Below, in pieces: positions 1 to 64,000 of a stretch of DNA of 64,000 bases (its first letter is position 1; each line of letters starts with the position of its first letter). Position numbers and translations under genes: made by a program. The stretch covers positions 1 through 64,000 of the forward strand of contig NZ_AAOU01000028.1 of NCBI RefSeq assembly GCF_000153325.1, given 5' to 3'. Under the pieces are notes generated by a model. That model had not been told where the DNA came from and ran no database searches. It saw nothing but the letters and a program-made list of their open reading frames with translations. The stretch is from Photobacterium sp. SKA34 (lineage in GTDB: Bacteria; Pseudomonadota; Gammaproteobacteria; Enterobacterales; Vibrionaceae).

Positions 1-2
1 GT

Positions 3-377
3 ATGAAAGGGCATCATGGTGAGCGTGGCCTGTTTAAACAGCTAGAGCTGACAGATACGCAAAAAGCAGAAATGAAAACCTTACGAGAGAAAGACCGTGA
101 AGCGATGAAAGCAGAACGACAGGTTAATCGATCTGAAATGCAAACAGATCACAAAGCACTAGACAAATTAGTATTGGCAGATAATTTTGATGAGCAAGCG
201 GTACGTCAATTGGTCGATCGTATGTCAGAGAAACAAGCAGAGCACCGTTTTGAGAGATTAAAACAGCGTCACCAAATGTTGAATATTTTGACCCCAGAGC
301 AAAAAACAAAATATGTGGAATTAAAGCAACAGCATGCCGAAAAGCGTTTTATGAAACTTGAGAAAAAAACACACTGA
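3..377 (+). CDS. CpxP/Spy-family periplasmic protein, 5' end cut by window edge
   Basis: The 124 residues visible are highly charged and predicted helical, with the two LTxxQ-type motifs of the CpxP/Spy family: LTDTQ near residues 16-20 and LTPEQ near 96-100. Family members are about 150-170 residues long and begin with a signal peptide. None is visible here, so the true start probably lies before base 1. CpxP is a periplasmic negative modulator of the Cpx envelope-stress system; Spy is a periplasmic chaperone. The position just before pfkA fits cpxP, which lies near pfkA in enterobacteria, but the cpxRA genes themselves are outside the window, so CpxP versus Spy is not settled. Confidence 0.75.
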   Translation: MKGHHGERGLFKQLELTDTQKAEMKTLREKDREAMKAERQVNRSEMQTDHKALDKLVLADNFDEQAVRQLVDRMSEKQAEHRFERLKQRHQMLNILTPEQKTKYVELKQQHAEKRFMKLEKKTH

Positions 378-405
378 GTGTTTGAGCAATAAAGATTAAA
401 AAAAG

Positions 406-435
406 AAAGCCATAACTTCTGTTGTGGCTTTTTTT
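406..435 (+). terminator. Rho-independent terminator after the cpxP-like gene
   Basis: An 11-bp stem (406-416 with 421-431, one wobble pair) with a TTCT loop is followed by a T run to about 435. It lies 29 bp after the stop codon. Confidence 0.85.
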
Positions 436-733
436 GATTTTCTACTCAGCAGCTAGAGCCTTTATAATAAAATCACCTCGATGATCGTATTTTCTCGTAG
501 GTTTTGTTATTAATTGTCATCATAAAACGGCTATACTGCGTGATATTGAACACACCATAGGCATATGGATCAGCAAGTACACGAAGAAATGGGGCTGATT
601 ATGAAGAAACGTCAGCTTAAAACGAAAAAGATAAGATTAATTTTTGTGTAAAAAGAAGCTTGTTTGAATCCCGACCTTGCGTGATATGAATCAACTAAAT
701 ATTTTTGCAAAATTGTAATACTCCTACGTAAGT
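436..733. other. Intergenic region upstream of pfkA
   Basis: This is about 300 bases without a convincing gene. A 28-codon basic reading frame (565-651) starts at an ATG with only a weak AGG four bases upstream, and I do not call it. A TTGCGT hexamer at 677-682, with an AT-rich stretch 17 bases later, could be a pfkA promoter, but the -10 match is poor. Confidence 0.4.
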
Positions 734-747
734 AGAAAAGTTTCAGT
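734..747. promoter_or_regulatory. Candidate Cra (FruR) operator upstream of pfkA
   Basis: Read on the minus strand, the 14 bases match the Cra consensus RSTGAAWCSNTHHW at 13 of 14 positions. The site lies about 100 bp before the pfkA start. In E. coli, Cra represses pfkA, so the context is right. The binding itself is inference. Confidence 0.5.
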
Positions 748-847
748 TTTTACACGCACAGCACGGTTGTTGCTGTGATATCGAGCAGGGAACCTCGGTA
801 TAATCGTGTCGGATTTGATTTTCAATTCCCAAAGTCAGAGGGTAACC

Positions 848-1810
848 ATGATTAAGAAGATTGGTGTTTTGACCAGTGGTGGTGACGCACCTGGTATGAA
901 TGCAGCAGTTCGCGGCGTAGTTCGAGCAGCGTTAACTGAAGGTCTAGAAGTGTACGGTATTTATGATGGCTACCAAGGTCTTTATAACAACTGTATCGAA
1001 AAGCTAGATCGTCAAAGTGTATCTGATGTGATCAACAAAGGCGGTACATTCCTAGGCTCTGCGCGTTTTCCTGAATTCCGTGAAGTGGAAGTGCGTGAAA
1101 AAGCGATTGAGAACCTAAAACTGTACGGTATTGATGCATTAGTCGTCATTGGTGGTGACGGCTCATACATGGGTGCGAAGAAGTTAACTGAGATGGGTTA
1201 CCCATGTATCGGTCTTCCTGGCACTATCGATAATGATGTTGCTGGTACTGATTACACTATCGGTTACATGACAGCAATGAACACGGTTATCGATGCAATT
1301 GACCGTTTACGTGATACATCATCTTCACACCAACGTATCTCTATCGTAGAAGTGATGGGTCGTCATTGTGGTGACTTAACCCTAATGTCTGCGATTGCTG
1401 GTGGTTGTGAGTACATCATCACGCCAGAAACTGGGCTAGATAAAGAAAAGTTACTTCAGCATATCCGTGAAGGTATTGCTAAAGGTAAAAAGCACGCAAT
1501 TATTGCTATCACTGAGCTAATGACCGATGTGAATGAACTGGCTAAGTTCATTGAAGCAGAAACAGGTCGTGAAACTCGCGCAACAGTATTGGGTCACATT
1601 CAGCGTGGTGGTCAACCAACAGCGTTTGACCGTGTACTTGCTTCTCGTATGGGCGCATACGCAGTTGATCTTCTTCAAAAAGGAGAAGGTGGTCGTTGTG
1701 TAGGTATTCAGTGTGAGCAACTTGTTCACCATGATATCATCGATGCAATTGAAAATATGCGTCGTCCTGTTCGTAACGATCTTTATGAGTTAGCTGAGAA
1801 GTTATTCTAA
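848..1810 (+). CDS. pfkA: 6-phosphofructokinase I
   Basis: PfkA phosphorylates fructose 6-phosphate with ATP, the committed step of glycolysis, in the cytoplasm. The ATG at 848 gives 320 residues, the E. coli PfkA length, and the family N-terminus [18 protein letters not shown] with the glycine-rich ATP loop. An upstream in-frame GTG at 806 would add 14 unrelated residues, and an AGAGGG ribosome-binding site supports the ATG. The catalytic block [13 protein letters not shown] and the substrate-binding MGRHCG are present. The gene is monocistronic, between a terminator on each side, with a candidate Cra site upstream. Confidence 0.97.
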
Positions 1811-1838
1811 GAGATTTATCGAGCGGTAAGAGAGAAAG

Positions 1839-1864
1839 AAGGTCGATTATTATCGGCCTTTTTT
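1839..1864 (+). terminator. Terminator of pfkA
   Basis: A 9-bp stem (1839-1847 with 1852-1860, one wobble) with a four-base loop is followed by TTTT. It starts 28 bp after the pfkA stop. Confidence 0.8.
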
Positions 1865-1905
1865 ATTACCTAGAAATCGCTAAAGGACAGGACTTTTTTT
1901 ACGGT

Positions 1906-1935
1906 AAAAACAAAAAGGCCACCCGTAGGTGACCT
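1906..1935 (-). terminator. Terminator of tpiA
   Basis: On the minus strand an 8-bp stem (1916-1923 with 1928-1935) with a TACG loop is followed by a U-rich run (the A run at 1906-1916 on the plus strand). pfkA and tpiA converge on this interval, and each has its own terminator. Confidence 0.75.
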
Positions 1936-1958
1936 CTTAGGCTAATCAAAAAGAATGA

Positions 1959-2729
1959 TTAGTTTTTCGCTTCAGCTGCTGCTTTAGCGATAGCTGCGAA
2001 GCTTTCAGCATCAAGTGCTGCGCCACCAACTAGCGCACCGTCTATGTCTGGTTGTGCGAAGTATGAAGCTGCGTTTTCAGGCTTAACAGAACCGCCGTAT
2101 TGGATAACAACGTTCTTAGCTACTTCTTCACTCTTCTCCGCAATGTGAGCACGGATTGCAGCGTGGATGCGTTGTGCATCGTCAGCAGTTGCTGCTTTAC
2201 CCGTACCGATAGCCCAGATTGGTTCGTAAGCGATGATTGCGCCGTTCAGTGCATCAACACCTTGAGTGTTGATAACTGCGTCAAGTTGACGTGCACATAC
2301 AGCTACGGTTTCGCCAGCTTCGTTTTGTGCTTCTGACTCACCAATACAAAGAACTGGCGTTAGGCCATTTTCTTTTAGGAATGCGAATTTTTGAGCAACA
2401 AACTCATCTGATTCGTGGTGGTATTCACGACGCTCAGAGTGACCGATGATGATGTGGCTAGCGCCGAATTCTTTAAGCATTGCAGGAGAGATATCACCTG
2501 TGAATGCGCCGTTGTTGTGTAGATCAACGTTTTGAGAACCAAGGATGATTTTGCTGTCCGCTTTGTTTAGTAGCTGCTCAGCGAGATCCAAGTACATTAC
2601 TGGTGGAGCGATGGCTACATCAACACCTTCAACACCGTTAAGTGCTGCATCAAGACCTTTGATAAGGCCAGAGACCATTTCCTTGCTACCGTTTAGCTTC
2701 CAGTTACCCATAACCACAGGATGGCGCAT
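1959..2729 (-). CDS. tpiA: Triosephosphate isomerase
   Basis: TpiA interconverts dihydroxyacetone phosphate and glyceraldehyde 3-phosphate. The 256-residue protein has the full TIM-barrel signature: the N-terminal GNWKLNG with Lys11, catalytic His97 in IIIGHSERR, and catalytic Glu169 in [11 protein letters not shown], plus the phosphate-binding QYGGSVKP near the C-terminus. Length matches the family. It stands alone, convergent with pfkA, with a terminator right after the stop. Confidence 0.98.
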
Positions 2730-2913
2730 AGCTTTTCTCCAAATTTAAATGATGTAATTAACTTAACTTGATGTAGTAAAAATATACCAAGACTGGTTCA
2801 TTTTTACTGTCCAAAATCATTAATGAGCTCGGTTGTACCTTTTTCAAGGTAAAAAGTGAACTCATAATTTCAAAATATTTCAAAATATAGTTAATTTCTT
2901 GCAGGAAGCTGCG

Positions 2914-3252
2914 TTAGAAAGAGTTTTTATCTGTGTTTTCGGATTGTTTGGGGTGAGATGAAATCGGCGTGATCTCAGCATTTTCTTGACTATAGGGGTG
3001 TTGGAGAGTTTCGGCAAAGCGAACTAATTGGCGCTGTAATTCATTGCGTAACAACATGGTGGTGTGAAGTGGGTTTTTTCCGCGACTAATAACCAGATCG
3101 ATATGACTTTGCTGTGCCTTTAGGCGTGGCTTCATGCTGTCATGTGCTTGGTTTATTGCATTTTCTATTAATTGCTGGCGTAGTTGTTCGAATTGTTCTG
3201 GATCTTCTTTCGCCATTTTTGCCATATCATCAAAATTGGGTAGCGTATCCAT
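2914..3252 (-). CDS. DUF3135 domain-containing protein
   Basis: This 112-residue protein of unknown function begins MDTLPNFDDMAKMAKEDPEQ, which I recognise as a DUF3135-type N-terminus found in Vibrio and relatives. The inner ATG at 3252 is preferred over the one at 3270 because a GGAG ribosome-binding site lies just upstream of it. The protein is acidic to mixed-charge, largely helical, without a signal peptide or membrane segment, and ends in a low-complexity polar tail. It lies between fpr and tpiA with intergenic gaps on both sides, so it is probably transcribed on its own. No function can be inferred. Confidence 0.75.
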   Translation of the reverse strand: MDTLPNFDDMAKMAKEDPEQFEQLRQQLIENAINQAHDSMKPRLKAQQSHIDLVISRGKNPLHTTMLLRNELQRQLVRFAETLQHPYSQENAEITPISSHPKQSENTDKNSF

Positions 3253-3391
3253 TGTCAACTCCATTCGCACAACTAGCTAAAGTATAAGAAAAGCTGACGG
3301 ATATGGCGTCTTAGAGGTGAGATTAATAGGAGATAAATAGCAACTTTATGCATATACCTCCTATTTGATACAACTCATCGGGTGTTAATCA

Positions 3392-4135
3392 TTACCAGTA
3401 ATGCTCCATAGTAATTTGTCCCGGTTTTCGGCGTAAATTTTTAGCAAACCCTCGAGCTTCTAGCGCACTTTTAGTCTCTTTTACCATTTCAGGGTTACCG
3501 CATAACATAATTTGACTTTGTTCTGGATGTAATGCGAGCCCGACATGGCGTTCTAGTTGTCCATCAGCAAGGGCTTGAGGGATCCTTCCTGTAAGGCAAA
3601 GAGGAGAGGGTTCTCGGCTGACAAAAGGCTGGACGATAAGTTGATCGCCATGTTGCTGCTTTAACTGTGTGATTTCTGCTTGATAACTCAAATCTGCGGC
3701 AAAACGAACCGCATGAACTAAGACGACTTTTCTAAACCGGTGCCAGACATCGCCTTGTTGTAAAAGAGACAAATAAGGGCCGATGGCAGTACCTGTTGCG
3801 AGTAGCCAGAGGTGATCGCCTTGTGGGACTTCATCGAGGGTAAAAAAGCCATTGGCACGCGCAGAGATCAGGACTGTATCACCTTCTGCTAGTTGGTGGA
3901 GTCGAGGTGACAATAACCCGCCTTGAACCTTTGTGGCGTAAATATCGATAGTTGGCTGCTGGGGAGGATTAACGAAAGAATAGGCGCGTTGAACCATTTG
4001 GCCATCAATCTCTAAGCCGAGTTTAGTAAATTGCCCTGCTTTAAAAGGCTCGATGTTTGCCGCTAATGACAAACTGAATAAATTATTATTCCAGTGGCGA
4101 TTTGCAATAACTTGAGCAGGAATCCAATCAGCCAT
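3392..4135 (-). CDS. fpr: Ferredoxin/flavodoxin--NADP+ reductase
   Basis: Fpr passes electrons between NADPH and flavodoxin or ferredoxin, supporting Fe-S assembly, oxidative-stress repair and radical enzymes. At 247 residues it is one short of E. coli Fpr. The FAD-binding RAYSFVNPP lies near residue 50, the NADP-binding LATGTAIGPYLSLL near 110, CGNPEMV near 210, and the C-terminal aromatic HYW stacks on the flavin in this family. It starts only 15 bp after the SufR-like regulator gene on the same strand, so the two are almost certainly co-transcribed, which suggests Fe-S- or redox-responsive control. Confidence 0.95.
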   Translation of the reverse strand: MADWIPAQVIANRHWNNNLFSLSLAANIEPFKAGQFTKLGLEIDGQMVQRAYSFVNPPQQPTIDIYATKVQGGLLSPRLHQLAEGDTVLISARANGFFTLDEVPQGDHLWLLATGTAIGPYLSLLQQGDVWHRFRKVVLVHAVRFAADLSYQAEITQLKQQHGDQLIVQPFVSREPSPLCLTGRIPQALADGQLERHVGLALHPEQSQIMLCGNPEMVKETKSALEARGFAKNLRRKPGQITMEHYW

Positions 4136-4150
4136 TATGGCCTCCTAATT

Positions 4151-4765
4151 CTATGATGTTATTCGATAAGTACAGCGCCTTTGACCTGAAATGATATGTT
4201 CTTCACGTTCAATACGGATGTTTTCTCCAAGAAGGCGTTTAAATACCGTAAGTTCCGAGAGACATAGTGCAGGACAATGTTGTGCTGCTCGACAAATAGG
4301 GCAGTGGTTTTCAACCAAAGTGTGACCATCGTGCGTTGTTATAAGCTCTGCCATATACCCATCTTGTGTACGTAATTGAGCTAGCTGTTCGAGCTTTTCT
4401 TTAAGTGTTTCGCACGTTTGTAAGGTTTGTTGATACTGTTCGTAAGTATGCTGTTCGCGTTTTGCTATAACTTGCTCAAGCCCTGATATTCCGAACAAAT
4501 CTTCAACGGATTCTAACATATGTACGGCTAAATCATGATGACGATCAGTGAAACGACGATGTCCTTGCTCTGTTAACTGCCAATGACGGGTAGGACGTCC
4601 GACTTTGACTTTGACATCGTTAAAATCAACCAGCCCATCATCTTCTAAGCTTTGTAAGTGCTGACGAATTCCCATGGTAGTAAGGGAGAACTTCTCAGCC
4701 AATACTTTTGCCGTGACAGGACCTTCACTTTTTAAGTGATAGAGGATTTTCTCGATGGTTTTCAT
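4151..4765 (-). CDS. SufR-like winged-helix regulator with Fe-S-type cysteines
   Basis: This 204-residue protein has an N-terminal winged helix-turn-helix (residues about 1-70, with LTTMGIRQHLQSLE as recognition region) and a C-terminal domain carrying HCPICRAAQHCPALC near residues 155-170 and a last cysteine in RRCTYRI at the end. This cysteine spacing is typical of SufR-type regulators, which hold an Fe-S cluster and control Fe-S assembly genes. The gene is first in an operon with fpr, so the likely job is to adjust electron supply to Fe-S or oxidative status. A 26-bp inverted repeat overlaps its ribosome-binding site. The exact ligand is inferred. Confidence 0.8.
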   Translation of the reverse strand: MKTIEKILYHLKSEGPVTAKVLAEKFSLTTMGIRQHLQSLEDDGLVDFNDVKVKVGRPTRHWQLTEQGHRRFTDRHHDLAVHMLESVEDLFGISGLEQVIAKREQHTYEQYQQTLQTCETLKEKLEQLAQLRTQDGYMAELITTHDGHTLVENHCPICRAAQHCPALCLSELTVFKRLLGENIRIEREEHIISGQRRCTYRITS

Positions 4766-4768
4766 AGC

Positions 4769-4794
4769 TACCTATATATTCATTTCTCTAGGTA
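4769..4794. promoter_or_regulatory. Inverted repeat before the SufR-like regulator
   Basis: TACCTA and TAGGTA are perfect inverted hexamers 14 bp apart, just upstream of the regulator start. One arm covers the minus-strand ribosome-binding site, so part of the symmetry may simply be the Shine-Dalgarno sequence. It is a candidate autoregulatory operator. Confidence 0.35.
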
Positions 4795-4880
4795 TTATGG
4801 GATCAGCTTATTAAATAAAGCAATCTCTTTACCATTCTAACGGGTTGCGTTGATTTTGCTTCTTAGGAGTGAGAGGTGGG

Positions 4881-4907
4881 AAAAAAAAGCGTATCGAAGT
4901 ACGCTTT
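4881..4907 (-). terminator. Terminator of glpX
   Basis: On the minus strand an 8-bp perfect stem (4886-4893 with 4900-4907) is followed by eight U residues. Confidence 0.85.
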
Positions 4908-4927
4908 CTTGCATGTAAATATAGCAA

Positions 4928-5935
4928 CTAGATAATGTGCGATTTTACGATGTCATCTTTACGATCAAGGTAATGGGTTGATTTAATACGACGAATCGTA
5001 CGGCACTGACCACGGATCAATAAGGTTTCAGTTGTCGCGATATTTCCTTGACGATGAATGCCTTCTAGTAAGTCACCTTTGGTTATACCTGTCCCTGCAA
5101 AAATCACGTTATCGCTTTTTGCCATATCTTCAATACGTAATAATGTGTTGGTTTTAATACCCATTTCGCAACAACGGCGAATTTCAATCTCACCGAGTTC
5201 GCGGTTTTCTGTAGTATCTCCTTTGACCTCATGACGAGGAAGTAAACGCGCCTGCATGTCACCGCCTAATGCACGGATCGCGGCGGCGGAAACAACACCT
5301 TCTGGCGCACCACCAATACAGTACATTACGTCAACTTCACTATCTGGCATGCAAGTTAGAATAGATGCCGCTACATCGCCATCAGGCACGGCAAAGACAC
5401 GAACACCGATCGCTTGCATTTGCTTAATCGTTTCATCATGACGAGGCTTGGCAAGGGTGATCACGACTAAATCTTGTAATGATTTACCCAGAGCATCAGC
5501 AATAGCCGTTAAGTTATTAACGAGTGGTTTATCAAGATCAATCACACCTTTTGCAGCAGGGCCAACCACCAGTTTTTCCATGTACATATCAGGTGCCTTT
5601 AGAAAGCTCCCTTTCTCACCAGCAGCTAATACAGCAAGGGCATTATTTTGTCCCATCGCTGTCATGCGTGTTCCTTCAATGGGATCTACTGCAATATCAA
5701 TAGCATCGCCACCACAACCCACTTTTTCACCGATGTAGAGCATTGGCGCTTCATCAATTTCGCCTTCACCAATTACGATTTCACCATTGATTTCAGTTTG
5801 ATTAAGTAGAATGCGCATCACTTCTACCGCAGCATTATCAGCAGCATTTTTATCGCCACGACCAAGCCATTTATAGCCTGCCAGTGCAGCCCCTTCTGTA
5901 ACCCGTGAGAATGCCATTGCTAAATCGCGTTTCAT
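4928..5935 (-). CDS. glpX: Class II fructose-1,6-bisphosphatase
   Basis: GlpX hydrolyses fructose 1,6-bisphosphate to fructose 6-phosphate in gluconeogenesis, using Mn2+. The 335-residue protein matches the E. coli GlpX length and starts MKRDLAMAFSRVTEGAALAG. The metal site is formed by GEGEIDEAPM and VDPIEGT, and the substrate loop by GGAPEGVVSAAA. The gene is monocistronic with its own terminator. Here it is separated from the glp glycerol genes that accompany it in E. coli, and it diverges from zapB across 612 bp. Confidence 0.96.
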   Translation of the reverse strand: MKRDLAMAFSRVTEGAALAGYKWLGRGDKNAADNAAVEVMRILLNQTEINGEIVIGEGEIDEAPMLYIGEKVGCGGDAIDIAVDPIEGTRMTAMGQNNALAVLAAGEKGSFLKAPDMYMEKLVVGPAAKGVIDLDKPLVNNLTAIADALGKSLQDLVVITLAKPRHDETIKQMQAIGVRVFAVPDGDVAASILTCMPDSEVDVMYCIGGAPEGVVSAAAIRALGGDMQARLLPRHEVKGDTTENRELGEIEIRRCCEMGIKTNTLLRIEDMAKSDNVIFAGTGITKGDLLEGIHRQGNIATTETLLIRGQCRTIRRIKSTHYLDRKDDIVKSHII

Positions 5936-6501
5936 GATAACTCCAGATATAAAATCGATTAGATAAATAAACTGAGTTCATTTTAACATAAGGGATGGTG
6001 GAACGATTGCGCAAAATAAAGGGATCTGTTTTGCAATGATCATACTTAGTATTAATTTTTGTGTATAAATGATTGAAATGATGACAAGCCACTTTCATAT
6101 TCTGGATTTGATCATGTTAACGATTAGCGTTATTTGTGGTGACAGAATATCAATGAATGAATCGTGACAAAAAAAAGCAGTATTGGTGGTATTGGGTCTA
6201 AACACTGTGTACAAATTAGGATATAAATAAGAAAGCGCACAGTTAGGTGACAGTTAAGCTTATTCGTTGGTGCTTTTTTGACAGGGAGTAGAGCAAATAA
6301 AGCTGAGATCCGATAAAAATGAACTTCGCGCTGTATTTGGTTGTCTCAGTGGTCGGATATTTGGATCTACTTTGCAAAAATCATATCAGACTTGTGTGAT
6401 TTTCATCCGTTTGCCTCAAAGCATTAGAATTGTGGATGCCAGATAGTCGCTGCCTCGTTAGAATAGAGGCGAATATGAATTTAACTCGCGCGTAGGTGAT
6501 T
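5936..6501. other. Long divergent intergenic region, glpX to zapB
   Basis: There is no gene-sized reading frame with coding character. The region is AT-rich and contains several short inverted repeats, for example a complementary ATCCGA/TCGGAT pair around 6307-6360, and a T6 run near 6280 preceded by only weak hairpins. It must hold both the glpX and zapB promoters. A small RNA is possible but not demonstrable by eye. Confidence 0.4.
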
Positions 6502-6518
6502 GGCTTAATGATTAAGCC
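6502..6518. promoter_or_regulatory. 17-bp palindrome upstream of zapB
   Basis: A perfect 7-bp inverted repeat (GGCTTAA, three-base spacer, TTAAGCC) lies about 30 bp before the zapB start codon. It could be an operator or a hairpin in the zapB leader. No regulator can be named. Confidence 0.35.
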
Positions 6519-6547
6519 AGCATACGGGCTAAGATCAGGTAAACAAT

Positions 6548-6790
6548 ATGTCTCTAGAAATGTTAGAACAACTAGAAGCCAAAGTTCAGATGGCAATTGA
6601 TACAATTTCTATCCTACAAATGGAAATTGATGAATTAAAAGAGCAAAACTCTCAACTTTCGATGGAAGCGCAAGAATTACGCTCTGGTCGTGAAGGTCTA
6701 AATGAAGAAAATGAAAAACTACGTCAAGATCATAATGCATGGCAAGAGCGCGTACGCACCCTACTAGGCAAAATGGAACACGTAGAATAA
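6548..6790 (+). CDS. zapB: Cell division protein ZapB
   Basis: ZapB is a small cytoplasmic coiled-coil protein that joins the divisome through ZapA and helps align the Z ring with the chromosome terminus. The 80-residue protein begins [20 protein letters not shown] and is a continuous heptad-pattern coiled coil rich in Glu, Gln and Leu, matching the E. coli protein in length and start. An AGG ribosome-binding site lies 8 bp upstream. It lies next to rraA and menA, near where it is found in E. coli. Confidence 0.95.
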
Positions 6791-6890
6791 TACTGATTTC
6801 AGTTTATCTGTTTCGGTTTTCGGCTTGGTATGTTGTTATCAGGAACGACAGCATACCGGGCCGTAATTTTATTTATTACTAGCTGTGTGT

Positions 6891-7376
6891 CTAATCGATA
6901 TCAAGAGGCTCAGGCGATAAAATAACCCCTGTATTATCTGCATAGATATGATCTTCTGGTAAGAAGGTTACCCCGCCAAAATTGACCGCGACATCAATCT
7001 CACCGATATCACGTTGATCAGCGCCCACTGGGATTGAAGCGAGTGCCTGAATACCAAGATCTAATTCATCTAACTCATCAACATGGCGAACACAGCCATA
7101 AATAATCAGCCCTTCCCATTCATTTTCTTGCGCTAAATGAGCCAAATCGATATCAATTAATGCACGTCTTAGTGAACCACCACCGTCAATTAATAACACT
7201 CGTCCTATGCCTGATTGTTCTAATACTTGGCGAATAACACCTTTATCTTCAAAACATTTTATGGTAGTTATTTGACCGCCAAAAGAGCTGCGTCCACCGT
7301 AAGAGCTGAACATAGGCTCAACAACATCAACGTGTTCGAGATAAATATCACACAGTTCAGAGGTATTGTATTCCAT
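6891..7376 (-). CDS. rraA: Regulator of ribonuclease E activity A
   Basis: RraA binds RNase E and inhibits its cleavage of mRNAs, altering global transcript stability. The 161-residue length and the N-terminus [23 protein letters not shown] match E. coli RraA. The core blocks [20 protein letters not shown] and [14 protein letters not shown] are present. It lies downstream of menA on the same strand with a 122-bp gap, as in E. coli, where the rraA promoter lies between the two genes. Confidence 0.96.
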
Positions 7377-7498
7377 AAGTGGACTTCTTATTTAGCGAAA
7401 GAAAGGAAATCAGTAAGGCTTATAACGAGGAAATACTCATTCTAAGCCTTGTTGAAATTATAACCAGTTGATCTGTCATTGCAATTCGCAATCATCAA

Positions 7499-8407
7499 TT
7501 ATGACAAGATGATCCCGAGAGCAAACAATAAATTAGTCAGTAAAGCGCATTTGACCATAGTTCCCATCATTGGGCGGAGCTCTTCACCATTTTTAGAATG
7601 ATAAACAGCACGACCATGTTTAAAGAGTAGTGGAACACTCAATAAAAATAGCCAACCAAATAGCGACTTTGTTTCGAATAGAGAAAAAAGTGTTAAACAT
7701 ACAACACTGCCTGTTAATAAGAAGAGGTGGTATTTACGACCCCATTCCGGTCCCATTCGTACGACCAAAGTTTGCTTACCATAAGCTCGGTCGTTATCAA
7801 TATCACGGAGGTTATTAATATTAAGAACGCCCACTGCGAGTAAACCACAGGCAGTTGCCGGTAACATTATCACTGAATCAATACTGCCTGCTTGCAAGTA
7901 GAAAGTTCCAGCAACGCCCAGCCAACCAAAAAAGATTAATACTGATAAATCGCCTAAGCCGCGGTAACCGTAGGGCTTATTACCCACGGTATAGGCAATA
8001 GATGCAACAATAGCGAGTGCGCCGAGCAGTATAAAACCAATGATGTCATGGGGATTATTACAGGCAATAAATATCAGAGATAAGCCACTGACTGCTGTAA
8101 GAATAATGTTGACGAGCATGGCGGTACGCATGGTTTTAGGGGTAACTAATCCTGATTGAATCGCACGTTGAGGACCTAAGCGGTCATCATTATCGGTGCC
8201 TTTGACAGCATCGCCGTAATCATTTGCAAGGTTAGAAAGAATTTGCAGCAAAAGGGCGGTTAATAAAGCGAGTGCTGCAATTGGAGCAGAAAAACTTCCA
8301 TGCCATCCTGCCACCGCACTACCGCATACAATTGATGCAATGGCGAGCGGCAAGGTTTTCGGTCTTGCTGCATCTAACCAAATAGCAAGCGATGAAGATG
8401 ATTTCAT
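7499..8407 (-). CDS. menA: 1,4-dihydroxy-2-naphthoate octaprenyltransferase
   Basis: MenA is an inner-membrane prenyltransferase that joins an octaprenyl chain to dihydroxynaphthoate in menaquinone synthesis. The 302-residue protein has about eight or nine hydrophobic segments and both aspartate-rich motifs of the UbiA superfamily: NDYGDAVKGTDNDDR near residue 65 and NNLRDIDNDRAYGKQT near residue 198, which bind Mg2+-diphosphate. The N-terminus WLDAARPKTLPLA is typical. It lies between hslU (which has its own terminator) and rraA. Confidence 0.95.
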   Translation of the reverse strand: MKSSSSLAIWLDAARPKTLPLAIASIVCGSAVAGWHGSFSAPIAALALLTALLLQILSNLANDYGDAVKGTDNDDRLGPQRAIQSGLVTPKTMRTAMLVNIILTAVSGLSLIFIACNNPHDIIGFILLGALAIVASIAYTVGNKPYGYRGLGDLSVLIFFGWLGVAGTFYLQAGSIDSVIMLPATACGLLAVGVLNINNLRDIDNDRAYGKQTLVVRMGPEWGRKYHLFLLTGSVVCLTLFSLFETKSLFGWLFLLSVPLLFKHGRAVYHSKNGEELRPMMGTMVKCALLTNLLFALGIILS

Positions 8408-8493
8408 AATCTAGATACTTAAATAATGAGTGGATGGCTATTATGGCGAAAATTTGGATTGGCGCAAATTTATCCCATTAATAGATGTTAAAA

Positions 8494-8522
8494 TAAAAAA
8501 CGGTGCAGCAAGGCACCGTTTT
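8494..8522 (-). terminator. Terminator of hslVU
   Basis: On the minus strand a 7-bp perfect stem (8500-8506 with 8513-8519) is followed by a run of U residues. It lies just after the hslU stop. Confidence 0.85.
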
Positions 8523-8544
8523 CTTATTCTTAAAAGCAATTTTA

Positions 8545-9876
8545 TTAAAGAATAAAACGGCTTAAATCTTCATCTTGTACAAATTCACCAAGACGCTCGC
8601 TAACATATGCGGCGTCGATCATGAATTTCTCCCCCGCTTTCTCACTGGCGTCATAGGAAATCTCTTCCATTAAACGCTCCATTACTGTGTGAAGACGACG
8701 TGCACCGATATTCTCAGTACGCTCATTCACTTGCCATGCAGCATCTGCTAGGCTATCAATACCATCGGTAGTGAACTCGATATCAACCGATTCTGTTGCC
8801 ATTAATGCTTTGTATTGCTCAGTTAGCGATGCATTTGGCTCCGTCAGAATTCGTTTAAAGTCGTGACTTGTTAGCGCTTCAAGCTCAACGCGAATAGGTA
8901 AACGACCTTGTAATTCAGGGATCAAATCTGATGGCTTAGCCACTTGGAAAGCACCTGATGCAACAAACAGGATGTGGTCTGTTTTAACCATACCGTGTTT
9001 GGTTGATACTGTACTGCCTTCGACTAATGGTAGTAGGTCGCGCTGCACACCTTCACGAGAAACATCTGGGCCAGAAGACTCGCCACGCTTACAGATTTTA
9101 TCTATCTCATCGATAAACACGATACCGTTGTTTTCAACCGAATGAATGGCTTGTTCTTTAAGCTCTTCTTGGTTGACTAACTTCGCCGCTTCTTCTTCTG
9201 TTGCTGCTTTTAGCGCGTCTTTGATTTTCATCTTACGCTTTTTAGTGGTATTGCCAGCAAGGTTTTGGAACATCCCCTGAAGCTGGTTAGTCATTTCTTC
9301 CATACCAGGAGGTGCCATGATCTCTACACCCATTTGAGGTGCGGCAATATCCATTTCAATTTCTTTATCGTCTAGCTTACCTTCACGTAATTTCTTACGG
9401 AAAGATTGACGAGTAGAAGATTCTGCAGGGGCTTCTTCATTTTGACCCCAAGCATCACGCGCCGGCGGTAGAAGGGCATCTAAAATACGCTCTTCTGCTA
9501 ATTCTTCAGCACGGAAACGCACTTTCTCAGTCGCTTGTTGATGTGTCATTTTTACAGCCACATCTGTCAGATCGCGAATGATCGTTTCGACTTCTTTACC
9601 GACATAGCCCACTTCGGTGAATTTCGTTGCTTCTACTTTTATGAAAGGCGCGTTAGCTAGTTTCGCTAAGCGACGTGCAATCTCGGTTTTACCAACACCG
9701 GTAGGGCCGATCATTAAAATGTTTTTTGGCGTTACTTCAACACGCAACTCTTCAGGAAGTTGCATGCGACGCCAGCGGTTACGTAGTGCAATCGCAACTG
9801 CTCGTTTTGCTTTGTCTTGACCGATAATATGGCGATTAAGTTCATGAACGATTTCGCGAGGAGTCATTTCAGACAT
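8545..9876 (-). CDS. hslU: HslVU protease ATPase subunit
   Basis: HslU is the AAA+ unfoldase that feeds substrates to the HslV peptidase. The 443-residue length matches E. coli HslU. The Walker A motif GPTGVGKT is at residues 57-64, Walker B is in VFIDEIDKI, and the C-terminal tail ends DLSRFIL, the segment that docks into HslV and activates it. The I-domain region between about residues 110 and 240 is charged and variable as expected. The start is 10 bp after the hslV stop, so the two form one operon. Confidence 0.98.
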
Positions 9877-9886
9877 TACAACTTCC

Positions 9887-10414
9887 TTACTTAGTTTCTA
9901 ATTCTTCAATGGTGTGATTGTGGTTAGTGAACACACAAATATCACCAGCAATATTCAGGGCTTTCTCTGCAATTTCTCGCGCACCTAAATCAGTATTTTC
10001 TAGCAATGCTGTTGCTGCGGCTTGGGCGAAGTTACCGCCAGAGCCAATCGCAATTAAGTCATGCTCTGGCTGCACAACGTCACCATTACCGGTGATGATC
10101 AGTGAGCCTGTTTCATCGGCAACGGCCAATAAGGCTTCAAGCTTACGCAGAGCGCGATCAGTGCGCCAATCTTTGGCAAGTTCTACGGCCGACTTTAGAA
10201 GGTGGCCTTGGTGCATCTCAAGCTTACGCTCAAAACGCTCAAATAGAGTGAATGCATCAGCGGTACCGCCAGCAAAACCTGCCAGTACTTTATTGTTATA
10301 TAGACGGCGAACTTTACGTGCGTTGCCTTTCATTACTGTGTTACCAAGTGATACTTGGCCGTCACCAGCAATGACGACTTTACCGTTTCGACGTACAGAT
10401 ACAATAGTTGTCAC
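9887..10414 (-). CDS. hslV: HslVU protease peptidase subunit
   Basis: HslV is the threonine peptidase of the proteasome-like HslVU complex and degrades heat-damaged and regulatory proteins. The 175-residue protein starts [22 protein letters not shown]. After removal of Met1, Thr2 is the catalytic nucleophile, and the [21 protein letters not shown] block is diagnostic. It is first in the hslVU operon, after ftsN, as in E. coli. In other bacteria this operon is sigma-32 controlled; I did not identify a convincing heat-shock promoter in the 180-bp gap. Confidence 0.98.
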
Positions 10415-10541
10415 GGGGTTAACCTCTCTGGTTCTGCTCCGGCATAGCCGGTATCGTTAATGTGAAAAGATCTGGGGATGAAAGAAAGGCTTTTCAAGTA
10501 TGAACTGTCAATTGGTCGCTATTATTACGTTTATCTAACAT

Positions 10542-10570
10542 AAAAAAAGGACGTACATTGGTACGTCCTT
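10542..10570 (-). terminator. Terminator of ftsN
   Basis: On the minus strand a 10-bp stem (AAGGACGTAC, CAAT loop, GTACGTCCTT) is followed by a U7 run. It separates ftsN from hslVU. Confidence 0.88.
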
Positions 10571-10596
10571 CTGATTGTTTGGTTAACCTTGGAGAG

Positions 10597-11319
10597 TTAT
10601 TTCCAATGCCAAATACCACACGGTGAAACACCGGCACTTTGTAGTTTAGCTTTATCTTTTTCAGCACTGCTTTTTTGTGAATAAGGACCTAATACAACAC
10701 GGTACCACTTTCCTTTTGCATCACTGCTTATTTTAAGTTGGCTATTCATGCCTTGGAATGCAATTTTTGCTTTACGTTCATCGGCTTGTGACTTCTTACG
10801 GTAAGCACCACACTGCAATACAAAGCGCACATTTGATGTCGCCTCGGGCTTATTTTCTGCCTGACTTGCAGCAACCACTGGCTTATCAGTTTGAACGCTC
10901 TCTTTCGGTTTAGGCGTGTCTGCTTTTTTGGCTGCAGTTTCTTTTTTCACTGGCTGCACACGTTGGTTTTTTAAGTCGTCTGGCACGATGACTTTTTTAT
11001 TTTCTAATTCTTGGATATAACGCCATTTTTCTTCAGGTTTTGGCGGTAAGACTTCTTTATTAGCGGTTTTTTTAACCCCATTAGTGGGTTGAGGTTTTGC
11101 ACTAATTGGAAGTTCATCTTTAGGTGCTGGTTTTTCAGGAACATCAGTACCGGATAGGAAGAATAAACCAGTAATAAGTCCAAACACTAGAACAATAGCG
11201 GTGACCGCCCATTTGATTGGAAATCCACTAGGGGCGGGGGCTTTTTTTCGACTCGGACTGCTTTTTTTATTTGCCGGTTTCGGCGAGCGTCCGCGTTTTA
11301 CATAATCTTTAGTAGCCAC
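10597..11319 (-). CDS. ftsN: Cell division protein FtsN
   Basis: FtsN is a bitopic inner-membrane protein that triggers septal peptidoglycan synthesis and binds denuded glycan. The N-terminal cytoplasmic stretch MATKDYVKRGRS resembles the E. coli start, followed by a basic segment, one membrane helix near residues 37-57 (IKWAVTAIVLVFGLITGLFF), a Lys/Pro/Glu-rich linker and a C-terminal SPOR domain from about 165 to 240. The GTG at 11319 is chosen because it gives the family N-terminus. A TTG at 11331 would add four residues. Neither has a clear ribosome-binding site. Confidence 0.93.
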   Translation of the reverse strand: MATKDYVKRGRSPKPANKKSSPSRKKAPAPSGFPIKWAVTAIVLVFGLITGLFFLSGTDVPEKPAPKDELPISAKPQPTNGVKKTANKEVLPPKPEEKWRYIQELENKKVIVPDDLKNQRVQPVKKETAAKKADTPKPKESVQTDKPVVAASQAENKPEATSNVRFVLQCGAYRKKSQADERKAKIAFQGMNSQLKISSDAKGKWYRVVLGPYSQKSSAEKDKAKLQSAGVSPCGIWHWK

Positions 11320-11428
11320 GGTGATAGACAAATACGTTGAGAGAAGGAAAGAGCTCTATGGTACAAATTTGGAGTGATACTGACTAGTTTTTATCACTAA
11401 TAATATGTGGGTTAAGGTCAATAGTTTG

Positions 11429-11467
11429 CAAAAACTGTGAACTTATGATTATTTCATAAGCTCACAG
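11429..11467 (-). terminator. Terminator of cytR
   Basis: A long hairpin (11435-11448 with 11454-11467, a 14-bp stem with a single mismatch) is followed on the minus strand by a U5 run. It lies just beyond the cytR stop. Confidence 0.8.
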
Positions 11468-11478
11468 GCTTCTTATTG

Positions 11479-12483
11479 CTATCGAGATGGCGGCGCTGCA
11501 CTTTCACGGATCACCAGTTTCGCATCAAGTAAGCGAGATCCTGCTTGCACTTCCTTGCCTTTAAGCAGCTCAAGTAACATCAGCATTGCTTGACGACCAA
11601 TTTCATAGCGTGGTTGAGAAACGGTTGTTAATGGTGGATCACAATACTCGGCAAATTGAATATCATCAAAGCCAACAATCGAAATATCTTGAGGAACGCG
11701 AAGTCCAAGACGTTTTGCCTGCTGCATCGCACCAATCGCCATGACATCAGAATGACAGAACAGTGCGGTTGGTGGCTCTGGTAACGACAACAATGCGGTA
11801 ACTGCGCGTGCACCAGCAGCAAAGGAAAAATCGCCCTTCACAGTATAGGCTGGGTTTAATGTTATCCCCCCACGACGCAGTGCTTGTTGATAGCCCTGAT
11901 TTCGGAATTGGGATAATGGCGCTTGGTCGGGGCCGGTAATTTGCGCAATACGCTTATGGCCCATTTGTGTTAGATAATTAACTGCTTCAAATGCCGCGGT
12001 GAGATTATCAATATGGATGGTTGGCAACTCTAACTCAGGTGCGTACTCACAAGCCATCACTAAAGGTGGTAGGTTTTTCTGTTCTGGTTTACTAACATCA
12101 AAAGGTAAGTCTGTACCAAGTAATAACATACCATCAGCTTGTTTAGTGAAGACTAAATTAACAAATGAGTTTTCACGCTTTTTCTGTTGCCCACTATCGC
12201 CCAGTAATACAAGGTAACCGTACTCCATTGCGGCTTCTTCGATACCACGAATAATCTCTGTGAAGTACGGATCACAAATATCAGGGACGATAGTTACGAT
12301 CGTTTTTGACTCATTGCGACGTAAGTTACGGGCAAGTGAGTTAGGTGAGTAGCCAGCTTCCATGACAGCCTGCTCAACTTTTTTACGAGTTGAAGCCGAT
12401 ACTTTTTCCGGGTTCATTAGTGCACGGGAAACCGTTGCAGTCGAAACTCCGGCTAGCTGGGCAACATCCTTCATTGTCGCCAT
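11479..12483 (-). CDS. cytR: LacI-family transcriptional repressor CytR
   Basis: CytR represses nucleoside uptake and catabolism genes together with CRP, and is relieved by cytidine. In Vibrio it also affects competence and biofilm genes. The 334-residue protein has the LacI helix-turn-helix MKDVAQLAGVSTATVSRALM at residues 4-23, the hinge helix SPNSLARNLRR, and a periplasmic-binding-protein-like effector domain to the end. The location between priA and ftsN is exactly that of cytR in E. coli, which decides the assignment among LacI paralogues. Confidence 0.92.
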   Translation of the reverse strand: MATMKDVAQLAGVSTATVSRALMNPEKVSASTRKKVEQAVMEAGYSPNSLARNLRRNESKTIVTIVPDICDPYFTEIIRGIEEAAMEYGYLVLLGDSGQQKKRENSFVNLVFTKQADGMLLLGTDLPFDVSKPEQKNLPPLVMACEYAPELELPTIHIDNLTAAFEAVNYLTQMGHKRIAQITGPDQAPLSQFRNQGYQQALRRGGITLNPAYTVKGDFSFAAGARAVTALLSLPEPPTALFCHSDVMAIGAMQQAKRLGLRVPQDISIVGFDDIQFAEYCDPPLTTVSQPRYEIGRQAMLMLLELLKGKEVQAGSRLLDAKLVIRESAAPPSR

Positions 12484-12685
12484 ATTGCTTTCCTCTTTTA
12501 TCTAAATCTCTCTTATTGTGCGGCTGGTAGCTCGAGGTCAAAAGGACTGAGACGGAAACCAGCAAAGCAGTAAATGACTGATATTAGTCAATACTATTGA
12601 TATTGTAGAATGTAAACAAAGGATTAAACATGCCTTAATTAGCATAAATTACATTCACTATGTGAGTTTTGTCGCATTGTTGGTC

Positions 12686-14887
12686 TTAAGTTAAATCTTG
12701 TGGCTCTACATCAATCGACCAACGTACTTTTTTAGCTAACGGCAGTAATTGAATTGCGGGCTTGGCAACACTGAGAATTTGTTGCAAGGCTTTGCGATTA
12801 GGGGTTTGTAAAATTAATTGCCAACGATAACGTCCAGCACGACGGGCAAGAGGAGCAGGGTTTGGCCCCAATACACAACAATCTTGATCATAAACAGGGC
12901 TGGATTCAAAAATGCCACGGATTTGCTGTAATAGTTGGCAAACAGTATCACTGTCATTTGCTTCCGCCCGTATTAAGACAAGGTGAGTATAGGGCGGTAA
13001 CATCGCTTGCTGGCGTTCAACTAATGCGGTTTGTGAGAAAACGCCATAGCCTTTATGAAGCAATGATTGTAATAGTTGATGCTCTGGATGGTGAGTTTGC
13101 AATAACACTTCGCCCGGTTTACTCGCGCGTCCAGCGCGTCCTGCAACCTGAATAAACAATTGTGCTAAACGTTCAGATGCGCGGAAATCGTTACTAAACA
13201 GCGCGCTATCAACATCAATTAGTGCGACTAAAGTGACATTCGGGAAATGGTGGCCTTTTGCTAGCATTTGAGTACCGATTAAAATTTGATACTCATTATT
13301 TTTAATCGCTTCTAGATAGTTCTCTAAAGCACCTTTACGACGCGTGCTATCACGATCAATACGCACGGTCTTAAATTCAGGAAATAGGGTTGCGAGTTGA
13401 TTTTCTAATTGCTCAGTACCGACACCGACGGGTAATAATTGAGTCGAACCACATTGCTCACATTGCGGCATGATAGGACGCTGGGTTGCACAATGGTGAC
13501 AACGCAGCTCTCCAGATTGCTGATGTAAAGTGTAATAAGCATCACAACGATGACACTCGGCTATCCAACCACACTCATGACACATTATGGCAGGGGAAAA
13601 ACCACGGCGATTAAGAAATAACATCACCTGATTACCTGCATTTAAGTGTTTACGCATCTCAGCGATAAGTGGTGCAGATAACCCAGCATCAAGATATAGA
13701 CCTTTGACATCAATTACACCATGACGCGCCAGTTGAGCGTTACCCGCACGTTTAGTTAAGGTTAAATGATGGTATTTGCCTGTTTTAGCGTTATGCAAGG
13801 TTTCTAATGCTGGTGTCGCAGAGCCTAAAATAATCGGAATGTTTTCTTTATTGGCGCGCATAACGGCAAGATCGCGAGCATGATAACGTAAGCTGTCTTG
13901 TTGTTTATAAGAGGCGTCATGCTCTTCATCGACAATGATGATGCCTAGGTTTGCAAATGGGGTGAATAATGCGGATCGCGTCCCGATGATAATACCTGCT
14001 TGATTATCTCGACCTGCAAGCCATGCAGCCATACGCTCGCTGTCATTTAGTCCTGAGTGAACCGTTTCTAAAGGCACATTAAAACGACGGCGAAAGCGGT
14101 TGATTGTTTGAGGGGTTAAACCAATCTCAGGCACTAATATCAACGCTTGTTTACCTGCGGCAAGCACCGGTTCTAGCAGGTTAAGGTATACCTCTGTTTT
14201 ACCTGATCCTGTTACCCCTTCTAAAAGATAACAGCCAAACTCTGGGTTACTATTCACGGTGGCAATTGCTAACGCTTGTTCTTCATTTAAGCGTGGCTTT
14301 TCTTCAGTAACAGAAAATTGTTTCTGCCAATTTTGGCTTTTAGGTTGTTGCTGTTGTTCAATTATCCAACCTTTTTTCGCTAACGTTTTTAAGGTTGTAG
14401 AGCTCACGTCTTCACTCAATAATACATCATGACTGACAGCCCCGTTTTGTAGTAGACGCAGTATTTGGGCTTGTTTGGGCGCGCGGGTTAGGCCATTTAG
14501 CGGTTGTGATTTTCCCGCTTCTGTTAATGTCCAAAATTTCAGTGTGGTTTGTGAGGCTTCACGTCCTTTTCGCAATAAAGCTGGCATCGCATTAGCCAGC
14601 GTATCGCCGAGTGGATATTGATAATATTGACTAGCCCATTTAAGTAAATCAAACAGTGGAGGAGTCCATAGTGACTGATTATCAATGACTTTTTGAATAG
14701 CTTTTAGTTGTTCGATCGGAAATTCAGAACTATCTGTCACTACGGTAACGATACCGATTAACCGTTGACGCCCGAAAGGAACCTGCACACGCCCGCCGAT
14801 AATAGGTAGGTCGTTGGGTTTGATTAAATAATCAAAGGTTTTATCTAAGGGAATAGGGAGAGCGACTCGAGCGATATTCGGGATCAT
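12686..14887 (-). CDS. priA: Primosomal protein N' (replication restart helicase)
   Basis: PriA recognises stalled forks and reloads the replisome. The 733-residue length matches E. coli (732). Domains run: DNA-binding domain 1-200, Walker A GVTGSGKT near residue 227, DEEH box in IIVDEEHDASYKQQD near 317, eight zinc-binding cysteines in four pairs between about 433 and 482 (CHECGW through CEQCGS), and the helicase C-terminal motifs including QVAGRAGR. The gene diverges from rpmE, as in E. coli. Confidence 0.98.
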   Translation of the reverse strand: MIPNIARVALPIPLDKTFDYLIKPNDLPIIGGRVQVPFGRQRLIGIVTVVTDSSEFPIEQLKAIQKVIDNQSLWTPPLFDLLKWASQYYQYPLGDTLANAMPALLRKGREASQTTLKFWTLTEAGKSQPLNGLTRAPKQAQILRLLQNGAVSHDVLLSEDVSSTTLKTLAKKGWIIEQQQQPKSQNWQKQFSVTEEKPRLNEEQALAIATVNSNPEFGCYLLEGVTGSGKTEVYLNLLEPVLAAGKQALILVPEIGLTPQTINRFRRRFNVPLETVHSGLNDSERMAAWLAGRDNQAGIIIGTRSALFTPFANLGIIIVDEEHDASYKQQDSLRYHARDLAVMRANKENIPIILGSATPALETLHNAKTGKYHHLTLTKRAGNAQLARHGVIDVKGLYLDAGLSAPLIAEMRKHLNAGNQVMLFLNRRGFSPAIMCHECGWIAECHRCDAYYTLHQQSGELRCHHCATQRPIMPQCEQCGSTQLLPVGVGTEQLENQLATLFPEFKTVRIDRDSTRRKGALENYLEAIKNNEYQILIGTQMLAKGHHFPNVTLVALIDVDSALFSNDFRASERLAQLFIQVAGRAGRASKPGEVLLQTHHPEHQLLQSLLHKGYGVFSQTALVERQQAMLPPYTHLVLIRAEANDSDTVCQLLQQIRGIFESSPVYDQDCCVLGPNPAPLARRAGRYRWQLILQTPNRKALQQILSVAKPAIQLLPLAKKVRWSIDVEPQDLT

Positions 14888-15019
14888 AATTTACTGCAGT
14901 CATTAAGCTTATATTGAATAATACCAGACCAAGTGAAACTCGATAAGTGTTGTTAAGTCTAATAGATGAAGAACGCGGTGCAGCACAAAGAAATTACGCG
15001 TGAAAAATCGGCATCTGTA

Positions 15020-15048
15020 TTGATCTCCGCGGTATGATTGATTACTAT
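15020..15048 (+). promoter_or_regulatory. Candidate sigma-70 promoter of rpmE
   Basis: TTGATC at 15020-15025 and TACTAT at 15043-15048 are separated by 17 bp. This places the start about 100 bp before the rpmE codon, leaving a leader that could carry autoregulation by ribosomal protein L31. Confidence 0.55.
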
Positions 15049-15153
15049 ACGCCGCCTGATTTGTCACATAATGTGGCAAGCTATTTTTTAACGACGTGTG
15101 GTGCCCGGCTTTGGATCGGGAGAGCGACACGGCCTTTATTTTGAGGTTATCCC

Positions 15154-15366
15154 ATGAAACAAGGTATTCATCCTGAGTACAAAGCAGTAAACGCACGTTG
15201 TTCTTGTGGCAACACTTTCGCATTTAACTCTACTATGGGTAAAGACATCAACCTTGATGTATGCGACAAGTGCCACCCATTCTACACAGGTAAGCAACGT
15301 CAAGTTAGTTCTGGCGGCCGTGTTGACAAATTCAACAAGCGTTTCGGTGCGCTTACTAGCAAGTAA
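15154..15366 (+). CDS. rpmE: 50S ribosomal protein L31, zinc-binding form
   Basis: L31 bridges the 50S and 30S subunits. The 70-residue protein has the four zinc ligands of the C+ form, in CSC near residues 16-18 and CDKC at 37-40, which marks it as RpmE and not the zinc-independent paralogue YkgM. It begins [10 protein letters not shown] with a TGAGG ribosome-binding site. It is monocistronic, diverges from priA, and ends in a strong terminator. Confidence 0.98.
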
Positions 15367-15390
15367 TTACTTGCCAGATGAGTTTAGAAA

Positions 15391-15418
15391 AAAGGGATGC
15401 GAAATCATCCCTTTTTTT
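15391..15418 (+). terminator. Terminator of rpmE
   Basis: A stem of AAAGGGATG with CATCCCTTT and a six-base loop is followed by a T run, 25 bp after the stop. Confidence 0.88.
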
Positions 15419-15564
15419 ATGCCTCAATAAAATATGAGAAGAATAACTGTGGGCTATAAGCTGGGAAATTAATACTTAATGGCATATGATTTAATAACAA
15501 ATACGAATTACACATAGATGTAATTTGCCATTATAAATGTCAGCGTTGAGGCTCAAATATCACT

Positions 15565-16812
15565 ATGACCGAAGATTTTCGTCAACAAGCTCTAGATTAC
15601 CATTCTCTTCCTACTCCTGGAAAAATAGCCGTTGCACTGACTAAGTCTGCAAATACTGTTGAAGATCTTGCTTTAGCGTATAGCCCTGGTGTTGCTGAGC
15701 CCGTTAGGGAAATCGCTCAAGATCCTGATAACGTTTATAAATATACCGCGAAAGGTAATATGGTTGCAGTGATCACCAATGGTACCGCTATTTTAGGTCT
15801 TGGTAATTTAGGTCCGTTAGCTTCTAAGCCTGTTATGGAAGGAAAGTCATTACTTTTTAAGAGGTTTGCTGGTATTGATTCAATTGATATTGAAGTAAAA
15901 CATCGCACTATTGATGAGTTCGTTGATACTGTTGCAAATATTGCCGATACCTTTGGTGGCATTAATTTAGAAGATATTAAAGCGCCTGATTGCTTTGAGA
16001 TCGAACAACGCTTAATTGAACGTTGTAATGTTCCTGTGTTTCACGATGATCAGCATGGTACGGCGATTGTTACAGCCGCTGGTATGATCAATGCCTTAGA
16101 GCTACAAGGTAAAGAAATTAGTGAAGCGATGATTGTTTGTTTGGGAGCGGGGGCTGCTGCTGTTGCGTGTATGGAGCTATTGATCAAATGTGGCGCGCAA
16201 CGTGAAAAAATTTATATGCTCGATCGTAAAGGCGTTATTCATACTCGCCGTGATGATATAAATGAATATAAGCAGCTATTTGCTAATAATACAGATAAGC
16301 GCACATTAGAAGATGTGATTGCGGGGGCCGATATTTTCGTTGGTGTATCAGGTCCTGATTTATTACAACCTGATGCGCTAGCGTTAATGGCTGAAAACCC
16401 AATTGTATTTGCTTGCTCTAACCCTGATCCTGAAATAAAACCAGAATTAGCTCATCAAGTCAGAGATGATTTAATTATGGGAACGGGGCGATCTGATTAC
16501 CCTAACCAAGTGAATAATGTTCTGTGTTTCCCGTTTATTTTCCGCGGTGCATTGGATGTGCGTGCAAGTCAAATTAATGATGAAATGAAATTAGCAGCCG
16601 TTCATGCAATTAGAGAGTTAGCGAAAGAGCCTGTACCACAAAGTGTGCTTGAGGCTTCGGGTGCACCACACCTTGAATTTGGGCGAGATTATATTATTCC
16701 AAAACCGATGGATCCGCGTTTATTACCGCGTGTTGCAAAAGCTGTCGCACAAGCGGCTATTGATTCAGGCGTCGCGCGTATTGAGATGCCAATGGGTTAT
16801 ATGGAAGTTTAA
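15565..16812 (+). CDS. Malic enzyme, short NAD(P)-dependent form
   Basis: The protein decarboxylates malate to pyruvate with reduction of NAD(P)+. At 415 residues it is the short single-domain type, lacking the C-terminal phosphotransacetylase-like domain of MaeB (about 760 residues). Visible motifs are YSPGVAEP near residue 39, the catalytic lysine region VMEGKSLLFKRFAGIDSIDIE, the metal ligands in LEDIKAPDCFEIE, FHDDQHGTAIV, and the Rossmann loop LGAGAAAVA. It lies between rpmE and metJ, a location I recall from Vibrio. Cofactor preference cannot be read from the sequence by eye. Confidence 0.92.
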   Translation: MTEDFRQQALDYHSLPTPGKIAVALTKSANTVEDLALAYSPGVAEPVREIAQDPDNVYKYTAKGNMVAVITNGTAILGLGNLGPLASKPVMEGKSLLFKRFAGIDSIDIEVKHRTIDEFVDTVANIADTFGGINLEDIKAPDCFEIEQRLIERCNVPVFHDDQHGTAIVTAAGMINALELQGKEISEAMIVCLGAGAAAVACMELLIKCGAQREKIYMLDRKGVIHTRRDDINEYKQLFANNTDKRTLEDVIAGADIFVGVSGPDLLQPDALALMAENPIVFACSNPDPEIKPELAHQVRDDLIMGTGRSDYPNQVNNVLCFPFIFRGALDVRASQINDEMKLAAVHAIRELAKEPVPQSVLEASGAPHLEFGRDYIIPKPMDPRLLPRVAKAVAQAAIDSGVARIEMPMGYMEV

Positions 16813-16842
16813 TCGCGCTATTGTGTTGATGAGAAATAAATA

Positions 16843-16868
16843 AAAACCAGCCTAATGGCTGGTTTTTT
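16843..16868. terminator. Bidirectional terminator between malic enzyme gene and metJ
   Basis: A perfect 10-bp stem (AAAACCAGCC, TAAT loop, GGCTGGTTTT) is flanked by an A run on the left and a T run on the right, so it can stop both converging transcripts. Confidence 0.9.
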
Positions 16869-16890
16869 AGTATACATAGTGCTGCAATAC

Positions 16891-17208
16891 TTATTCATTA
16901 ATGTCTTCGTAGCTAATGCCCATCGCGTCCATTAATGCTTTTGCTTCTGCAGGTAAATCGTCTGGACGATCTTTACGAATGTCATCATCAGTAGGAAGCG
17001 GTTGACCTGTGTAGGCATGAAGAAAGGCTTCACAAAGTAATTCGCTATTTGTTGCGTGGCGAAGGTTATTCACCTGACGACGAGTACGTTCATCAGTCAG
17101 AATCTTAAGCACCTTTAATGGAATCGAAACAGTAATTTTTTTTACTTGTTCGTTTTTCTTACCGTGTTCCGCGTAAGGGCTAATATATTCGCCATTCCAC
17201 TTTGCCAT
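16891..17208 (-). CDS. metJ: Methionine repressor MetJ
   Basis: MetJ is a ribbon-helix-helix repressor that binds tandem 8-bp met boxes with S-adenosylmethionine as corepressor. The 105-residue length and sequence ([31 protein letters not shown] at the N-terminus) are the family type. The beta strand that enters the DNA groove is [13 protein letters not shown] near residues 23-35. The gene diverges from metB, with a clear four-box operator in the 304-bp gap, as in E. coli. Confidence 0.98.
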
Positions 17209-17407
17209 GTTTTACCTTCTCAGCGATATTTGGGTTAATAATGGTGGTAACAGGAATCGACATTTTCTGTTAGCTACGGGGATTGTAGGGTGGCGATATT
17301 ACGTGAACATCGCGGTTTTGTCCCGTATTGAACAGAAAAATTACAGTAAGGTTGTTACCATTATTTTGTTATGGCTGAATTTTAGCGGGATTTACTGCCA
17401 TAAGCAA
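17209..17407. other. metJ-side half of the metJ/metB intergenic region
   Basis: It is AT-rich and non-coding by appearance, and must carry the metJ promoter. No perfect met box lies in this half. Confidence 0.5.
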
Positions 17408-17439
17408 AGACATATAGACGTCTAGGTGTGTTGACGTCT
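17408..17439. promoter_or_regulatory. MetJ operator, four tandem met boxes
   Basis: Four contiguous 8-bp units are AGACATAT, AGACGTCT, AGGTGTGT and TGACGTCT. The consensus is AGACGTCT: the second is perfect, the fourth has one mismatch, and the first and third are weaker. Direct adjacency without gaps is the known arrangement for cooperative MetJ binding. Confidence 0.9.
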
Positions 17440-17459
17440 TGTTTTGTAGTGGTTAAAGT
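17431..17459 (+). promoter_or_regulatory. metBL promoter
   Basis: TTGACG at 17431-17436 and TAAAGT at 17454-17459 are separated by 17 bp. The -35 element lies inside the last met box, so MetJ binding would block polymerase. Confidence 0.65.
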
Positions 17460-17512
17460 TGTTATAAATTTATTATCTTGGGTTAAATCCTGCCCCGACA
17501 AGGAATGTTTGT

Positions 17513-18679
17513 ATGAGTGATAAGCGACTGGCGACAATTGCAGTAAGAACCGGTATTGATGTTGACTCTCAATATAATGCTGTTGTTCCTCCTATTTATT
17601 TAACGTCGACCTATAGCTTTCCAGCTTTTGGCGAAGTACCGCAATATGATTATTCTCGTTCGGGCAACCCAACAAGAAATACGTTAGCTGACGCGCTTAG
17701 TGAGATGGAAGGCGGTGCTGGTGGTGTGGTAACCAGTTGTGGTACGGCTGCGATGAATTTATTAGTTACGGCATTATTAGGCCCTGATGATTTAATTGTT
17801 GCGCCGCATGATTGTTATGGTGGTACTTATCGATTATTTAATACTCGCGCCAATAAAGGTGACTTTAAGGTTGAGTTTGTTGACCAATCTGATCAAGAAG
17901 CACTGGCTGCCGCTTTAGAAAAAAAACCAAAATTAATCTGGGTTGAAACGCCGTCTAACCCATTAGTGCGTGTGATTGATATTGCGTCTCTGTGTCAGCA
18001 AGCAAAAGCCGTGGGTTGTCTCGTTGCTGTAGATAACACTTTCCTATCGCCACTGTTACAACAACCTATTGTATTAGGGGCTGACTTTGTTGTTCACTCA
18101 ACAACTAAGTACCTCAATGGACACTCGGATGTGGTTGGTGGGGTACTGATTTCAAAAGATGCCGAAATGGCAGAAACTATTGCTTGGTGGGCGAACTGTA
18201 TTGGTGCTACTGGCGCACCATTTGATGCTTACCTAACTCTGCGAGGTTTACGTACATTATCACCACGTATGAGAATGCATGAAGAGAATGGCGTAGCGGT
18301 ACTCGATTACCTTCAGCAACAAGCGATGGTGGGTACTATTTATCATCCAAGCCTTCCATCACATCCCGGTCACGAGATTGCCAAACGTCAGCAAAAAGGC
18401 TTTGGCTCTATGATGAGTTTTGAGTTTGCGGGTGATCAAGCCCAACTTGAAGTGTTTGTGAAAGAGTTAAAACTGTTTTCACTGGCTGAATCGTTAGGTG
18501 GCACTGAAAGCTTAATTGCTCATCCATCAAGTATGACTCACCGTGCTATGTCAGATGAAGCACAGGCAGAAGCAGGGATCACAACCTCATTATTACGTCT
18601 TTCAGTTGGTCTTGAAGACCCTCGTGATTTAATTGAAGATATTGATCAAGCCTTTAAGCTCGCAGCGGAGGCCCACTAA
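17513..18679 (+). CDS. metB: Cystathionine gamma-synthase
   Basis: MetB joins O-succinylhomoserine and cysteine into cystathionine in methionine synthesis. The 388-residue protein matches the family (386 in E. coli). The PLP-binding lysine is Lys199 in VVHSTTKYLNGHSDVVGG, and the phosphate-binding YSRSGNPTRNTLADALSEMEGG is present. Context (metJ operator, metL overlap) separates it from cystathionine lyase paralogues. The stop overlaps the metL start by one base, indicating translational coupling. Confidence 0.96.
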   Translation: MSDKRLATIAVRTGIDVDSQYNAVVPPIYLTSTYSFPAFGEVPQYDYSRSGNPTRNTLADALSEMEGGAGGVVTSCGTAAMNLLVTALLGPDDLIVAPHDCYGGTYRLFNTRANKGDFKVEFVDQSDQEALAAALEKKPKLIWVETPSNPLVRVIDIASLCQQAKAVGCLVAVDNTFLSPLLQQPIVLGADFVVHSTTKYLNGHSDVVGGVLISKDAEMAETIAWWANCIGATGAPFDAYLTLRGLRTLSPRMRMHEENGVAVLDYLQQQAMVGTIYHPSLPSHPGHEIAKRQQKGFGSMMSFEFAGDQAQLEVFVKELKLFSLAESLGGTESLIAHPSSMTHRAMSDEAQAEAGITTSLLRLSVGLEDPRDLIEDIDQAFKLAAEAH

Positions 18680-21093
18680 TGACAAAAGCATTACGCCAAT
18701 TACATAAATTTGGCGGTAGTAGCTTAGCCGATCCTGAGTGCTATCACCGAGTAGCGGATATTCTGGCTGAGTATTCAAACAATGAAGATTTAATTGTTGT
18801 TTCAGCCGCAGGAAAGACAACAAATCAACTTATATCATGGTTAGCGCAATTAGAAAAAGATGGCCGTCAAGCACATGAAACCTTGTTATCTGTGCGCAGT
18901 TATCAGCAACAATTAATTGAGTCTTTGCTTTCTTTACCGACAGCAGAACGTTTGATTGCGTTGTTACATGATGACCTATCAACGATTGCTCGCTATGGTG
19001 AAAGTACTATTAGTCCAGCACTTCGAGGCACTATCCAAGGGTATGGTGAAATATGGTCTGCGCGATTACTAGCTGCATTATTGTGCCAACGTGACTTACC
19101 TGCCAAAGATTTGGATTCTCGGTTATTTTTACGCGCCGAACACGCCGCACAGCCAGAAGTCGATAGCCGATCATCGAAGCCATTATTGCAACAGCAGTTT
19201 GCACAGCATAGCCATCACCGTTTAGTGATCACAGGCTTCATGGCCCAAAATGGTCAAGGGGAAACCGTCTTACTTGGTCGCAATGGTTCAGATTATTCTG
19301 CGACAATTATTGGTGCGTTAGCAGATGTTTATCGAGTCACGATTTGGAGTGATGTCGCTGGGGTTTATAGTGCTGATCCACGTAAAGTGAGCGATGCCTG
19401 TTTATTACCGTTATTACGATTAGATGAAGCCAATGAGCTTGCTCGCCTTGCTGCCCCTGTTTTGCATAGCCGTACATTACAACCTGTGGCGCAAAGTGCG
19501 ATAGATTTAACACTGCGCTGTAGCCATCAACCAGAATCAGGTTCAACGCGAGTAGAGCGTGTTCTGGCATCCGGTCGAGGGGCAAAAATTGTCTCTTCGC
19601 TTGATGATGTGTGTTTGATTGAAGTTGACGTACCACGAGGTATGGATGTTCAACATGTACGCGAAGATGTTGAGCGTTTATTGTCGCGCCATCAACTAGC
19701 GCCTTTAGCGCAAAGTCTAGAGCAGAGTAAAGGCCGTATTATGCTGGCTTATACTCGAGAGGTGGTTAATGACGTATTAAATTTATTGCAAGATAGCGGT
19801 ACACCTGCCGAATTACGGTTGCGAGAAGGCTTTTCAATGGTTGCAGCCGTGGGCGCTGGGGTGATCAATAACCCTGTTCACTGTCATGGCTTTTATCAGC
19901 AGCTAAAAGGCTTACCGGTTGAGTTTATGACAGAAGCTGATTCGGGATTAAGTTTGGTTGCGGTATTGCGTCATGTTGAAACTGAAAGTTTGGTTAGTGA
20001 CATTCACCAAGCGCTCTTTCAAGCTCAAAAACGCGTAGGGCTAGTACTTTGCGGTAAAGGCAATATTGGTACCCGTTGGCTTGAATTATTCGACCGAGAG
20101 AAATTAGCGTTAGAAAAACGTCATGGTTTAAGTTTCACTTTAATAGGGATACTCGATAGTCGTCGTGGTTGGATGAACTTTACAGGTATAGATCCCTCAC
20201 TAGCACTGACACAATTTGAACAAGAAGCAATAGAGTATCAAGAGAGTGCACTTTTTTCTCACCTTGCGAATGCTGATTATGATGATGTGATTGTGCTTGA
20301 TGTAACTGCAAGTAGTGAGCTGTCAAAGCGTTATGCTGAAATAGCTGAACACGGTTTACACTTAATTTCAGCGAATAAAGTGGCGGGCTCTGCGAGCAGC
20401 AAAGACTATCATGCGGTGATTGATGCGTTTGCGAAAAGTAGCCGTCATTGGTTGTATAACGCGACAGTTGGTGCTGGGCTTCCGGTGAATCACACTGTTC
20501 GTGATTTACGAGAGAGTGGCGATCAGATCATCGCTGTTTCTGGTATTTTCTCAGGCACCTTGTCTTGGTTGTTCCAACAGTATGATGGCAGTGTGCCATT
20601 TTCTGAGTTAGTAGAACAAGCATGGCAGCAAGGACTCACTGAGCCAGATCCTCGCCACGATTTAGATGGCAGTGATGTGATGCGTAAGCTCGTGATATTA
20701 GCCCGTGAATCAGGCCTAGACATTGAACCTGAGCAGGTAAAAGTTGAAAGCTTAGTCCCAAGCGATCTTGCAACATTATCTGTTGAGCAGTTTTTTGAGC
20801 AAACCCAAGTACTTGACGAGATTTTAGCCGAGCGATTAGAAAGTGCGCGTGAGGAAGAAAAAGTTCTGCGTTATGTGGCTCGATTAGATCGTCACGGTAA
20901 CGCCTATGTTGGTGTTGAAGCCTTACCACAAGAGCATGCGCTAGCTAATTTACTTCCGTGCGATAATATCTTTGCTATTGAAAGTCATTGGTACCGTGAT
21001 AATCCGTTAGTGATTCGAGGACCAGGAGCAGGGCGTGATGTGACTGCTGGTGCATTATTATCAGATATAAATCGTCTGGCGTGTTTACTGTAA
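18679..21093 (+). CDS. metL: Bifunctional aspartate kinase II/homoserine dehydrogenase II
   Basis: MetL catalyses the first and third steps of the aspartate pathway leading to homoserine. The 804-residue protein has an aspartate kinase domain from the N-terminus (HKFGGSSLADPE), central ACT-like regulatory segments, and a homoserine dehydrogenase domain beginning near residue 457 with the nucleotide loop GKGNIGTRWLELF, followed by TANKVAG-type and GSGxSGTLS-type blocks (here SANKVAGS and FSGTLSW). The metB-metL pairing and the MetJ operator favour MetL over ThrA, which heads the thr operon. Confidence 0.95.
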   Translation: MTKALRQLHKFGGSSLADPECYHRVADILAEYSNNEDLIVVSAAGKTTNQLISWLAQLEKDGRQAHETLLSVRSYQQQLIESLLSLPTAERLIALLHDDLSTIARYGESTISPALRGTIQGYGEIWSARLLAALLCQRDLPAKDLDSRLFLRAEHAAQPEVDSRSSKPLLQQQFAQHSHHRLVITGFMAQNGQGETVLLGRNGSDYSATIIGALADVYRVTIWSDVAGVYSADPRKVSDACLLPLLRLDEANELARLAAPVLHSRTLQPVAQSAIDLTLRCSHQPESGSTRVERVLASGRGAKIVSSLDDVCLIEVDVPRGMDVQHVREDVERLLSRHQLAPLAQSLEQSKGRIMLAYTREVVNDVLNLLQDSGTPAELRLREGFSMVAAVGAGVINNPVHCHGFYQQLKGLPVEFMTEADSGLSLVAVLRHVETESLVSDIHQALFQAQKRVGLVLCGKGNIGTRWLELFDREKLALEKRHGLSFTLIGILDSRRGWMNFTGIDPSLALTQFEQEAIEYQESALFSHLANADYDDVIVLDVTASSELSKRYAEIAEHGLHLISANKVAGSASSKDYHAVIDAFAKSSRHWLYNATVGAGLPVNHTVRDLRESGDQIIAVSGIFSGTLSWLFQQYDGSVPFSELVEQAWQQGLTEPDPRHDLDGSDVMRKLVILARESGLDIEPEQVKVESLVPSDLATLSVEQFFEQTQVLDEILAERLESAREEEKVLRYVARLDRHGNAYVGVEALPQEHALANLLPCDNIFAIESHWYRDNPLVIRGPGAGRDVTAGALLSDINRLACLL

Positions 21094-21110
21094 CGGTTTG
21101 ATAAAATGTT

Positions 21111-21145
21111 AAAGCCCGCTTGTTATTGGCGGGCTTTTTATTTTT
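21111..21145 (+). terminator. Terminator of metBL
   Basis: A perfect 9-bp stem (AAAGCCCGC with GCGGGCTTT) is followed by a T-rich tract, 17 bp after the stop. Confidence 0.9.
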
Positions 21146-21175
21146 TAAAAGCAGCGTTGCGATTAGTTTGTGCCG

Positions 21176-21207
21176 TAAAAAATAAACCGCAGTAAACTGC
21201 GGTTTAT
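21176..21207 (-). terminator. Terminator of aphA
   Basis: On the minus strand a 9-bp or longer stem (21184-21192 with 21197-21205) is followed by a U-rich run. Confidence 0.85.
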
Positions 21208-21231
21208 TTATTTTATGAGGAAGATAACGAA

Positions 21232-21795
21232 TTACAGCGCAACAGGGCTGCCGTTACTGTCCATATCTTTTAGCTCAACAAGCACTTCTTCAGCCCAGTC
21301 AATCCAGGCTTGGCGGTTATGTAAACCACGACGAAGTGTTAAACGATCTAAGCGTTGTTGGCGGTCCATTGACTTATAATCACCGAAATGAAGTTTTTCT
21401 AGCTCTTTGTAATGGCCGATCAGTGTTTGAGATTCATCGATCAATGCAGCAAGTTGCTTTTGCATTGGTTCTGAATTGTGAACACCACAAACTAACAGCT
21501 TTGCTGAGAACTCATCGCGAGTTGTGGGATTACGTGCAGGCTCTTCAAACCAATTAAATAGTGCTTGGCGACCAGCATCTGTGATGGCATAGACTTTACG
21601 ATCAGGCTTACCCTCTTGAGGCTCAAGTCGACATGTTACTTGATCGTTAGTAGCCATCTTATTTAATTCACGATACACCTGCTGGTGGCTCGCTTTCCAA
21701 AAATAGCCAATACTATGAGAAAACTCTTTAGTTATATCATAACCCGTTGCTTCTCTGTTGCTCAGCACGGTTAAAATTACGTGTGGTAGTGACAT
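21232..21795 (-). CDS. aphA: PadR-family regulator AphA
   Basis: AphA is the low-cell-density master regulator of Vibrio quorum sensing and, in V. cholerae, activates tcpPH with AphB. The 187-residue protein has an N-terminal winged helix (MSLPHVILTVLSNREATGYDITKEF...), the KASHQQVYRELNKM recognition region, and a C-terminal antiparallel coiled coil for dimerisation with QRLDRLTLRRGLHNRQAWIDWAEEVL. This closely resembles remembered V. cholerae AphA, as does the position beside ppc. The 5' region is long enough for small-RNA control, but I could not align a Qrr target. Confidence 0.93.
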   Translation of the reverse strand: MSLPHVILTVLSNREATGYDITKEFSHSIGYFWKASHQQVYRELNKMATNDQVTCRLEPQEGKPDRKVYAITDAGRQALFNWFEEPARNPTTRDEFSAKLLVCGVHNSEPMQKQLAALIDESQTLIGHYKELEKLHFGDYKSMDRQQRLDRLTLRRGLHNRQAWIDWAEEVLVELKDMDSNGSPVAL

Positions 21796-22159
21796 CTCTT
21801 CTATCCGTTAAATACGTCAAATAAAAATAACAACCGAACTAGATTACATACGCTTCGTAATGGCGTTTTTTATTTATAATCTTAATATCTTATAGATCGG
21901 TTGCGACCGCATACAATATCATTAATTTGCTTAATATCGATACTTCAAGATGAAATATCTGATATACGGGCTTGCAAATTTATTATCTTGTGACCTTACT
22001 TCGATAGCGAAAAATCACTTGCACGATTAAGACTTGAATAATCTTATACATCTTCTCTCATATCGAAGTTACAACTATCATAGCTCTGTTAAGAAACTTT
22101 ATGCTGTATCAATATTGAGACAAAAAAGATTTTTCTTAACATATCGATAAATAACGGGG
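21796..22159. other. aphA promoter and leader region
   Basis: These 364 bases upstream of aphA are strongly AT-rich with no gene. An AGAAGAG ribosome-binding site precedes the aphA ATG. I looked on the sense strand for a complement to the conserved Qrr core (ACTGACGTTGTTAGTG) and did not find a convincing one. Confidence 0.5.
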
Positions 22160-22186
22160 AAAAAAAAGGGCCAGCAAATGGCCCTT
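22160..22186 (-). terminator. Terminator of ppc
   Basis: On the minus strand an 8-bp perfect stem (22166-22173 with 22179-22186) is followed by a U7-8 run. Confidence 0.88.
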
Positions 22187-22204
22187 ATTAATTATCGCAA
22201 TCTG

Positions 22205-24835
22205 CTAGCCAGTATTACGCATACCTGTCGCAATACCAGCAATAGTAACCATTAATGCTTCTTCAAGTGCTGAAGGTAACTCTTCCTGCTGTCGAGTTCG
22301 ATATAACAGTTCTGCCTGTAGCATGTTAAGAGGTTCAACATAAATGTTACGTAATCGAATGGATTCTGCACCCCAAGGGTCTTGTTCCATTAAGTGATCG
22401 TTATTTTCAACCGTTAATACGGCCTTAATATCTTTACCCAATTGATCACGAAGCTTTTGACCTAATGGCCATAGAGACTCGTCTGTTAGACGCTCGTCAT
22501 AGTATTTAGCAATACCTGTATTGGTTTTGGTGTAAACCATTTCAAGCATACCTAGACGTGTAGAGAAGAAAGGCCACTCTCGGCACATATCTTCTAACAA
22601 TTTCGCGTGACCTTTGTTTATTGAATACTGAATTGCTTCACCTGCACCCAGCCATGCTGGTAGCAATAGACGGTTTTGACTCCATGCAAAAATCCATGGG
22701 ATCGCGCGTAAGCTTTCTACGCCACCTTGCGGATTACGTTTCGCCGGACGAGAACCTAGAGGCAGTTTACCTAACTCAAGTTCAGGCGTAGCAGCGCGGA
22801 AGTAAGGAACAAATTCAGGATCAACACGCACAACATTACGGTAAGCTTCACAAGAGACTTCAGACAACACATCCATCAGTTCACGCCATTCTTGTTTAGG
22901 TGCTGGAGGCGGAAGTAGGTTGGCTTCAAGTGTTGCACTCGCGTAAAGGCTCAAACTATTGATAGCGACTTCTGGTAAACCTAACTTAAAGCGGATCATT
23001 TCACCTTGCTCGGTCACACGTAAGCCACCTTTTAAGCTGCGTGGTGGTTGAGATAATAGTGCGGCATGTGCTGGTGCACCACCACGACCAATACTACCGC
23101 CACGGCCATGGAATAAGGTAATTTCAACACCAGCTTGTTCGCAGACATCAACCAGTTTTTCCATAGCGCTATATTGCGCCCAACCTGCTGACATTACACC
23201 CGCATCTTTAGCTGAATCAGAGTAGCCGATCATGACCATTTGGTGGTTTTGAATAAAGCCACGATACCAGTCAATATTCAGTAGTTGCTCAATAACATCT
23301 GCACCATTATTCAAGTCATCCAGAGTTTCAAATAATGGACAGACATCCATTCTAAATGGACAGCCTGCTTCTTGCAGTAGTAAGTGAACTGCAAGTACAT
23401 CAGAGGCCGTACGCGCCATTGAAATTACGTATGAGCCTAATGCTTCACGGGATTGCTCAGCAATAGTTTTACAGGTTTCAATGACTTCTTTAACCTCTGC
23501 AGATGGCTCCCAATCACGAGGAAGGAGTGGGCGTTTTGATGATAGTTCACGAACAAGGAAAGCAATTTTATCTTGCTCGCTCCATTGATCGTAATCACCC
23601 AGTCCAAGGTAACGAGTAAGTTCTGAAATTACATCTGAATGACGAGTACTTTCTTGACGAATATCTAAACGGACTAAGTGTACGCCAAAACATTTAACGC
23701 GACGTAATGTATCAAGCAGTAGACCATCAGCAATAATAGCCATGCCACACTCATGCAATGATTGGTAACATGCATGCAGTGGGCCCCACAGCTCTGCAAT
23801 ATCTTCAATAACAATATCGGAGGCGGGTTTTTGACCATGAATTTTCGCATCAAGGTTGTCACGAGTATGAACCAGCTTAGTGCGTAGCTGTTTTAGGATC
23901 GCGCGGTAAGGTTCATGTTCTTCGCCTGCAAGCTCACGCACCGTCTCGTTGCACTGAGTCATGGATAATTCGTTGATTAACTCTTGAATATCATTGAGAT
24001 AAAGATCAGCCGCTTTCCAGCGTGATAAAGCGAGCACTTCACGTGTCACATTCGAAGTAACAAATGGATTACCATCTCGGTCTCCACCCATCCACGAAGA
24101 GAAGGTGACTGGTGATGCGTCAAGAGGCAGGGCTTCGCCAAGGTGTTGCTGTAATTTTTCATCAAATAGGCGAAGAAATTCTGGTACCGCTTGCCATAAT
24201 GAATTTTCAATAACAGCATAGCCCCATTTGGCTTCATCAATCGGGGTTGGACGTTGCTGACGAATAACATCTGAGTGCCATGCTTGTGCAATAAGCTGTT
24301 CAAGACGCTGTTCAATACGTGCTCGTTCAGAGGTTGATAACTCGCTAAGCTCTAATTGAGATAAACATTTATTAATCTGTACCAATTTGTGAATCATGGT
24401 ACGTCGAGCAATTTCTGTTGGGTGTGCTGTGAGCACCAAATCAATGTTAAGTTCACGAACCGCTTCAATAGAATCAAGCTGATTGACGTCATTATCGGTC
24501 AGCTTATTAAATAGCTCATCGAGGGCATCAGGGCTGCATAATGTGGTTTCACATTGACGAGATATAGTATGGTATTGCTCTGCAATATTCGTGAGATTCA
24601 GGAATTGGCTAAAGGCACGAGCAACTGGAAGTAATTGATCATCGGGTAAGTTCTGTAGCTCATCGATAAGCTTTGCACGATCTTCTTCACTACCAGAATG
24701 TGCTGACTTAGATAGTTTACGAATAGTTTCGACTTTATCTAACAGTTCGTCACCATGTGCCGTTTTAATGGTATTACCAAGCAGGTGGCCTAGCATACTT
24801 ACGTTACTTTTTAACGTGCTGTATTTCTCATTCAT
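22205..24835 (-). CDS. ppc: Phosphoenolpyruvate carboxylase
   Basis: Ppc carboxylates phosphoenolpyruvate to oxaloacetate to refill the citric acid cycle. The ATG at 24835 gives 876 residues and the start [16 protein letters not shown], near-identical to E. coli (883 residues). An in-frame start at 24868 would add 11 unrelated residues. Catalytic blocks are [14 protein letters not shown] (active-site His), [26 protein letters not shown], and the C-terminal GMRNTG. It is transcribed alone, with its own terminator, divergent from the arg operon. Confidence 0.98.
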
Positions 24836-25142
24836 ATCGCATCCATCTCGTAATTTAGTTACATCCAATTTAAACTTCTAACAGACAATCTATCCGTGAT
24901 CTCACTTTGAGGTCAACTATCATTACATTTATAAGCGTTAAAACCGCTCTATTTTGATTTTGGTCATAAATGTGATTGAAGTCTGTAATTTTGTTTCATT
25001 ATTGCTCTTTTGCTAACAAATAACAGTTAGTAATAATATTGTCTCAAACTGATGTCAAATCGATGAATGATGAAAGTGTTACGAAAAGATAAAGAAAAAG
25101 TTTCGAAAGAATGGTGAAAGTGAGGTTTTTAAGGCTTTTCTG
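24836..25142. other. ppc-side half of the ppc/argC intergenic region
   Basis: No gene or gene remnant is apparent here. argE, which I expect at this place in Vibrio, is not present. The region holds the ppc promoter and is AT-rich with scattered short repeats. Confidence 0.55.
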
Positions 25143-25171
25143 TTGACAGTACGTTAATTAATCAGTAAACA
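25143..25171 (+). promoter_or_regulatory. Candidate promoter of argCBGH(A)
   Basis: A perfect TTGACA at 25143-25148 and TAAACA at 25166-25171 are separated by 17 bp. The start would be near 25178, giving a leader of about 280 nt before argC, which includes the Arg-rich leader peptide. Confidence 0.6.
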
Positions 25172-25204
25172 TATAAATGCAACGTAAACGAATATTTTAT
25201 TGTT
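25166..25204. promoter_or_regulatory. Candidate tandem ARG boxes (ArgR operator)
   Basis: Two 18-bp units with a 3-bp spacer, the spacing of E. coli arg operators, cover the -10 region. Unit 1 (25166-25183) has core AACAT-ATAA-ATGCA against TGAAT-WWWW-ATTCA. Unit 2 (25187-25204) has a good left half CGAAT and a poor right half. Match is partial, position is good. Confidence 0.4.
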
Positions 25205-25267
25205 TTATTTAGCCGTAACCTGAGCAAGGAATGCCGGGTCTCCATTGTTAATTTAGGATGTTTTAAC

Positions 25268-25312
25268 ATGAACCAAGCGAAGCTTTTTACTCATACCTTC
25301 CGACGACGCTAA
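25268..25312 (+). CDS. Putative arginine leader peptide upstream of argC
   Basis: A 14-codon frame reads MNQAKLFTHTFRRR then TAA. An AGGA ribosome-binding site lies nine bases before the ATG. The last three sense codons are CGA CGA CGC, all read by the same inosine-containing Arg tRNA, so the ribosome would pause here when charged Arg-tRNA is short. The frame starts about 90 nt after the predicted transcription start and ends about 150 nt before argC. This is the layout of amino-acid attenuator leader peptides. A 14-codon frame can arise by chance, but the Arg triplet, the ribosome-binding site and the position before an arginine operon together make coincidence unlikely. Confidence 0.7.
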   Translation: MNQAKLFTHTFRRR

Positions 25313-25328
25313 GTCATATTCGCTTGGT
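25272..25328 (+). promoter_or_regulatory. Stem-loop enclosing the Arg codons, candidate attenuator
   Basis: ACCAAGCGAA at 25272-25281 pairs perfectly with TTCGCTTGGT at 25319-25328; the 37-nt loop contains the three Arg codons. The 3' arm overlaps the 5' arm of a second small hairpin (25326-25330 with 25335-25339), which is followed by CCTCTTATTT, so the two folds are mutually exclusive. The second hairpin has only five pairs and a weak U tract, so it is a poor intrinsic terminator; Rho or translation-level control is also possible. Confidence 0.55.
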
Positions 25329-25460
25329 GCGTATGCGCCCCTCTTATTTGCTGTTTTCAGCACTCCTTGTTACACGTTACTGCTGCGAAAATATAAAGAC
25401 TAAAGCCAGATTTGCGCCTAAACGGTAACAACAATCATTAGACTAAAAATGGAATTTGTA

Positions 25461-26474
25461 ATGTTAAAGACTCTAATTATCGGTGCAAGTGGCTATACCG
25501 GCGCAGAACTTGCGAAAATGGTGGTTAAGCATCCTCATTTAGAACTTGCGGGTTTATTTGTTTCTGAAAATAGCCTTGATGCAGGTAAACAGCTAAGTGA
25601 TTTACATGGTCAATTGAAAGGCATTGTTGATTTACCGTTACAACCTTTAATCAGTCCAACTGATATAGCTAAAGATGCTGACGTTGTTTTACTTGCCACG
25701 GCTCACCAAGTCAGCCATGACCTTGCTGTCAGTTTTCTTAATCAAGGGTGTCAGGTTTTTGATTTATCCGGTGCCTTTCGTGTGAAAGGTGATGATTTCT
25801 ATACCCAGTATTATGGTTTTGAACACCAGTATTCAGATTGGCTTGAACAAGCGGTTTATGGTTTAGCTGAATGGAATCATGATCTAATTGCTAACGCACA
25901 ATTAATTGCTGTTCCAGGCTGTTACCCAACAGCTTCACAATTAGCGCTTAAACCATTAATTGAAGCGGGTTTACTCGATACCGAGCAGTGGCCAGTGATT
26001 AATGCGGTCAGTGGTGTGTCTGGCGCTGGTAGAAAAGCGACCATGACTAATAGTTTCTGCGAAGTAAGCCTCCAAGCTTACGGTTTATTTTCCCACCGTC
26101 ATCAGCCTGAAATCAGTACTCACCTAGGCCGAGACGTTATTTTTACCCCGCATCTCGGCAACTTTAAACGCGGGATTCTTGCAACGATTACAGCGAAATT
26201 AGCTGACGGCACTACATTAGATCAGGTAACAGAAGCCTTTACTCTTGCTTATGCATCTTCATCAGATACACATGCGGTACGACTGTTAGGAACACAAGCG
26301 GCACGTCTACAGAATGTGGTGGGTAATTGTTTCTGTGATATTGGCTGGCATGTGGATGGTCAACATATCATTTTAACATCAGCGATTGATAACCTTTTGA
26401 AAGGGGCTTCTTCGCAAGCGATGCAGTGCATAAATATTCGAAATGGTTTCCCGCAATTAACAGCTTTAGCGTAG
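25461..26474 (+). CDS. argC: N-acetyl-gamma-glutamyl-phosphate reductase
   Basis: ArgC reduces N-acetylglutamyl phosphate to the semialdehyde, the third step of arginine synthesis. The ATG at 25461 gives 337 residues starting [17 protein letters not shown], aligned with E. coli. An upstream ATG at 25449 overlaps the likely TGGA ribosome-binding site. The NADP loop GASGYTGAE, the catalytic cysteine in [14 protein letters not shown] (near residue 154) and [11 protein letters not shown] are present. It is the first enzyme gene of argC-argB-argG-argH(A). Confidence 0.97.
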
Positions 26475-26481
26475 GAGTTCG

Positions 26482-27264
26482 ATGATGAGTCAGGGTCCAT
26501 TGGTCATCAAATTAGGTGGTGCAGTACTTTCATGCACAGAAACCTTAGAAAAGTTATTTTCGGCGATTAATCATTATCAAGCTAATTCGCAGCGCCCATT
26601 AATGTTAGTGCACGGTGGAGGGTATTTGGTTGATGACTTAATGGCAAAACTGCAACTACCGATAGTGAAAAAACAAGGTTTACGCGTAACGCCTAGTGAT
26701 CAAATTGCTCTTATTGCTGGTGCATTAGCAGGGACTGCGAACAAATTACTTCAAGGGCAGGCGATTAAGTCTGGCGTAAAGGCTGTAGGACTCAGTCTGG
26801 CTGATGGCGGTTTGTGTGAAGTTTCACAATTAGATCCAGAATTAGGCTCAGTGGGTAACGCTAAGCCGGGTAATGGCACTTTCATCACACAAACAATGGC
26901 GGCAGGTTATATGCCTATCATTAGCTCAATAGGTTTAGACGGGCAGGGCGAGTTGATGAATGTCAATGCCGACCAAGCCGCTGTTGCTGTTGCCGCCGCC
27001 GTTGATGGTGAATTGGTATTACTCTCTGATGTGAGTGGTGTATTAGATGGTAAAGGGCAGTTAGTTGAAGCGTTAACAGAAGCCGAGGCTGAATCGTTAA
27101 TTGAACAAGCGGTGATCACCGATGGCATGATTGTCAAAGTACGCGCAGCATTTGATGCCGCAAAAGCGCTAGGCCGTCCTATTGAAGTGGCGAGTTGGCG
27201 TTCCCCTGAAAAATTAACAGCACTATTTGATGGCGAAAGCATCGGTACCAAATTTACGTTGTAA
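26482..27264 (+). CDS. argB: Acetylglutamate kinase
   Basis: ArgB phosphorylates N-acetylglutamate. The 260-residue protein shows the amino-acid-kinase glycine motif VIKLGGAVL at the N-terminus, [15 protein letters not shown], and [15 protein letters not shown] near the ATP site. Length matches E. coli (258). It starts 7 bp after the argC stop. Two consecutive ATGs exist; an AGGAG ribosome-binding site fits the second (26485) slightly better, but E. coli ArgB also starts MM. Confidence 0.97.
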
Positions 27265-27337
27265 TTGAATTTAAGTTAACAATATTTAGCACATCGCCTG
27301 AACGGAATAACCGCAAGGCTGATAAGGAGAACAGCAT

Positions 27338-28546
27338 ATGAGCAAGATTAATAAAGTTGTATTAGCCTATTCTGGCGGTTTAGATACATCGGCTATCATT
27401 CCATGGTTGAAAGAAAACTATGATTGTGAAGTTGTCGCATTCGTAGCTGATGTGGGTCAAGGCGAAGAAGAGCTGGTTGGTATTGAAGAAAAAGCATTGG
27501 CTTCAGGAGCTTCATCTTGTTACATCGCCGATCTTAAAGAAGAGATGGTGAAAGATTATATCTACCCATCCTTAAAAACCGGTGCTGTGTACGAAGGTAA
27601 ATACCTACTGGGTACTTCAATGGCGCGTCCAATTATTGCTAAAGCACAAGTTGAATGTGCATTGGAATTTGGTGCAGATGCGTTATGTCATGGATGTACT
27701 GGTAAAGGTAACGATCAGGTACGTTTTGAAGGTGCATTTGCCGCACTAGCACCACAGCTTAAAGTAATTGCTCCTTGGCGTGAATGGGATCTACGTAGTC
27801 GTGAAGCGCTATTAGATTACCTTGCTGAGCGTGATATTCCATGTACGGCATCGCTTGAAAAAATTTACTCTCGTGATGCGAATGCATGGCACGTATCAAC
27901 AGAAGGTGGGGTGTTAGAAGATACATGGAATGCACCCAACGATTTATGTTGGGTATGGACAAAAGATCCAGAACAAGCGCCGGATCAAGCGGAAACAGTC
28001 ACGCTACTGATTGAACAAGGTGAAGTCGTTGCGGTTGATGGTGAAGCGATGACGCCATACAACGTGCTAACGTACCTGAATGAAAAAGGTATCGATCACG
28101 GTGTTGGTCGTATCGATATTGTAGAAAACCGTCTAGTCGGTATGAAGTCTCGTGGTTGTTATGAAACACCCGGAGGGACGATTATGATGGAAGCGCTACG
28201 TGCGGTAGAGCAGCTAGTACTCGATAAAGAATCGTTCGATTTCCGTCAAACATTGGGTCTTAAAGCGTCACACCTTATCTATGATGGTCGTTGGTTCACG
28301 CCATTATGTCAGTCATTAATTGCAGCTGCTGATGAGTTAGCAAAAGATGTGAGTGGTGAAGTGGTCGTTAAGCTGTACAAAGGTCAAGCAACCGTGACTC
28401 AGAAGCGCTCAACTAACAGCTTATATTCTGAAGAGTTTGCGACCTTTGGTGAAGATGATGTTTATGATCACAGCCATGCTGGCGGTTTCATTCGTCTTTA
28501 CTCACTAGCAAGTCGTATTCGTGCTTTAAATAGCCAAAAGAAATAA
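27338..28546 (+). CDS. argG: Argininosuccinate synthase
   Basis: ArgG condenses citrulline and aspartate with ATP. The 402-residue protein begins with the N-type ATP pyrophosphatase loop [18 protein letters not shown] and has [13 protein letters not shown] and [20 protein letters not shown]. It is of the type-I bacterial length (about 400), shorter than the 447-residue E. coli protein. It lies 73 bp after argB, with an AAGGAG ribosome-binding site. Confidence 0.97.
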
Positions 28547-28558
28547 CAAAAACAATCA

Positions 28559-28581
28559 CGGGGCTCCCTACTTAAGCCCCG
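28559..28581 (+). promoter_or_regulatory. Intercistronic hairpin between argG and argH(A)
   Basis: A perfect 7-bp GC-rich stem (CGGGGCT with AGCCCCG) has a nine-base loop, followed only by GTTTGAT. Without a real U tract it is more likely an mRNA-stabilising or processing element, or a weak attenuator, than a full terminator. Confidence 0.5.
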
Positions 28582-28638
28582 TTTGATCACGCCATAGCAA
28601 GATAAGCAAGTCGATACGTAGAGCAAAGGAGAAGTACC

Positions 28639-30516
28639 ATGGCATTATGGGGCGGACGTTTTAGTCAGGCAGCTGACACACGGTTTAAACAATTCAATGA
28701 TTCACTGCGTTTTGACTATCGTCTAGCAGAGCAAGATATTGTTGGCTCAATCGCATGGTCTAAAGCCCTACGTCAGGTTGATGTATTAACTGAGCAAGAG
28801 CAGCAAAAGCTTGAGTTAGCATTGAATGAGTTAAAGCTTGCTGTGATGGAAGATCCTGAGCAAATTTTACGTTCAGATTCTGAAGATATTCATAGTTGGG
28901 TAGAACAACAGTTGATCGCTAAAGTCGGTGATCTTGGTAAAAAGCTTCATACTGGACGCTCACGTAATGATCAGGTAGCGACCGATTTAAAATTATGGTG
29001 TCGTCAGCAAGGTCAGCAATTGCTATTAATGCTTGATCGCTTTCAACAGCAGTTAGTGACAGTCGCACGTGATCATCAAGCCACGGTTCTTCCGGGTTAT
29101 ACCCACCTTCAACGTGCGCAACCCGTGACATTTGCCCATTGGTGCTTAGCCTATGTCGAAATGTTTGAGCGTGATTATTCTCGTTTAACCGATGCGCTCG
29201 ATCGTTTAGATACCTGTCCTTTAGGCTCTGGCGCACTAGCTGGTACTGCCTATCCGATTGACCGTGAAGTCTTGGCTCATAGCTTAGGTTTCCACCGTGC
29301 AACGCGTAATAGTTTAGATTCAGTATCTGATCGCGATCATGTGATGGAACTTCTTTCTACTGCTTCTATTTCTATGCTTCATCTATCACGTATGGCAGAA
29401 GATTTGATCTTCTACAACTCAGGTGAATCTAACTTTATTGAGCTAGCAGATACAGTGACATCAGGATCATCTTTGATGCCACAAAAGAAAAACCCAGATG
29501 CATTAGAACTTATTCGTGGTAAATGTGGTCGTGTTTATGGCGCGATGACTGGCATGATGATGACAGTGAAGGCGTTGCCGCTTGCGTATAACAAAGATAT
29601 GCAAGAAGACAAAGAAGGCTTGTTTGATGCACTCGATAGCTGGCATGACTGTATGGAAATGGCGGCGCTTTGTTTTGACGGTATTCAGGTTAATAAAGAC
29701 CGTACCTTAGAAGCTGCAATGCAAGGTTATTCGAATGCGACAGAGCTTGCTGACTATTTAGTGGCGAAAGGCATTCCATTCCGTGAAGCGCACCATATTG
29801 TCGGTGTTGCTGTGGTTGCTGCAATTGCCAAAGGTTGCGCATTAGAAGAGTTATCTCTTGAGGAGATGAAGCAATTTTCTGAAGTGATTGATGATGACGT
29901 GTATCCAATTCTGACTATTGAATCGTGTTTAGATAAACGTTGTGCACTGGGTGGCGTTGCGCCAAATCAAGTCGATTATGCGATTGGTCAAGTAGAGAAG
30001 CGGTTAGAAAAACGTTACTCACCAAGCGTGAAGGTTCGTGGTGCTCGTTTAACGGATCTTGATGCGATTGAAGGTATGGTCGTGTACTGGGCGGGGCTTG
30101 GTGAAAACCTACCACGTAATCGAAATGAATTAGTCCGTGATATTGGCTCATTTGCAGTTGCGGAGCATCATGGTGTCGTGACAGGTTGTGCGTCGTTATA
30201 TGTTTATGATTCAGGGCTTGCGGAAATTCGCTCTTTAGGTGTTGAAGCAGGTTGGCAGCAACAAGGACAAGGTAAAGTAATTGTTGAGCACTTGCTTGAA
30301 AAAGCCGAACAAATGGCAATTAAGAAAGTCTTTGTATTAACACGTGTCCCAGAGTTCTTTATGAAGCGTGGCTTTATCCCTACATCGAAATCATTATTAC
30401 CAGAAAAGGTAATGAAAGATTGCGATCGTTGTCCGCGTCAACATGCATGTGATGAAGTCGCGCTTGAAGTTCGATTGGATCAAGAGCAGCGAATTCCGAC
30501 GGTTAATGTTGCCTAA
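28639..30516 (+). CDS. argH: Argininosuccinate lyase fused to N-acetylglutamate synthase-type GNAT domain, ArgH(A)
   Basis: Residues 1 to about 460 are a complete argininosuccinate lyase, with [13 protein letters not shown] at 104-116 and the superfamily signature [12 protein letters not shown] at 276-287. From about 466 to 590 there is a GNAT acetyltransferase domain with the acetyl-CoA loop GWQQQGQGK at 539-547, followed by a cysteine motif [10 protein letters not shown] like that ending classical N-acetylglutamate synthases. Total length is 625 against 457 for E. coli ArgH. This fusion, called ArgH(A), is known from Vibrio, Moritella and relatives, and lets one protein serve the first and last steps of arginine synthesis. 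Confidence 0.96.
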
Positions 30517-30542
30517 CGGTTACTATGCGAATTATTTAGATT

Positions 30543-30571
30543 AAAAAAAGCCCTCATCAGAGGGCTTTTTA
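30543..30571 (+). terminator. Terminator of the arg operon
   Basis: A stem AAAGCCCTC, ATCA loop, GAGGGCTTT is followed by T residues and preceded by an A run, so it may work in both directions, also ending prx-grx transcription. Confidence 0.9.
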
Positions 30572-30669
30572 TTTGGAGAGTTGTTGCGGTTTTGTTTTTG
30601 CTCACCAATTAAACTGCAGGTTTTAATTGATGAACAATCTGGACCACAATCTAGACAATGTTTGAAAAC

Positions 30670-31398
30670 TTAGCCTAGGTAAGTTTCTAACTCTTCGCTA
30701 CCACCGATGTGCTTACCACCGATGAATACTTGAGGAACCGTACTACGACCCGTAATAGCACGTAAAGAAACGGTAGTCGCATCTTTTCCTAGAATAATTT
30801 CTTCATACTGTAGACCTTTGTCGATCAAGTTTTGTTTTGCTTTCACACAGAAAGGGCAACCAGGTTTAGAGAATACGGTAATCGATTCTTGTAACTTTTG
30901 CTCTGGTGCGATGTACTTCAGCATAGTGTCTGCGTCAGAAACTTTGAATGGGTCGCCTGGTTCTTCATTTTCAACGAACATTTTTTCAACTACGCCATTT
31001 TTAACCAGCATGCTGTAACGCCATGAACGAGCACCAAAACCTAGATCATCTTTCTCAACAAGCATGTCCATACCTTTAGTGAACTCACCATTACCATCGG
31101 GAATGAAAGTGATGTTTTCAGCGTCTTGATCGGCTTTCCATGCATTCATTACGAACGTATCGTTTACAGATACACATAAGATGTCATCCACGCCATTTTC
31201 AGCAAATACTGATGCTAACTCGTTGTAACGAGGTAAGTGGCTTGAAGAACATGTTGGTGTAAATGCGCCAGGTAGACTAAATACGACAACGGTCTTATTA
31301 GCGAATAAATCTTCAGTTGTTACGTCAACCCACTGATCACCTTTACGTGTGTGGAAAGTAACTTGTGGTACAGCCTGACCTTCTTTAGATGCGAACAT
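30670..31398 (-). CDS. Hybrid peroxiredoxin-glutaredoxin (Prx5-Grx)
   Basis: The protein reduces hydroperoxides with glutathione through a fused glutaredoxin. Residues 1-165 are a Prx5-type peroxiredoxin with peroxidatic Cys50 in [13 protein letters not shown]. Residues about 172-242 are a glutaredoxin with CPFC at 181-184 and the glutathione-binding [14 protein letters not shown]. The 242-residue length matches the Haemophilus and Vibrio hybrid enzymes. It diverges from oxyR, with an OxyR-type site between, pointing to peroxide-inducible expression. The stop is followed in frame by a cysteine-rich open stretch, discussed as a finding. Confidence 0.95.
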
Positions 31399-31502
31399 AA
31401 TGTAATCCCTTAAAAATAGAAATAAGTCTGATGTAATCGGAGTGCTTAATCATTTGCTCCGTTTACTGTAGTAATTATGTAACTTTACTCTTGATAGCTC
31501 CA

Positions 31503-31539
31503 ATCGTTTACTGCTATGGTTTCAATAGTTAAATCCTAT
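31503..31539. promoter_or_regulatory. OxyR binding site between prx-grx and oxyR
   Basis: Four tetrads start at 31503, 31514, 31525 and 31536, each 11 bp apart: ATCG, CTAT, ATAG, CTAT. The consensus is ATAG-CTAT-ATAG-CTAT with the same spacing, so three are perfect and one has a single mismatch. The site ends 14 bp before the oxyR start. Confidence 0.85.
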
Positions 31540-31553
31540 TACAAGACATGCTA

Positions 31554-32465
31554 ATGAATATTCGTGATCTGGAATATCTTGTTGCTCTTTCTGAGCACAA
31601 ACATTTTCGCAAAGCAGCTGAAGCTTGTTACGTCAGCCAGCCCACATTAAGTGGACAAATTAGAAAACTAGAAGATGAGCTAGGTGTTTCATTATTAGAA
31701 AGAACTAGTCGTCGAGTATTGTTCACTGACGCAGGCCTGAGTTTAGTCGCTCAGGCACAGAAAGTGTTGCTTGAAGTCAAAATACTTACAGAACTTGCTA
31801 GTGTGCAAGGGGAAAGTATGTCGGGACCGCTGCATATTGGTTTTATTCCTACGGTTGGTCCGTACCTGTTACCGCAAATTATCCCAAGCTTAAAAGAAGC
31901 ATTTCCTGAGTTAGAACTTTTTTTGCATGAAGCGCAAACCCATCAATTGGTTCAACAGTTAGAAGAAGGCAAATTAGATTGCATGATTTTGGCTGCGGTA
32001 AAAGAAAGTGAGCCGTTTATTGAGTTACCGCTCTATGATGAGCCGATGATGTTAGCTGTGCCTGAAACGCATAAATGGGCGAGTGAAAAAGATATTGATA
32101 TGTCTTTGTTGCAGGGTGAAAGTTTATTGATGCTAGAAGATGGACACTGCTTACGTAATCAAGCTCTTGGCTTTTGTTTTGCTGCCGGTGCGCGTGATGA
32201 TGGTCGCTTTAAAGCGACCAGTTTAGAAACGTTACGTAACATGGTTGCTGCGGGCAGTGGTATTACGTTATTACCACAATTGGCAAGCCCGAACGAGCAT
32301 TGTCGTGATGGGGTGTGTTATATCGCAGCAAAACATCCACAGCCAACCCGCTTGATTACATTAGCCTATCGTCCTGGTTCGCCACTTAAAGCGCGATATG
32401 AAAAGCTCGCTGAAGTGATCAAAGAAAAAATGCCAGAAGTTTTTGCTAAGCATACTCAACCGTAA
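31554..32465 (+). CDS. oxyR: Hydrogen peroxide-sensing regulator OxyR
   Basis: OxyR is the LysR-family peroxide sensor. The ATG at 31554 gives 303 residues beginning MNIRDLEYLVALSEH as in E. coli; an ATG two codons earlier also exists. The winged helix covers residues 1-65 (VSQPTLSGQIRKLEDELG). The redox cysteines fall at Cys199 and Cys208 in EDGHCLRNQALGFCF, the same numbers as in E. coli. Divergence from prx-grx and the 37-bp site suggest autoregulation and control of the peroxidase. Confidence 0.97.
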   Translation: MNIRDLEYLVALSEHKHFRKAAEACYVSQPTLSGQIRKLEDELGVSLLERTSRRVLFTDAGLSLVAQAQKVLLEVKILTELASVQGESMSGPLHIGFIPTVGPYLLPQIIPSLKEAFPELELFLHEAQTHQLVQQLEEGKLDCMILAAVKESEPFIELPLYDEPMMLAVPETHKWASEKDIDMSLLQGESLLMLEDGHCLRNQALGFCFAAGARDDGRFKATSLETLRNMVAAGSGITLLPQLASPNEHCRDGVCYIAAKHPQPTRLITLAYRPGSPLKARYEKLAEVIKEKMPEVFAKHTQP

Positions 32466-32493
32466 TACCTGAAACTATTTCTGTTATTTAAAA

Positions 32494-32526
32494 TAAAAAA
32501 AGAGCGCTCATTGAGCGCTCTTTTTG
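32494..32526. terminator. Bidirectional terminator between oxyR and mrcA
   Basis: A stem of AGAGCGCTCA with TGAGCGCTCT is flanked by an A7 run on the left and a T5 run on the right, serving the converging oxyR and mrcA transcripts. Confidence 0.9.
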
Positions 32527-32541
32527 TATACGTAACAACGT

Positions 32542-35112
32542 TTAGAACAACTCTTCAGCCGTTTCTGTATCAAATTTTTGCTCTGAAACCGCTTGTTGTA
32601 CAGAGCGTGTTGGCTCAGTCCCTTTAATGAAATACTCATACATTGAGCTTGCATCATTACGGTTTGACAGCTGACCTGTTGCACGGTCGATACGCACTTT
32701 TACAATATCACTTGGAATTTGCTTTTCTTGTTCAGGGGTGTTTTTCAACGCCTGACGCATAAAGTTAATCCATGCAGGCTGCGCGGCAGTACCACCAAAT
32801 TCATGACGGCCTAGATCACGGCGGAAGTTATCAAATCCAACCCAGGTTGTAGCAACAATATTTGGACCAAAACCTGTGTACCAAGCATCTTTCGCTTGAT
32901 TCGATGTTCCCGTTTTGCCACCGATATCATGACGTTTAAGTACTCTTGCTCTAAAGCCTGTTCCATATGGATGGCCGGGCTCACCCCAGATGTTACTTTT
33001 TAGCATTTCGCGCACAAGGAACGCATTTTGCTCGCTGATCACCTCTGGTGCGTAGCGAACTGCTGGCATAGGTATCACTTTTTCAAGGTCTGCCGGCGTT
33101 GGTTTTTCTGTTTCTGTCAGTGTAGTGGTAGAAACAGTGGTATCTGTCGATGGATCTAATTTATGATCTTCAACTGCGGTTGCCATTGCCACTTGCATTT
33201 TTGCTTGCGGGTTTTTCGCTTGACATGCATCGTTACAAACAATGGCAGGATCTGCGTAGTAAATTAACTGGTCATCATTATTATCGACTTTGTTAATTAA
33301 GAACGGTTCAACAGCATAGCCACCATTTACAAATACAGAGTAACCTTGAACTAGCTCTAGTGGTGTTAAGCTGCCTGCACCTAGTGCGATAGGCTCTGCG
33401 CGAGGTAAATCAGCACGTTTAAAACCAAAGCGTGTTAGATAATCAATGGTGAAATCTAATCCTGCAATGCGAAGAGCACGAATAGCCATTACGTTTATGG
33501 AACGCGCTAAACCAATACGGGCACGAGTTGGACCACCGTATTTACCGCCAGAGTTCTTTGGTCGCCATGCTTTTCCTTGCCATTTGTCCCATTTAGTAAT
33601 TGGCGCATCATTTATTAGGGTTGCAAGGGTTAAACCTTTCTCTATTGCAGCGGAGTAGATAAACGGTTTGATACCTGAGCCCACTTGACGAATAGATTGC
33701 GTTGCACGGTTAAATTTACTTTGGGTGTAATTAAAACCACCAATCATTGCAAGTATCCCTCCGTTATCAGGAGACATCGCAACAAATGCAGTATTAGCAG
33801 CGGGGACTTGGCTAAGTAACCATTGATTCGTGGTGGCTGCTGCACTGTCTTTTTTATCACTCACAGTACTTTGGTTATGTTGAACCCAAATTTGTTGGCC
33901 TGCGGTAAGGATATCACTGGCTTTTTGTGGGGCAGGCCCCTGACTTGAGTCAGATAGGAATTTACGGGCCCATTTCATACCATTCCAATCAATAGTGGCA
34001 ATATCCCCCTTTTTAGTCACGATAGCTGCGGTCTTACCATTAACTTTCGTTACGACTGCAGGGATAAGCTGGCCATAGATAGGTTGGTCTTGAAGTTTAT
34101 TTACAATTTGATTGGCATTTAATACCGGCTGTCCTGGTTTCCAAAGAACCGCTGTTGGGCCACGGTAACCGTGTCGGCGGTCATAACTTAGCAGATTATT
34201 TACTGCGGCTTGCTGGGCATCAAGCTGAAGTTTGCTATTAATGGTCGTATATACCTTCATGCCTTTTTCATACGCAGCAGGACCATAGCGATCTACCATC
34301 CATGCACGAGCACGCTCTGCAACGTAAGGTGCATAAAGTTGAATTTCTGCGCCATGATAGCGAGAGACAATAGGTTCAGCGCGCGCAGCATCCATTTGTG
34401 CCTTGGTGATGTAGCCTTCATCAAGCATACGACCTAAAACAACATTACGGCGAGTTGTTGCTCGGTCAATGGAATAAATTGGATTCATTGTGGATGGCGC
34501 TTTTGGTAAGCCCGCAATAACCGCAATTTCAGATAACGTTAGTTGATCAACCGTTTTACCAAAATACACTTGCGCTGCTGCACCTACACCATAGGAACGA
34601 TAGCCGAGGTAAATTTTGTTTAAATAGAGGTCAAGTATTTGATCTTTTGTCAGCAACTTTTCAATGTGAATAGCAATGAAAGCTTCTTTGACTTTACGCA
34701 TGATTTTCTTCTCATTGGATAAGAAGAAATTTCGTGCAAGCTGTTGGGTTATAGTACTGGCACCTTGTCGAGCAGAGCCTGATGTCAACACGACAAAAGC
34801 TGCACGGGCAATACCGATGGGATCGACGCCAGGGTGCTCATAAAAACGACTATCTTCTGTCGCAATAAAAGCTTCTCGCATGAGAAGAGGAATTTCATCT
34901 AATGTAAGAGGTATACGTCGCTTTTCACCAAACTGTGAAATCAGTTTACCATCTGCGCTATACACCTGCATCGGTGTTTGCAGTTCGACATTTTTTAATT
35001 CTGCTACATCTGGAAGGTCTGGCTTTACATACAGGTAAAAGCCGAAAATAGTACCAACTCCAAGAATTATGCAAATTAATGCAAGTATTAGTAATCGCTT
35101 TATGAACTTCAC
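32542..35112 (-). CDS. mrcA: Penicillin-binding protein 1A
   Basis: PBP1A polymerises and crosslinks peptidoglycan. The 856-residue protein (850 in E. coli) has a cytoplasmic start and one membrane anchor at about 6-28, a GT51 glycosyltransferase domain with catalytic glutamate in ATEDSRFYEHPG near residue 86, an OB-like insert, and a transpeptidase domain with the SxxK-type serine region VGSGIKPFIYSA near 474 and the KTGTSN motif near 732. It diverges from pilM, the standard arrangement in gammaproteobacteria with type IV pili. Confidence 0.97.
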   Translation of the reverse strand: MKFIKRLLILALICIILGVGTIFGFYLYVKPDLPDVAELKNVELQTPMQVYSADGKLISQFGEKRRIPLTLDEIPLLMREAFIATEDSRFYEHPGVDPIGIARAAFVVLTSGSARQGASTITQQLARNFFLSNEKKIMRKVKEAFIAIHIEKLLTKDQILDLYLNKIYLGYRSYGVGAAAQVYFGKTVDQLTLSEIAVIAGLPKAPSTMNPIYSIDRATTRRNVVLGRMLDEGYITKAQMDAARAEPIVSRYHGAEIQLYAPYVAERARAWMVDRYGPAAYEKGMKVYTTINSKLQLDAQQAAVNNLLSYDRRHGYRGPTAVLWKPGQPVLNANQIVNKLQDQPIYGQLIPAVVTKVNGKTAAIVTKKGDIATIDWNGMKWARKFLSDSSQGPAPQKASDILTAGQQIWVQHNQSTVSDKKDSAAATTNQWLLSQVPAANTAFVAMSPDNGGILAMIGGFNYTQSKFNRATQSIRQVGSGIKPFIYSAAIEKGLTLATLINDAPITKWDKWQGKAWRPKNSGGKYGGPTRARIGLARSINVMAIRALRIAGLDFTIDYLTRFGFKRADLPRAEPIALGAGSLTPLELVQGYSVFVNGGYAVEPFLINKVDNNDDQLIYYADPAIVCNDACQAKNPQAKMQVAMATAVEDHKLDPSTDTTVSTTTLTETEKPTPADLEKVIPMPAVRYAPEVISEQNAFLVREMLKSNIWGEPGHPYGTGFRARVLKRHDIGGKTGTSNQAKDAWYTGFGPNIVATTWVGFDNFRRDLGRHEFGGTAAQPAWINFMRQALKNTPEQEKQIPSDIVKVRIDRATGQLSNRNDASSMYEYFIKGTEPTRSVQQAVSEQKFDTETAEELF

Positions 35113-35260
35113 TTGAGATTTCCCGTTACGCCATCGTGCTAATTGTCATTATCCATTATCTTTCAATTACTAGTATAAAGATAACAAAAAGAAAATTAAT
35201 GCCATTGATGGTGTTTATTCGAAATAGTTTGTTTTTTCGCCACATGGGAGCATAACACGG

Positions 35261-36244
35261 ATGTTTCGGAACCCATTAAGTGTTGGGGTAGATATTGGTA
35301 GCCATAGCATAAAAGCTGTGGCGCTACAGCAGAAAAAAGATCAGTTTGAATTGGCTGCATACGCTGAGGTTGAATTAACCAAATCGGTAATCAATGAACA
35401 GCATAATGTAAATGCGACAGCATTGTTGTCAGCGATACGTCAATTAAAGAAACAACTGCCATGGCAAGCCAAAAACGTTACTTTAGCCTTACCTGATAGT
35501 GCTGTAATCAGCAAAGTTGTTCAACTCGATACCAGCCTCAATGAAGATGAGGCTGAGTTTGCGATTGTCCAAGCCTTAGGCGCTGCGTCCCCTTTTCCTG
35601 TCGAAGAATTGTGGTTTGATTATTTCCCAATGGTGAGTGAACGTTTCTCAGAAGCTGCCACTACAGCACCATATCAAGTATTTGCTTCTCGTAAAGAAAC
35701 CATCGATAGCCGCGTTACTGTTTTAAAGAAAGTTGGCCTTAAACCAATGGTCGTTGAATTACAGACCAACGCATTGTTATGGCTAACAGAATATTTATCT
35801 GAGATAGGCAGCCAGTATATACAGTGGGGACTGGTTGATGTCGGTAAATGCCACACAGAATTTTGCATGAAACCAGAAGGTAGCAACGCTTACCATCGTG
35901 AAATTCGCTTTGGTACCAGTCAGTTTGAGGATTCACCATATCAACAAGGTATTGATGAAGATAATACTGTCGAGCGTTTTACAGAGCAATTTGCAGAACA
36001 ATTAAAGCGCCAAATTCAGCTTTATAACTCAACACATCCTCGCTGCAATATTAAAGGGTTATGGCTTGCTGGTGGTTGTCAGTCTTTGATTTCAGATGCG
36101 CTATTAAAGCAGTTAGTGGGATTAGAGGTTGTTTGGATAAAACCGTTTGAACATTTTAGCCTGCCGAAGAAAGTGACATTACCGAGTGATATGTCAGGTC
36201 AATATGCTGTCGCGACCGGATTAGCATTACGGGGGATGGCATGA
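35261..36244 (+). CDS. pilM: Type IV pilus assembly ATPase-like protein PilM
   Basis: PilM is an actin-like cytoplasmic protein that binds the PilN N-terminus and links the inner-membrane platform to the assembly motors. The 327-residue protein starts MFRNPLSVGVDIGSHSIKAVAL, with the actin-fold phosphate-1 loop VDIGSHSIK and the adenosine-side GGCQSLISDALL. It is first of pilMNOPQ, and its last four bases overlap the pilN start (ATGA), so translation is coupled. Confidence 0.95.
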   Translation: MFRNPLSVGVDIGSHSIKAVALQQKKDQFELAAYAEVELTKSVINEQHNVNATALLSAIRQLKKQLPWQAKNVTLALPDSAVISKVVQLDTSLNEDEAEFAIVQALGAASPFPVEELWFDYFPMVSERFSEAATTAPYQVFASRKETIDSRVTVLKKVGLKPMVVELQTNALLWLTEYLSEIGSQYIQWGLVDVGKCHTEFCMKPEGSNAYHREIRFGTSQFEDSPYQQGIDEDNTVERFTEQFAEQLKRQIQLYNSTHPRCNIKGLWLAGGCQSLISDALLKQLVGLEVVWIKPFEHFSLPKKVTLPSDMSGQYAVATGLALRGMA

Positions 36245-36846
36245 TCGATAAATTAAACCTTCTGCCGTGGCGTGAAGAGCGTCGAAAACAACATAAACAA
36301 CGTTTTATAGGGCTTATAGCATCTGCTGTGTTGGTCGCTTTTTTAGCGAATTATGGGGTAGTTCAATACCTAGATTTGCAAAAACAACAACAACAAGTCC
36401 GTAATAACCAATTTCAACAAGAAATTGATTTACTCGAAAAACGATTAGCTTTTCTACCTAAGTTAGAAGAGCAGCGTAAAGCGATTCAGCTGAGGCTAAA
36501 CGTGATTGCTGATATTCAACAATCGCGAAATCGTGCAACGCAGTTATTGAATCAATTACCGAATGTTGTACCGGGCGGTGTATATCTTGAATCATTAAAT
36601 TTGAACTCACAACGAGTAGGCATTAAAGGGGTGGGGGATTCTAACGGTCACTTAGCTGCATTACTGGGTGGAGCAGAGCAATCTAAATGGTTTATTAATG
36701 TTGATATGCACTCCTTGGTGACGACCAAAGGTAGTCAGTCTGAACAGCTTTCTCAGTTCAATGCTTCTTTTGATTTAACTGTACCTTCTTTTGCGCAACC
36801 CAAAGTAAATAAAGTCGCAAAAAAAGACATCAATAAGGGGCAGTGA
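36241..36846 (+). CDS. pilN: Type IV pilus inner-membrane protein PilN
   Basis: PilN is a bitopic protein of the alignment subcomplex. The 201-residue sequence starts MIDKLNLLPWREERRK, with the conserved INLLPWRE-like PilM-binding motif, followed by one membrane helix near 22-40, a periplasmic coiled coil rich in Gln and Lys (45-95), and a ferredoxin-like fold. It overlaps pilM by four bases and ends one base before pilO. Confidence 0.95.
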   Translation: MIDKLNLLPWREERRKQHKQRFIGLIASAVLVAFLANYGVVQYLDLQKQQQQVRNNQFQQEIDLLEKRLAFLPKLEEQRKAIQLRLNVIADIQQSRNRATQLLNQLPNVVPGGVYLESLNLNSQRVGIKGVGDSNGHLAALLGGAEQSKWFINVDMHSLVTTKGSQSEQLSQFNASFDLTVPSFAQPKVNKVAKKDINKGQ

Positions 36847-36847
36847 T

Positions 36848-37462
36848 ATGGCTGATTGGCAAGAACTTGAATTAGATGAAATCACTGAATGGCCTTTGCT
36901 GCCTCAATGTATTGTGGCAATTGTCTTAGCTGTGGCATTAAGCGCGTTTGGTTATTGGTATTGGGTTAGTCCAAAGAATGATCAACTTGAGCAAATGAAA
37001 CAAAAAGAACAGATCCTTAAATCACAGCTAGTAAGTCGAGCTTCACAAGTGGCCGCACTACCTCGGGTTAAAGAGCAGGTTGCAGAATTAAACCGTCGTT
37101 ACAATGAAATGATTGAACAGTTACCGGAAGAACAAGAGCTAGCAAGTTTTTTAGCGGGAATTAATGATATCGGTATCAATAATGGTTTGGTGTTCCAATC
37201 AATCAAATGGGCACCCAGAGTTGAGCACGAGTTATATTACGAATTACCTATCAATATGCAGCTGACGGGGAATTACGAACAAATTGGTAAGTTTGCGGAA
37301 GCAGTTGCGCGCTTGCCTCGTATTGTTAACTTAAACAATGCTGAGTTAAGTCGAGTTAAGCCGTTAGGTCAGCCCGATGAGACCTTGTCTTTGAAAGTCT
37401 CTGCAACGACCTATCGTTTCAAGACACCAAGCCAAGAAAAGATCAATAGTGATGAGGGCTAA
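36848..37462 (+). CDS. pilO: Type IV pilus inner-membrane protein PilO
   Basis: PilO pairs with PilN in the periplasm. The 204-residue protein has a short cytoplasmic start, a membrane helix near 20-40 (CIVAIVLAVALSAFGYWYWV), a coiled coil to about residue 95, and a PilO-type C-terminal domain. It begins one base after the pilN stop and ends three bases before pilP, as part of a tight operon. Confidence 0.95.
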   Translation: MADWQELELDEITEWPLLPQCIVAIVLAVALSAFGYWYWVSPKNDQLEQMKQKEQILKSQLVSRASQVAALPRVKEQVAELNRRYNEMIEQLPEEQELASFLAGINDIGINNGLVFQSIKWAPRVEHELYYELPINMQLTGNYEQIGKFAEAVARLPRIVNLNNAELSRVKPLGQPDETLSLKVSATTYRFKTPSQEKINSDEG

Positions 37463-37465
37463 GCT

Positions 37466-37981
37466 ATGAAAAAAGTAGTGTGGTTATTACCTATTGTTAT
37501 TGGTTTAGTTGGGTGTCAGGCCAATGATGATTCTGTCGCAGAGTTTATCGCAACGACCCATAACGAAGCAAAAGCGCGAGTTAAGCCTTTGCCTGAACCT
37601 TTTGTCTTTGAGGCTGAAAAGTTTGTAATGACGAGCACGCGAGTACCGTTTGTTAAGCCAATTCCAGAGCAGTTACTGGCCAAGAAAGAGACGGGCAAGT
37701 GTTGGCAACCACAACTTGATCGTCAATTAAGTAAGCTTGAAAAGTTTGCGTTAGAAAAACTATCAATGAAAGGGGCTATTGGGAACAAGAAGCAACTTTG
37801 GGGGTTAGTTTTTACACCTGAAGGCGACTTAATGAAAATTAAGCAAGGGCAATATATTGGTCTTAATCACGGTAAGGTACTTACGGTTAGCGACAAAATA
37901 ATTGAAATCGAAGAAGCATTACCAGATGGAAAAGGATGTTGGCTTAAACGACCTACTAAACTGGCGCTAGTTCAGCAGTAA
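37466..37981 (+). CDS. pilP: Type IV pilus lipoprotein PilP
   Basis: PilP is an inner-membrane lipoprotein that connects PilN/PilO to the secretin PilQ. The 171-residue protein has a lipoprotein signal with lipobox LVGC, placing the acylated cysteine at residue 17. A flexible Lys/Pro-rich linker is followed by a beta domain (from about residue 85, LSKLEKFALEKLSMKGAI) that contacts PilQ. It lies between pilO and pilQ. Confidence 0.94.
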   Translation: MKKVVWLLPIVIGLVGCQANDDSVAEFIATTHNEAKARVKPLPEPFVFEAEKFVMTSTRVPFVKPIPEQLLAKKETGKCWQPQLDRQLSKLEKFALEKLSMKGAIGNKKQLWGLVFTPEGDLMKIKQGQYIGLNHGKVLTVSDKIIEIEEALPDGKGCWLKRPTKLALVQQ

Positions 37982-37994
37982 TCAAGGATAAGTT

Positions 37995-39719
37995 ATGAAA
38001 AGGAATGTGTGGATGTTAAGCCGCCAGTATCTAGCAACACTTTGGCTGTTATGCTGTGGAGCATTAGCTTTTCCGAGTGTTGCTGCTGTACCTGCAGCTG
38101 GAATGATTGATAATCAGATTCAAGCCATTGATTTTCTTCGTGATGGAAAAGGACGAGGGGTATTAACCGTTCGTTTAGATAAGCCGCAATCGTTAGTTGA
38201 TTTACGTCGTAATGGTAACAAACTACAGTTAGATATTTTTGATACTGTACTAAAAGATGACATGGTTTATACGCTTGATGTTGTTGATTTTTCAACTGTT
38301 GTTAATAGTATTGAAACTATGCGTGTGTCAAAAGGTGCGCGTTTAATTTTCAATATGAAAGACAGCTACGATTATGATTACAATCTACGTGGTAAGCGTC
38401 TTGAAGTTATCATTGAAAAGCGTGTGAAAAAAGTAGTAAAAGGCACCAGCTCTAACGCCAAGATTAACTACAAAGGTAAGCCGATTTCAATTAACTTCCA
38501 AGATATCCCAGTGCGTAACGTTCTGCAGTTAATTGCTGACTATAACGACTTTAATTTGGTTGTCTCAGACTCTGTTAGCGGTAATGTCACGCTACGTCTT
38601 GATGATGTGCCTTGGCCGCAAGTGTTAGATATTATCCTGCAATCAAAAGACTTAGATAAGCGTGTTCGTGGCTCTGTATTATTGGTTGCCCCTAAAGCGG
38701 AGCTCACAGCAAATGAACACCAGGTAATGGAAGCTAAGCGTAAGCAGCAAGAGCTGTTGAGCCTACGTTCTGATCTGATCCAAGTTAACTACGCAAAAGC
38801 AACTGATATTGCAGAGCTTTTAAGTGGAAATGCCGATGGTGTTGGTATGCTCTCTGAGCGTGGTTCTTTGCATGTTGATGAACGTACGAATGCGCTCATC
38901 ATCAAAGATACCCCTGATAATATTCGTAGTATCAAAGATATTGTGTCGTCACTTGATATTCCGGTTAAGCAGGTACAAATTGAAGCGCGTATTGTTACCA
39001 TTAATGAAGGTGATATTGATGAGCTAGGTGTGCGTTGGGGGGTATCGAAAGTTAATGGCGACACAACTGTTGGTGGTTCAATTGAAGGTAACTTAGCAAG
39101 CTCTGGCTTATTAGGTGAAAATGCAAGCGTTGATGATTTTCTTAACGTAAATTTAGGCGCTGGTGCAGGTGCGGCCTCAATAGCATTCCAGGTGGCAAAA
39201 CTAGGTAATATCTTACTTGATTTAGAGCTGTCGGCCTTACAGACTGAAAATAAAGCAGAAATTATCTCCAGTCCTCGTTTGATGACAACTAATAAGAAAA
39301 CGGCGTATATCGAGCAAGGTACAGAAATCCCGTATTTAGAAGCATCATCTAGTGGTGCAACATCGGTATCGTTTAAAAAAGCTGTACTGAGTTTAATGGT
39401 TACACCGCAGATTACACCGGATGATAAACTCGTGTTAGATCTTGAAGTGACTCAAGATAACAAAGGTGAAGATGTTCCTACAGGTACGGGGACTGCGATT
39501 TCTATTGATACTCAACGTATTGGTACTCAAGTACTGGTGAATAACGGCGAAACAGTGGTTTTAGGCGGTATTTACCAACACAGTATGACCCATGTGACAC
39601 GTAAGGTACCACTATTAGGTGATATTCCAATATTAGGTGCATTATTCCGTCATAAAATGGAACAAATGGGTAAGCGTGAATTACTTATCTTCGTGACACC
39701 TAAAATTGTTATTCAGTAG
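37995..39719 (+). CDS. pilQ: Type IV pilus secretin PilQ
   Basis: PilQ forms the outer-membrane channel through which the pilus, and in competent Vibrionaceae incoming DNA, passes. The 574-residue protein has an N-terminal signal peptide with likely cleavage near residue 31 (VAA), one AMIN domain, an STN/N0-like domain near 165 (ISINFQDIPVRNVLQLIADYND), a secretin N1 domain, and the secretin core from about 400, including VTPQITPDDKLVLDLEV and the C-terminal LLGDIPILGALFRHK. It is the last gene of the operon, closed by a strong hairpin. Confidence 0.97.
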   Translation: MKRNVWMLSRQYLATLWLLCCGALAFPSVAAVPAAGMIDNQIQAIDFLRDGKGRGVLTVRLDKPQSLVDLRRNGNKLQLDIFDTVLKDDMVYTLDVVDFSTVVNSIETMRVSKGARLIFNMKDSYDYDYNLRGKRLEVIIEKRVKKVVKGTSSNAKINYKGKPISINFQDIPVRNVLQLIADYNDFNLVVSDSVSGNVTLRLDDVPWPQVLDIILQSKDLDKRVRGSVLLVAPKAELTANEHQVMEAKRKQQELLSLRSDLIQVNYAKATDIAELLSGNADGVGMLSERGSLHVDERTNALIIKDTPDNIRSIKDIVSSLDIPVKQVQIEARIVTINEGDIDELGVRWGVSKVNGDTTVGGSIEGNLASSGLLGENASVDDFLNVNLGAGAGAASIAFQVAKLGNILLDLELSALQTENKAEIISSPRLMTTNKKTAYIEQGTEIPYLEASSSGATSVSFKKAVLSLMVTPQITPDDKLVLDLEVTQDNKGEDVPTGTGTAISIDTQRIGTQVLVNNGETVVLGGIYQHSMTHVTRKVPLLGDIPILGALFRHKMEQMGKRELLIFVTPKIVIQ

Positions 39720-39768
39720 TCTTTACTGCTAATCAACAAACCATAAAAATTTAGCTACACTGTTAAAG

Positions 39769-39812
39769 CAACGGATGGATCCTTATTAAATTAGTTCCAT
39801 CCGTTGTTTTTA
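39769..39812 (+). terminator. Terminator of pilMNOPQ
   Basis: A perfect 11-bp stem (CAACGGATGGA with TCCATCCGTTG) and a 16-base loop are followed by TTTTTAT. Confidence 0.88.
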
Positions 39813-40105
39813 TGGGGCTATATAATTATTATTTTGTCGTATTTACGCTCAGCGATAGCGGAATTACAAGGTTATTACGATTGACCTTAGACCGCTGCTG
39901 AGCCATTATGGCGACCTCTTTGGGTAGGACAGGCATAATAAAATACTGATTAGGAGTGACTAGTGCTTGCAATATAGCTATCAGTCCTGAGATAATTTTC
40001 TGTCTTATCACGAATTATATGTGAGGAACTTGGCGCCTCGGGCTTATTAATTAATAGAGCCTGCGGGTGGTGTCGTTTTATTAACCGCGCGTAAAATTGC
40101 TAAAA
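39813..40105. other. Intergenic region before aroK
   Basis: It is non-coding by appearance. It contains an AT palindrome (ATTAATTAAT) near 40048-40058 within an imperfect hairpin about 50 bp before aroK. It should hold the promoter for aroK-aroB-damX-dam, but I see no convincing -35/-10 pair. Confidence 0.4.
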
Positions 40106-40624
40106 ATGGCTGAAAAACGAAATATTTTCTTGGTCGGCCCAATGGGTGCCGGCAAAAGCACTATTGGTAGACACCTTGCACAGCAGCTGCATATGGAATT
40201 CTTTGACTCAGATACAGTTATTGAAGAACGTACAGGTGCTGATATTAGTTGGGTCTTTGATGTGGAAGGTGAAGACGGTTTCCGTGTTCGCGAAGAAACA
40301 GTTATCGACGATCTAACACAAGAGCAAGGCATTGTTCTGGCAACAGGTGGTGGTTCTGTTAAAACTAAAGAGAACCGTAATCGCCTTTCTGCACGTGGTA
40401 TCGTAGTTTATCTAGAGACGACTATCGAGAAGCAACTTGCTCGAACTCAACGCGATAAAAAGCGTCCTCTACTTCAAACTGATACGCCTCGTGAGGTGCT
40501 GGAAGCACTCGCAGAAGAGCGCAATCCATTATATGAAGAAGTAGCTGACTACGTTGTTCGTACTGATGATCAAAGTGCGAAGGTAGTGGCGAACCAAATC
40601 ATCAAAATGCTAGAAGAGCGTTAA
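40106..40624 (+). CDS. aroK: Shikimate kinase I
   Basis: AroK phosphorylates shikimate in aromatic amino acid synthesis. The ATG at 40106 gives 172 residues starting [19 protein letters not shown] as in E. coli (173). Walker A is GPMGAGKS at 11-18, the shikimate-binding DSD lies near residue 32, and ATGGGSV near 78. A TTG three codons upstream is in frame but not needed. It heads the aroK-aroB-damX-dam cluster, as in enterobacteria. Confidence 0.97.
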
Positions 40625-40648
40625 TCAACAAAAAGAGAGAAGCTGACC

Positions 40649-41728
40649 ATGGAACGGATCAATGTCAATTTAGATGACAGAAGCTACCCTATTTCAATTG
40701 GCGCCGAGTTGTTTTGCAACTCGGCGTTGTTTGCATCTGCGATTCCTGCGGGAAAGCGGGTGGTAGTGGTCAGTAACGAAACTGTTGCTCCGCTGTATGC
40801 ACAGCAAGTAATGGAAACCATCAGTTCATTAGAGTGCCAAGTGGCATTACTTTCTCTCCCTGATGGTGAACAATACAAAACGTTAGAGACTTTTGATCAA
40901 ATCATGACTTTTTTACTTGATGGTAATTATGGTCGTGATGTTGTGATTGTAGCGCTTGGTGGCGGCGTCATTGGTGATGTCGTGGGCTTTGCTGCTGCAA
41001 GTTATCAACGTGGCGTAGACTTTATTCAAGTACCTACAACATTACTTTCTCAAGTGGACTCATCTGTTGGTGGCAAAACCGCAGTGAATCATCCATTGGG
41101 TAAAAATATGATAGGCGCTTTTTATCAGCCTAAGGCGGTAGTGATTGATAATCACTGCTTACAAACCCTACCTGAACGTGAGTTTGCGGCGGGAATGGCT
41201 GAAGTGATCAAGTATGGCATTATTGCCGATCACGACTTTTTTGTCTGGTTAGAAGACAACATTGAACGCTTACAAACACTCGATAACGATGCATTGTGTT
41301 ATGCCATTGCACGTTGTTGTCAAATTAAGGCAGATGTTGTTGCGGCTGATGAAAAAGAATCAGGTGTACGAGCTTTACTTAATCTCGGTCATACATTTGG
41401 TCATGCGATTGAAGCAGAGATGGGCTATGGTAACTGGCTGCACGGCGAAGCGGTGTCGGCAGGCACAGTGCTAGCGGCTAAAACTGCTGCAATACAAGGC
41501 CTTATTAGTGATGACGATGTAGCGAGAATTATTCGACTGCATGAGCGAGCAAAGCTACCGGTAATCGCACCTGAAACAATGGGCTTCGATGATTTTATTA
41601 AGCACATGATGCGTGATAAAAAGGTATTATCTGGCCAATTACGATTGGTTCTACCGACATCCATTGGCAGTGCTGAAGTCGTGTCTAACGTGACACATGA
41701 AGTATTGCGGGATGTGATTAATCACTAA
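40649..41728 (+). CDS. aroB: 3-dehydroquinate synthase
   Basis: AroB converts DAHP to 3-dehydroquinate, using NAD+ and a divalent metal. The 359-residue protein matches E. coli (362). Visible motifs are the NAD loop [32 protein letters not shown], and the metal ligands in [12 protein letters not shown] and GNWLHGEAV. It lies 24 bp after aroK, with AGAGAGAAG as ribosome-binding site. Confidence 0.97.
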
Positions 41729-41741
41729 GTAGTGGTTAATC

Positions 41742-43349
41742 ATGCGTAGCACACTAGAGGCAAAAAACTTGGATCTGGATAGCCAGATCCAGTTGCTCTC
41801 TCGAGTACAATTTATTACTCGATTTAGCTCTCATCTTCTTTTATTGAACGGTACGCAAGGCTCAGGAAAAACGTGGCTCGCGCATCAATACCTCGAAAAC
41901 TATGCACAACATGCTGAGCAAGCATTGCTGACATGCACTGATGATCAAACACTACAGCAACAACGAACACTTCTGCTGCAACAATTTCATTCTACTCCGA
42001 TGTTTAACGAGCAAGATTCGTTAAGTCAAAGTGCTGAGCATTTACTACCTGAAAAGATCAACTTCGTTATTATTATTGATAATGCACACTTTTTGGCGCC
42101 TGAATTACTTGCTGAATTATGGGCACTGGTTCGTCAAACAGAAATGCATTCTGGTTGGCAAATTAATGTATTGCTCTTTGCTGATCCTAATGTCATCACT
42201 CAGCCATTCGGTGATATTGTTCGTTCGATAGGGCCTGCTTTACTTGAGTTAGAAATTAATGAGTTAAGCCCGAATGAAATTAGTCAGTTTAGCGAGATGT
42301 TACTCAATGATGAGCAGCTCGGAAGCCAACATCGACGAGACATTAAGTCGCGATTAGCGAGAGTTGAACCTCGCCCTGGAGCATTACAACAATTTCCAAA
42401 ACAGGACGTTACTGCTATGAGTAAAGGATCACGACGTTTACCCCCGACGCAACTGTTATTAGGGTTGATTGTTATAGTGTGCATCATCATTGTGGGATGG
42501 TTTGGATTTAAGGCATTACAAGAAACAAAAACAACCGACTCTCTTGCATCTGAGGCAGAGTCTATTGTGACCGATCCTATCGAGAGTACAGATATCGTTA
42601 TGGATGAAAAACCATTACCGACAGATATCTATAGTGAAGGGCTAACGGTGGGGCGTGCTGAAAATGAAGCGCAACGGGTAGTTGTACCATCACCATTGAT
42701 TGATGCGATGATTGATGAGCAACGTGTTGGCGGTACAGGGAAAAGTGCAGCCAAAGAATTTACGAAAGAGGTGCTATTCGTACCTGTTCAAAATGAGCCT
42801 GTTATATCTGATGGTGTAGCAACACAAACTCGCCATCAAGCTGCTTCAAATAATACAGTAATGCCTGAAGGTGAAAGGGACTTAACAGCTCCAAGCGCGT
42901 CAGCGACTAATATTACGCCAGATGATGTAAGCTCTTTACCTGCAGTTAAGGTTAGAAAGCCCGAAGTAAAGCGGTCTGCAACGGCAATGATTGTAAAGCC
43001 TGATAGTAAACCGCTACTGCCGAAAAAAGAGGTGGTAGCTCAAACGCCGATTAAGCTTGCCAATACGGCAGCGATACTGGCGATAAATAAAGGACATTAC
43101 GCAATTCAATTGTCAGCTTCGATGAGCTGGAATGAAACTAAAGCCTTTGTTGAAAAGAATAAGATCCAGTCTTCTGCTCGTATTTATAAAACACGCCGAA
43201 AAGGCAAAATATGGTTTATTGTTATTTCAGGTGATTACACAACAGCCACTCGAGCACGTTCGGCAATAAAAGCCTTTCCGAAGCAATTAAAAGTGCTAAG
43301 CCCGTGGCCCAAACCATATCGAAAAATCCAGCAAGAAATAGAACGTTGA
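41742..43349 (+). CDS. damX: DamX: AAA-type ATPase domain plus SPOR domain
   Basis: DamX localises to the division septum by its SPOR domain. The 535-residue protein begins with an ATPase domain (Walker A GTQGSGKT at about 39-46, Walker B-like FVIIIDNAH near 105), then a membrane helix near 238-257, a long disordered periplasmic linker, and a C-terminal SPOR domain (about 452-530, HYAIQLSASMSWNETKAFVE). E. coli DamX (428 residues) keeps the helix and SPOR, with a shorter N-terminal domain. It follows aroB by 13 bp. Confidence 0.93.
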   Translation: MRSTLEAKNLDLDSQIQLLSRVQFITRFSSHLLLLNGTQGSGKTWLAHQYLENYAQHAEQALLTCTDDQTLQQQRTLLLQQFHSTPMFNEQDSLSQSAEHLLPEKINFVIIIDNAHFLAPELLAELWALVRQTEMHSGWQINVLLFADPNVITQPFGDIVRSIGPALLELEINELSPNEISQFSEMLLNDEQLGSQHRRDIKSRLARVEPRPGALQQFPKQDVTAMSKGSRRLPPTQLLLGLIVIVCIIIVGWFGFKALQETKTTDSLASEAESIVTDPIESTDIVMDEKPLPTDIYSEGLTVGRAENEAQRVVVPSPLIDAMIDEQRVGGTGKSAAKEFTKEVLFVPVQNEPVISDGVATQTRHQAASNNTVMPEGERDLTAPSASATNITPDDVSSLPAVKVRKPEVKRSATAMIVKPDSKPLLPKKEVVAQTPIKLANTAAILAINKGHYAIQLSASMSWNETKAFVEKNKIQSSARIYKTRRKGKIWFIVISGDYTTATRARSAIKAFPKQLKVLSPWPKPYRKIQQEIER

Positions 43350-43463
43350 AAATAAAGCCATGAGGGCAGTTATTTACGTGAATTGGTATCGGTAGAGGGT
43401 AGAAATGAGGTACAATCCGCGACCTTTCGTGACAATATTGCTAGTGTTGGTGGGTTTAGCTTA

Positions 43464-44321
43464 ATGAAAAAGCATCGTGCATTCCTAAAATGGGCTGGGG
43501 GTAAATACTCTCTCGTTGAGGATATTAAACGACATCTACCGCCTGCGCGTAAATTGGTTGAGCCTTTTGTTGGAGCGGGATCGGTTTTTCTTAATACCGA
43601 TTACGACCATTACTTATTGGCCGATATCAATCCTGATCTGATCAATCTTTATAACATCCTCAAGCATGAGCCTGAACGCTATGTTGAAGATGCACGTAAA
43701 CTTTTCACGCCTGAATACAATAATAAAGAAGCGTATTTGAAAATTCGTGAAGAATTTAATGCGAGTGATGATCCGTATTTACGCTCATTGTATTTCTTAT
43801 ACATGAACCGGCATGGTTTTAACGGCTTATGTCGTTATAACAAAAAAGGTGGTTTCAATGTACCATTCGGCTCGTATAAAAAACCTTATTTCCCTGAAGC
43901 TGAAATGTATTATTTCTCGGAAAAAGCAAAACGAGCCACGTTTGTCTGTGAAGGTTATCTCCAAACTTTTTCACGTGCGAGAAAAGGTTGTGTGGTGTAC
44001 TGCGATCCGCCTTATGCGCCATTATCTAGCACAGCTAATTTTACCTCTTATTCAGGTAACGGCTTTAGCTTAGATGATCAGGCGACTCTTGCTGATGTTG
44101 CAGAAAAAGCGGCAGCAGAGAGAGATATTGCGGTGTTGATTTCTAACCACGATACTGCACTAACACGTCGCTTATACACAGGAGCAGACCTTTCTGTGGT
44201 TAAAGTAAAACGTACCATTAGCCGCAATGGTAGTGGGCGTAATAAGGTCGATGAACTTTTAGCCTTGTTCTCTGTTTCAAACACGGAGCAGACGCCCGTG
44301 TTTTCTTCTGAAGAAGAGTAA
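43464..44321 (+). CDS. dam: DNA adenine methylase (GATC)
   Basis: Dam methylates adenine in GATC for mismatch-repair strand choice and control of replication initiation. The ATG at 43464 gives 285 residues starting MKKHRAFLKWAGGKYSL, as in the family (278 in E. coli). The longer frame from 43383 would add 27 non-conserved residues. The AdoMet motif EPFVGAGSVF is at 33-42 and the catalytic DPPY at 181-184. Its stop abuts the stop of the convergent DUF2970 gene without a gap. Confidence 0.97.
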   Translation: MKKHRAFLKWAGGKYSLVEDIKRHLPPARKLVEPFVGAGSVFLNTDYDHYLLADINPDLINLYNILKHEPERYVEDARKLFTPEYNNKEAYLKIREEFNASDDPYLRSLYFLYMNRHGFNGLCRYNKKGGFNVPFGSYKKPYFPEAEMYYFSEKAKRATFVCEGYLQTFSRARKGCVVYCDPPYAPLSSTANFTSYSGNGFSLDDQATLADVAEKAAAERDIAVLISNHDTALTRRLYTGADLSVVKVKRTISRNGSGRNKVDELLALFSVSNTEQTPVFSSEEE

Positions 44322-44528
44322 TTATATCGCCGTTGCCCATTGCGCAACGGCAATGATTGCTATAATCATTGCGCCAATAACCCCCCCCCCCACAATAATA
44401 AATGGCCATGGGCTTGATTGCTTAAAATCATGCTGCCGATTATTGTCTGATTGGACGCCAAATAACGCTGCCAACACACTCGCAATAACTTGTAGTGGTG
44501 TGCTTTTCTTTAACTTAGTTATATTCAT
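44322..44528 (-). CDS. DUF2970 family small membrane protein
   Basis: The 68-residue protein resembles DUF2970: an N-terminal amphipathic part with SVLAALFGVQSDNNRQHDF, then one membrane helix near residues 43-64 (FIIVGGGVIGAMIIAIIAV). Function is unknown. It converges directly with dam, the two stop codons touching. The three glycines at 47-49 are encoded by an 11-G run on the coding strand, unusual for this genome and a potential slippage site. An AGGCGAG lies just before the ATG. Confidence 0.8.
   Translation of the reverse strand: MNITKLKKSTPLQVIASVLAALFGVQSDNNRQHDFKQSSPWPFIIVGGGVIGAMIIAIIAVAQWATAI
44381..44391. repeat. Homopolymer tract of 11 C (11 G on the coding strand)
   Basis: Eleven consecutive C residues on the plus strand lie inside the DUF2970 gene. 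It is the longest G/C homopolymer I noticed in the window. Confidence 0.95.
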
Positions 44529-44707
44529 CTCGCCTCGTTTTATACTCTCCTTTACTGAGTGTAGTGGCTTGTCTCATCATTTTGATCAACTGAAGTAATA
44601 AATAAATCCATTGGGACAATATTTCGCGGTTCGGGTAGAATTATGGCAACTTATTGAACTTGGTTTTTCCAAGTATCAGGTTTTGTGTATCGAATAGAGG
44701 CAAGTAC

Positions 44708-45382
44708 ATGAAGAACTTCTTGATTGCTCCATCTATCTTATCGGCTGATTTTGCACGTTTGGGTGAAGACGTTGACAAGGTGTTAGCTGCCGGTGCAGAC
44801 GTTATTCACTTTGATGTAATGGATAATCATTACGTGCCTAATTTAACGTTTGGTGCGCCTATCTGTAAGGCTCTTCGTGACTACGGTATTACCGCACCGA
44901 TTGATGTGCATTTAATGGTAAAACCGGTGGATCGCATTATTCCTGATTTTGCTAAAGCTGGCGCAACGATGATCACGTTTCATGTTGAAGCGTCAGATCA
45001 TGTTGACCGTACCTTGCAACTTATAAAAGAGAATGGTTGTAAAGCGGGTGTGGTTTTTAATCCAGCAACGCCACTTCACCACCTTGATTACATTATGGAT
45101 AAAGTTGATATGATTTTATTGATGTCAGTGAATCCAGGCTTTGGTGGTCAATCTTTTATTCCATCAACACTTGATAAACTACGTGAAGTTCGTAAACGTA
45201 TTGATGCATCAGGCCGTGATATTCGTCTTGAGATTGATGGTGGCGTGAAAGTTGATAATATTCGAGAAATTGCAGCAGCAGGCGCAGATATGTTTGTCGC
45301 AGGCTCAGCCATTTTTAATGAACCTGATTATAAAGTCGCGATAGACAAAATGCGCGCAGAATTGGCTGAGGCTAAATGCTAA
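44708..45382 (+). CDS. rpe: Ribulose-phosphate 3-epimerase
   Basis: Rpe interconverts ribulose 5-phosphate and xylulose 5-phosphate in the pentose phosphate pathway. The ATG at 44708, with an AGAGG ribosome-binding site, gives 224 residues starting [21 protein letters not shown] (E. coli 225). The metal and catalytic blocks [35 protein letters not shown] and EIDGGV are present. It overlaps the gph start, as in the conserved dam-rpe-gph-trpS order. Confidence 0.97.
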
Positions 45383-46068
45383 TGGTATTTGAAAACATCA
45401 AGTTTATAGCGTTTGATTTAGATGGCACATTACTCGATAGCGTACCTGATTTAGCGGATGCTGCAGATAAAACGATGCGTCATCTTGGACGAGAAGGCGT
45501 GACGGTAGAGCAAGTTACTACTTGGATCGGTAATGGTGCTGATATTTTAATTGGTCGCGCATTAAGCCGAAGTGTTGATGTCGATCCAGCGATTGATCCA
45601 GAACTGCAAAAAGAAGCTCGCCAATTATTTGATCACTACTACGAGCTTGGCGGTCATGTAAAAAGTGCATTGTATGCTGACGTAAAAGCGACACTCGCTG
45701 CATTTCATCAAGCGGGTATGTCAATGGCGATTGTGACCAATAAACCCTCGCAATTTGTCCCGCATTTACTTGAAGAGCATGGCATCAGCGAGTATTTTGT
45801 TGATGTGATTGGTGGTGATACTTTCCCACTGAAAAAACCAGATCCTTATGCACTGCATTGGTTAATGGAAAAACATAATATTGCCGCGTCTGAGATGTTA
45901 ATGGTGGGGGATTCTCGCAATGATATCTTGGCAGCAAAAGCTGCAACATGCTATTCGTTGGGCTTAACCTATGGCTATAACTACGGTCAGCCTATTGCAG
46001 AGAGTGCACCTGATGTTGTGTGCGATCACTTCAAGCAATTAGCAAATGTGGTTAAACTAGGCGACTAG
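45382..46068 (+). CDS. gph: Phosphoglycolate phosphatase
   Basis: Gph removes 2-phosphoglycolate formed during repair of 3'-phosphoglycolate DNA ends. It is a HAD hydrolase with FDLDGTLLDS (motif I) near residue 11, IVTNKP (motif II), KKPDPYAL (Lys, motif III) and VGDSRNDILAAKAA (motif IV). The ATG at 45382 overlaps the rpe stop (TAATG), giving 228 residues; an ATG at 45376 adds two. E. coli Gph is 252. Confidence 0.93.
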   Translation: MVFENIKFIAFDLDGTLLDSVPDLADAADKTMRHLGREGVTVEQVTTWIGNGADILIGRALSRSVDVDPAIDPELQKEARQLFDHYYELGGHVKSALYADVKATLAAFHQAGMSMAIVTNKPSQFVPHLLEEHGISEYFVDVIGGDTFPLKKPDPYALHWLMEKHNIAASEMLMVGDSRNDILAAKAATCYSLGLTYGYNYGQPIAESAPDVVCDHFKQLANVVKLGD

Positions 46069-46100
46069 TACATTCCAGTGTACACTGGCTAACAAAGTAA

Positions 46101-46128
46101 AAAGCGGGAGTATACCTCTCGCTTTTCT
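46101..46128 (+). terminator. Terminator after gph
   Basis: A 10-bp stem (AAAGCGGGAG with CTCTCGCTTT, one wobble) is followed by TCTAT; the T tract is weak, so readthrough into trpS is possible. Confidence 0.6.
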
Positions 46129-46159
46129 ATGAATAAGAAACTAACAGGATTGTCTGATC

Positions 46160-47179
46160 ATGAGTAAACCCATTGTATTAAGTGGCGTACAGCCTTCTGG
46201 TGAATTAAGTATTGGTAACTACCTAGGTGCGCTGCGTCAGTGGGAACAGATGCAAGACGATTACGATTGCCAATACTGTGTGGTTGATTTGCATGCCATC
46301 ACAGTACGTCAAGATCCTAAAGCGCTACATGAAGCAACGTTAGATGCATTAGCGATTTGTTTAGCGGTGGGTGTTGATCCACAAAAGAGCACGTTATTTG
46401 TTCAGTCACATGTGCCTGAGCATGCTCAACTAGGCTGGTTATTAAACTGTTACACCCAAATGGGTGAGCTTAGTCGTATGACGCAGTTTAAAGACAAATC
46501 AGCGCGTCATGCGAATGATGTAAACGTGGGCTTATTCGGTTACCCAGTATTGATGGCAGCTGATATTTTATTATATGGCGCACATCAAGTACCTGTAGGT
46601 AGCGATCAGAAGCAGCACTTAGAGTTAGCTCGTGATATTGCTACGCGTTTTAATAATCTGTATGGCACAGAAGAAAGTCCAATTTTCCAAATTCCTGAAC
46701 CTTACATTCCATCGGTTGGTGCGCGTGTAATGAGCCTACAAGACGCGACTAAGAAAATGTCGAAGTCTGATGATAACCGTAAGAACGTGATCACTTTGTT
46801 GGAAGATCCAAAATCGATTCTTAAGAAGGTTAACAAAGCACAAACTGATGCAGAAACACCACCACGCATTGCATTTGACACAGAGAACAAAGCAGGGATC
46901 TCAAACCTAATGGGTCTGTATTCAGGCGCAACAGGTAAGACGTATGCTGAAATTGAAGCACAATATGCAGGCGTTGAAATGTATGGCCCATTTAAGAAAG
47001 ATGTGGGTGAAGCATTAGTTGCTATGCTTGAGCCAGTACAAGCTGAATATCATCGTATTCGTGCTGATCGTGCTTACCTTGATAGCGTAATGAAGCAAGG
47101 TGCTGAAAAAGCCTCTGCACGTGCGGCTGAAGTACTGAAAAAAGCATACCAAGCGGTAGGTTTTGTCGCTCGCCCATAA
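46160..47179 (+). CDS. trpS: Tryptophanyl-tRNA synthetase
   Basis: TrpS charges tRNA-Trp. The 339-residue class I synthetase has the HIGH-type motif [12 protein letters not shown] at 12-23 and the KMSKS loop [12 protein letters not shown] near 195, plus the family-specific DIATRFN and GLYSGATG segments. It is last in the rpe-gph-trpS group, as in E. coli, and ends in a UUCG hairpin terminator. Confidence 0.97.
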
Positions 47180-47197
47180 TTAAATCGATACTTATAT

Positions 47198-47226
47198 AAA
47201 AAGCAGAGCTTCGGCTCTGCTTTTTT
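47198..47226 (+). terminator. Terminator of trpS
   Basis: A 7-bp stem (GCAGAGC with GCTCTGC) closed by a stable TTCG tetraloop is followed by TTTTTT. Confidence 0.92.
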
Positions 47227-47413
47227 AGTTCTGAATGAAGTATTTGGAACCGAATGTCGTTGCTATTTTTTATCAATATCTTTGTGTAGTATCTCAAGTT
47301 GTTGAGAAAAAACCATTCATACGCTGAATGGTTTGTCTATGCCGTCACATTAATGCATATGACTGATCATAATAATAGATGTCTTTTTAATGTAGATAAA
47401 AGGATTACTTATT

Positions 47414-49747
47414 ATGAAGGCGTTAACGGCAACCCTTGCGGTGGCTCTCTCTTCTCTTTCCATATCGGCATGCGCAAGCCAGTTTAGCTGCGATGGACAG
47501 ACTCTCACGTCAATTATGGAGGTTAGAGAGCAAGTTAAATCTCATGCTACACCCAATCAAAGTCCGACTTATTGGGTTGAAGGTATTGTGACTAAAACGA
47601 CCTCTTCATTGTACAAGGGCTTTTTCTTTCAGGATCCAGTGGGAGATAATAATCCAAATACCTCCGATGGTATCTTTGCTTATACTTCTTCTAATGGTAT
47701 CGATGGATTAGCTGTAGGTGATAAAGTCTGTGTTGAGGCTAAGGCAAAACAGTTTCATGGGATGACTCAGTTAACTGTAAAGCTGGGACACATTGAGAAT
47801 AAAGGATTAGCACCGCAACCAATTCGAGCAACTGATATTGTTGTTGGAAGTAAAGAAAGCTTGTCAAAAGCGATGGATCGTTACCAAGGGATGTTAGTAA
47901 AAATCGTACCTGAAAGTGACTTACGTATCACGCGTAATTTTGGTTTTGATTTCAGCTCAAGACGCAACAACATGGTACTTTCTCACCAATCACCACTAAT
48001 AAAGCCGACCCAACTGTTTGTTGCTGAAACTGAACAAGTGACAAAGCAAGTTGAAGCTAATACCAATAACCAACTTTATATCGACACCGATCAGTACCCA
48101 GCGAATGGTGTTATCCCTTATTTTCCTGGCTTTGATGCACAGCAAGGCTATTTGCGTATTGGCGATCGAGTTGAGAATTTAGAAGGTGTCATAGCATACA
48201 GTTATCGTCAGCACCGCTTATTACCAACCAATACCGTCAGCCCTAGCGATTTTGTTCATTTTAATGATCGCACGTCTGCACCACAGGTGATTACAGACAG
48301 TAATCTTAAAGTGGCGAGCTTCAATGTTTTAAACTTTTTTACAAGTCACAGTGATATTGGTGGCAGCCTCAACCCAACCTGCAAAGATCAAGCCGATGCT
48401 GACGCTGCTAAAGGGTGTAATCGAGGGGCAAAAACGGCGGCAGAATTTGAATTGCAGCGAACCAAAATTGTTAATGCGTTAACGGCTATGGATGCCGATA
48501 TTATCGGCATAATGGAAATGGAGAATAACGGTTTTGGTAAAAACAGTGCAATTAAGAATCTAGTTGATGAACTTAATCTGCATTTTAATGACAGCAGTGA
48601 TCATTACCAATTTGTCGAGATTAACGATAAGGATAAGAATAAAGGTAAGTTCTTTGGTTCTGATGCGATTATGGTTGCAATGCTTTATCGTCCAAGCAAA
48701 GTGACACCGATTAAAGATGCGCAAGTTATTCGCATGCCATCGCAACATATGAGTGCGACAAACGCTGAAGGTGAAGGTGTTAAGATTGATGCATATCAGC
48801 GTGATACTCTTTTACAACAGTTTGCTATTAATGGTGCGAAGAAAAAGAGTCAATTAACTATTGTCGTTAACCATCTTAAATCCAAAGGTTCAGGCTGTTA
48901 TGAAGATTGGTTGAATGAACAAAAAGATAAGGACTACCAAAACATTCAAGGTAACTGTAACGATTTTCGTGTTTCTGCTGCGATGGTCTTAGCTGATAGG
49001 TTGAAGACAATTTCTGGTGATGTTTTAGTTATGGGGGATATGAATGCTTATGGTATGGAAGATCCTATCCGTGTGTTAACACAATACAAGCCAAAGCAAT
49101 ATCAACGAAAAATCATGTCAGCCTCAGGCACTTTCATTGGTGATCAATCCCTGCATCCTGAAGGCATTGTGGCTTCAAAAGGACTGGGTCTAGTCAACTT
49201 AGCGACTAAATGGCACGGTGCTGACAGCTACTCTTACAGTTATAATGGTGAATTAGGCAGTTTAGATCATGCTTTAGCATCTCGCTCCTTACTTAAAAAA
49301 GTGCGTGGTATTGAAGACTGGCATATTAACTCTGTAGAAAATAGCTTATTTGAATACAGTAATAAATATAGTGGTGATCTAGTTAAATCAACAGGTCCAT
49401 ACTCTGCATCAGATCATGATCCCGTGATCATAAACTTTGCTTACCCAATGGCAAAAGCCTCTTTTCAAATCACATTTGTTAATAATAGTAATCAGCCTCT
49501 TTACCCTGTTTTCAATTCTTATTATTGGGATAGTACTAAACCGTGGTTAATGAAGGGGCAGCAACGCCGTTATTCGAAAAAGGATAACTTTTTAAAACAT
49601 GTAGGTATTAAAAGCGGTGATAAAGTATCACTAAGTGTCTTAGCTTCAGGGGTTTATGATGTTCCTTGTAGCAATGTACCAGTAGAACTAAGTGGAAAAC
49701 TGAAAGCTATTTATAATGGTAAGACATGTCGTATTGAGCATTTTTAA
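47414..49747 (+). CDS. Xds/ExeM-like extracellular nuclease
   Basis: This predicted secreted nuclease has 777 residues. The signal sequence MKALTATLAVALSSLSISACA ends in a stretch that could be a lipobox (ISAC) or a signal peptidase I site (ACA-S). Residues about 40-115 look like an OB-fold domain, the endonuclease/exonuclease/phosphatase domain starts near 298 (LKVASFNVLNFF), with IMEMENNG, VNHLKSKGSGC, GDMNAYGMEDP and the catalytic SDHDPVI near 667. A C-terminal extension of about 100 residues (680-777) is extra and beta-rich. V. cholerae Xds, near trpS and pabA, degrades extracellular DNA in biofilms and uptake. Confidence 0.85.
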   Translation: MKALTATLAVALSSLSISACASQFSCDGQTLTSIMEVREQVKSHATPNQSPTYWVEGIVTKTTSSLYKGFFFQDPVGDNNPNTSDGIFAYTSSNGIDGLAVGDKVCVEAKAKQFHGMTQLTVKLGHIENKGLAPQPIRATDIVVGSKESLSKAMDRYQGMLVKIVPESDLRITRNFGFDFSSRRNNMVLSHQSPLIKPTQLFVAETEQVTKQVEANTNNQLYIDTDQYPANGVIPYFPGFDAQQGYLRIGDRVENLEGVIAYSYRQHRLLPTNTVSPSDFVHFNDRTSAPQVITDSNLKVASFNVLNFFTSHSDIGGSLNPTCKDQADADAAKGCNRGAKTAAEFELQRTKIVNALTAMDADIIGIMEMENNGFGKNSAIKNLVDELNLHFNDSSDHYQFVEINDKDKNKGKFFGSDAIMVAMLYRPSKVTPIKDAQVIRMPSQHMSATNAEGEGVKIDAYQRDTLLQQFAINGAKKKSQLTIVVNHLKSKGSGCYEDWLNEQKDKDYQNIQGNCNDFRVSAAMVLADRLKTISGDVLVMGDMNAYGMEDPIRVLTQYKPKQYQRKIMSASGTFIGDQSLHPEGIVASKGLGLVNLATKWHGADSYSYSYNGELGSLDHALASRSLLKKVRGIEDWHINSVENSLFEYSNKYSGDLVKSTGPYSASDHDPVIINFAYPMAKASFQITFVNNSNQPLYPVFNSYYWDSTKPWLMKGQQRRYSKKDNFLKHVGIKSGDKVSLSVLASGVYDVPCSNVPVELSGKLKAIYNGKTCRIEHF

Positions 49748-49770
49748 TTTACCTCGATGATAAATATCAT

Positions 49771-49806
49771 AAAGGCAGGTTCATGATGAGCTTGCCTTTA
49801 TTATTT
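49771..49806 (+). terminator. Terminator of the nuclease gene
   Basis: A 7-bp or longer stem (AAAGGCA with TGCCTTT) is followed by ATTATTTT, 24 bp after the stop. Confidence 0.75.
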
Positions 49807-49852
49807 TGTATTGCACAATAGGGCGCAGAATATCAAAGGCCCTTGTTGTAGC

Positions 49853-50428
49853 ATGCTATTAATTATCGATAACTATGATTCATTTACTTATAACCTTTAT
49901 CAATACTTTTGTGAGTTAGGCGTTGAGGTTAAGGTTGTCCGTAATGATGAGATTGATCTCGCAGGTATTGAGGCGTTAGTGCCCACCCATCTAGTTATCT
50001 CTCCAGGGCCTTGTACCCCAAATGAAGCGGGGATATCACTACAAGCCATTGAATACTTTGCAGGTAAATTACCTATTTTAGGGGTATGCTTAGGTCATCA
50101 ATCGTTAGCACAAGCTTTCGGTGGGGATGTAGTACGAGCAAGACAAGTGATGCATGGTAAAACCTCTCCGATCAAGCACAATAATACCAGTGTGTTTGAA
50201 GGGTTAAATAACCCATTAACTGTGACTCGTTATCATTCCTTAGTCGTTAAACAAGATACGCTGCCAGATTGCTTTAACATCACGGCATGGACTGAGCGCG
50301 AGGGGCAGTTTGATGAAATTATGGGAATCGCTCATAAAACGTTACCATTAGAAGGGGTGCAATTTCATCCAGAGAGTATTCTAACGGAGCAAGGGCACGC
50401 CTTATTAGCCAACTTTCTTAAGCGTTAA
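49853..50428 (+). CDS. pabA: Aminodeoxychorismate/anthranilate synthase glutamine amidotransferase
   Basis: PabA supplies ammonia from glutamine to PabB for p-aminobenzoate and folate synthesis. The ATG at 49853 gives 191 residues starting [15 protein letters not shown], the invariant family N-terminus; an upstream in-frame extension is not conserved. The catalytic triad lies in [11 protein letters not shown] (Cys near 79) and VQFHPESI (His, Glu). Position before argD fits pabA, as in E. coli; TrpG would lie in the trp operon. Confidence 0.93.
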
Positions 50429-50440
50429 ATTTCGAATTAA

Positions 50441-50479
50441 ATCGCGATTTTTATTATATTTCGTTCTTAAAATCGCGAT
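50441..50479. repeat. Paired ATCGCGAT palindromes downstream of pabA
   Basis: ATCGCGATTTT at 50441-50451 pairs perfectly with AAAATCGCGAT at 50469-50479. Each arm core is itself an 8-bp palindrome. It lies 13 bp after the pabA stop. No U tract follows on the plus strand, so it is not a standard terminator. Confidence 0.6.
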
Positions 50480-50756
50480 ATCACCCACATCTCTTATATT
50501 TTTACACTTCTAACTCTCATTTATTGAAATTGCAAAGCTATTCACTAGCATATTTCTCTGTGCTATTGATTTCCTGATAGGAAACACACCTTTCTGTCTT
50601 AGTTAGTTAATAAACTTGCCGAGATAACGCATAACTATGTCAGTTTTATCAAAAACTTTATCGTTGCCCAAGAGCAAAAAAAATATTCTGCTATTGGCAA
50701 AGGTTAATAAAATGTAAATACTATGATTATAGCGTTATACACAGAAGGATAATGTG
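50480..50756. other. Intergenic region before argD
   Basis: It is AT-rich with no convincing gene. It should hold the argD-ast promoter. I could not find an 18-bp ARG box better than chance. A 26-codon frame at 50637-50717 is considered accidental. Confidence 0.4.
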
Positions 50757-51977
50757 ATGACTACAGAGCAAAGAGTAGAACGTAATTTATTTGATAAGGT
50801 AATGGTACCTTGTTATTCACCTATGGCTGAGATCCCAGTACGTGGCAGTGGTGCGCGAGTATGGGATCAACATGATCGTGAATATGTCGATTTTGCCGGT
50901 GGAATTGCGGTGAGTTGTCTGGGTCATTGCCATCCTATTATGGTTAACGCATTAAAAGATCAAGCCGATAAATTATGGCACTTAAGTAATGTGTTAACCA
51001 ATGAACCCGCATTGCGTTTAGCGAAAAAGCTCACTGAGTTATGTTTTGCTGACAAAGTCTTTTTTGCTAACTCTGGTGCTGAAGCTAACGAAGCGGCACT
51101 GAAATTGGCTCGCCGTTATGCGGTCGATAAGTTTAGTGCTGAAAAAGATCAAATTATTGCCTTTCATCAAGGTTTCCACGGTCGTACTTTTTTCACCGTT
51201 ACTGTTGGTGGGCAAGAAGCTTACTCAGATGGTTTTGGTCCTAAACCTCAAGCGGTAACGCATATTCCTTACAATGACTTATCAGCTTTAGCTGAGATTA
51301 TGTCTGAGCGAACTTGTGCGGTGATGATGGAGCCATTACAAGGTGAAGGAGGTTTGGTTAGCCCGAGCGTTGAGTTTGTTCAGGGTGTGCGTGAATTATG
51401 TGATAAGCACCAAGCCCTATTGATATTTGATGAAGTCCAAACTGGCAATGGTCGTACTGGTGATTTTTATGCCTATCAAGGTTTAGGTGTAACACCAGAT
51501 ATTTTAACGACGGCTAAGTCACTGGGTGGTGGTTTCCCAATTGGTGCAATGCTTACTACAACAGAATTAGCAGAGCATTTAAAAGTCGGTACTCATGGCT
51601 CAACGTATGGTGGTAATCCGTTAGCATGCGCTGTCGCGGAAGCGGTAATTAATGAAGTGAGTAAACCTGATGTGTTAGCTGGAGTGAAAGAGCGTGAACA
51701 ATGGTTCCGTGAAGGGCTTACAGCTATTAATGCTAAATACCCAATTTTTGCTGAGATCCGCGGTAAAGGTTTACTGCTGGGAGCGTCTCTCACAGAAGAG
51801 TGGCAAGGTCGTGCGCGTGACATTCTTGTTCAAGCCGGTAAAGAAGGCTTAATGATGTTAGTTGCAGGTACGAGTGTTGTGCGCTTTACGCCATCGTTAG
51901 TGATTGAAAAAGCCGATGTGGATGAAGGTATGGCTCGTCTAGAACGTGCTATCGCAACACTCTACAACGCCGAGTAA
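50757..51977 (+). CDS. argD: Acetylornithine/succinylornithine aminotransferase
   Basis: This PLP enzyme works in arginine synthesis (N-acetylornithine) and, being upstream of astA and astD, probably also in arginine breakdown as AstC. The ATG at 50757, eight bases after an AAGG ribosome-binding site, gives 406 residues; a GTG one codon earlier is possible. The PLP lysine lies in [15 protein letters not shown] (near residue 254), with [15 protein letters not shown] and [15 protein letters not shown]. The biosynthetic versus catabolic split cannot be decided by sequence, so the symbol argD is used. Confidence 0.93.
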
Positions 51978-51995
51978 TCTTACTTTACATTGCTG

Positions 51996-52021
51996 CTGGC
52001 AGTTGGGGGAACGACTGCCAG
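51996..52021 (+). promoter_or_regulatory. Hairpin between argD and astA
   Basis: A perfect 8-bp stem (CTGGCAGT with ACTGCCAG) has a ten-base loop and no U tract. It is probably an mRNA-stability element inside the operon. Confidence 0.5.
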
Positions 52022-52090
52022 TTGCCTTGATCTTATTGTTATCCATCGAGTTAGTGGCAATGGTCACTACCTGCATCAGGAGGGAAGTCG

Positions 52091-53107
52091 ATGCTGGTTA
52101 TTCGTCCTATCATCGCTGATGATTATTCTGCACTCATGCAGTGCGCTGAAGAATCGGGTCATGGTTTTACTTCATTACCTGTTAACGAAGAAATGCTTCG
52201 TAACCGCATCGCTCATTCAGAGCGTAGCTTTGCAAAACATGTCGTTCGCCCAGAGGATGAAGGCTACCTGATGGTCGCTGAAGATACAGATACCGGCGAG
52301 ATAGCAGGTACCACAGCCATTGAAGCGTCGATTGGCTTAGAAGCCCCTTTTTATAACTATCATCTAAGTACTGTGGTTCATGCCTCGCGTCGATTAGGGG
52401 TGCACAATACCGTACAGTTATTGACATTAGGTAATCACTACACCGGAGATACCGAGCTTTGTACATTATTTTTACGTACACCGTGGCGTGAAGGTTTAAA
52501 TGGTCGTCTATTGTCTAAAGCGCGCTTTTTAATGATGGCAGAGCATCGTCATCGTTTCGCTGATGTGGTATTTGCCGAAATGCGCGGTGTTTCCGATGAA
52601 AAAGGGAACTCACCTTTTTGGCAATGGCTAAAAGATAACTTTTTCTCGATTGATTTTATTCATGCTGATTATCTAACGGGTATAGGAGCAAAAGGCTTTA
52701 TTGCGGACTTAATGCCTAAACTTCCGATATACGTCAATTTACTGAGCCAAGAAGCCCAAGCGGTCATCGGTCAAGTTCATGACAACACTCGTCCTGCATT
52801 ACGCTTGCTAGAAAATGAAGGTTTTTCATGCCGTGGTTATGTCGATATTTTTGATGCAGGCCCTACGGTTGAATGTGATGTACGTAATGTGGAAACGGTT
52901 CGCCATTCAAAGCGTTATATCGTTGAAATTAACGATCATCAAAGTGAACAGCAGTGCTTAGTAGCGAATACATCATTTACTGATTTTCGTGCTGTTGCGA
53001 GCCCACTGGAAATTAATGATAAAGCGCAAACCGTGGTTATGACGCAAGAGGTCGCAGATACTCTCATGGTTAATACAGGTGAGCCTGTGCGTTTTATTGA
53101 GCTGTAA
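52091..53107 (+). CDS. astA: Arginine N-succinyltransferase
   Basis: AstA succinylates arginine, the first step of the ammonia-producing AST pathway. The 338-residue protein starts MLVIRPIIADDYSALMQCAEESGHGFTSLP and has FYNYHLSTVVHASRRL, TLFLRTPWREGLNGRLLSKARF, FAEMRGVSDEKGNSPFW and HDNTRPALRLLENEGF, all family blocks. A GGAGGGAAG ribosome-binding site precedes it. It follows argD/astC and precedes astD. Confidence 0.96.
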   Translation: MLVIRPIIADDYSALMQCAEESGHGFTSLPVNEEMLRNRIAHSERSFAKHVVRPEDEGYLMVAEDTDTGEIAGTTAIEASIGLEAPFYNYHLSTVVHASRRLGVHNTVQLLTLGNHYTGDTELCTLFLRTPWREGLNGRLLSKARFLMMAEHRHRFADVVFAEMRGVSDEKGNSPFWQWLKDNFFSIDFIHADYLTGIGAKGFIADLMPKLPIYVNLLSQEAQAVIGQVHDNTRPALRLLENEGFSCRGYVDIFDAGPTVECDVRNVETVRHSKRYIVEINDHQSEQQCLVANTSFTDFRAVASPLEINDKAQTVVMTQEVADTLMVNTGEPVRFIEL

Positions 53108-53134
53108 AACTACGAAAAAAGAGGGGAGAGAAGT

Positions 53135-54592
53135 ATGAGTCAATGGATTGCGGGTCAGTGGGTCGATGGTTTAGGTGATGAGATAACATCGCTCAACCCC
53201 TTTACTGATGAAGTAATTTGGCAAGGCCGAGCCGCGACAGGTGAGCAAGTCTCGCAAGCGGTGAATGCTGCGCGTGAAGCGTTACTTCAATGGCGTCATA
53301 CTCCCCTTGTTGAGCGTCAAGCCATCGTGGAACAATTTGCCGAGTTGGTGAAAACCAATAGTGAAAATATTGCCATTACGATAGCTGAAGAAACGGGTAA
53401 ACCGTTATGGGAAACGCGAACAGAAGCAGCAGCAATGGTGGGGAAAGTGGCGATTTCTTTACGTGCTTACCATGAACGCACTGGCCAACGTGAGAAAGAT
53501 CTTGCTGGCACGATAGCGGTTGTTCGTCATCGACCATTAGGAGTGATGGCTGTATTTGGGCCCTATAATTTCCCCGGTCATTTACCTAATGGTCATATCG
53601 TACCTGCACTGCTTGCGGGGAATACGGTGGTATTCAAACCTTCTGAGTTAACGCCTAAAACGGCTGAAATTGTAATGAAACTCTGGCAACAAGCAGGATT
53701 ACCTGATGGGGTTATTAATCTTGTGCAGGGGGATCGCTCTACTGGAGAGGCGCTCGCCGTTTCAAAAGATATTGATGGTTTATTGTTTACTGGCAGCGCC
53801 AATACTGGGCATATTCTGCATCGCCAATTTGCAGGTCAGCCGGGTAAGATGCTGGCATTAGAAATGGGGGGCAATAACCCCATGGTGATCTCCAATGCTT
53901 ATGGTGATCTCAATGCTACCGTTTATACCATTTTACAATCTGCTTTTATCAGCGCAGGACAACGTTGTACTTGTGCTCGCCGACTATACTTACCTTTGGG
54001 TAGCGCAGGGGATGCGTTGTTGGCTGCTTTATTGGAAGCAACCAAAGCGATAGTGGTCGATGGACCATTTGCCGAGCCTGCGCCGTTTATGGGGCCTCAA
54101 ATCTCTCACCAAGCAGCAGACAATATTGTGCAAACTCAGCGACAATTAGTATCGCTTGGTGGTGAAGTATTGGTAGAGGCAAAGCGCGGACAAGGAGCGG
54201 TGGTTACACCGGGAATCATTGATGTTACGAATATCGAAAATTTACCCGATGAAGAATATTTTGGGCCATTATTGCAGGTAGTACGTTATCAAGATCTCGC
54301 TCAAGCGGTTCGATTGGCAAATGACACCCGTTATGGCTTATCAGCAGGGCTTGTATCAACCGATGATAGTGAATGGCAATATTTTATCGATCATATTCGT
54401 GCAGGGATTGTAAATCGTAATCGCCAGTTAACGGGAGCGAGTGGAGATGCGCCGTTTGGTGGTCCAGGAGCGTCTGGTAATTTACGTCCAAGTGCATACT
54501 ACGCTGCTGATTATTGTGCTTACCCAATGGCATCAATGGAAGGTGAAGCAACATGCTTACCTGAGCAGTTATCTCCGGGTATTTTACTCTGA
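53135..54592 (+). CDS. astD: N-succinylglutamate 5-semialdehyde dehydrogenase
   Basis: AstD oxidises succinylglutamate semialdehyde, the fourth AST step. The 485-residue aldehyde dehydrogenase has the NAD-binding FTGSANTG, the catalytic glutamate in [10 protein letters not shown] (near 243) and the catalytic cysteine in [15 protein letters not shown] (near 277). AGGGGAGAG provides the ribosome-binding site, and it starts 27 bp after astA. astB and astE do not follow as they do in E. coli. Confidence 0.96.
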
Positions 54593-54636
54593 GGCTAATA
54601 GGTTCACTGTGTTATTTACAGTAAGGATTGTGCAGC

Positions 54637-55425
54637 ATGGAACAATTATTTACCGCGTTATGGCAAGATTATACTCAGCGATTATGTCCTTCAGCGCTGA
54701 GTATTCGGCAATTACTTACCGAAGATGCGCCACTTAAAAATGATCATATTGCGTTACGTACCTTTGCACTACCGAAATGTGGTTTAGCAAGGTTAGCGGC
54801 CCCTTTTATTGCGGTAGGTTATAAACCCAAAGGTCAATACCATTTCAAAGCGAAAAAACTATATGCAGAGCACTTTGAACATCCCGATCCTGATGCGCCT
54901 AAAGTATTTATTAGTGAACTGCAATTAGGCTTATGTTCAACAGAGTTGCAAACAGAAGTACGGCAGCTTGTAGATCAAGTTGATGATGACTATTTTGCCA
55001 ATCCTGCTTTTCTCTCTCAAGGTAAACCATGGCAATTAAGTCGTGATAGTTATCAGCTTTTAAATGCAGAAAGTGAATATGCAGGATGGGTAGCAGCACA
55101 TGGTTTTGGTGCCAATCATTTTACCGTCGACATTAATCAGCTTGAGCAATTTAATGAAATCTCTGAAGTGAACCATTTTCTTGAATCGAGTGGTTTTGAT
55201 ATTAATCAGGCAGGCGGTGCAGTAAAAGGTGATCCTACTGTAATGCTAGAGCAATCAGCAACCATGGCTGATAAAGTCATGGTCACATTTTCTGATGGTG
55301 AGATGTTAGTCTCTGGTGGATTTTATGAGTTTGCTAAACGCTATCTACAGCCTGATGGTGAGGTTTATAGCGGGTTTGTTGAAGCTTCGGCAGATAAGAT
55401 CTTTGAGAGTACTTATAACTCTTGA
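54637..55425 (+). CDS. DUF1338 family protein (2-oxoadipate dioxygenase/decarboxylase-like)
   Basis: The 262-residue protein from the ATG at 54637 (AAGG ribosome-binding site ten bases upstream; a TTG at 54628 is an alternative) shows the DUF1338 blocks NDHIALRTFALP near residue 37, the metal-ligand GANHFTVDIN near 165, and a C-terminal GGFYEFAKRYLQ. DUF1338 includes HglS/YdcJ, Fe(II) enzymes converting 2-oxoadipate to 2-hydroxyglutarate in lysine breakdown. It is 45 bp after astD and presumably co-transcribed, which suggests an amino-acid catabolic role; the substrate here is inference. Confidence 0.82.
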   Translation: MEQLFTALWQDYTQRLCPSALSIRQLLTEDAPLKNDHIALRTFALPKCGLARLAAPFIAVGYKPKGQYHFKAKKLYAEHFEHPDPDAPKVFISELQLGLCSTELQTEVRQLVDQVDDDYFANPAFLSQGKPWQLSRDSYQLLNAESEYAGWVAAHGFGANHFTVDINQLEQFNEISEVNHFLESSGFDINQAGGAVKGDPTVMLEQSATMADKVMVTFSDGEMLVSGGFYEFAKRYLQPDGEVYSGFVEASADKIFESTYNS

Positions 55426-55449
55426 ACGGTGTAAGCGATGCAAGAAAAA

Positions 55450-55474
55450 AGCAGCCATTTGGCTGCTTTTTTTT
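55450..55474 (+). terminator. Terminator of the argD-ast operon
   Basis: A stem AGCAGCC with GGCTGCT and a short ATTT loop is followed by T7. Confidence 0.9.
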
Positions 55475-55481
55475 GAATCTG

Positions 55482-55691
55482 TTAACTGTCGAGGGGCGAT
55501 CCCCAAATACCACTGTCTTCAGCAGGACAACGTCGTAGTCCTGTTTGTTGTTCAAGATAACAACGGTGATCGCTAAAACCTGTCATTTCAATCGTGGTTG
55601 GCTGAGGATTTATTACACCAGGAACGGTGGTACAGCGATTTGGGGCAAAGCGTTCAATATCCATATAAAACCAAGAAAAGATGAAGTCCAT
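55482..55691 (-). CDS. Small cysteine-containing hypothetical protein
   Basis: I do not recognise a family. The 69-residue frame runs MDFIFSWFYMDIERFAPNRC and ends IWGSPLDS, with three Cys (RCTTVPG, HRCYLEQ, RRCPAEDSG) and a balanced, protein-like composition. An internal ATG at 55664 would give 60 residues without the hydrophobic start. Neither start has a strong ribosome-binding site. It lies between the terminator of the ast operon and crp, on the crp strand. It may be a small real gene restricted to this family; the evidence is only composition and length. Confidence 0.45.
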   Translation of the reverse strand: MDFIFSWFYMDIERFAPNRCTTVPGVINPQPTTIEMTGFSDHRCYLEQQTGLRRCPAEDSGIWGSPLDS

Positions 55692-55790
55692 TCATTGCTT
55701 GAATGTAGCATTTAATTTGAGCAATACAAATTAATTAATGACACACTTTTTAAAGGTATTTATGGGTTGGATTATTAATTAATAAGAAAT

Positions 55791-55820
55791 AAAAAAGCCG
55801 CAACAAAGTGCGGCTTTTTT
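55791..55820. terminator. Terminator of crp, symmetric
   Basis: A perfect 12-bp stem (AAAAAAGCCGCA with TGCGGCTTTTTT) lies just downstream of crp on the minus strand. Confidence 0.92.
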
Positions 55821-55842
55821 GTACGGCTAAAGACGTTAAAAA

Positions 55843-56475
55843 TTAACGCGTACCGTAAACAACAATCGTCTTACCATGAGCAGAGATAAGGTTCTGCTCT
55901 TCAAGCATTTTCAGAATACGACCAACTGTTTCACGAGAACAGCCAACAATTTGACCGATTTCTTGACGAGTGATCTTAATCTGCATGCCATCAGGGTGCG
56001 TCATTGCATCTGGCTGTTTTGCAAGATTTAGCAATGTCTGTGCGATACGGCCTGTAACATCTAAAAATGCCAAATCACCTACTTTCTGGCTTGTCACTTG
56101 AAGGCGACTTGCCATTTGAGCAGATAAGCGCATCAGAATATCAGGATTGACTTGAATTAACTGACGGAATTTTTTAAATGAAATTTCTGCTACTTCACAA
56201 GGACTTTTCGCACGAACCCAAGCAGTACGCTCTTGATCTTCTTCGAATAAGCCAAGCTCACCAATAAAGTCACCTTGGTTTAGGTAAGAAAGGATCATCT
56301 CCTTACCTTCTTCATCCTTGATTAGTACAGCAACAGAACCCTTCACAATGTAATACAACGTTTCTGCTTTCTCACCTGCGTGGATCAGCGTACTTTTCGA
56401 TGGGTACTTGTGAATATGACAATGGGAAAGAAACCACTCTAAAGTTGGATCTGTTTGCGGTTTACCTGGAACCAT
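55843..56475 (-). CDS. crp: cAMP receptor protein
   Basis: CRP is the global carbon regulator. The 210-residue length equals E. coli CRP. The cAMP pocket [22 protein letters not shown] lies near residue 68-90, and the helix-turn-helix [24 protein letters not shown] near 170-193. It ends [11 protein letters not shown] as in E. coli. A GAGGAAG ribosome-binding site is present. A CRP-type site lies about 200 bp upstream, in the gap shared with yhfA. Confidence 0.98.
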
Positions 56476-56677
56476 ATTACTAACTTCCTCTGCATTTGTT
56501 GCCCAACAGCATTGGTCTCTTTTCTAAGTTTTATGACAAGAAAAAAAACTGCCTACTGACAGGGTATCCATTCAGCCGCTGGGCTGCAAGCTAACTTGAA
56601 TAAGTTAGAGTGTATCCTTTTTCTACGCCTTTTTCTTGATATTGATCTAGTAGATTCGTTCATTTCATATGGATAAC
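56476..56677. other. crp leader and promoter region
   Basis: There is no gene. Two small perfect hairpins lie here: CAGCC/GGCTG at 56573-56586 and CTAACTT/AAGTTAG at 56591-56608, probably within the crp 5' leader. Confidence 0.5.
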
Positions 56678-56693
56678 TGTGCACGGGATCACA
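56678..56693. promoter_or_regulatory. Candidate CRP-cAMP site between crp and yhfA
   Basis: TGTGC, six bases, TCACA matches the TGTGA-N6-TCACA core at 9 of 10 positions. In E. coli, crp is autoregulated from this same divergent interval. Confidence 0.65.
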
Positions 56694-56855
56694 ATGCGGC
56701 GAGATAGTTTTAAGCTGTGTGATAAGTAAAGCTTATTACGACGATTTTTAGTGAGAAAAAAAGTTTGTCATTAAGGAGGTGAATTAGAATTTACATTCAT
56801 TATTTTATCAATAAAACTAGAGATAATTATTGGGTGTTTGAATAAGGATTAAACG

Positions 56856-57260
56856 ATGCAGTCCCGAGTAAAATGGGTAGAAGATATGACTTTTTTAGGT
56901 CAATCTAGTTCCGGTCATAGTGTAGTCATGGATGGTAATGGAGGGGATAAAGCCCCAAGTGCGATGGAATTAGTATTAATGGCGGCGGGAGGGTGTAGTT
57001 CAGTAGATGTTGTCAGTGGTTTACAATCCCAAGCACAAAATATTGTTGGTTGTGAAGTTCTGATTTCAGCTGAGCGTCGAGAGCAAGCCCCGCGTTTATT
57101 TACCGAAGCCAATTTACATTTTATCATCTCTGGTTTTGATTTAAATGAAACTTTAGTGGCTAACACCATTGCTGATTCTTTAGATAAATATTGCTCTGTA
57201 TGCTTAATGATTGGTGAAAAGGTTAAGTTGACTCATTCGCATGAAATCATCACTGCCTAA
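56856..57260 (+). CDS. yhfA: OsmC-family protein YhfA
   Basis: The 134-residue protein is of the OsmC/Ohr fold, starting MQSRVKWVEDMTFLGQSSSGHSVVMDG as E. coli YhfA does. The first conserved cysteine lies in LMAAGGCSSVDVV (near residue 47) and the second in DKYCSVCLMI (near 112-115), the usual peroxidatic pair positions in OsmC-like proteins. YhfA's exact role is unknown. It diverges from crp, as in E. coli. Confidence 0.9.
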   Translation: MQSRVKWVEDMTFLGQSSSGHSVVMDGNGGDKAPSAMELVLMAAGGCSSVDVVSGLQSQAQNIVGCEVLISAERREQAPRLFTEANLHFIISGFDLNETLVANTIADSLDKYCSVCLMIGEKVKLTHSHEIITA

Positions 57261-57276
57261 TAATAATGATTGAGAT

Positions 57277-57307
57277 AAAAAGGTTGGTGTTTTCGCCAAC
57301 CTTTTTC
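57277..57307. terminator. Bidirectional terminator between yhfA and prkB
   Basis: A stem AAAAAGGTTGG with CCAACCTTTTT serves the convergent yhfA and prkB genes. Confidence 0.88.
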
Positions 57308-57331
57308 TATTTATTTTTGTTTTGTGCAGAT

Positions 57332-58201
57332 TTAACTGATTTTCCCCGTATTAATCAGTTTCTCGATAAGTGGACGCATGATCAATTCCATGGCAAAGCT
57401 CATTTTTCCGCCAGGGACGACAAGTGTGTTATGACGTGACATAAATGAGCCTTGGATCATGGAAAGTAAATACGGAAAATCGACATTATTTAAACCGCGA
57501 AATCGGATCACAACAAAGCTTTCATCCAAGCTAGGGATCCCTTTGGCACTCACAGGGTTTGAGGTATCAACGGTTGGTACTCGTTGAAAGTTGATATGTG
57601 TACGTGAAAATTGTGGGGTTAAGTAATTTAAGTAATCGTCCATGGAGCGAACGATAGACTCCATCACCGCTTCGCGAGAATGCCCACGATCTCTAGTGTC
57701 ACGAACAATTTTTTGGATCCACTCCAAGTTCACAATCGGTACCATGCCAATTAAGAGATCGACATGTTGTGCAACATGTACTTCGCCATCAACAACCCCA
57801 CCATGTAAACCTTCATAAAAGAGTAAATCGGTGTTTTCTGCTAACTGTTGCCACGGGGTAAACGTCCCTGGCATTTGGTTGTAGGGTACGGCTTCGTCAA
57901 ATGTGTGAAGATAACGGCGAAAGCGGCCAGTGCCATCTTCACCATATTGTTTGAAAAATTGCTCTAATTGGGCAAAGTCATTGGCTTCTGAGCCAAAATA
58001 GCTGATATGTCGACCTTGCTCTTTAGCTTTGCGGATCTCAGTGTCCATTTCAGGGCGGGTATAGCGATGGAAGCTATCGCCTTCTAGCCATGCCGCATTA
58101 ATGTTCATCATATTGAACATCTTTCGGAATGCTTCAGAAGTCGTAGTGGTTCCTGCTCCTGATGAACCAGTAACTGCAATAATAGGATGTTTTGCAGACA
58201 T
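57332..58201 (-). CDS. prkB: Phosphoribulokinase family protein
   Basis: The 289-residue protein is a P-loop kinase of the phosphoribulokinase family, with Walker A GSSGAGTTTT at about 12-21, the family DTEIRKAKEQGRHISYFGSEAND and EGLHGGVV. Although it resembles the Calvin-cycle kinase, there is no RuBisCO nearby, and the enterobacterial homologue has no established physiological role. It is followed on the same strand by yheU and yheT upstream, matching E. coli order. Confidence 0.9.
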   Translation of the reverse strand: MSAKHPIIAVTGSSGAGTTTTSEAFRKMFNMMNINAAWLEGDSFHRYTRPEMDTEIRKAKEQGRHISYFGSEANDFAQLEQFFKQYGEDGTGRFRRYLHTFDEAVPYNQMPGTFTPWQQLAENTDLLFYEGLHGGVVDGEVHVAQHVDLLIGMVPIVNLEWIQKIVRDTRDRGHSREAVMESIVRSMDDYLNYLTPQFSRTHINFQRVPTVDTSNPVSAKGIPSLDESFVVIRFRGLNNVDFPYLLSMIQGSFMSRHNTLVVPGGKMSFAMELIMRPLIEKLINTGKIS

Positions 58202-58382
58202 GACTAACCTTGTCGTTGTTGATTATCGGAAGATAAATGAGAAAGCAGGCAATATTCAAATTACCTGATCGGGCAATCATGCTACTACAAGTTAACAAGG
58301 ATGTCGGGATTGAAAAGTGAAACTGCTAGCGGAGGCAAGTTTTGAGTCGTAACTCTCTAATCACGACTCACATTGATAAAAA

Positions 58383-58598
58383 TTATTTCAACTGATTACG
58401 TAATTTTATGTCGACAGATTCATGTAATTCAGAAAATACAATCACAGCATCACCGGATTTCAGTTGCTGCATCACGTAATTCACTTTGTTTTCTAAGCTC
58501 ATTTCAACTTCACCGTAATCCGTACCTTCACGCAGCACAAATTGTTCAATTAGGTTAGTCAGTGTTTCTGGGGCGATATCTTGCCAAGGAATGATCAT
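58383..58598 (-). CDS. yheU: YheU family protein (UPF0270)
   Basis: A 71-residue acidic cytoplasmic protein of unknown function. The start [30 protein letters not shown] is diagnostic of the UPF0270/YheU family. It lies 60 bp after yheT and 181 bp before prkB on the same strand, as in E. coli. Confidence 0.93.
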
Positions 58599-58658
58599 TT
58601 AATGTCTCGTCGACTGTGTTACTCATAGGTGCAGTATATGATAAAAATATCACTAGCC

Positions 58659-59630
58659 CTATTGGGGTGTGGTGAGTTTGGTTTTGAACCATGTTGGAAT
58701 GCTGTGTTCGAGCCAAAATGTCGGTTTAAAAATTGAACCACTAACAAATCCAACATGGCCGCCTTTATCATATAGGTTGTAGTCGATATTACTCGGCAAT
58801 GGCTGCGAAGGGATCACCGATTCGGTCATGAACGGATCGTCTTTGGCATGAATAATCCGCAGTGGTGTACTGATCAAGTTGAGCTGTTTAAGGCCACTAC
58901 AACGTTGATAATAATCGTCAGCATCAATAAAACCATGGAGAGGGGCGGTAATGTGCTGATCAAATTGCCATACCGTATTTATCGCCTCTAATTGCAGGTG
59001 GGTGATGGGCATTTTGTCTTGATGAAGTGTTATTCGTTTTGCCATTGTGCGTTTCATCGAGCTGAGTAGATATTGCTGATAGATCTTAGAAAAACCTTGT
59101 TGAATACGTGCCGAGCATGAGGCTAAATTTAATGGAGGAGATACCGCTTGAGCGGCAATAAGATCACTGTCATCACCATATTTTGCCAGGTAGTTAATCA
59201 GCATGTTGCCGCCAAGGGATACTCCCACTGCGATAAAAGGCCGTTGGGGGAATTGCTCACGTAACCATGTAATGAAAAAGCGTGCATCACTAACTTCACC
59301 TGAGTGATAGCCTCTAGGTTGACGGTTTAGCTCACCGCTGCAGCCTCTAAAATGCATCATAACCCCAAGCCAACCTTGTTGTTTTGCAGCATACAATAGT
59401 CCATTGGCATATGGACTACGGAAACTACCTTCTAAACCATGAAACAGGATCATCAATGGTTTGCTATCGTCTGTAGGAGATTCTGTCCAAGCGAGATCAA
59501 GAAAGTCATCATCAGGCGTGGTCAGTCGTTGCGTCACTGGTGTAAATAGTGGCTGGCGACGAACAAATCGCGGTAGTAAGGTTTGAATATGTGGATTTTG
59601 TAATCCTGATGCTGGCGTAAATTGAGACAT
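58659..59630 (-). CDS. yheT: YheT-type alpha/beta hydrolase
   Basis: The 323-residue protein is an ABHD1/3-like alpha/beta hydrolase. The nucleophile elbow GVSLGGNML lies near residue 145, FHGLEGSFRSPYANGL forms the oxyanion region, a catalytic Asp is in HAKDDPFM and His in GGHVGF near 294. Substrates are unknown; related enzymes are lipases or esterases. It starts 13 bp beyond the MocR gene's stop, so it may be co-transcribed with it. Confidence 0.92.
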   Translation of the reverse strand: MSQFTPASGLQNPHIQTLLPRFVRRQPLFTPVTQRLTTPDDDFLDLAWTESPTDDSKPLMILFHGLEGSFRSPYANGLLYAAKQQGWLGVMMHFRGCSGELNRQPRGYHSGEVSDARFFITWLREQFPQRPFIAVGVSLGGNMLINYLAKYGDDSDLIAAQAVSPPLNLASCSARIQQGFSKIYQQYLLSSMKRTMAKRITLHQDKMPITHLQLEAINTVWQFDQHITAPLHGFIDADDYYQRCSGLKQLNLISTPLRIIHAKDDPFMTESVIPSQPLPSNIDYNLYDKGGHVGFVSGSIFKPTFWLEHSIPTWFKTKLTTPQ

Positions 59631-59642
59631 GAATATCCTCTG

Positions 59643-61046
59643 TTACAGCGAAAAGTGGGATAAAGGGGGGTGTCGTAATAACTCGGCAATGGTTTTTAAG
59701 CCAAAGATCAATTGCTGTTGGTTTAGCGGTGAGCTAATGGCGAGTCGAACTGCTGGTTTAATATGATTACCTCTAGGGGTAAATAATTCTGCTGATTTCA
59801 CGATGACCCCACGGGCAGTTGTTGCTGCCATAAAATCACTTAAGCGCCAGTCTTCTGGTAATTGCAGCCAAACATGAAAACTATAAGTCTGGGTCGTAAT
59901 GGAAAACTCACCGAGGTATTGCTGTACCAATAATTGCCGTTGCTGTATTTCAGTACGAACGGTAGTTAACACCCGATCGGCATCACCTTGAACTATTAAT
60001 TCGCAAGCGATAGCAGAGAGCAGTGGGCTGATCATTAAGCTGTGGTTATAGAGTGCCGCACTTAGGTGTTGCTGCCATTGTTTAGGTACTTGGATGTAAC
60101 CTAAGCGAAGTCCTGGTGCGAGGCATTTTGATAACCCTCCTATGTGGATAACATGTTCAGGTGCAAGGTTTATTAAAGGCGGTGGCGGTGAGGGCGACAG
60201 TAATCCGTTGACGTCATCTTCCGCAATTAACACATTATGTTCACGACACACGCTAATCACTTCTTCGCGGCGAGAGAGCGACATCGTCACTGAAGTAGGG
60301 TTTTGCTGGGTTGGTGTTAAGTATATTAACCGTGGTTGGTAGAGCTCACAGGCCGATGCGAGACTAGCTGGGCTCACCCCATCTTTATCCATCTCAACAC
60401 TTTTTAGGGTAATACCATGTTGACGAGCAAGAGTTAGAAAGCCGGGGTAGCAAAATTGTTCGACTAAAACGGTATCACCAGCACGACAGAAAATACTCAG
60501 TAATAATTCCGCAGCATGTTGCGCGCCAGAGGTGAAGTACATCTGCTCTGATGAAACATTAATGCCTTTTTGATTTAACCATTGGCAAACGATATGACGA
60601 TGACTATCGATCCCTTGCGGTGGCTGATACAGCATCATGTCATTTAATTGCGAGGGGTTGGCACTAATTTTTGCCATGGCTTTGCTTATCATCTCACTGC
60701 GATCAAATCGCGGAGGAATGTTATAGCCGAAATTACATTCTTCAGTCTGTAATTCTTCTAATTGATAGATCCAGTTATGGTTTTTATTGTTATCACAGAC
60801 ATACGTCCCAGCCCCAATACGCGCTTCGACAAGATGACGTCGCTCCGCTTCTGCATAAGCACGTGTCACTGTACCTACGGTAACCTGTAATTGATCGGCA
60901 AGTGCGCGGTGAGTGGGCAGTTTCTCCCCAATCGCGATGTCACCATGCTCGATAGCTCGTGCAATGCCATCAGCAATTTGACGATAAATTGGTTCTTTAG
61001 TTTTAGCGATAAGTTGGATATTTAATAACTTCTTCTCGATTGTCAT
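59643..61046 (-). CDS. MocR-family PLP-dependent transcriptional regulator
   Basis: The 467-residue protein joins a GntR-type winged helix (residues about 10-75, with GEKLPTHRALADQLQVTVGTVTRAY) to an aminotransferase-like domain with a PLP lysine region HIGGLSKCLAPGLRLGY. The ATG at 61046 is preferred; an upstream frame to 61106 is less likely. It diverges from a LysE-family exporter, and a 22-bp palindrome lies between. The probable job is to control that exporter in response to an amino acid or vitamer. It is not recognisably PdxR from context, since no pdxST is nearby. Confidence 0.88.
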   Translation of the reverse strand: MTIEKKLLNIQLIAKTKEPIYRQIADGIARAIEHGDIAIGEKLPTHRALADQLQVTVGTVTRAYAEAERRHLVEARIGAGTYVCDNNKNHNWIYQLEELQTEECNFGYNIPPRFDRSEMISKAMAKISANPSQLNDMMLYQPPQGIDSHRHIVCQWLNQKGINVSSEQMYFTSGAQHAAELLLSIFCRAGDTVLVEQFCYPGFLTLARQHGITLKSVEMDKDGVSPASLASACELYQPRLIYLTPTQQNPTSVTMSLSRREEVISVCREHNVLIAEDDVNGLLSPSPPPPLINLAPEHVIHIGGLSKCLAPGLRLGYIQVPKQWQQHLSAALYNHSLMISPLLSAIACELIVQGDADRVLTTVRTEIQQRQLLVQQYLGEFSITTQTYSFHVWLQLPEDWRLSDFMAATTARGVIVKSAELFTPRGNHIKPAVRLAISSPLNQQQLIFGLKTIAELLRHPPLSHFSL

Positions 61047-61151
61047 GGTGACAATAAATCCTTTGATCTTAATAACTTCCCTTGTTAGGTTAAATTGTGC
61101 GCACAAAACAACCGTATTACCAGAGATTTTTTATGTTGTCGCGAAATAACT

Positions 61152-61173
61152 GAAATTGTATCGGTACAATTTC
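61152..61173. promoter_or_regulatory. Perfect palindrome between MocR and LysE genes
   Basis: GAAATTGTA, four-base spacer TCGG, TACAATTTC is a perfect 9+9 inverted repeat. It lies midway between the divergent start codons (106 bp from the regulator, 51 bp from the exporter). It resembles ATTGTA-TACAAT half-sites I recall for GntR/MocR regulators. Confidence 0.7.
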
Positions 61174-61224
61174 GTGAGAGATGATCTGGATAGTTTTATT
61201 TCTATCGTTTATTAAGGAAAGAGT

Positions 61225-61824
61225 GTGGAAGGATCAACAATTATCTCAGTTATTTTATTTGCCATATTAATGACAGGCACGCCGGGGCCTAACAATATGA
61301 TGGTAACCGCCTCTGGAGCGAACTTTGGTTATTGGCGCAGTGTTCCGCATATTATGGGGATTAGTGTGGGTATGGCGAGCATGATAAGTTTACTGGCGGC
61401 AGGGCTCGGTATTATTTTTGAACGTTATCCTGTGGTTCACGAGGTATTGAGAGTTGTTGGGTGTGCGTACTTATTGTATTTAGCATGGAAAATAGCCACC
61501 GCTGGCGGTATGGGGAAAACAGAGCAAAAAGTGAAGGCTAAACCGATGAGTGTATTCTCTGCTGCACTGTTTCAATACGTTAATCCTAAAGCATGGATGA
61601 TGTCTGCAACGGCAGTAAGCACTTTCGCCGTTAGCGGGGAGCACTATTGGTTATCTATATCGATGATTGTGACGGTATTTTTCGTGGTGGGTTTTACTTG
61701 CGTCTCGCTATGGACAGTAACTGGGATGGTGATACGTCATTGGCTAACATCAGAACGTCGTACGATTAGGTTTAATCAGACGATGGGAGCACTAACGGCA
61801 GCATGCGTGATGATGATTTGGTAG
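61225..61824 (+). CDS. LysE-family amino-acid exporter
   Basis: The 199-residue protein is a small inner-membrane transporter with about five or six hydrophobic helices and the LysE/RhtB signature GTPGPNNMMVTASG near residues 18-31. Such proteins export lysine, homoserine, threonine or related amino acids. A GTG start with AAGGAAAG seven bases upstream is used. It diverges from the MocR regulator, which probably controls it. The substrate is unknown. Confidence 0.9.
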   Translation: MEGSTIISVILFAILMTGTPGPNNMMVTASGANFGYWRSVPHIMGISVGMASMISLLAAGLGIIFERYPVVHEVLRVVGCAYLLYLAWKIATAGGMGKTEQKVKAKPMSVFSAALFQYVNPKAWMMSATAVSTFAVSGEHYWLSISMIVTVFFVVGFTCVSLWTVTGMVIRHWLTSERRTIRFNQTMGALTAACVMMIW

Positions 61825-61859
61825 TGATTGACATTATTCTAGATAATTGAAAATAACAA

Positions 61860-61882
61860 CGCCAACGAAGTGCTCGTTGGCG
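61860..61882 (-). terminator. Hairpin between lysE-type gene and yheS
   Basis: A perfect 9-bp stem (CGCCAACGA with TCGTTGGCG) is followed on the minus strand by TTGTTATTTTC, a weak U-rich tract. It probably ends yheS transcription. Confidence 0.55.
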
Positions 61883-61901
61883 CTATAGGTGTTAAGCAAT
61901 A

Positions 61902-63824
61902 TTATTCGGCGCTAAATTGAGATTCCATCTCTTCTAATTGCTCTTGTAACTCCATCCAAGCAACTTCAACATCTTCCAAGTCAGATTTTGCATCGCCTTG
62001 CAGTTTTAATTGCTCGTTCATACGGGCTTTGTTCTCAGCTTCATAAATACTGCTATCACTTAACGCAGTTTCAGCATCGGTGATAATGGTATTGAGCTTG
62101 TCCATTTGCTTTTCAAGCTTGGTGATTTCTTTACGTATCGGGGCAGTTTGTTTACGGAACTCTGCCTCTAAACGTTTTTGCTCTTTACGCGATGCCGCGC
62201 TGTTGTCTTTGTTGGTTTCAGGTTTTGTTGCTTGTTGATCACGGCGCTCATTACGCTGTTGCTCGGTAAGCCATTTGTGGTAATCATTTAAATCCCCATC
62301 AAACGGTACGACTTGGCGATCATGCACCAAATATAAGTCATCGGTTGTCGCACGTAGTAAGTAACGATCGTGACTTACAATAACCATTGCACCTTCATAA
62401 GATTGCAGTGCCAACGTCAGTGCTTGGCGCATATCTAAATCAAGGTGGTTGGTTGGCTCATCGAGCAGTAATAGGTTAGGACGTTGCCATACAATAAGTG
62501 CCAGCACTAAACGTGCTTTCTCACCGCCAGAAAACGGACCGACTTTTTCTAGCGCTTTATCACCAATAAAACCAAAACTACCTAAATAATCACGTAGTTG
62601 TTGCTCGGTTGCTTGTGGTGCAATACGTGCAATATGCTGTACAGGGGTATCATCAAGGTACAAGGTTTCTAATTGGTGCTGGGCAAAGTAACCAATTTTA
62701 ACCCCTTGCGAATATGCCATATCACCGGCTTTCGCTGGTAAATCACCAGATAGCATTTTGATCAGGGTAGATTTACCAGCACCATTTCGGCCAAGTAGGC
62801 CAATACGACTACCAGGAACAAGATTCAGACGAATCTTTTCTAAAATCAGTAGGTCGTCATAACCTGCGGCAACTTGATCCATCATTAAGATTGGGTTTGG
62901 CAGAGCACTTGGCTCGCGGAATTCAAAACTGAATGGATTATCAAACTGAGCTGGTAACACTTTTTCCATGCGCTCAAGGGCTTTAATACGACTTTGCGCT
63001 TGGCGTGCTTTACTGGCTTTGTAACGGAAACGTTCAATGTATGACTGCATGTGCGTCATTTGCTTTTGTTGTTTCTGATACATTGCTTGTTGTAGTACTA
63101 GCTTTTCGGCGCGTTGTACTTCAAACGATGAATAGTTACCGGTGTAACTGTTCATGGTTTGATTTTCAAGATGGATAATGCGGTTAACCACTGGATCTAA
63201 GAAATCGCGGTCATGGGAAATCAACACCAAGGTACCACGGTAGCTTTGGAGCCATTTTTCCAACCACATGACCGCATCTAAATCTAAGTGGTTAGTTGGC
63301 TCATCGAGAAGTAAGAGATCAGAGCGGCATAATAGCGCTTGGGCAAGGTTAAGACGCATACGCCAACCACCCGAAAATTGGGTTAGGTTCCATTGCATTT
63401 GATGCTGTGAAAAGCCTAGACCATCAAGTAATTCTGCCGCACGAGCCTTAATGCTATAGCCTCCAATGGTATCCATTTTACCGTGAAGCTCTGCGACTTT
63501 AGTACCGTTGTCGGCTTGCTCAGCGGCAAGGAGTTGGCGCTCAAGTTCACGGTACTCACGGTCACCATCAATGACATATTCAATAGCAGCGCGCTCTAAC
63601 GCAGGCGTTTCCTGAGCAACCCATGCCATTTCCCAGTTACTTGGAAATTGACAGTTGCCAGCATCTAAGCTGAGCTCATTTTTCAGTAAAGCGAACAGGG
63701 TCGATTTACCACAACCGTTTTTACCGACAAGACCGACTTTGTCGCCCGGATGGATCGTTGAAGTGGCGTTTTCAAGTAATACTTTGCCACCACGTAGAAG
63801 TTGGATATCTGAAAAGATAATCAT
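61902..63824 (-). CDS. yheS: ABC-F family ATPase YheS
   Basis: The 640-residue protein has two ATP-binding domains, with Walker A GLVGKNGCGKST near residue 33 and GLLGRNGAGKST near 345, signatures FSGGWRMR and FSGGEKARL, and Walker B LLLDEPTNHLDL in each half, joined by the charged P-site linker typical of ABC-F translation factors; the C-terminus is a coiled coil. It lacks membrane segments. The N-terminus IIFSDIQLLRGGKVLLENATSTI matches E. coli YheS. The ATG at 63824 is preferred over a TTG one codon earlier. Confidence 0.94.
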   Translation of the reverse strand: MIIFSDIQLLRGGKVLLENATSTIHPGDKVGLVGKNGCGKSTLFALLKNELSLDAGNCQFPSNWEMAWVAQETPALERAAIEYVIDGDREYRELERQLLAAEQADNGTKVAELHGKMDTIGGYSIKARAAELLDGLGFSQHQMQWNLTQFSGGWRMRLNLAQALLCRSDLLLLDEPTNHLDLDAVMWLEKWLQSYRGTLVLISHDRDFLDPVVNRIIHLENQTMNSYTGNYSSFEVQRAEKLVLQQAMYQKQQKQMTHMQSYIERFRYKASKARQAQSRIKALERMEKVLPAQFDNPFSFEFREPSALPNPILMMDQVAAGYDDLLILEKIRLNLVPGSRIGLLGRNGAGKSTLIKMLSGDLPAKAGDMAYSQGVKIGYFAQHQLETLYLDDTPVQHIARIAPQATEQQLRDYLGSFGFIGDKALEKVGPFSGGEKARLVLALIVWQRPNLLLLDEPTNHLDLDMRQALTLALQSYEGAMVIVSHDRYLLRATTDDLYLVHDRQVVPFDGDLNDYHKWLTEQQRNERRDQQATKPETNKDNSAASRKEQKRLEAEFRKQTAPIRKEITKLEKQMDKLNTIITDAETALSDSSIYEAENKARMNEQLKLQGDAKSDLEDVEVAWMELQEQLEEMESQFSAE

Positions 63825-64000
63825 CAATATTGCCGGGGTCTTGCCCGCTCCACTAAATAAACTGGACTTATGGGCGGAAGTCTAACTCAAACAGCGCAGA
63901 GTGGCTAACATCTCTCTAGAGGTTTAGGTTACGTATTGCTGAACAAATGATAAACAAAAGATCATGTTTGTTAACAATTAGGTATGATGGAATAATACTG

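Follow-up and report, generated by a model that had tools for sequence, protein, structure and literature searches.

Leaders of the his, leu, thr, trp and pheA type consist of a short ORF, rich in codons for the end product, that precedes a biosynthetic operon and in which the ribosome determines which of several exclusive RNA folds is formed; the arginine leader described here shares this plan, its ribosome-dependent folds being predicted. There are also theories on why leaders use codons read by particular isoacceptors. The fungal arginine attenuator peptide is likewise an arginine-responsive upstream ORF serving arginine synthesis, but it is eukaryotic and acts on translation, through stalling of the nascent peptide in arginine excess. 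The arginine T-boxes belong to Firmicutes, bind tRNA directly and have no leader peptide.

Arginine synthesis in Gammaproteobacteria is described as regulated via the repressor ArgR, and the sections of the ArgR regulon survey used here mention no arginine attenuator (PMC5343134). In the 2005 comparison the RNA control named for arginine genes is the T-box, with no gammaproteobacterial arginine attenuator mentioned in the part of it available (PMC1262725), and the same is true for the available part of a survey of cis-acting RNAs in Shewanella (PMC2659441). The words 'arginine' and 'argC' do not occur in the portion at hand of an attenuator survey (PMC2965389), nor do 'leader' and 'attenuat' in that of a paper on argH(A) (PMC1382215), a form of argH which, according to the same text, is known from marine Gammaproteobacteria. 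Overall, the open full-text literature searched, from which subscription journals fall largely outside, yielded no earlier report of an arginine attenuator in Gammaproteobacteria; within it arginine is not reported among the leaders of the his, leu, thr, trp and pheA type, and the original prediction likewise knew of no described Arg-codon attenuator for argC.

That prediction concerned a stretch of 64,000 nucleotides from Photobacterium sp. SKA34 (contig NZ_AAOU01000028.1, positions 1 to 64,000; below, the window) and placed a probable arginine leader peptide with an attenuator ahead of argCBGH(A). Our comparative analysis gives good support to a real, conserved arginine leader frame ahead of argC. 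We consider it likely that argCBGH(A) is controlled by a ribosome-mediated arginine attenuator, located in its 5' leader and working alongside ArgR.

MATERIALS AND METHODS

ArgC was found in 51 of 52 Photobacterium genomes, 156 of 159 genomes of the family, 138 of 158 of the order, 144 of 185 of the class, and in all genomes of two further families (11/11 and 41/41). Genomes G056 and G065, from genus g6 of the family, gave very weak ArgC matches only (1.7e-20 and 2.1e-12) and may be without the usual argC. A subset of the matches provided the argC upstream regions, of which 276 loci were scanned under one rule: an ATG ORF of 7–26 codons, at most 330 bases from argC and with no fewer than 30 bases between its end and argC. 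Every in-frame dicodon of qualifying ORFs was tallied, and mononucleotide shuffling of the upstream regions (20 rounds) served as control. Left out of the 276 were L031–L034 (named Photobacterium records assumed to be duplicates), L035, L036 and L042 (taken as counterparts of L065, L079 and L123), L043 (a distant MAG), L144–L147, L150, L173, L174, L177 and L178 (genome already represented), L204 and L205 (secondary ArgC-like matches) and the his leader L236.

In a looser terminator scan a hairpin was accepted if 5 or more of the 8 bases after it were T. The terminator and ARG-box scans sought ORFs slightly differently from the dicodon scan; locus L275 (f15) has a leader in the former only, a call that we take as chance. 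ARG boxes were scored with a general ARG-box consensus. Ribosome positions were modelled by Boltzmann folding with a masked footprint, placed according to general knowledge. H2 was judged by a hairpin search rather than by pair counts, because the MAFFT register for H2 is poor in alignment A2.

RESULTS

The leader region of the window

The frame, the AGGA, the 10-bp stem and the second hairpin are present base for base at the coordinates originally claimed (Table 1). The frame ends in CGA CGA CGC followed directly by TAA. All 10 pairs of the long stem are Watson–Crick, and positions 25326–25328 are common to this stem and H2, so that the two folds are mutually exclusive. The tail of H2 reads CCTCTTATTT. 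For argC, the ORF list starts at an in-frame ATG further upstream (25449). The argH of the window (28639–30516) is fused to an N-acetyltransferase domain (NCBIfam), and on the other side of the leader lies a long ORF divergent from the arg operon, presumably ppc.

Table 1. Features of the argC leader region and the arg operon in the window
Feature	Position	Strand	Basis or remark
Candidate arg operon promoter, TTGACA / 17-nt spacer / TAAACA	25143..25171	+	inspection
Tandem ARG-box-like sites, putative ArgR operator (25166-25183 and 25187-25204)	25166..25204	+	best tandem within 420 bases 5' of argC
AGGA ribosome-binding site of leader frame	25255..25258	+	nine bases 5' of ATG
Leader peptide frame MNQAKLFTHTFRRR, 14 codons	25268..25312	+	ATG 25268-25270, TAA 25310-25312
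CGA CGA CGC, proposed sensor codons; conserved core CGA CGA	25301..25309	+
Long stem, 5' arm (leader codons 2-5)	25272..25281	+	covariation
Long stem, 3' arm, shortly 3' of stop	25319..25328	+	covariation
Second hairpin H2, GGTGC-GTAT-GCGCC	25326..25339	+	excludes long stem; C/U-rich tail
Third hairpin H3, GCTG..CAGC	25349..25362	+	recurs in relatives
argC, first gene of argCBGH(A)	25461..26474	+	TIGR01850, 376 bits
argB, argG, argH-acetyltransferase fusion	26482..30516	+	NCBIfam

The consensus promoter scan has no entry for the candidate promoter, whose –10 element matches at 3 of 6 positions, and the ARG-box-like tandem scores 16.5 out of 26 against the ARG-box consensus, below the genus median of 20. 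Folding energy of the leader RNA alone is ordinary (z –0.47; 58 of 200 shuffles equally stable). Rfam gives two matches in this region of the window, both far below the cut-offs, no T-box match, and no match at gathering score among 13 relatives. Since single-sequence folding is unremarkable, the significance of the leader rests on its conservation across relatives.

Conservation of CGA CGA ahead of argC

An in-frame CGACGA within a short leader-like ORF occurs in 134 of the 276 argC upstream regions, compared with a mean of 1.25 and a maximum of 3 loci in shuffled regions. It reaches at least 50% of loci in 18 clades, the runner-up dicodon doing so in 6. Among the CGN-CGN dicodons CGACGA (134 loci) is followed by CGACGC (76), CGCCGA (16), CGACGT (15) and CGGCGA (4), the remaining eleven of 16 being found in 0 or 1 locus each. 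The second place of CGACGC (6 clades) is as one would expect, since in runs of CGA CGA CGC this pair comes straight after CGACGA. The codon after CGA CGA varies (CGC, GAC, stop, CAC, CAG and others); what is conserved is CGA CGA and not the run of three Arg codons originally described.

A CGACGA leader is present in all 51 Photobacterium loci; it also occurs in the majority of the other sampled genera of Vibrionaceae and in eight additional families of the order. Within the family it is found in 14 of 15 loci of g3 (which holds Enterovibrio), 2/2 of g7 (which holds Veronia), 5/5 of g9 and the single loci of g4, g5, g8 and g11. Counts for the further families are 10/11 (f2), 4/4 (f13), 4/4 (f16), 7/8 (f17), 8/9 (f6), 2/9 (f7), 1/2 (f11) and 22/31 (f25, composed of 9/9 in g47, 6/6 in g81, 6/12 in g37, 1/1 in g80 and 0/3 in g82). 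The leader is absent from all 49 loci of g12, which holds Vibrio, and from all 9 of g10, which we take to be Aliivibrio-like (58/58 combined). Conservation of the frame and its Arg run, which the original prediction proposed to test in Photobacterium and Vibrio, extends over Photobacterium and many other genera but fails in the Vibrio-like genomes. No CGACGA leader was found either in f10, f12, f19, f21, f27, f3, f15, f9, f5 and f26 (0/39 combined), in Xenorhabdus (0/4) or in other orders (0/20).

Negative loci also occur inside positive clades: L078 (g3), L198 (f2), L240 (f6), L152 (f11), L183 of f17, where the sequence is CGA CAA CGA, 6 of 12 loci in f25/g37, all 3 in f25/g82 and 7 of 9 in f7. 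L078, the sole g3 locus without a leader, comes from a smaller genome (G086; 3.6 Mb, 370 contigs) with a more divergent ArgC (64%). In L207, L190, L245, L246 and L247 CGACGA is present outside any ORF that fits the rule; the last four, all of f7, carry it 143–156 bases 5' of argC with no qualifying ATG ORF, and their frames may be longer or may start at a codon other than ATG.

At the DNA level the leader end of Photobacterium follows the pattern TYCGACGACGCTRA, which is matched in 49 of 52 genomes and once in the genome of the window, at the leader itself. In the three genomes without a match (L140, L061, L063) the leader is still present but contains a variant base. Extra matches in other genomes number 13, versus 31 for the reversed control pattern. 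A second genomic match, TTCGACGACGCTGA, lies away from argC in nine Photobacterium genomes (G012, G021, G023, G024, G028, G029, G034, G044 and G045) and is perhaps one conserved gene. In a close relative (L007, G021:C3:209187-210194) the argC frame has one internal TAG, either a broken gene or a sequencing error.

Codon choice, peptide and translation signals

Taken over 40 long ORFs in the window, CGA makes up 114 of 815 Arg codons (14%), and the CGACGA pair occurs once in 16,116 codons. CGA is read by the inosine-anticodon arginine tRNA. Leader peptides share little except RR, as MNQAMINNQDSLRRR, MDKFSTPLLQRRRRR, MFCHLICNRRRISA, MNRFSWFRRDSI and MNQYISQMKYTLNRRR illustrate. In Photobacterium the leader is mostly 14–16 codons long and keeps its start and its C-terminal Arg run. 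An SD-like motif precedes 44 of 51 Photobacterium leaders and 85 of 135 leaders overall; it is absent from those of f2, f13, f17, g7, g9 and f25/g37. Part of the published work on Salmonella shows that CGU, CGC and CGA are decoded by the same tRNAs, that CGA is read slowly in a his-leader assay, and that every CGA-containing Arg-Arg pair in the his leader causes strong de-attenuation (PMC4046918). Presumably the same tRNAs serve these three codons in Photobacterium.

RNA folds and their variation between lineages

For the long stem, 97.4% of cells are paired across 40 sequences of Photobacterium, g8 and g4, and 27 cells have changed on both sides. None of 500 shuffles reaches either this pairing or this number of double changes, and the values are far above those of slid controls. 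The 27 double-change cells are counted per sequence, not per event, and 25 of them are concentrated at two pairs (15 at one, 10 at the innermost); pair types are no more numerous than in shuffles (374/500). Clearest among the compensatory changes are CAA/TTG to CAG/CTG, GCG/CGC to GCA/TGC (L046) and GCG/CGC to ACG/CGT (L082). Own arms out-pair swapped arms in 17 of 19 cases, the exceptions being L023 and L140, and g5 (L083) builds a similar stem from different sequence.

The stem is no better than in shuffles in g3, g7, g11 and ten Photobacterium loci which we regard as a phosphoreum-like group (L018, L019, L028, L044, L048, L050, L051, L054, L057 and L058), and g9 gives an equivocal picture. 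Of the two stems whose conservation the original prediction proposed to test, the long one shows compensatory changes in most Photobacterium; the two stems are not universal. A single stem pair common to all leaders was considered and rejected on the same distribution. Invariable downstream pairing of the Arg codons was also considered and rejected (mean z 0.11 over 143 loci). In the consensus fold of the phosphoreum-like group the Arg codons and stop pair with a segment beyond H3, two hairpins being enclosed; in g3 and g7 their partner is instead the post-stop segment. An H2-like hairpin, with varied arms, is present in 62 of 64 distinct leaders (all except L088 and L098).

In family f17 (L182, L183, L257–L262) a terminator-like hairpin has the sensor codons as its 5' arm. 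In the free fold these codons pair with a downstream CGTCGG in 7 of 8 loci (not L183), and in most loci (not L260) the hairpin is followed by CTTTTCT, CTTTTCG, CTTTTTT or a longer T run. With the sensor codons masked, most loci are predicted to form an alternative hairpin into which the 3' arm is drawn. The hairpin is conserved; covariation was looked for in it and not found. The folding suggests that the f17 leader might work as a compact three-segment switch.

Termination signals

As an intrinsic terminator H2 looks poor. On average 3.0 of the 8 bases that follow are T, and 8 of 62 leaders have at least 6; U-rich tails follow H2 in part of Photobacterium. In the window the weak U-rich tract described originally is present (4 T in 8), without making H2 a good terminator. 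In contrast, the his attenuator of the same genome, used as control (L236, C4:361552-361687, MRIQMTNNHIHHHPD), has a GC-rich hairpin followed by TTTTTT, a strong U-tract terminator. Under the looser scan terminator-like hairpins were detected in 16 of 49 Photobacterium leaders, 3/14 of g3, 5/7 of f17, 6/9 of f2, 2/4 of f13, 2/8 of f6 and 1/2 of f7; none was found in f16 (0/4), f25 (0/18), g9 (0/4) or g7 (0/2).

RNA after H3 has a C content of 0.233 and a G content of 0.108, with more C than G in 75 of 82 loci, counted without dereplication. In the Vibrio/Aliivibrio control the stretch before argC has C and G both at 0.126 and C exceeds G in 27 of 53. A C-rich, G-poor RNA beyond the leader is suggestive of Rho, and only that.

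ARG boxes relative to the leader

Within 420 bases 5' of argC the best ARG-box-like tandem precedes the leader ATG in 47 of 51 Photobacterium loci (122 of 255 in shuffled Photobacterium sequence) and in all 25 loci of other leader-bearing Vibrionaceae genera. The median distance from the end of the tandem to argC is 234 bases in Photobacterium, 105 in Aliivibrio-like and 73 in Vibrio-like genomes. With ARG boxes so near argC, the latter two have scant space for a leader.

Predicted effect of ribosome position

In 37 Photobacterium leaders outside the phosphoreum-like group, the predicted probability of H2 is 0.16 in the free RNA, 0.16 with a ribosome paused at the first CGA and 0.81 with a ribosome at the stop; for the window the predicted values are 0.06, 0.06 and 0.95. 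By this masking, moving the ribosome by three codons would be enough to cover or expose the beginning of the 3' arm. The predicted sense is reversed in g3 (0.09 free, 0.78 paused, 0.43 at stop), and for the phosphoreum-like group the model predicts H2 in every state (0.97–0.98). Pause and stop are predicted to give different hairpins in all three f25/g47 loci and two of three f16 loci folded, and essentially one main hairpin in the folded loci of f2, f6 and f25/g37.

DISCUSSION

Four observations carry our reading of the locus: the leader frame, the conservation of its codons, the covariation of the long stem and the overlap of the two folds. On this anatomy and on the likeness to his and trp, attenuation by arginine tRNA charging seems the best explanation, and the original interpretation as an arginine-leader attenuator gains support from the kept frame and Arg run and from the compensatory changes. 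Translation of the leader, pausing, the direction of the switch and termination are what we infer from there. CGA CGA near the end of the 14-codon peptide would be the sensor, the ribosome pausing when charged CGA tRNA is scarce. A pause at CGA and a halt at the stop nine bases on would cover different post-stop nucleotides, and these would select either the long stem, which joins the start-codon region to the post-stop segment, or H2. With the ribosome paused, the 3' arm would be free, the long stem would form and block H2, and RNA polymerase would proceed into argC; with the ribosome at the stop, the first bases of the 3' arm would be covered, H2 would form and transcription would be attenuated, by weak intrinsic termination or with the aid of Rho or NusA. 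The direction, shortage giving ON, is taken from physiology. In Photobacterium the read-out may be a stem closing round the paused ribosome, and here the folding model points to the weakest point of this wiring, as such a stem would have few spare bases on each side.

The same sensor might be wired in the opposite way, a possibility we regard as doubtful yet deserving of attention. H2 would then be the ON structure and Rho would terminate before argC: the paused ribosome would block pairing between upstream and post-stop segments, H2 would form and the C-rich stretch would be hidden, whereas once the ribosome had left, the long stem (the Arg-codon hairpin in g3 and g7) would form and expose C-rich RNA to Rho. 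That most loci lack a U-tract after H2 would suit this, as would the C-rich, G-poor RNA after the leader, unlike the Vibrio/Aliivibrio control, and the predicted behaviour of H2 in g3; f17 follows the same logic, there with a U-tract, and in the available part of the work on Salmonella speF orf34 both Rho and Arg codons are involved (PMC6386406). However, the mask in non-phosphoreum Photobacterium gives H2 at the stop and not at CGA, part of Photobacterium has U-rich H2 tails, terminator-like hairpins exist in about a third of its leaders, and base composition is a suggestive sign of Rho only. Less probable still, and in our view unlikely, is that the leader acts after transcription, pausing altering argC translation or mRNA decay as happens partly for speF. 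The long 5' UTR, the recurrent hairpins and the want of a convincing terminator in many clades are what such control would lead one to expect, but in the window the argC ribosome-binding site lies ~100 nt past H2, and f17 has its terminator-like hairpin with a U-tract.

Much further down in probability stand two explanations that dispense with the sensing of codons. CGACGA could be kept as an RNA or DNA motif, a protein site or pairing element, which we hold to be very improbable: downstream pairing of the Arg codons does occur in f17, g3 and g7, and four f7 loci (L190, L245, L246, L247) hold CGACGA without an ATG ORF under our rule, but 134 loci have it in frame within a short ATG ORF and no pairing partner is common to all clades. 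The least credible of all is that the frame encodes a small trans-acting protein, the RNA structure being incidental. Across Photobacterium the start, the C-terminal Arg run and the length are indeed kept; across families, however, the peptide beyond RR is not conserved and the identity of the CGA codons is, for which a peptide would have no need, and this argues against such a protein.

Returning to the attenuator, we lean slightly towards a wider view in which it is ancestral to much of the order of Vibrionaceae. Selection would hold CGA CGA, and each lineage would have rebuilt the peptide and the RNA architecture around it: a start-codon stem in Photobacterium, a codon-containing hairpin in g3 and g7, a U-tract terminator with the sensor codons as 5' arm in f17. 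The leader would have been lost where ARG boxes lie near argC, as in Vibrio-like and Aliivibrio-like genomes.

Among the described systems, Salmonella speF orf34 comes close in that, by the part of the report at hand, two consecutive Arg codons in a short frame sense arginine and alter mRNA folds (PMC6386406). According to the same text it differs in controlling ornithine decarboxylase, in its length of 34 aa and its codons AGG CGG, in working with rare or frequent codons alike, and in that its expression requires translation (PMC6386406); in the window the next gene is argC and not ornithine decarboxylase. With arginine T-boxes, as far as the consulted part of the 2005 comparison goes, the arg leader shares control of arginine genes at the RNA level (PMC1262725). 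Unlike leaders of the his, leu, thr, trp and pheA type, that of Photobacterium has its sensor codons adjoining the stop, and in the window it has no proper U-tract terminator. The lineages offer different RNA architectures around one sensor, and because CGA CGA is chosen so strictly, theories of codon choice by isoacceptor in leaders can be tested on many natural variants. A conserved arginine leader would add to ArgR a sensor of tRNA charging, as in trp.
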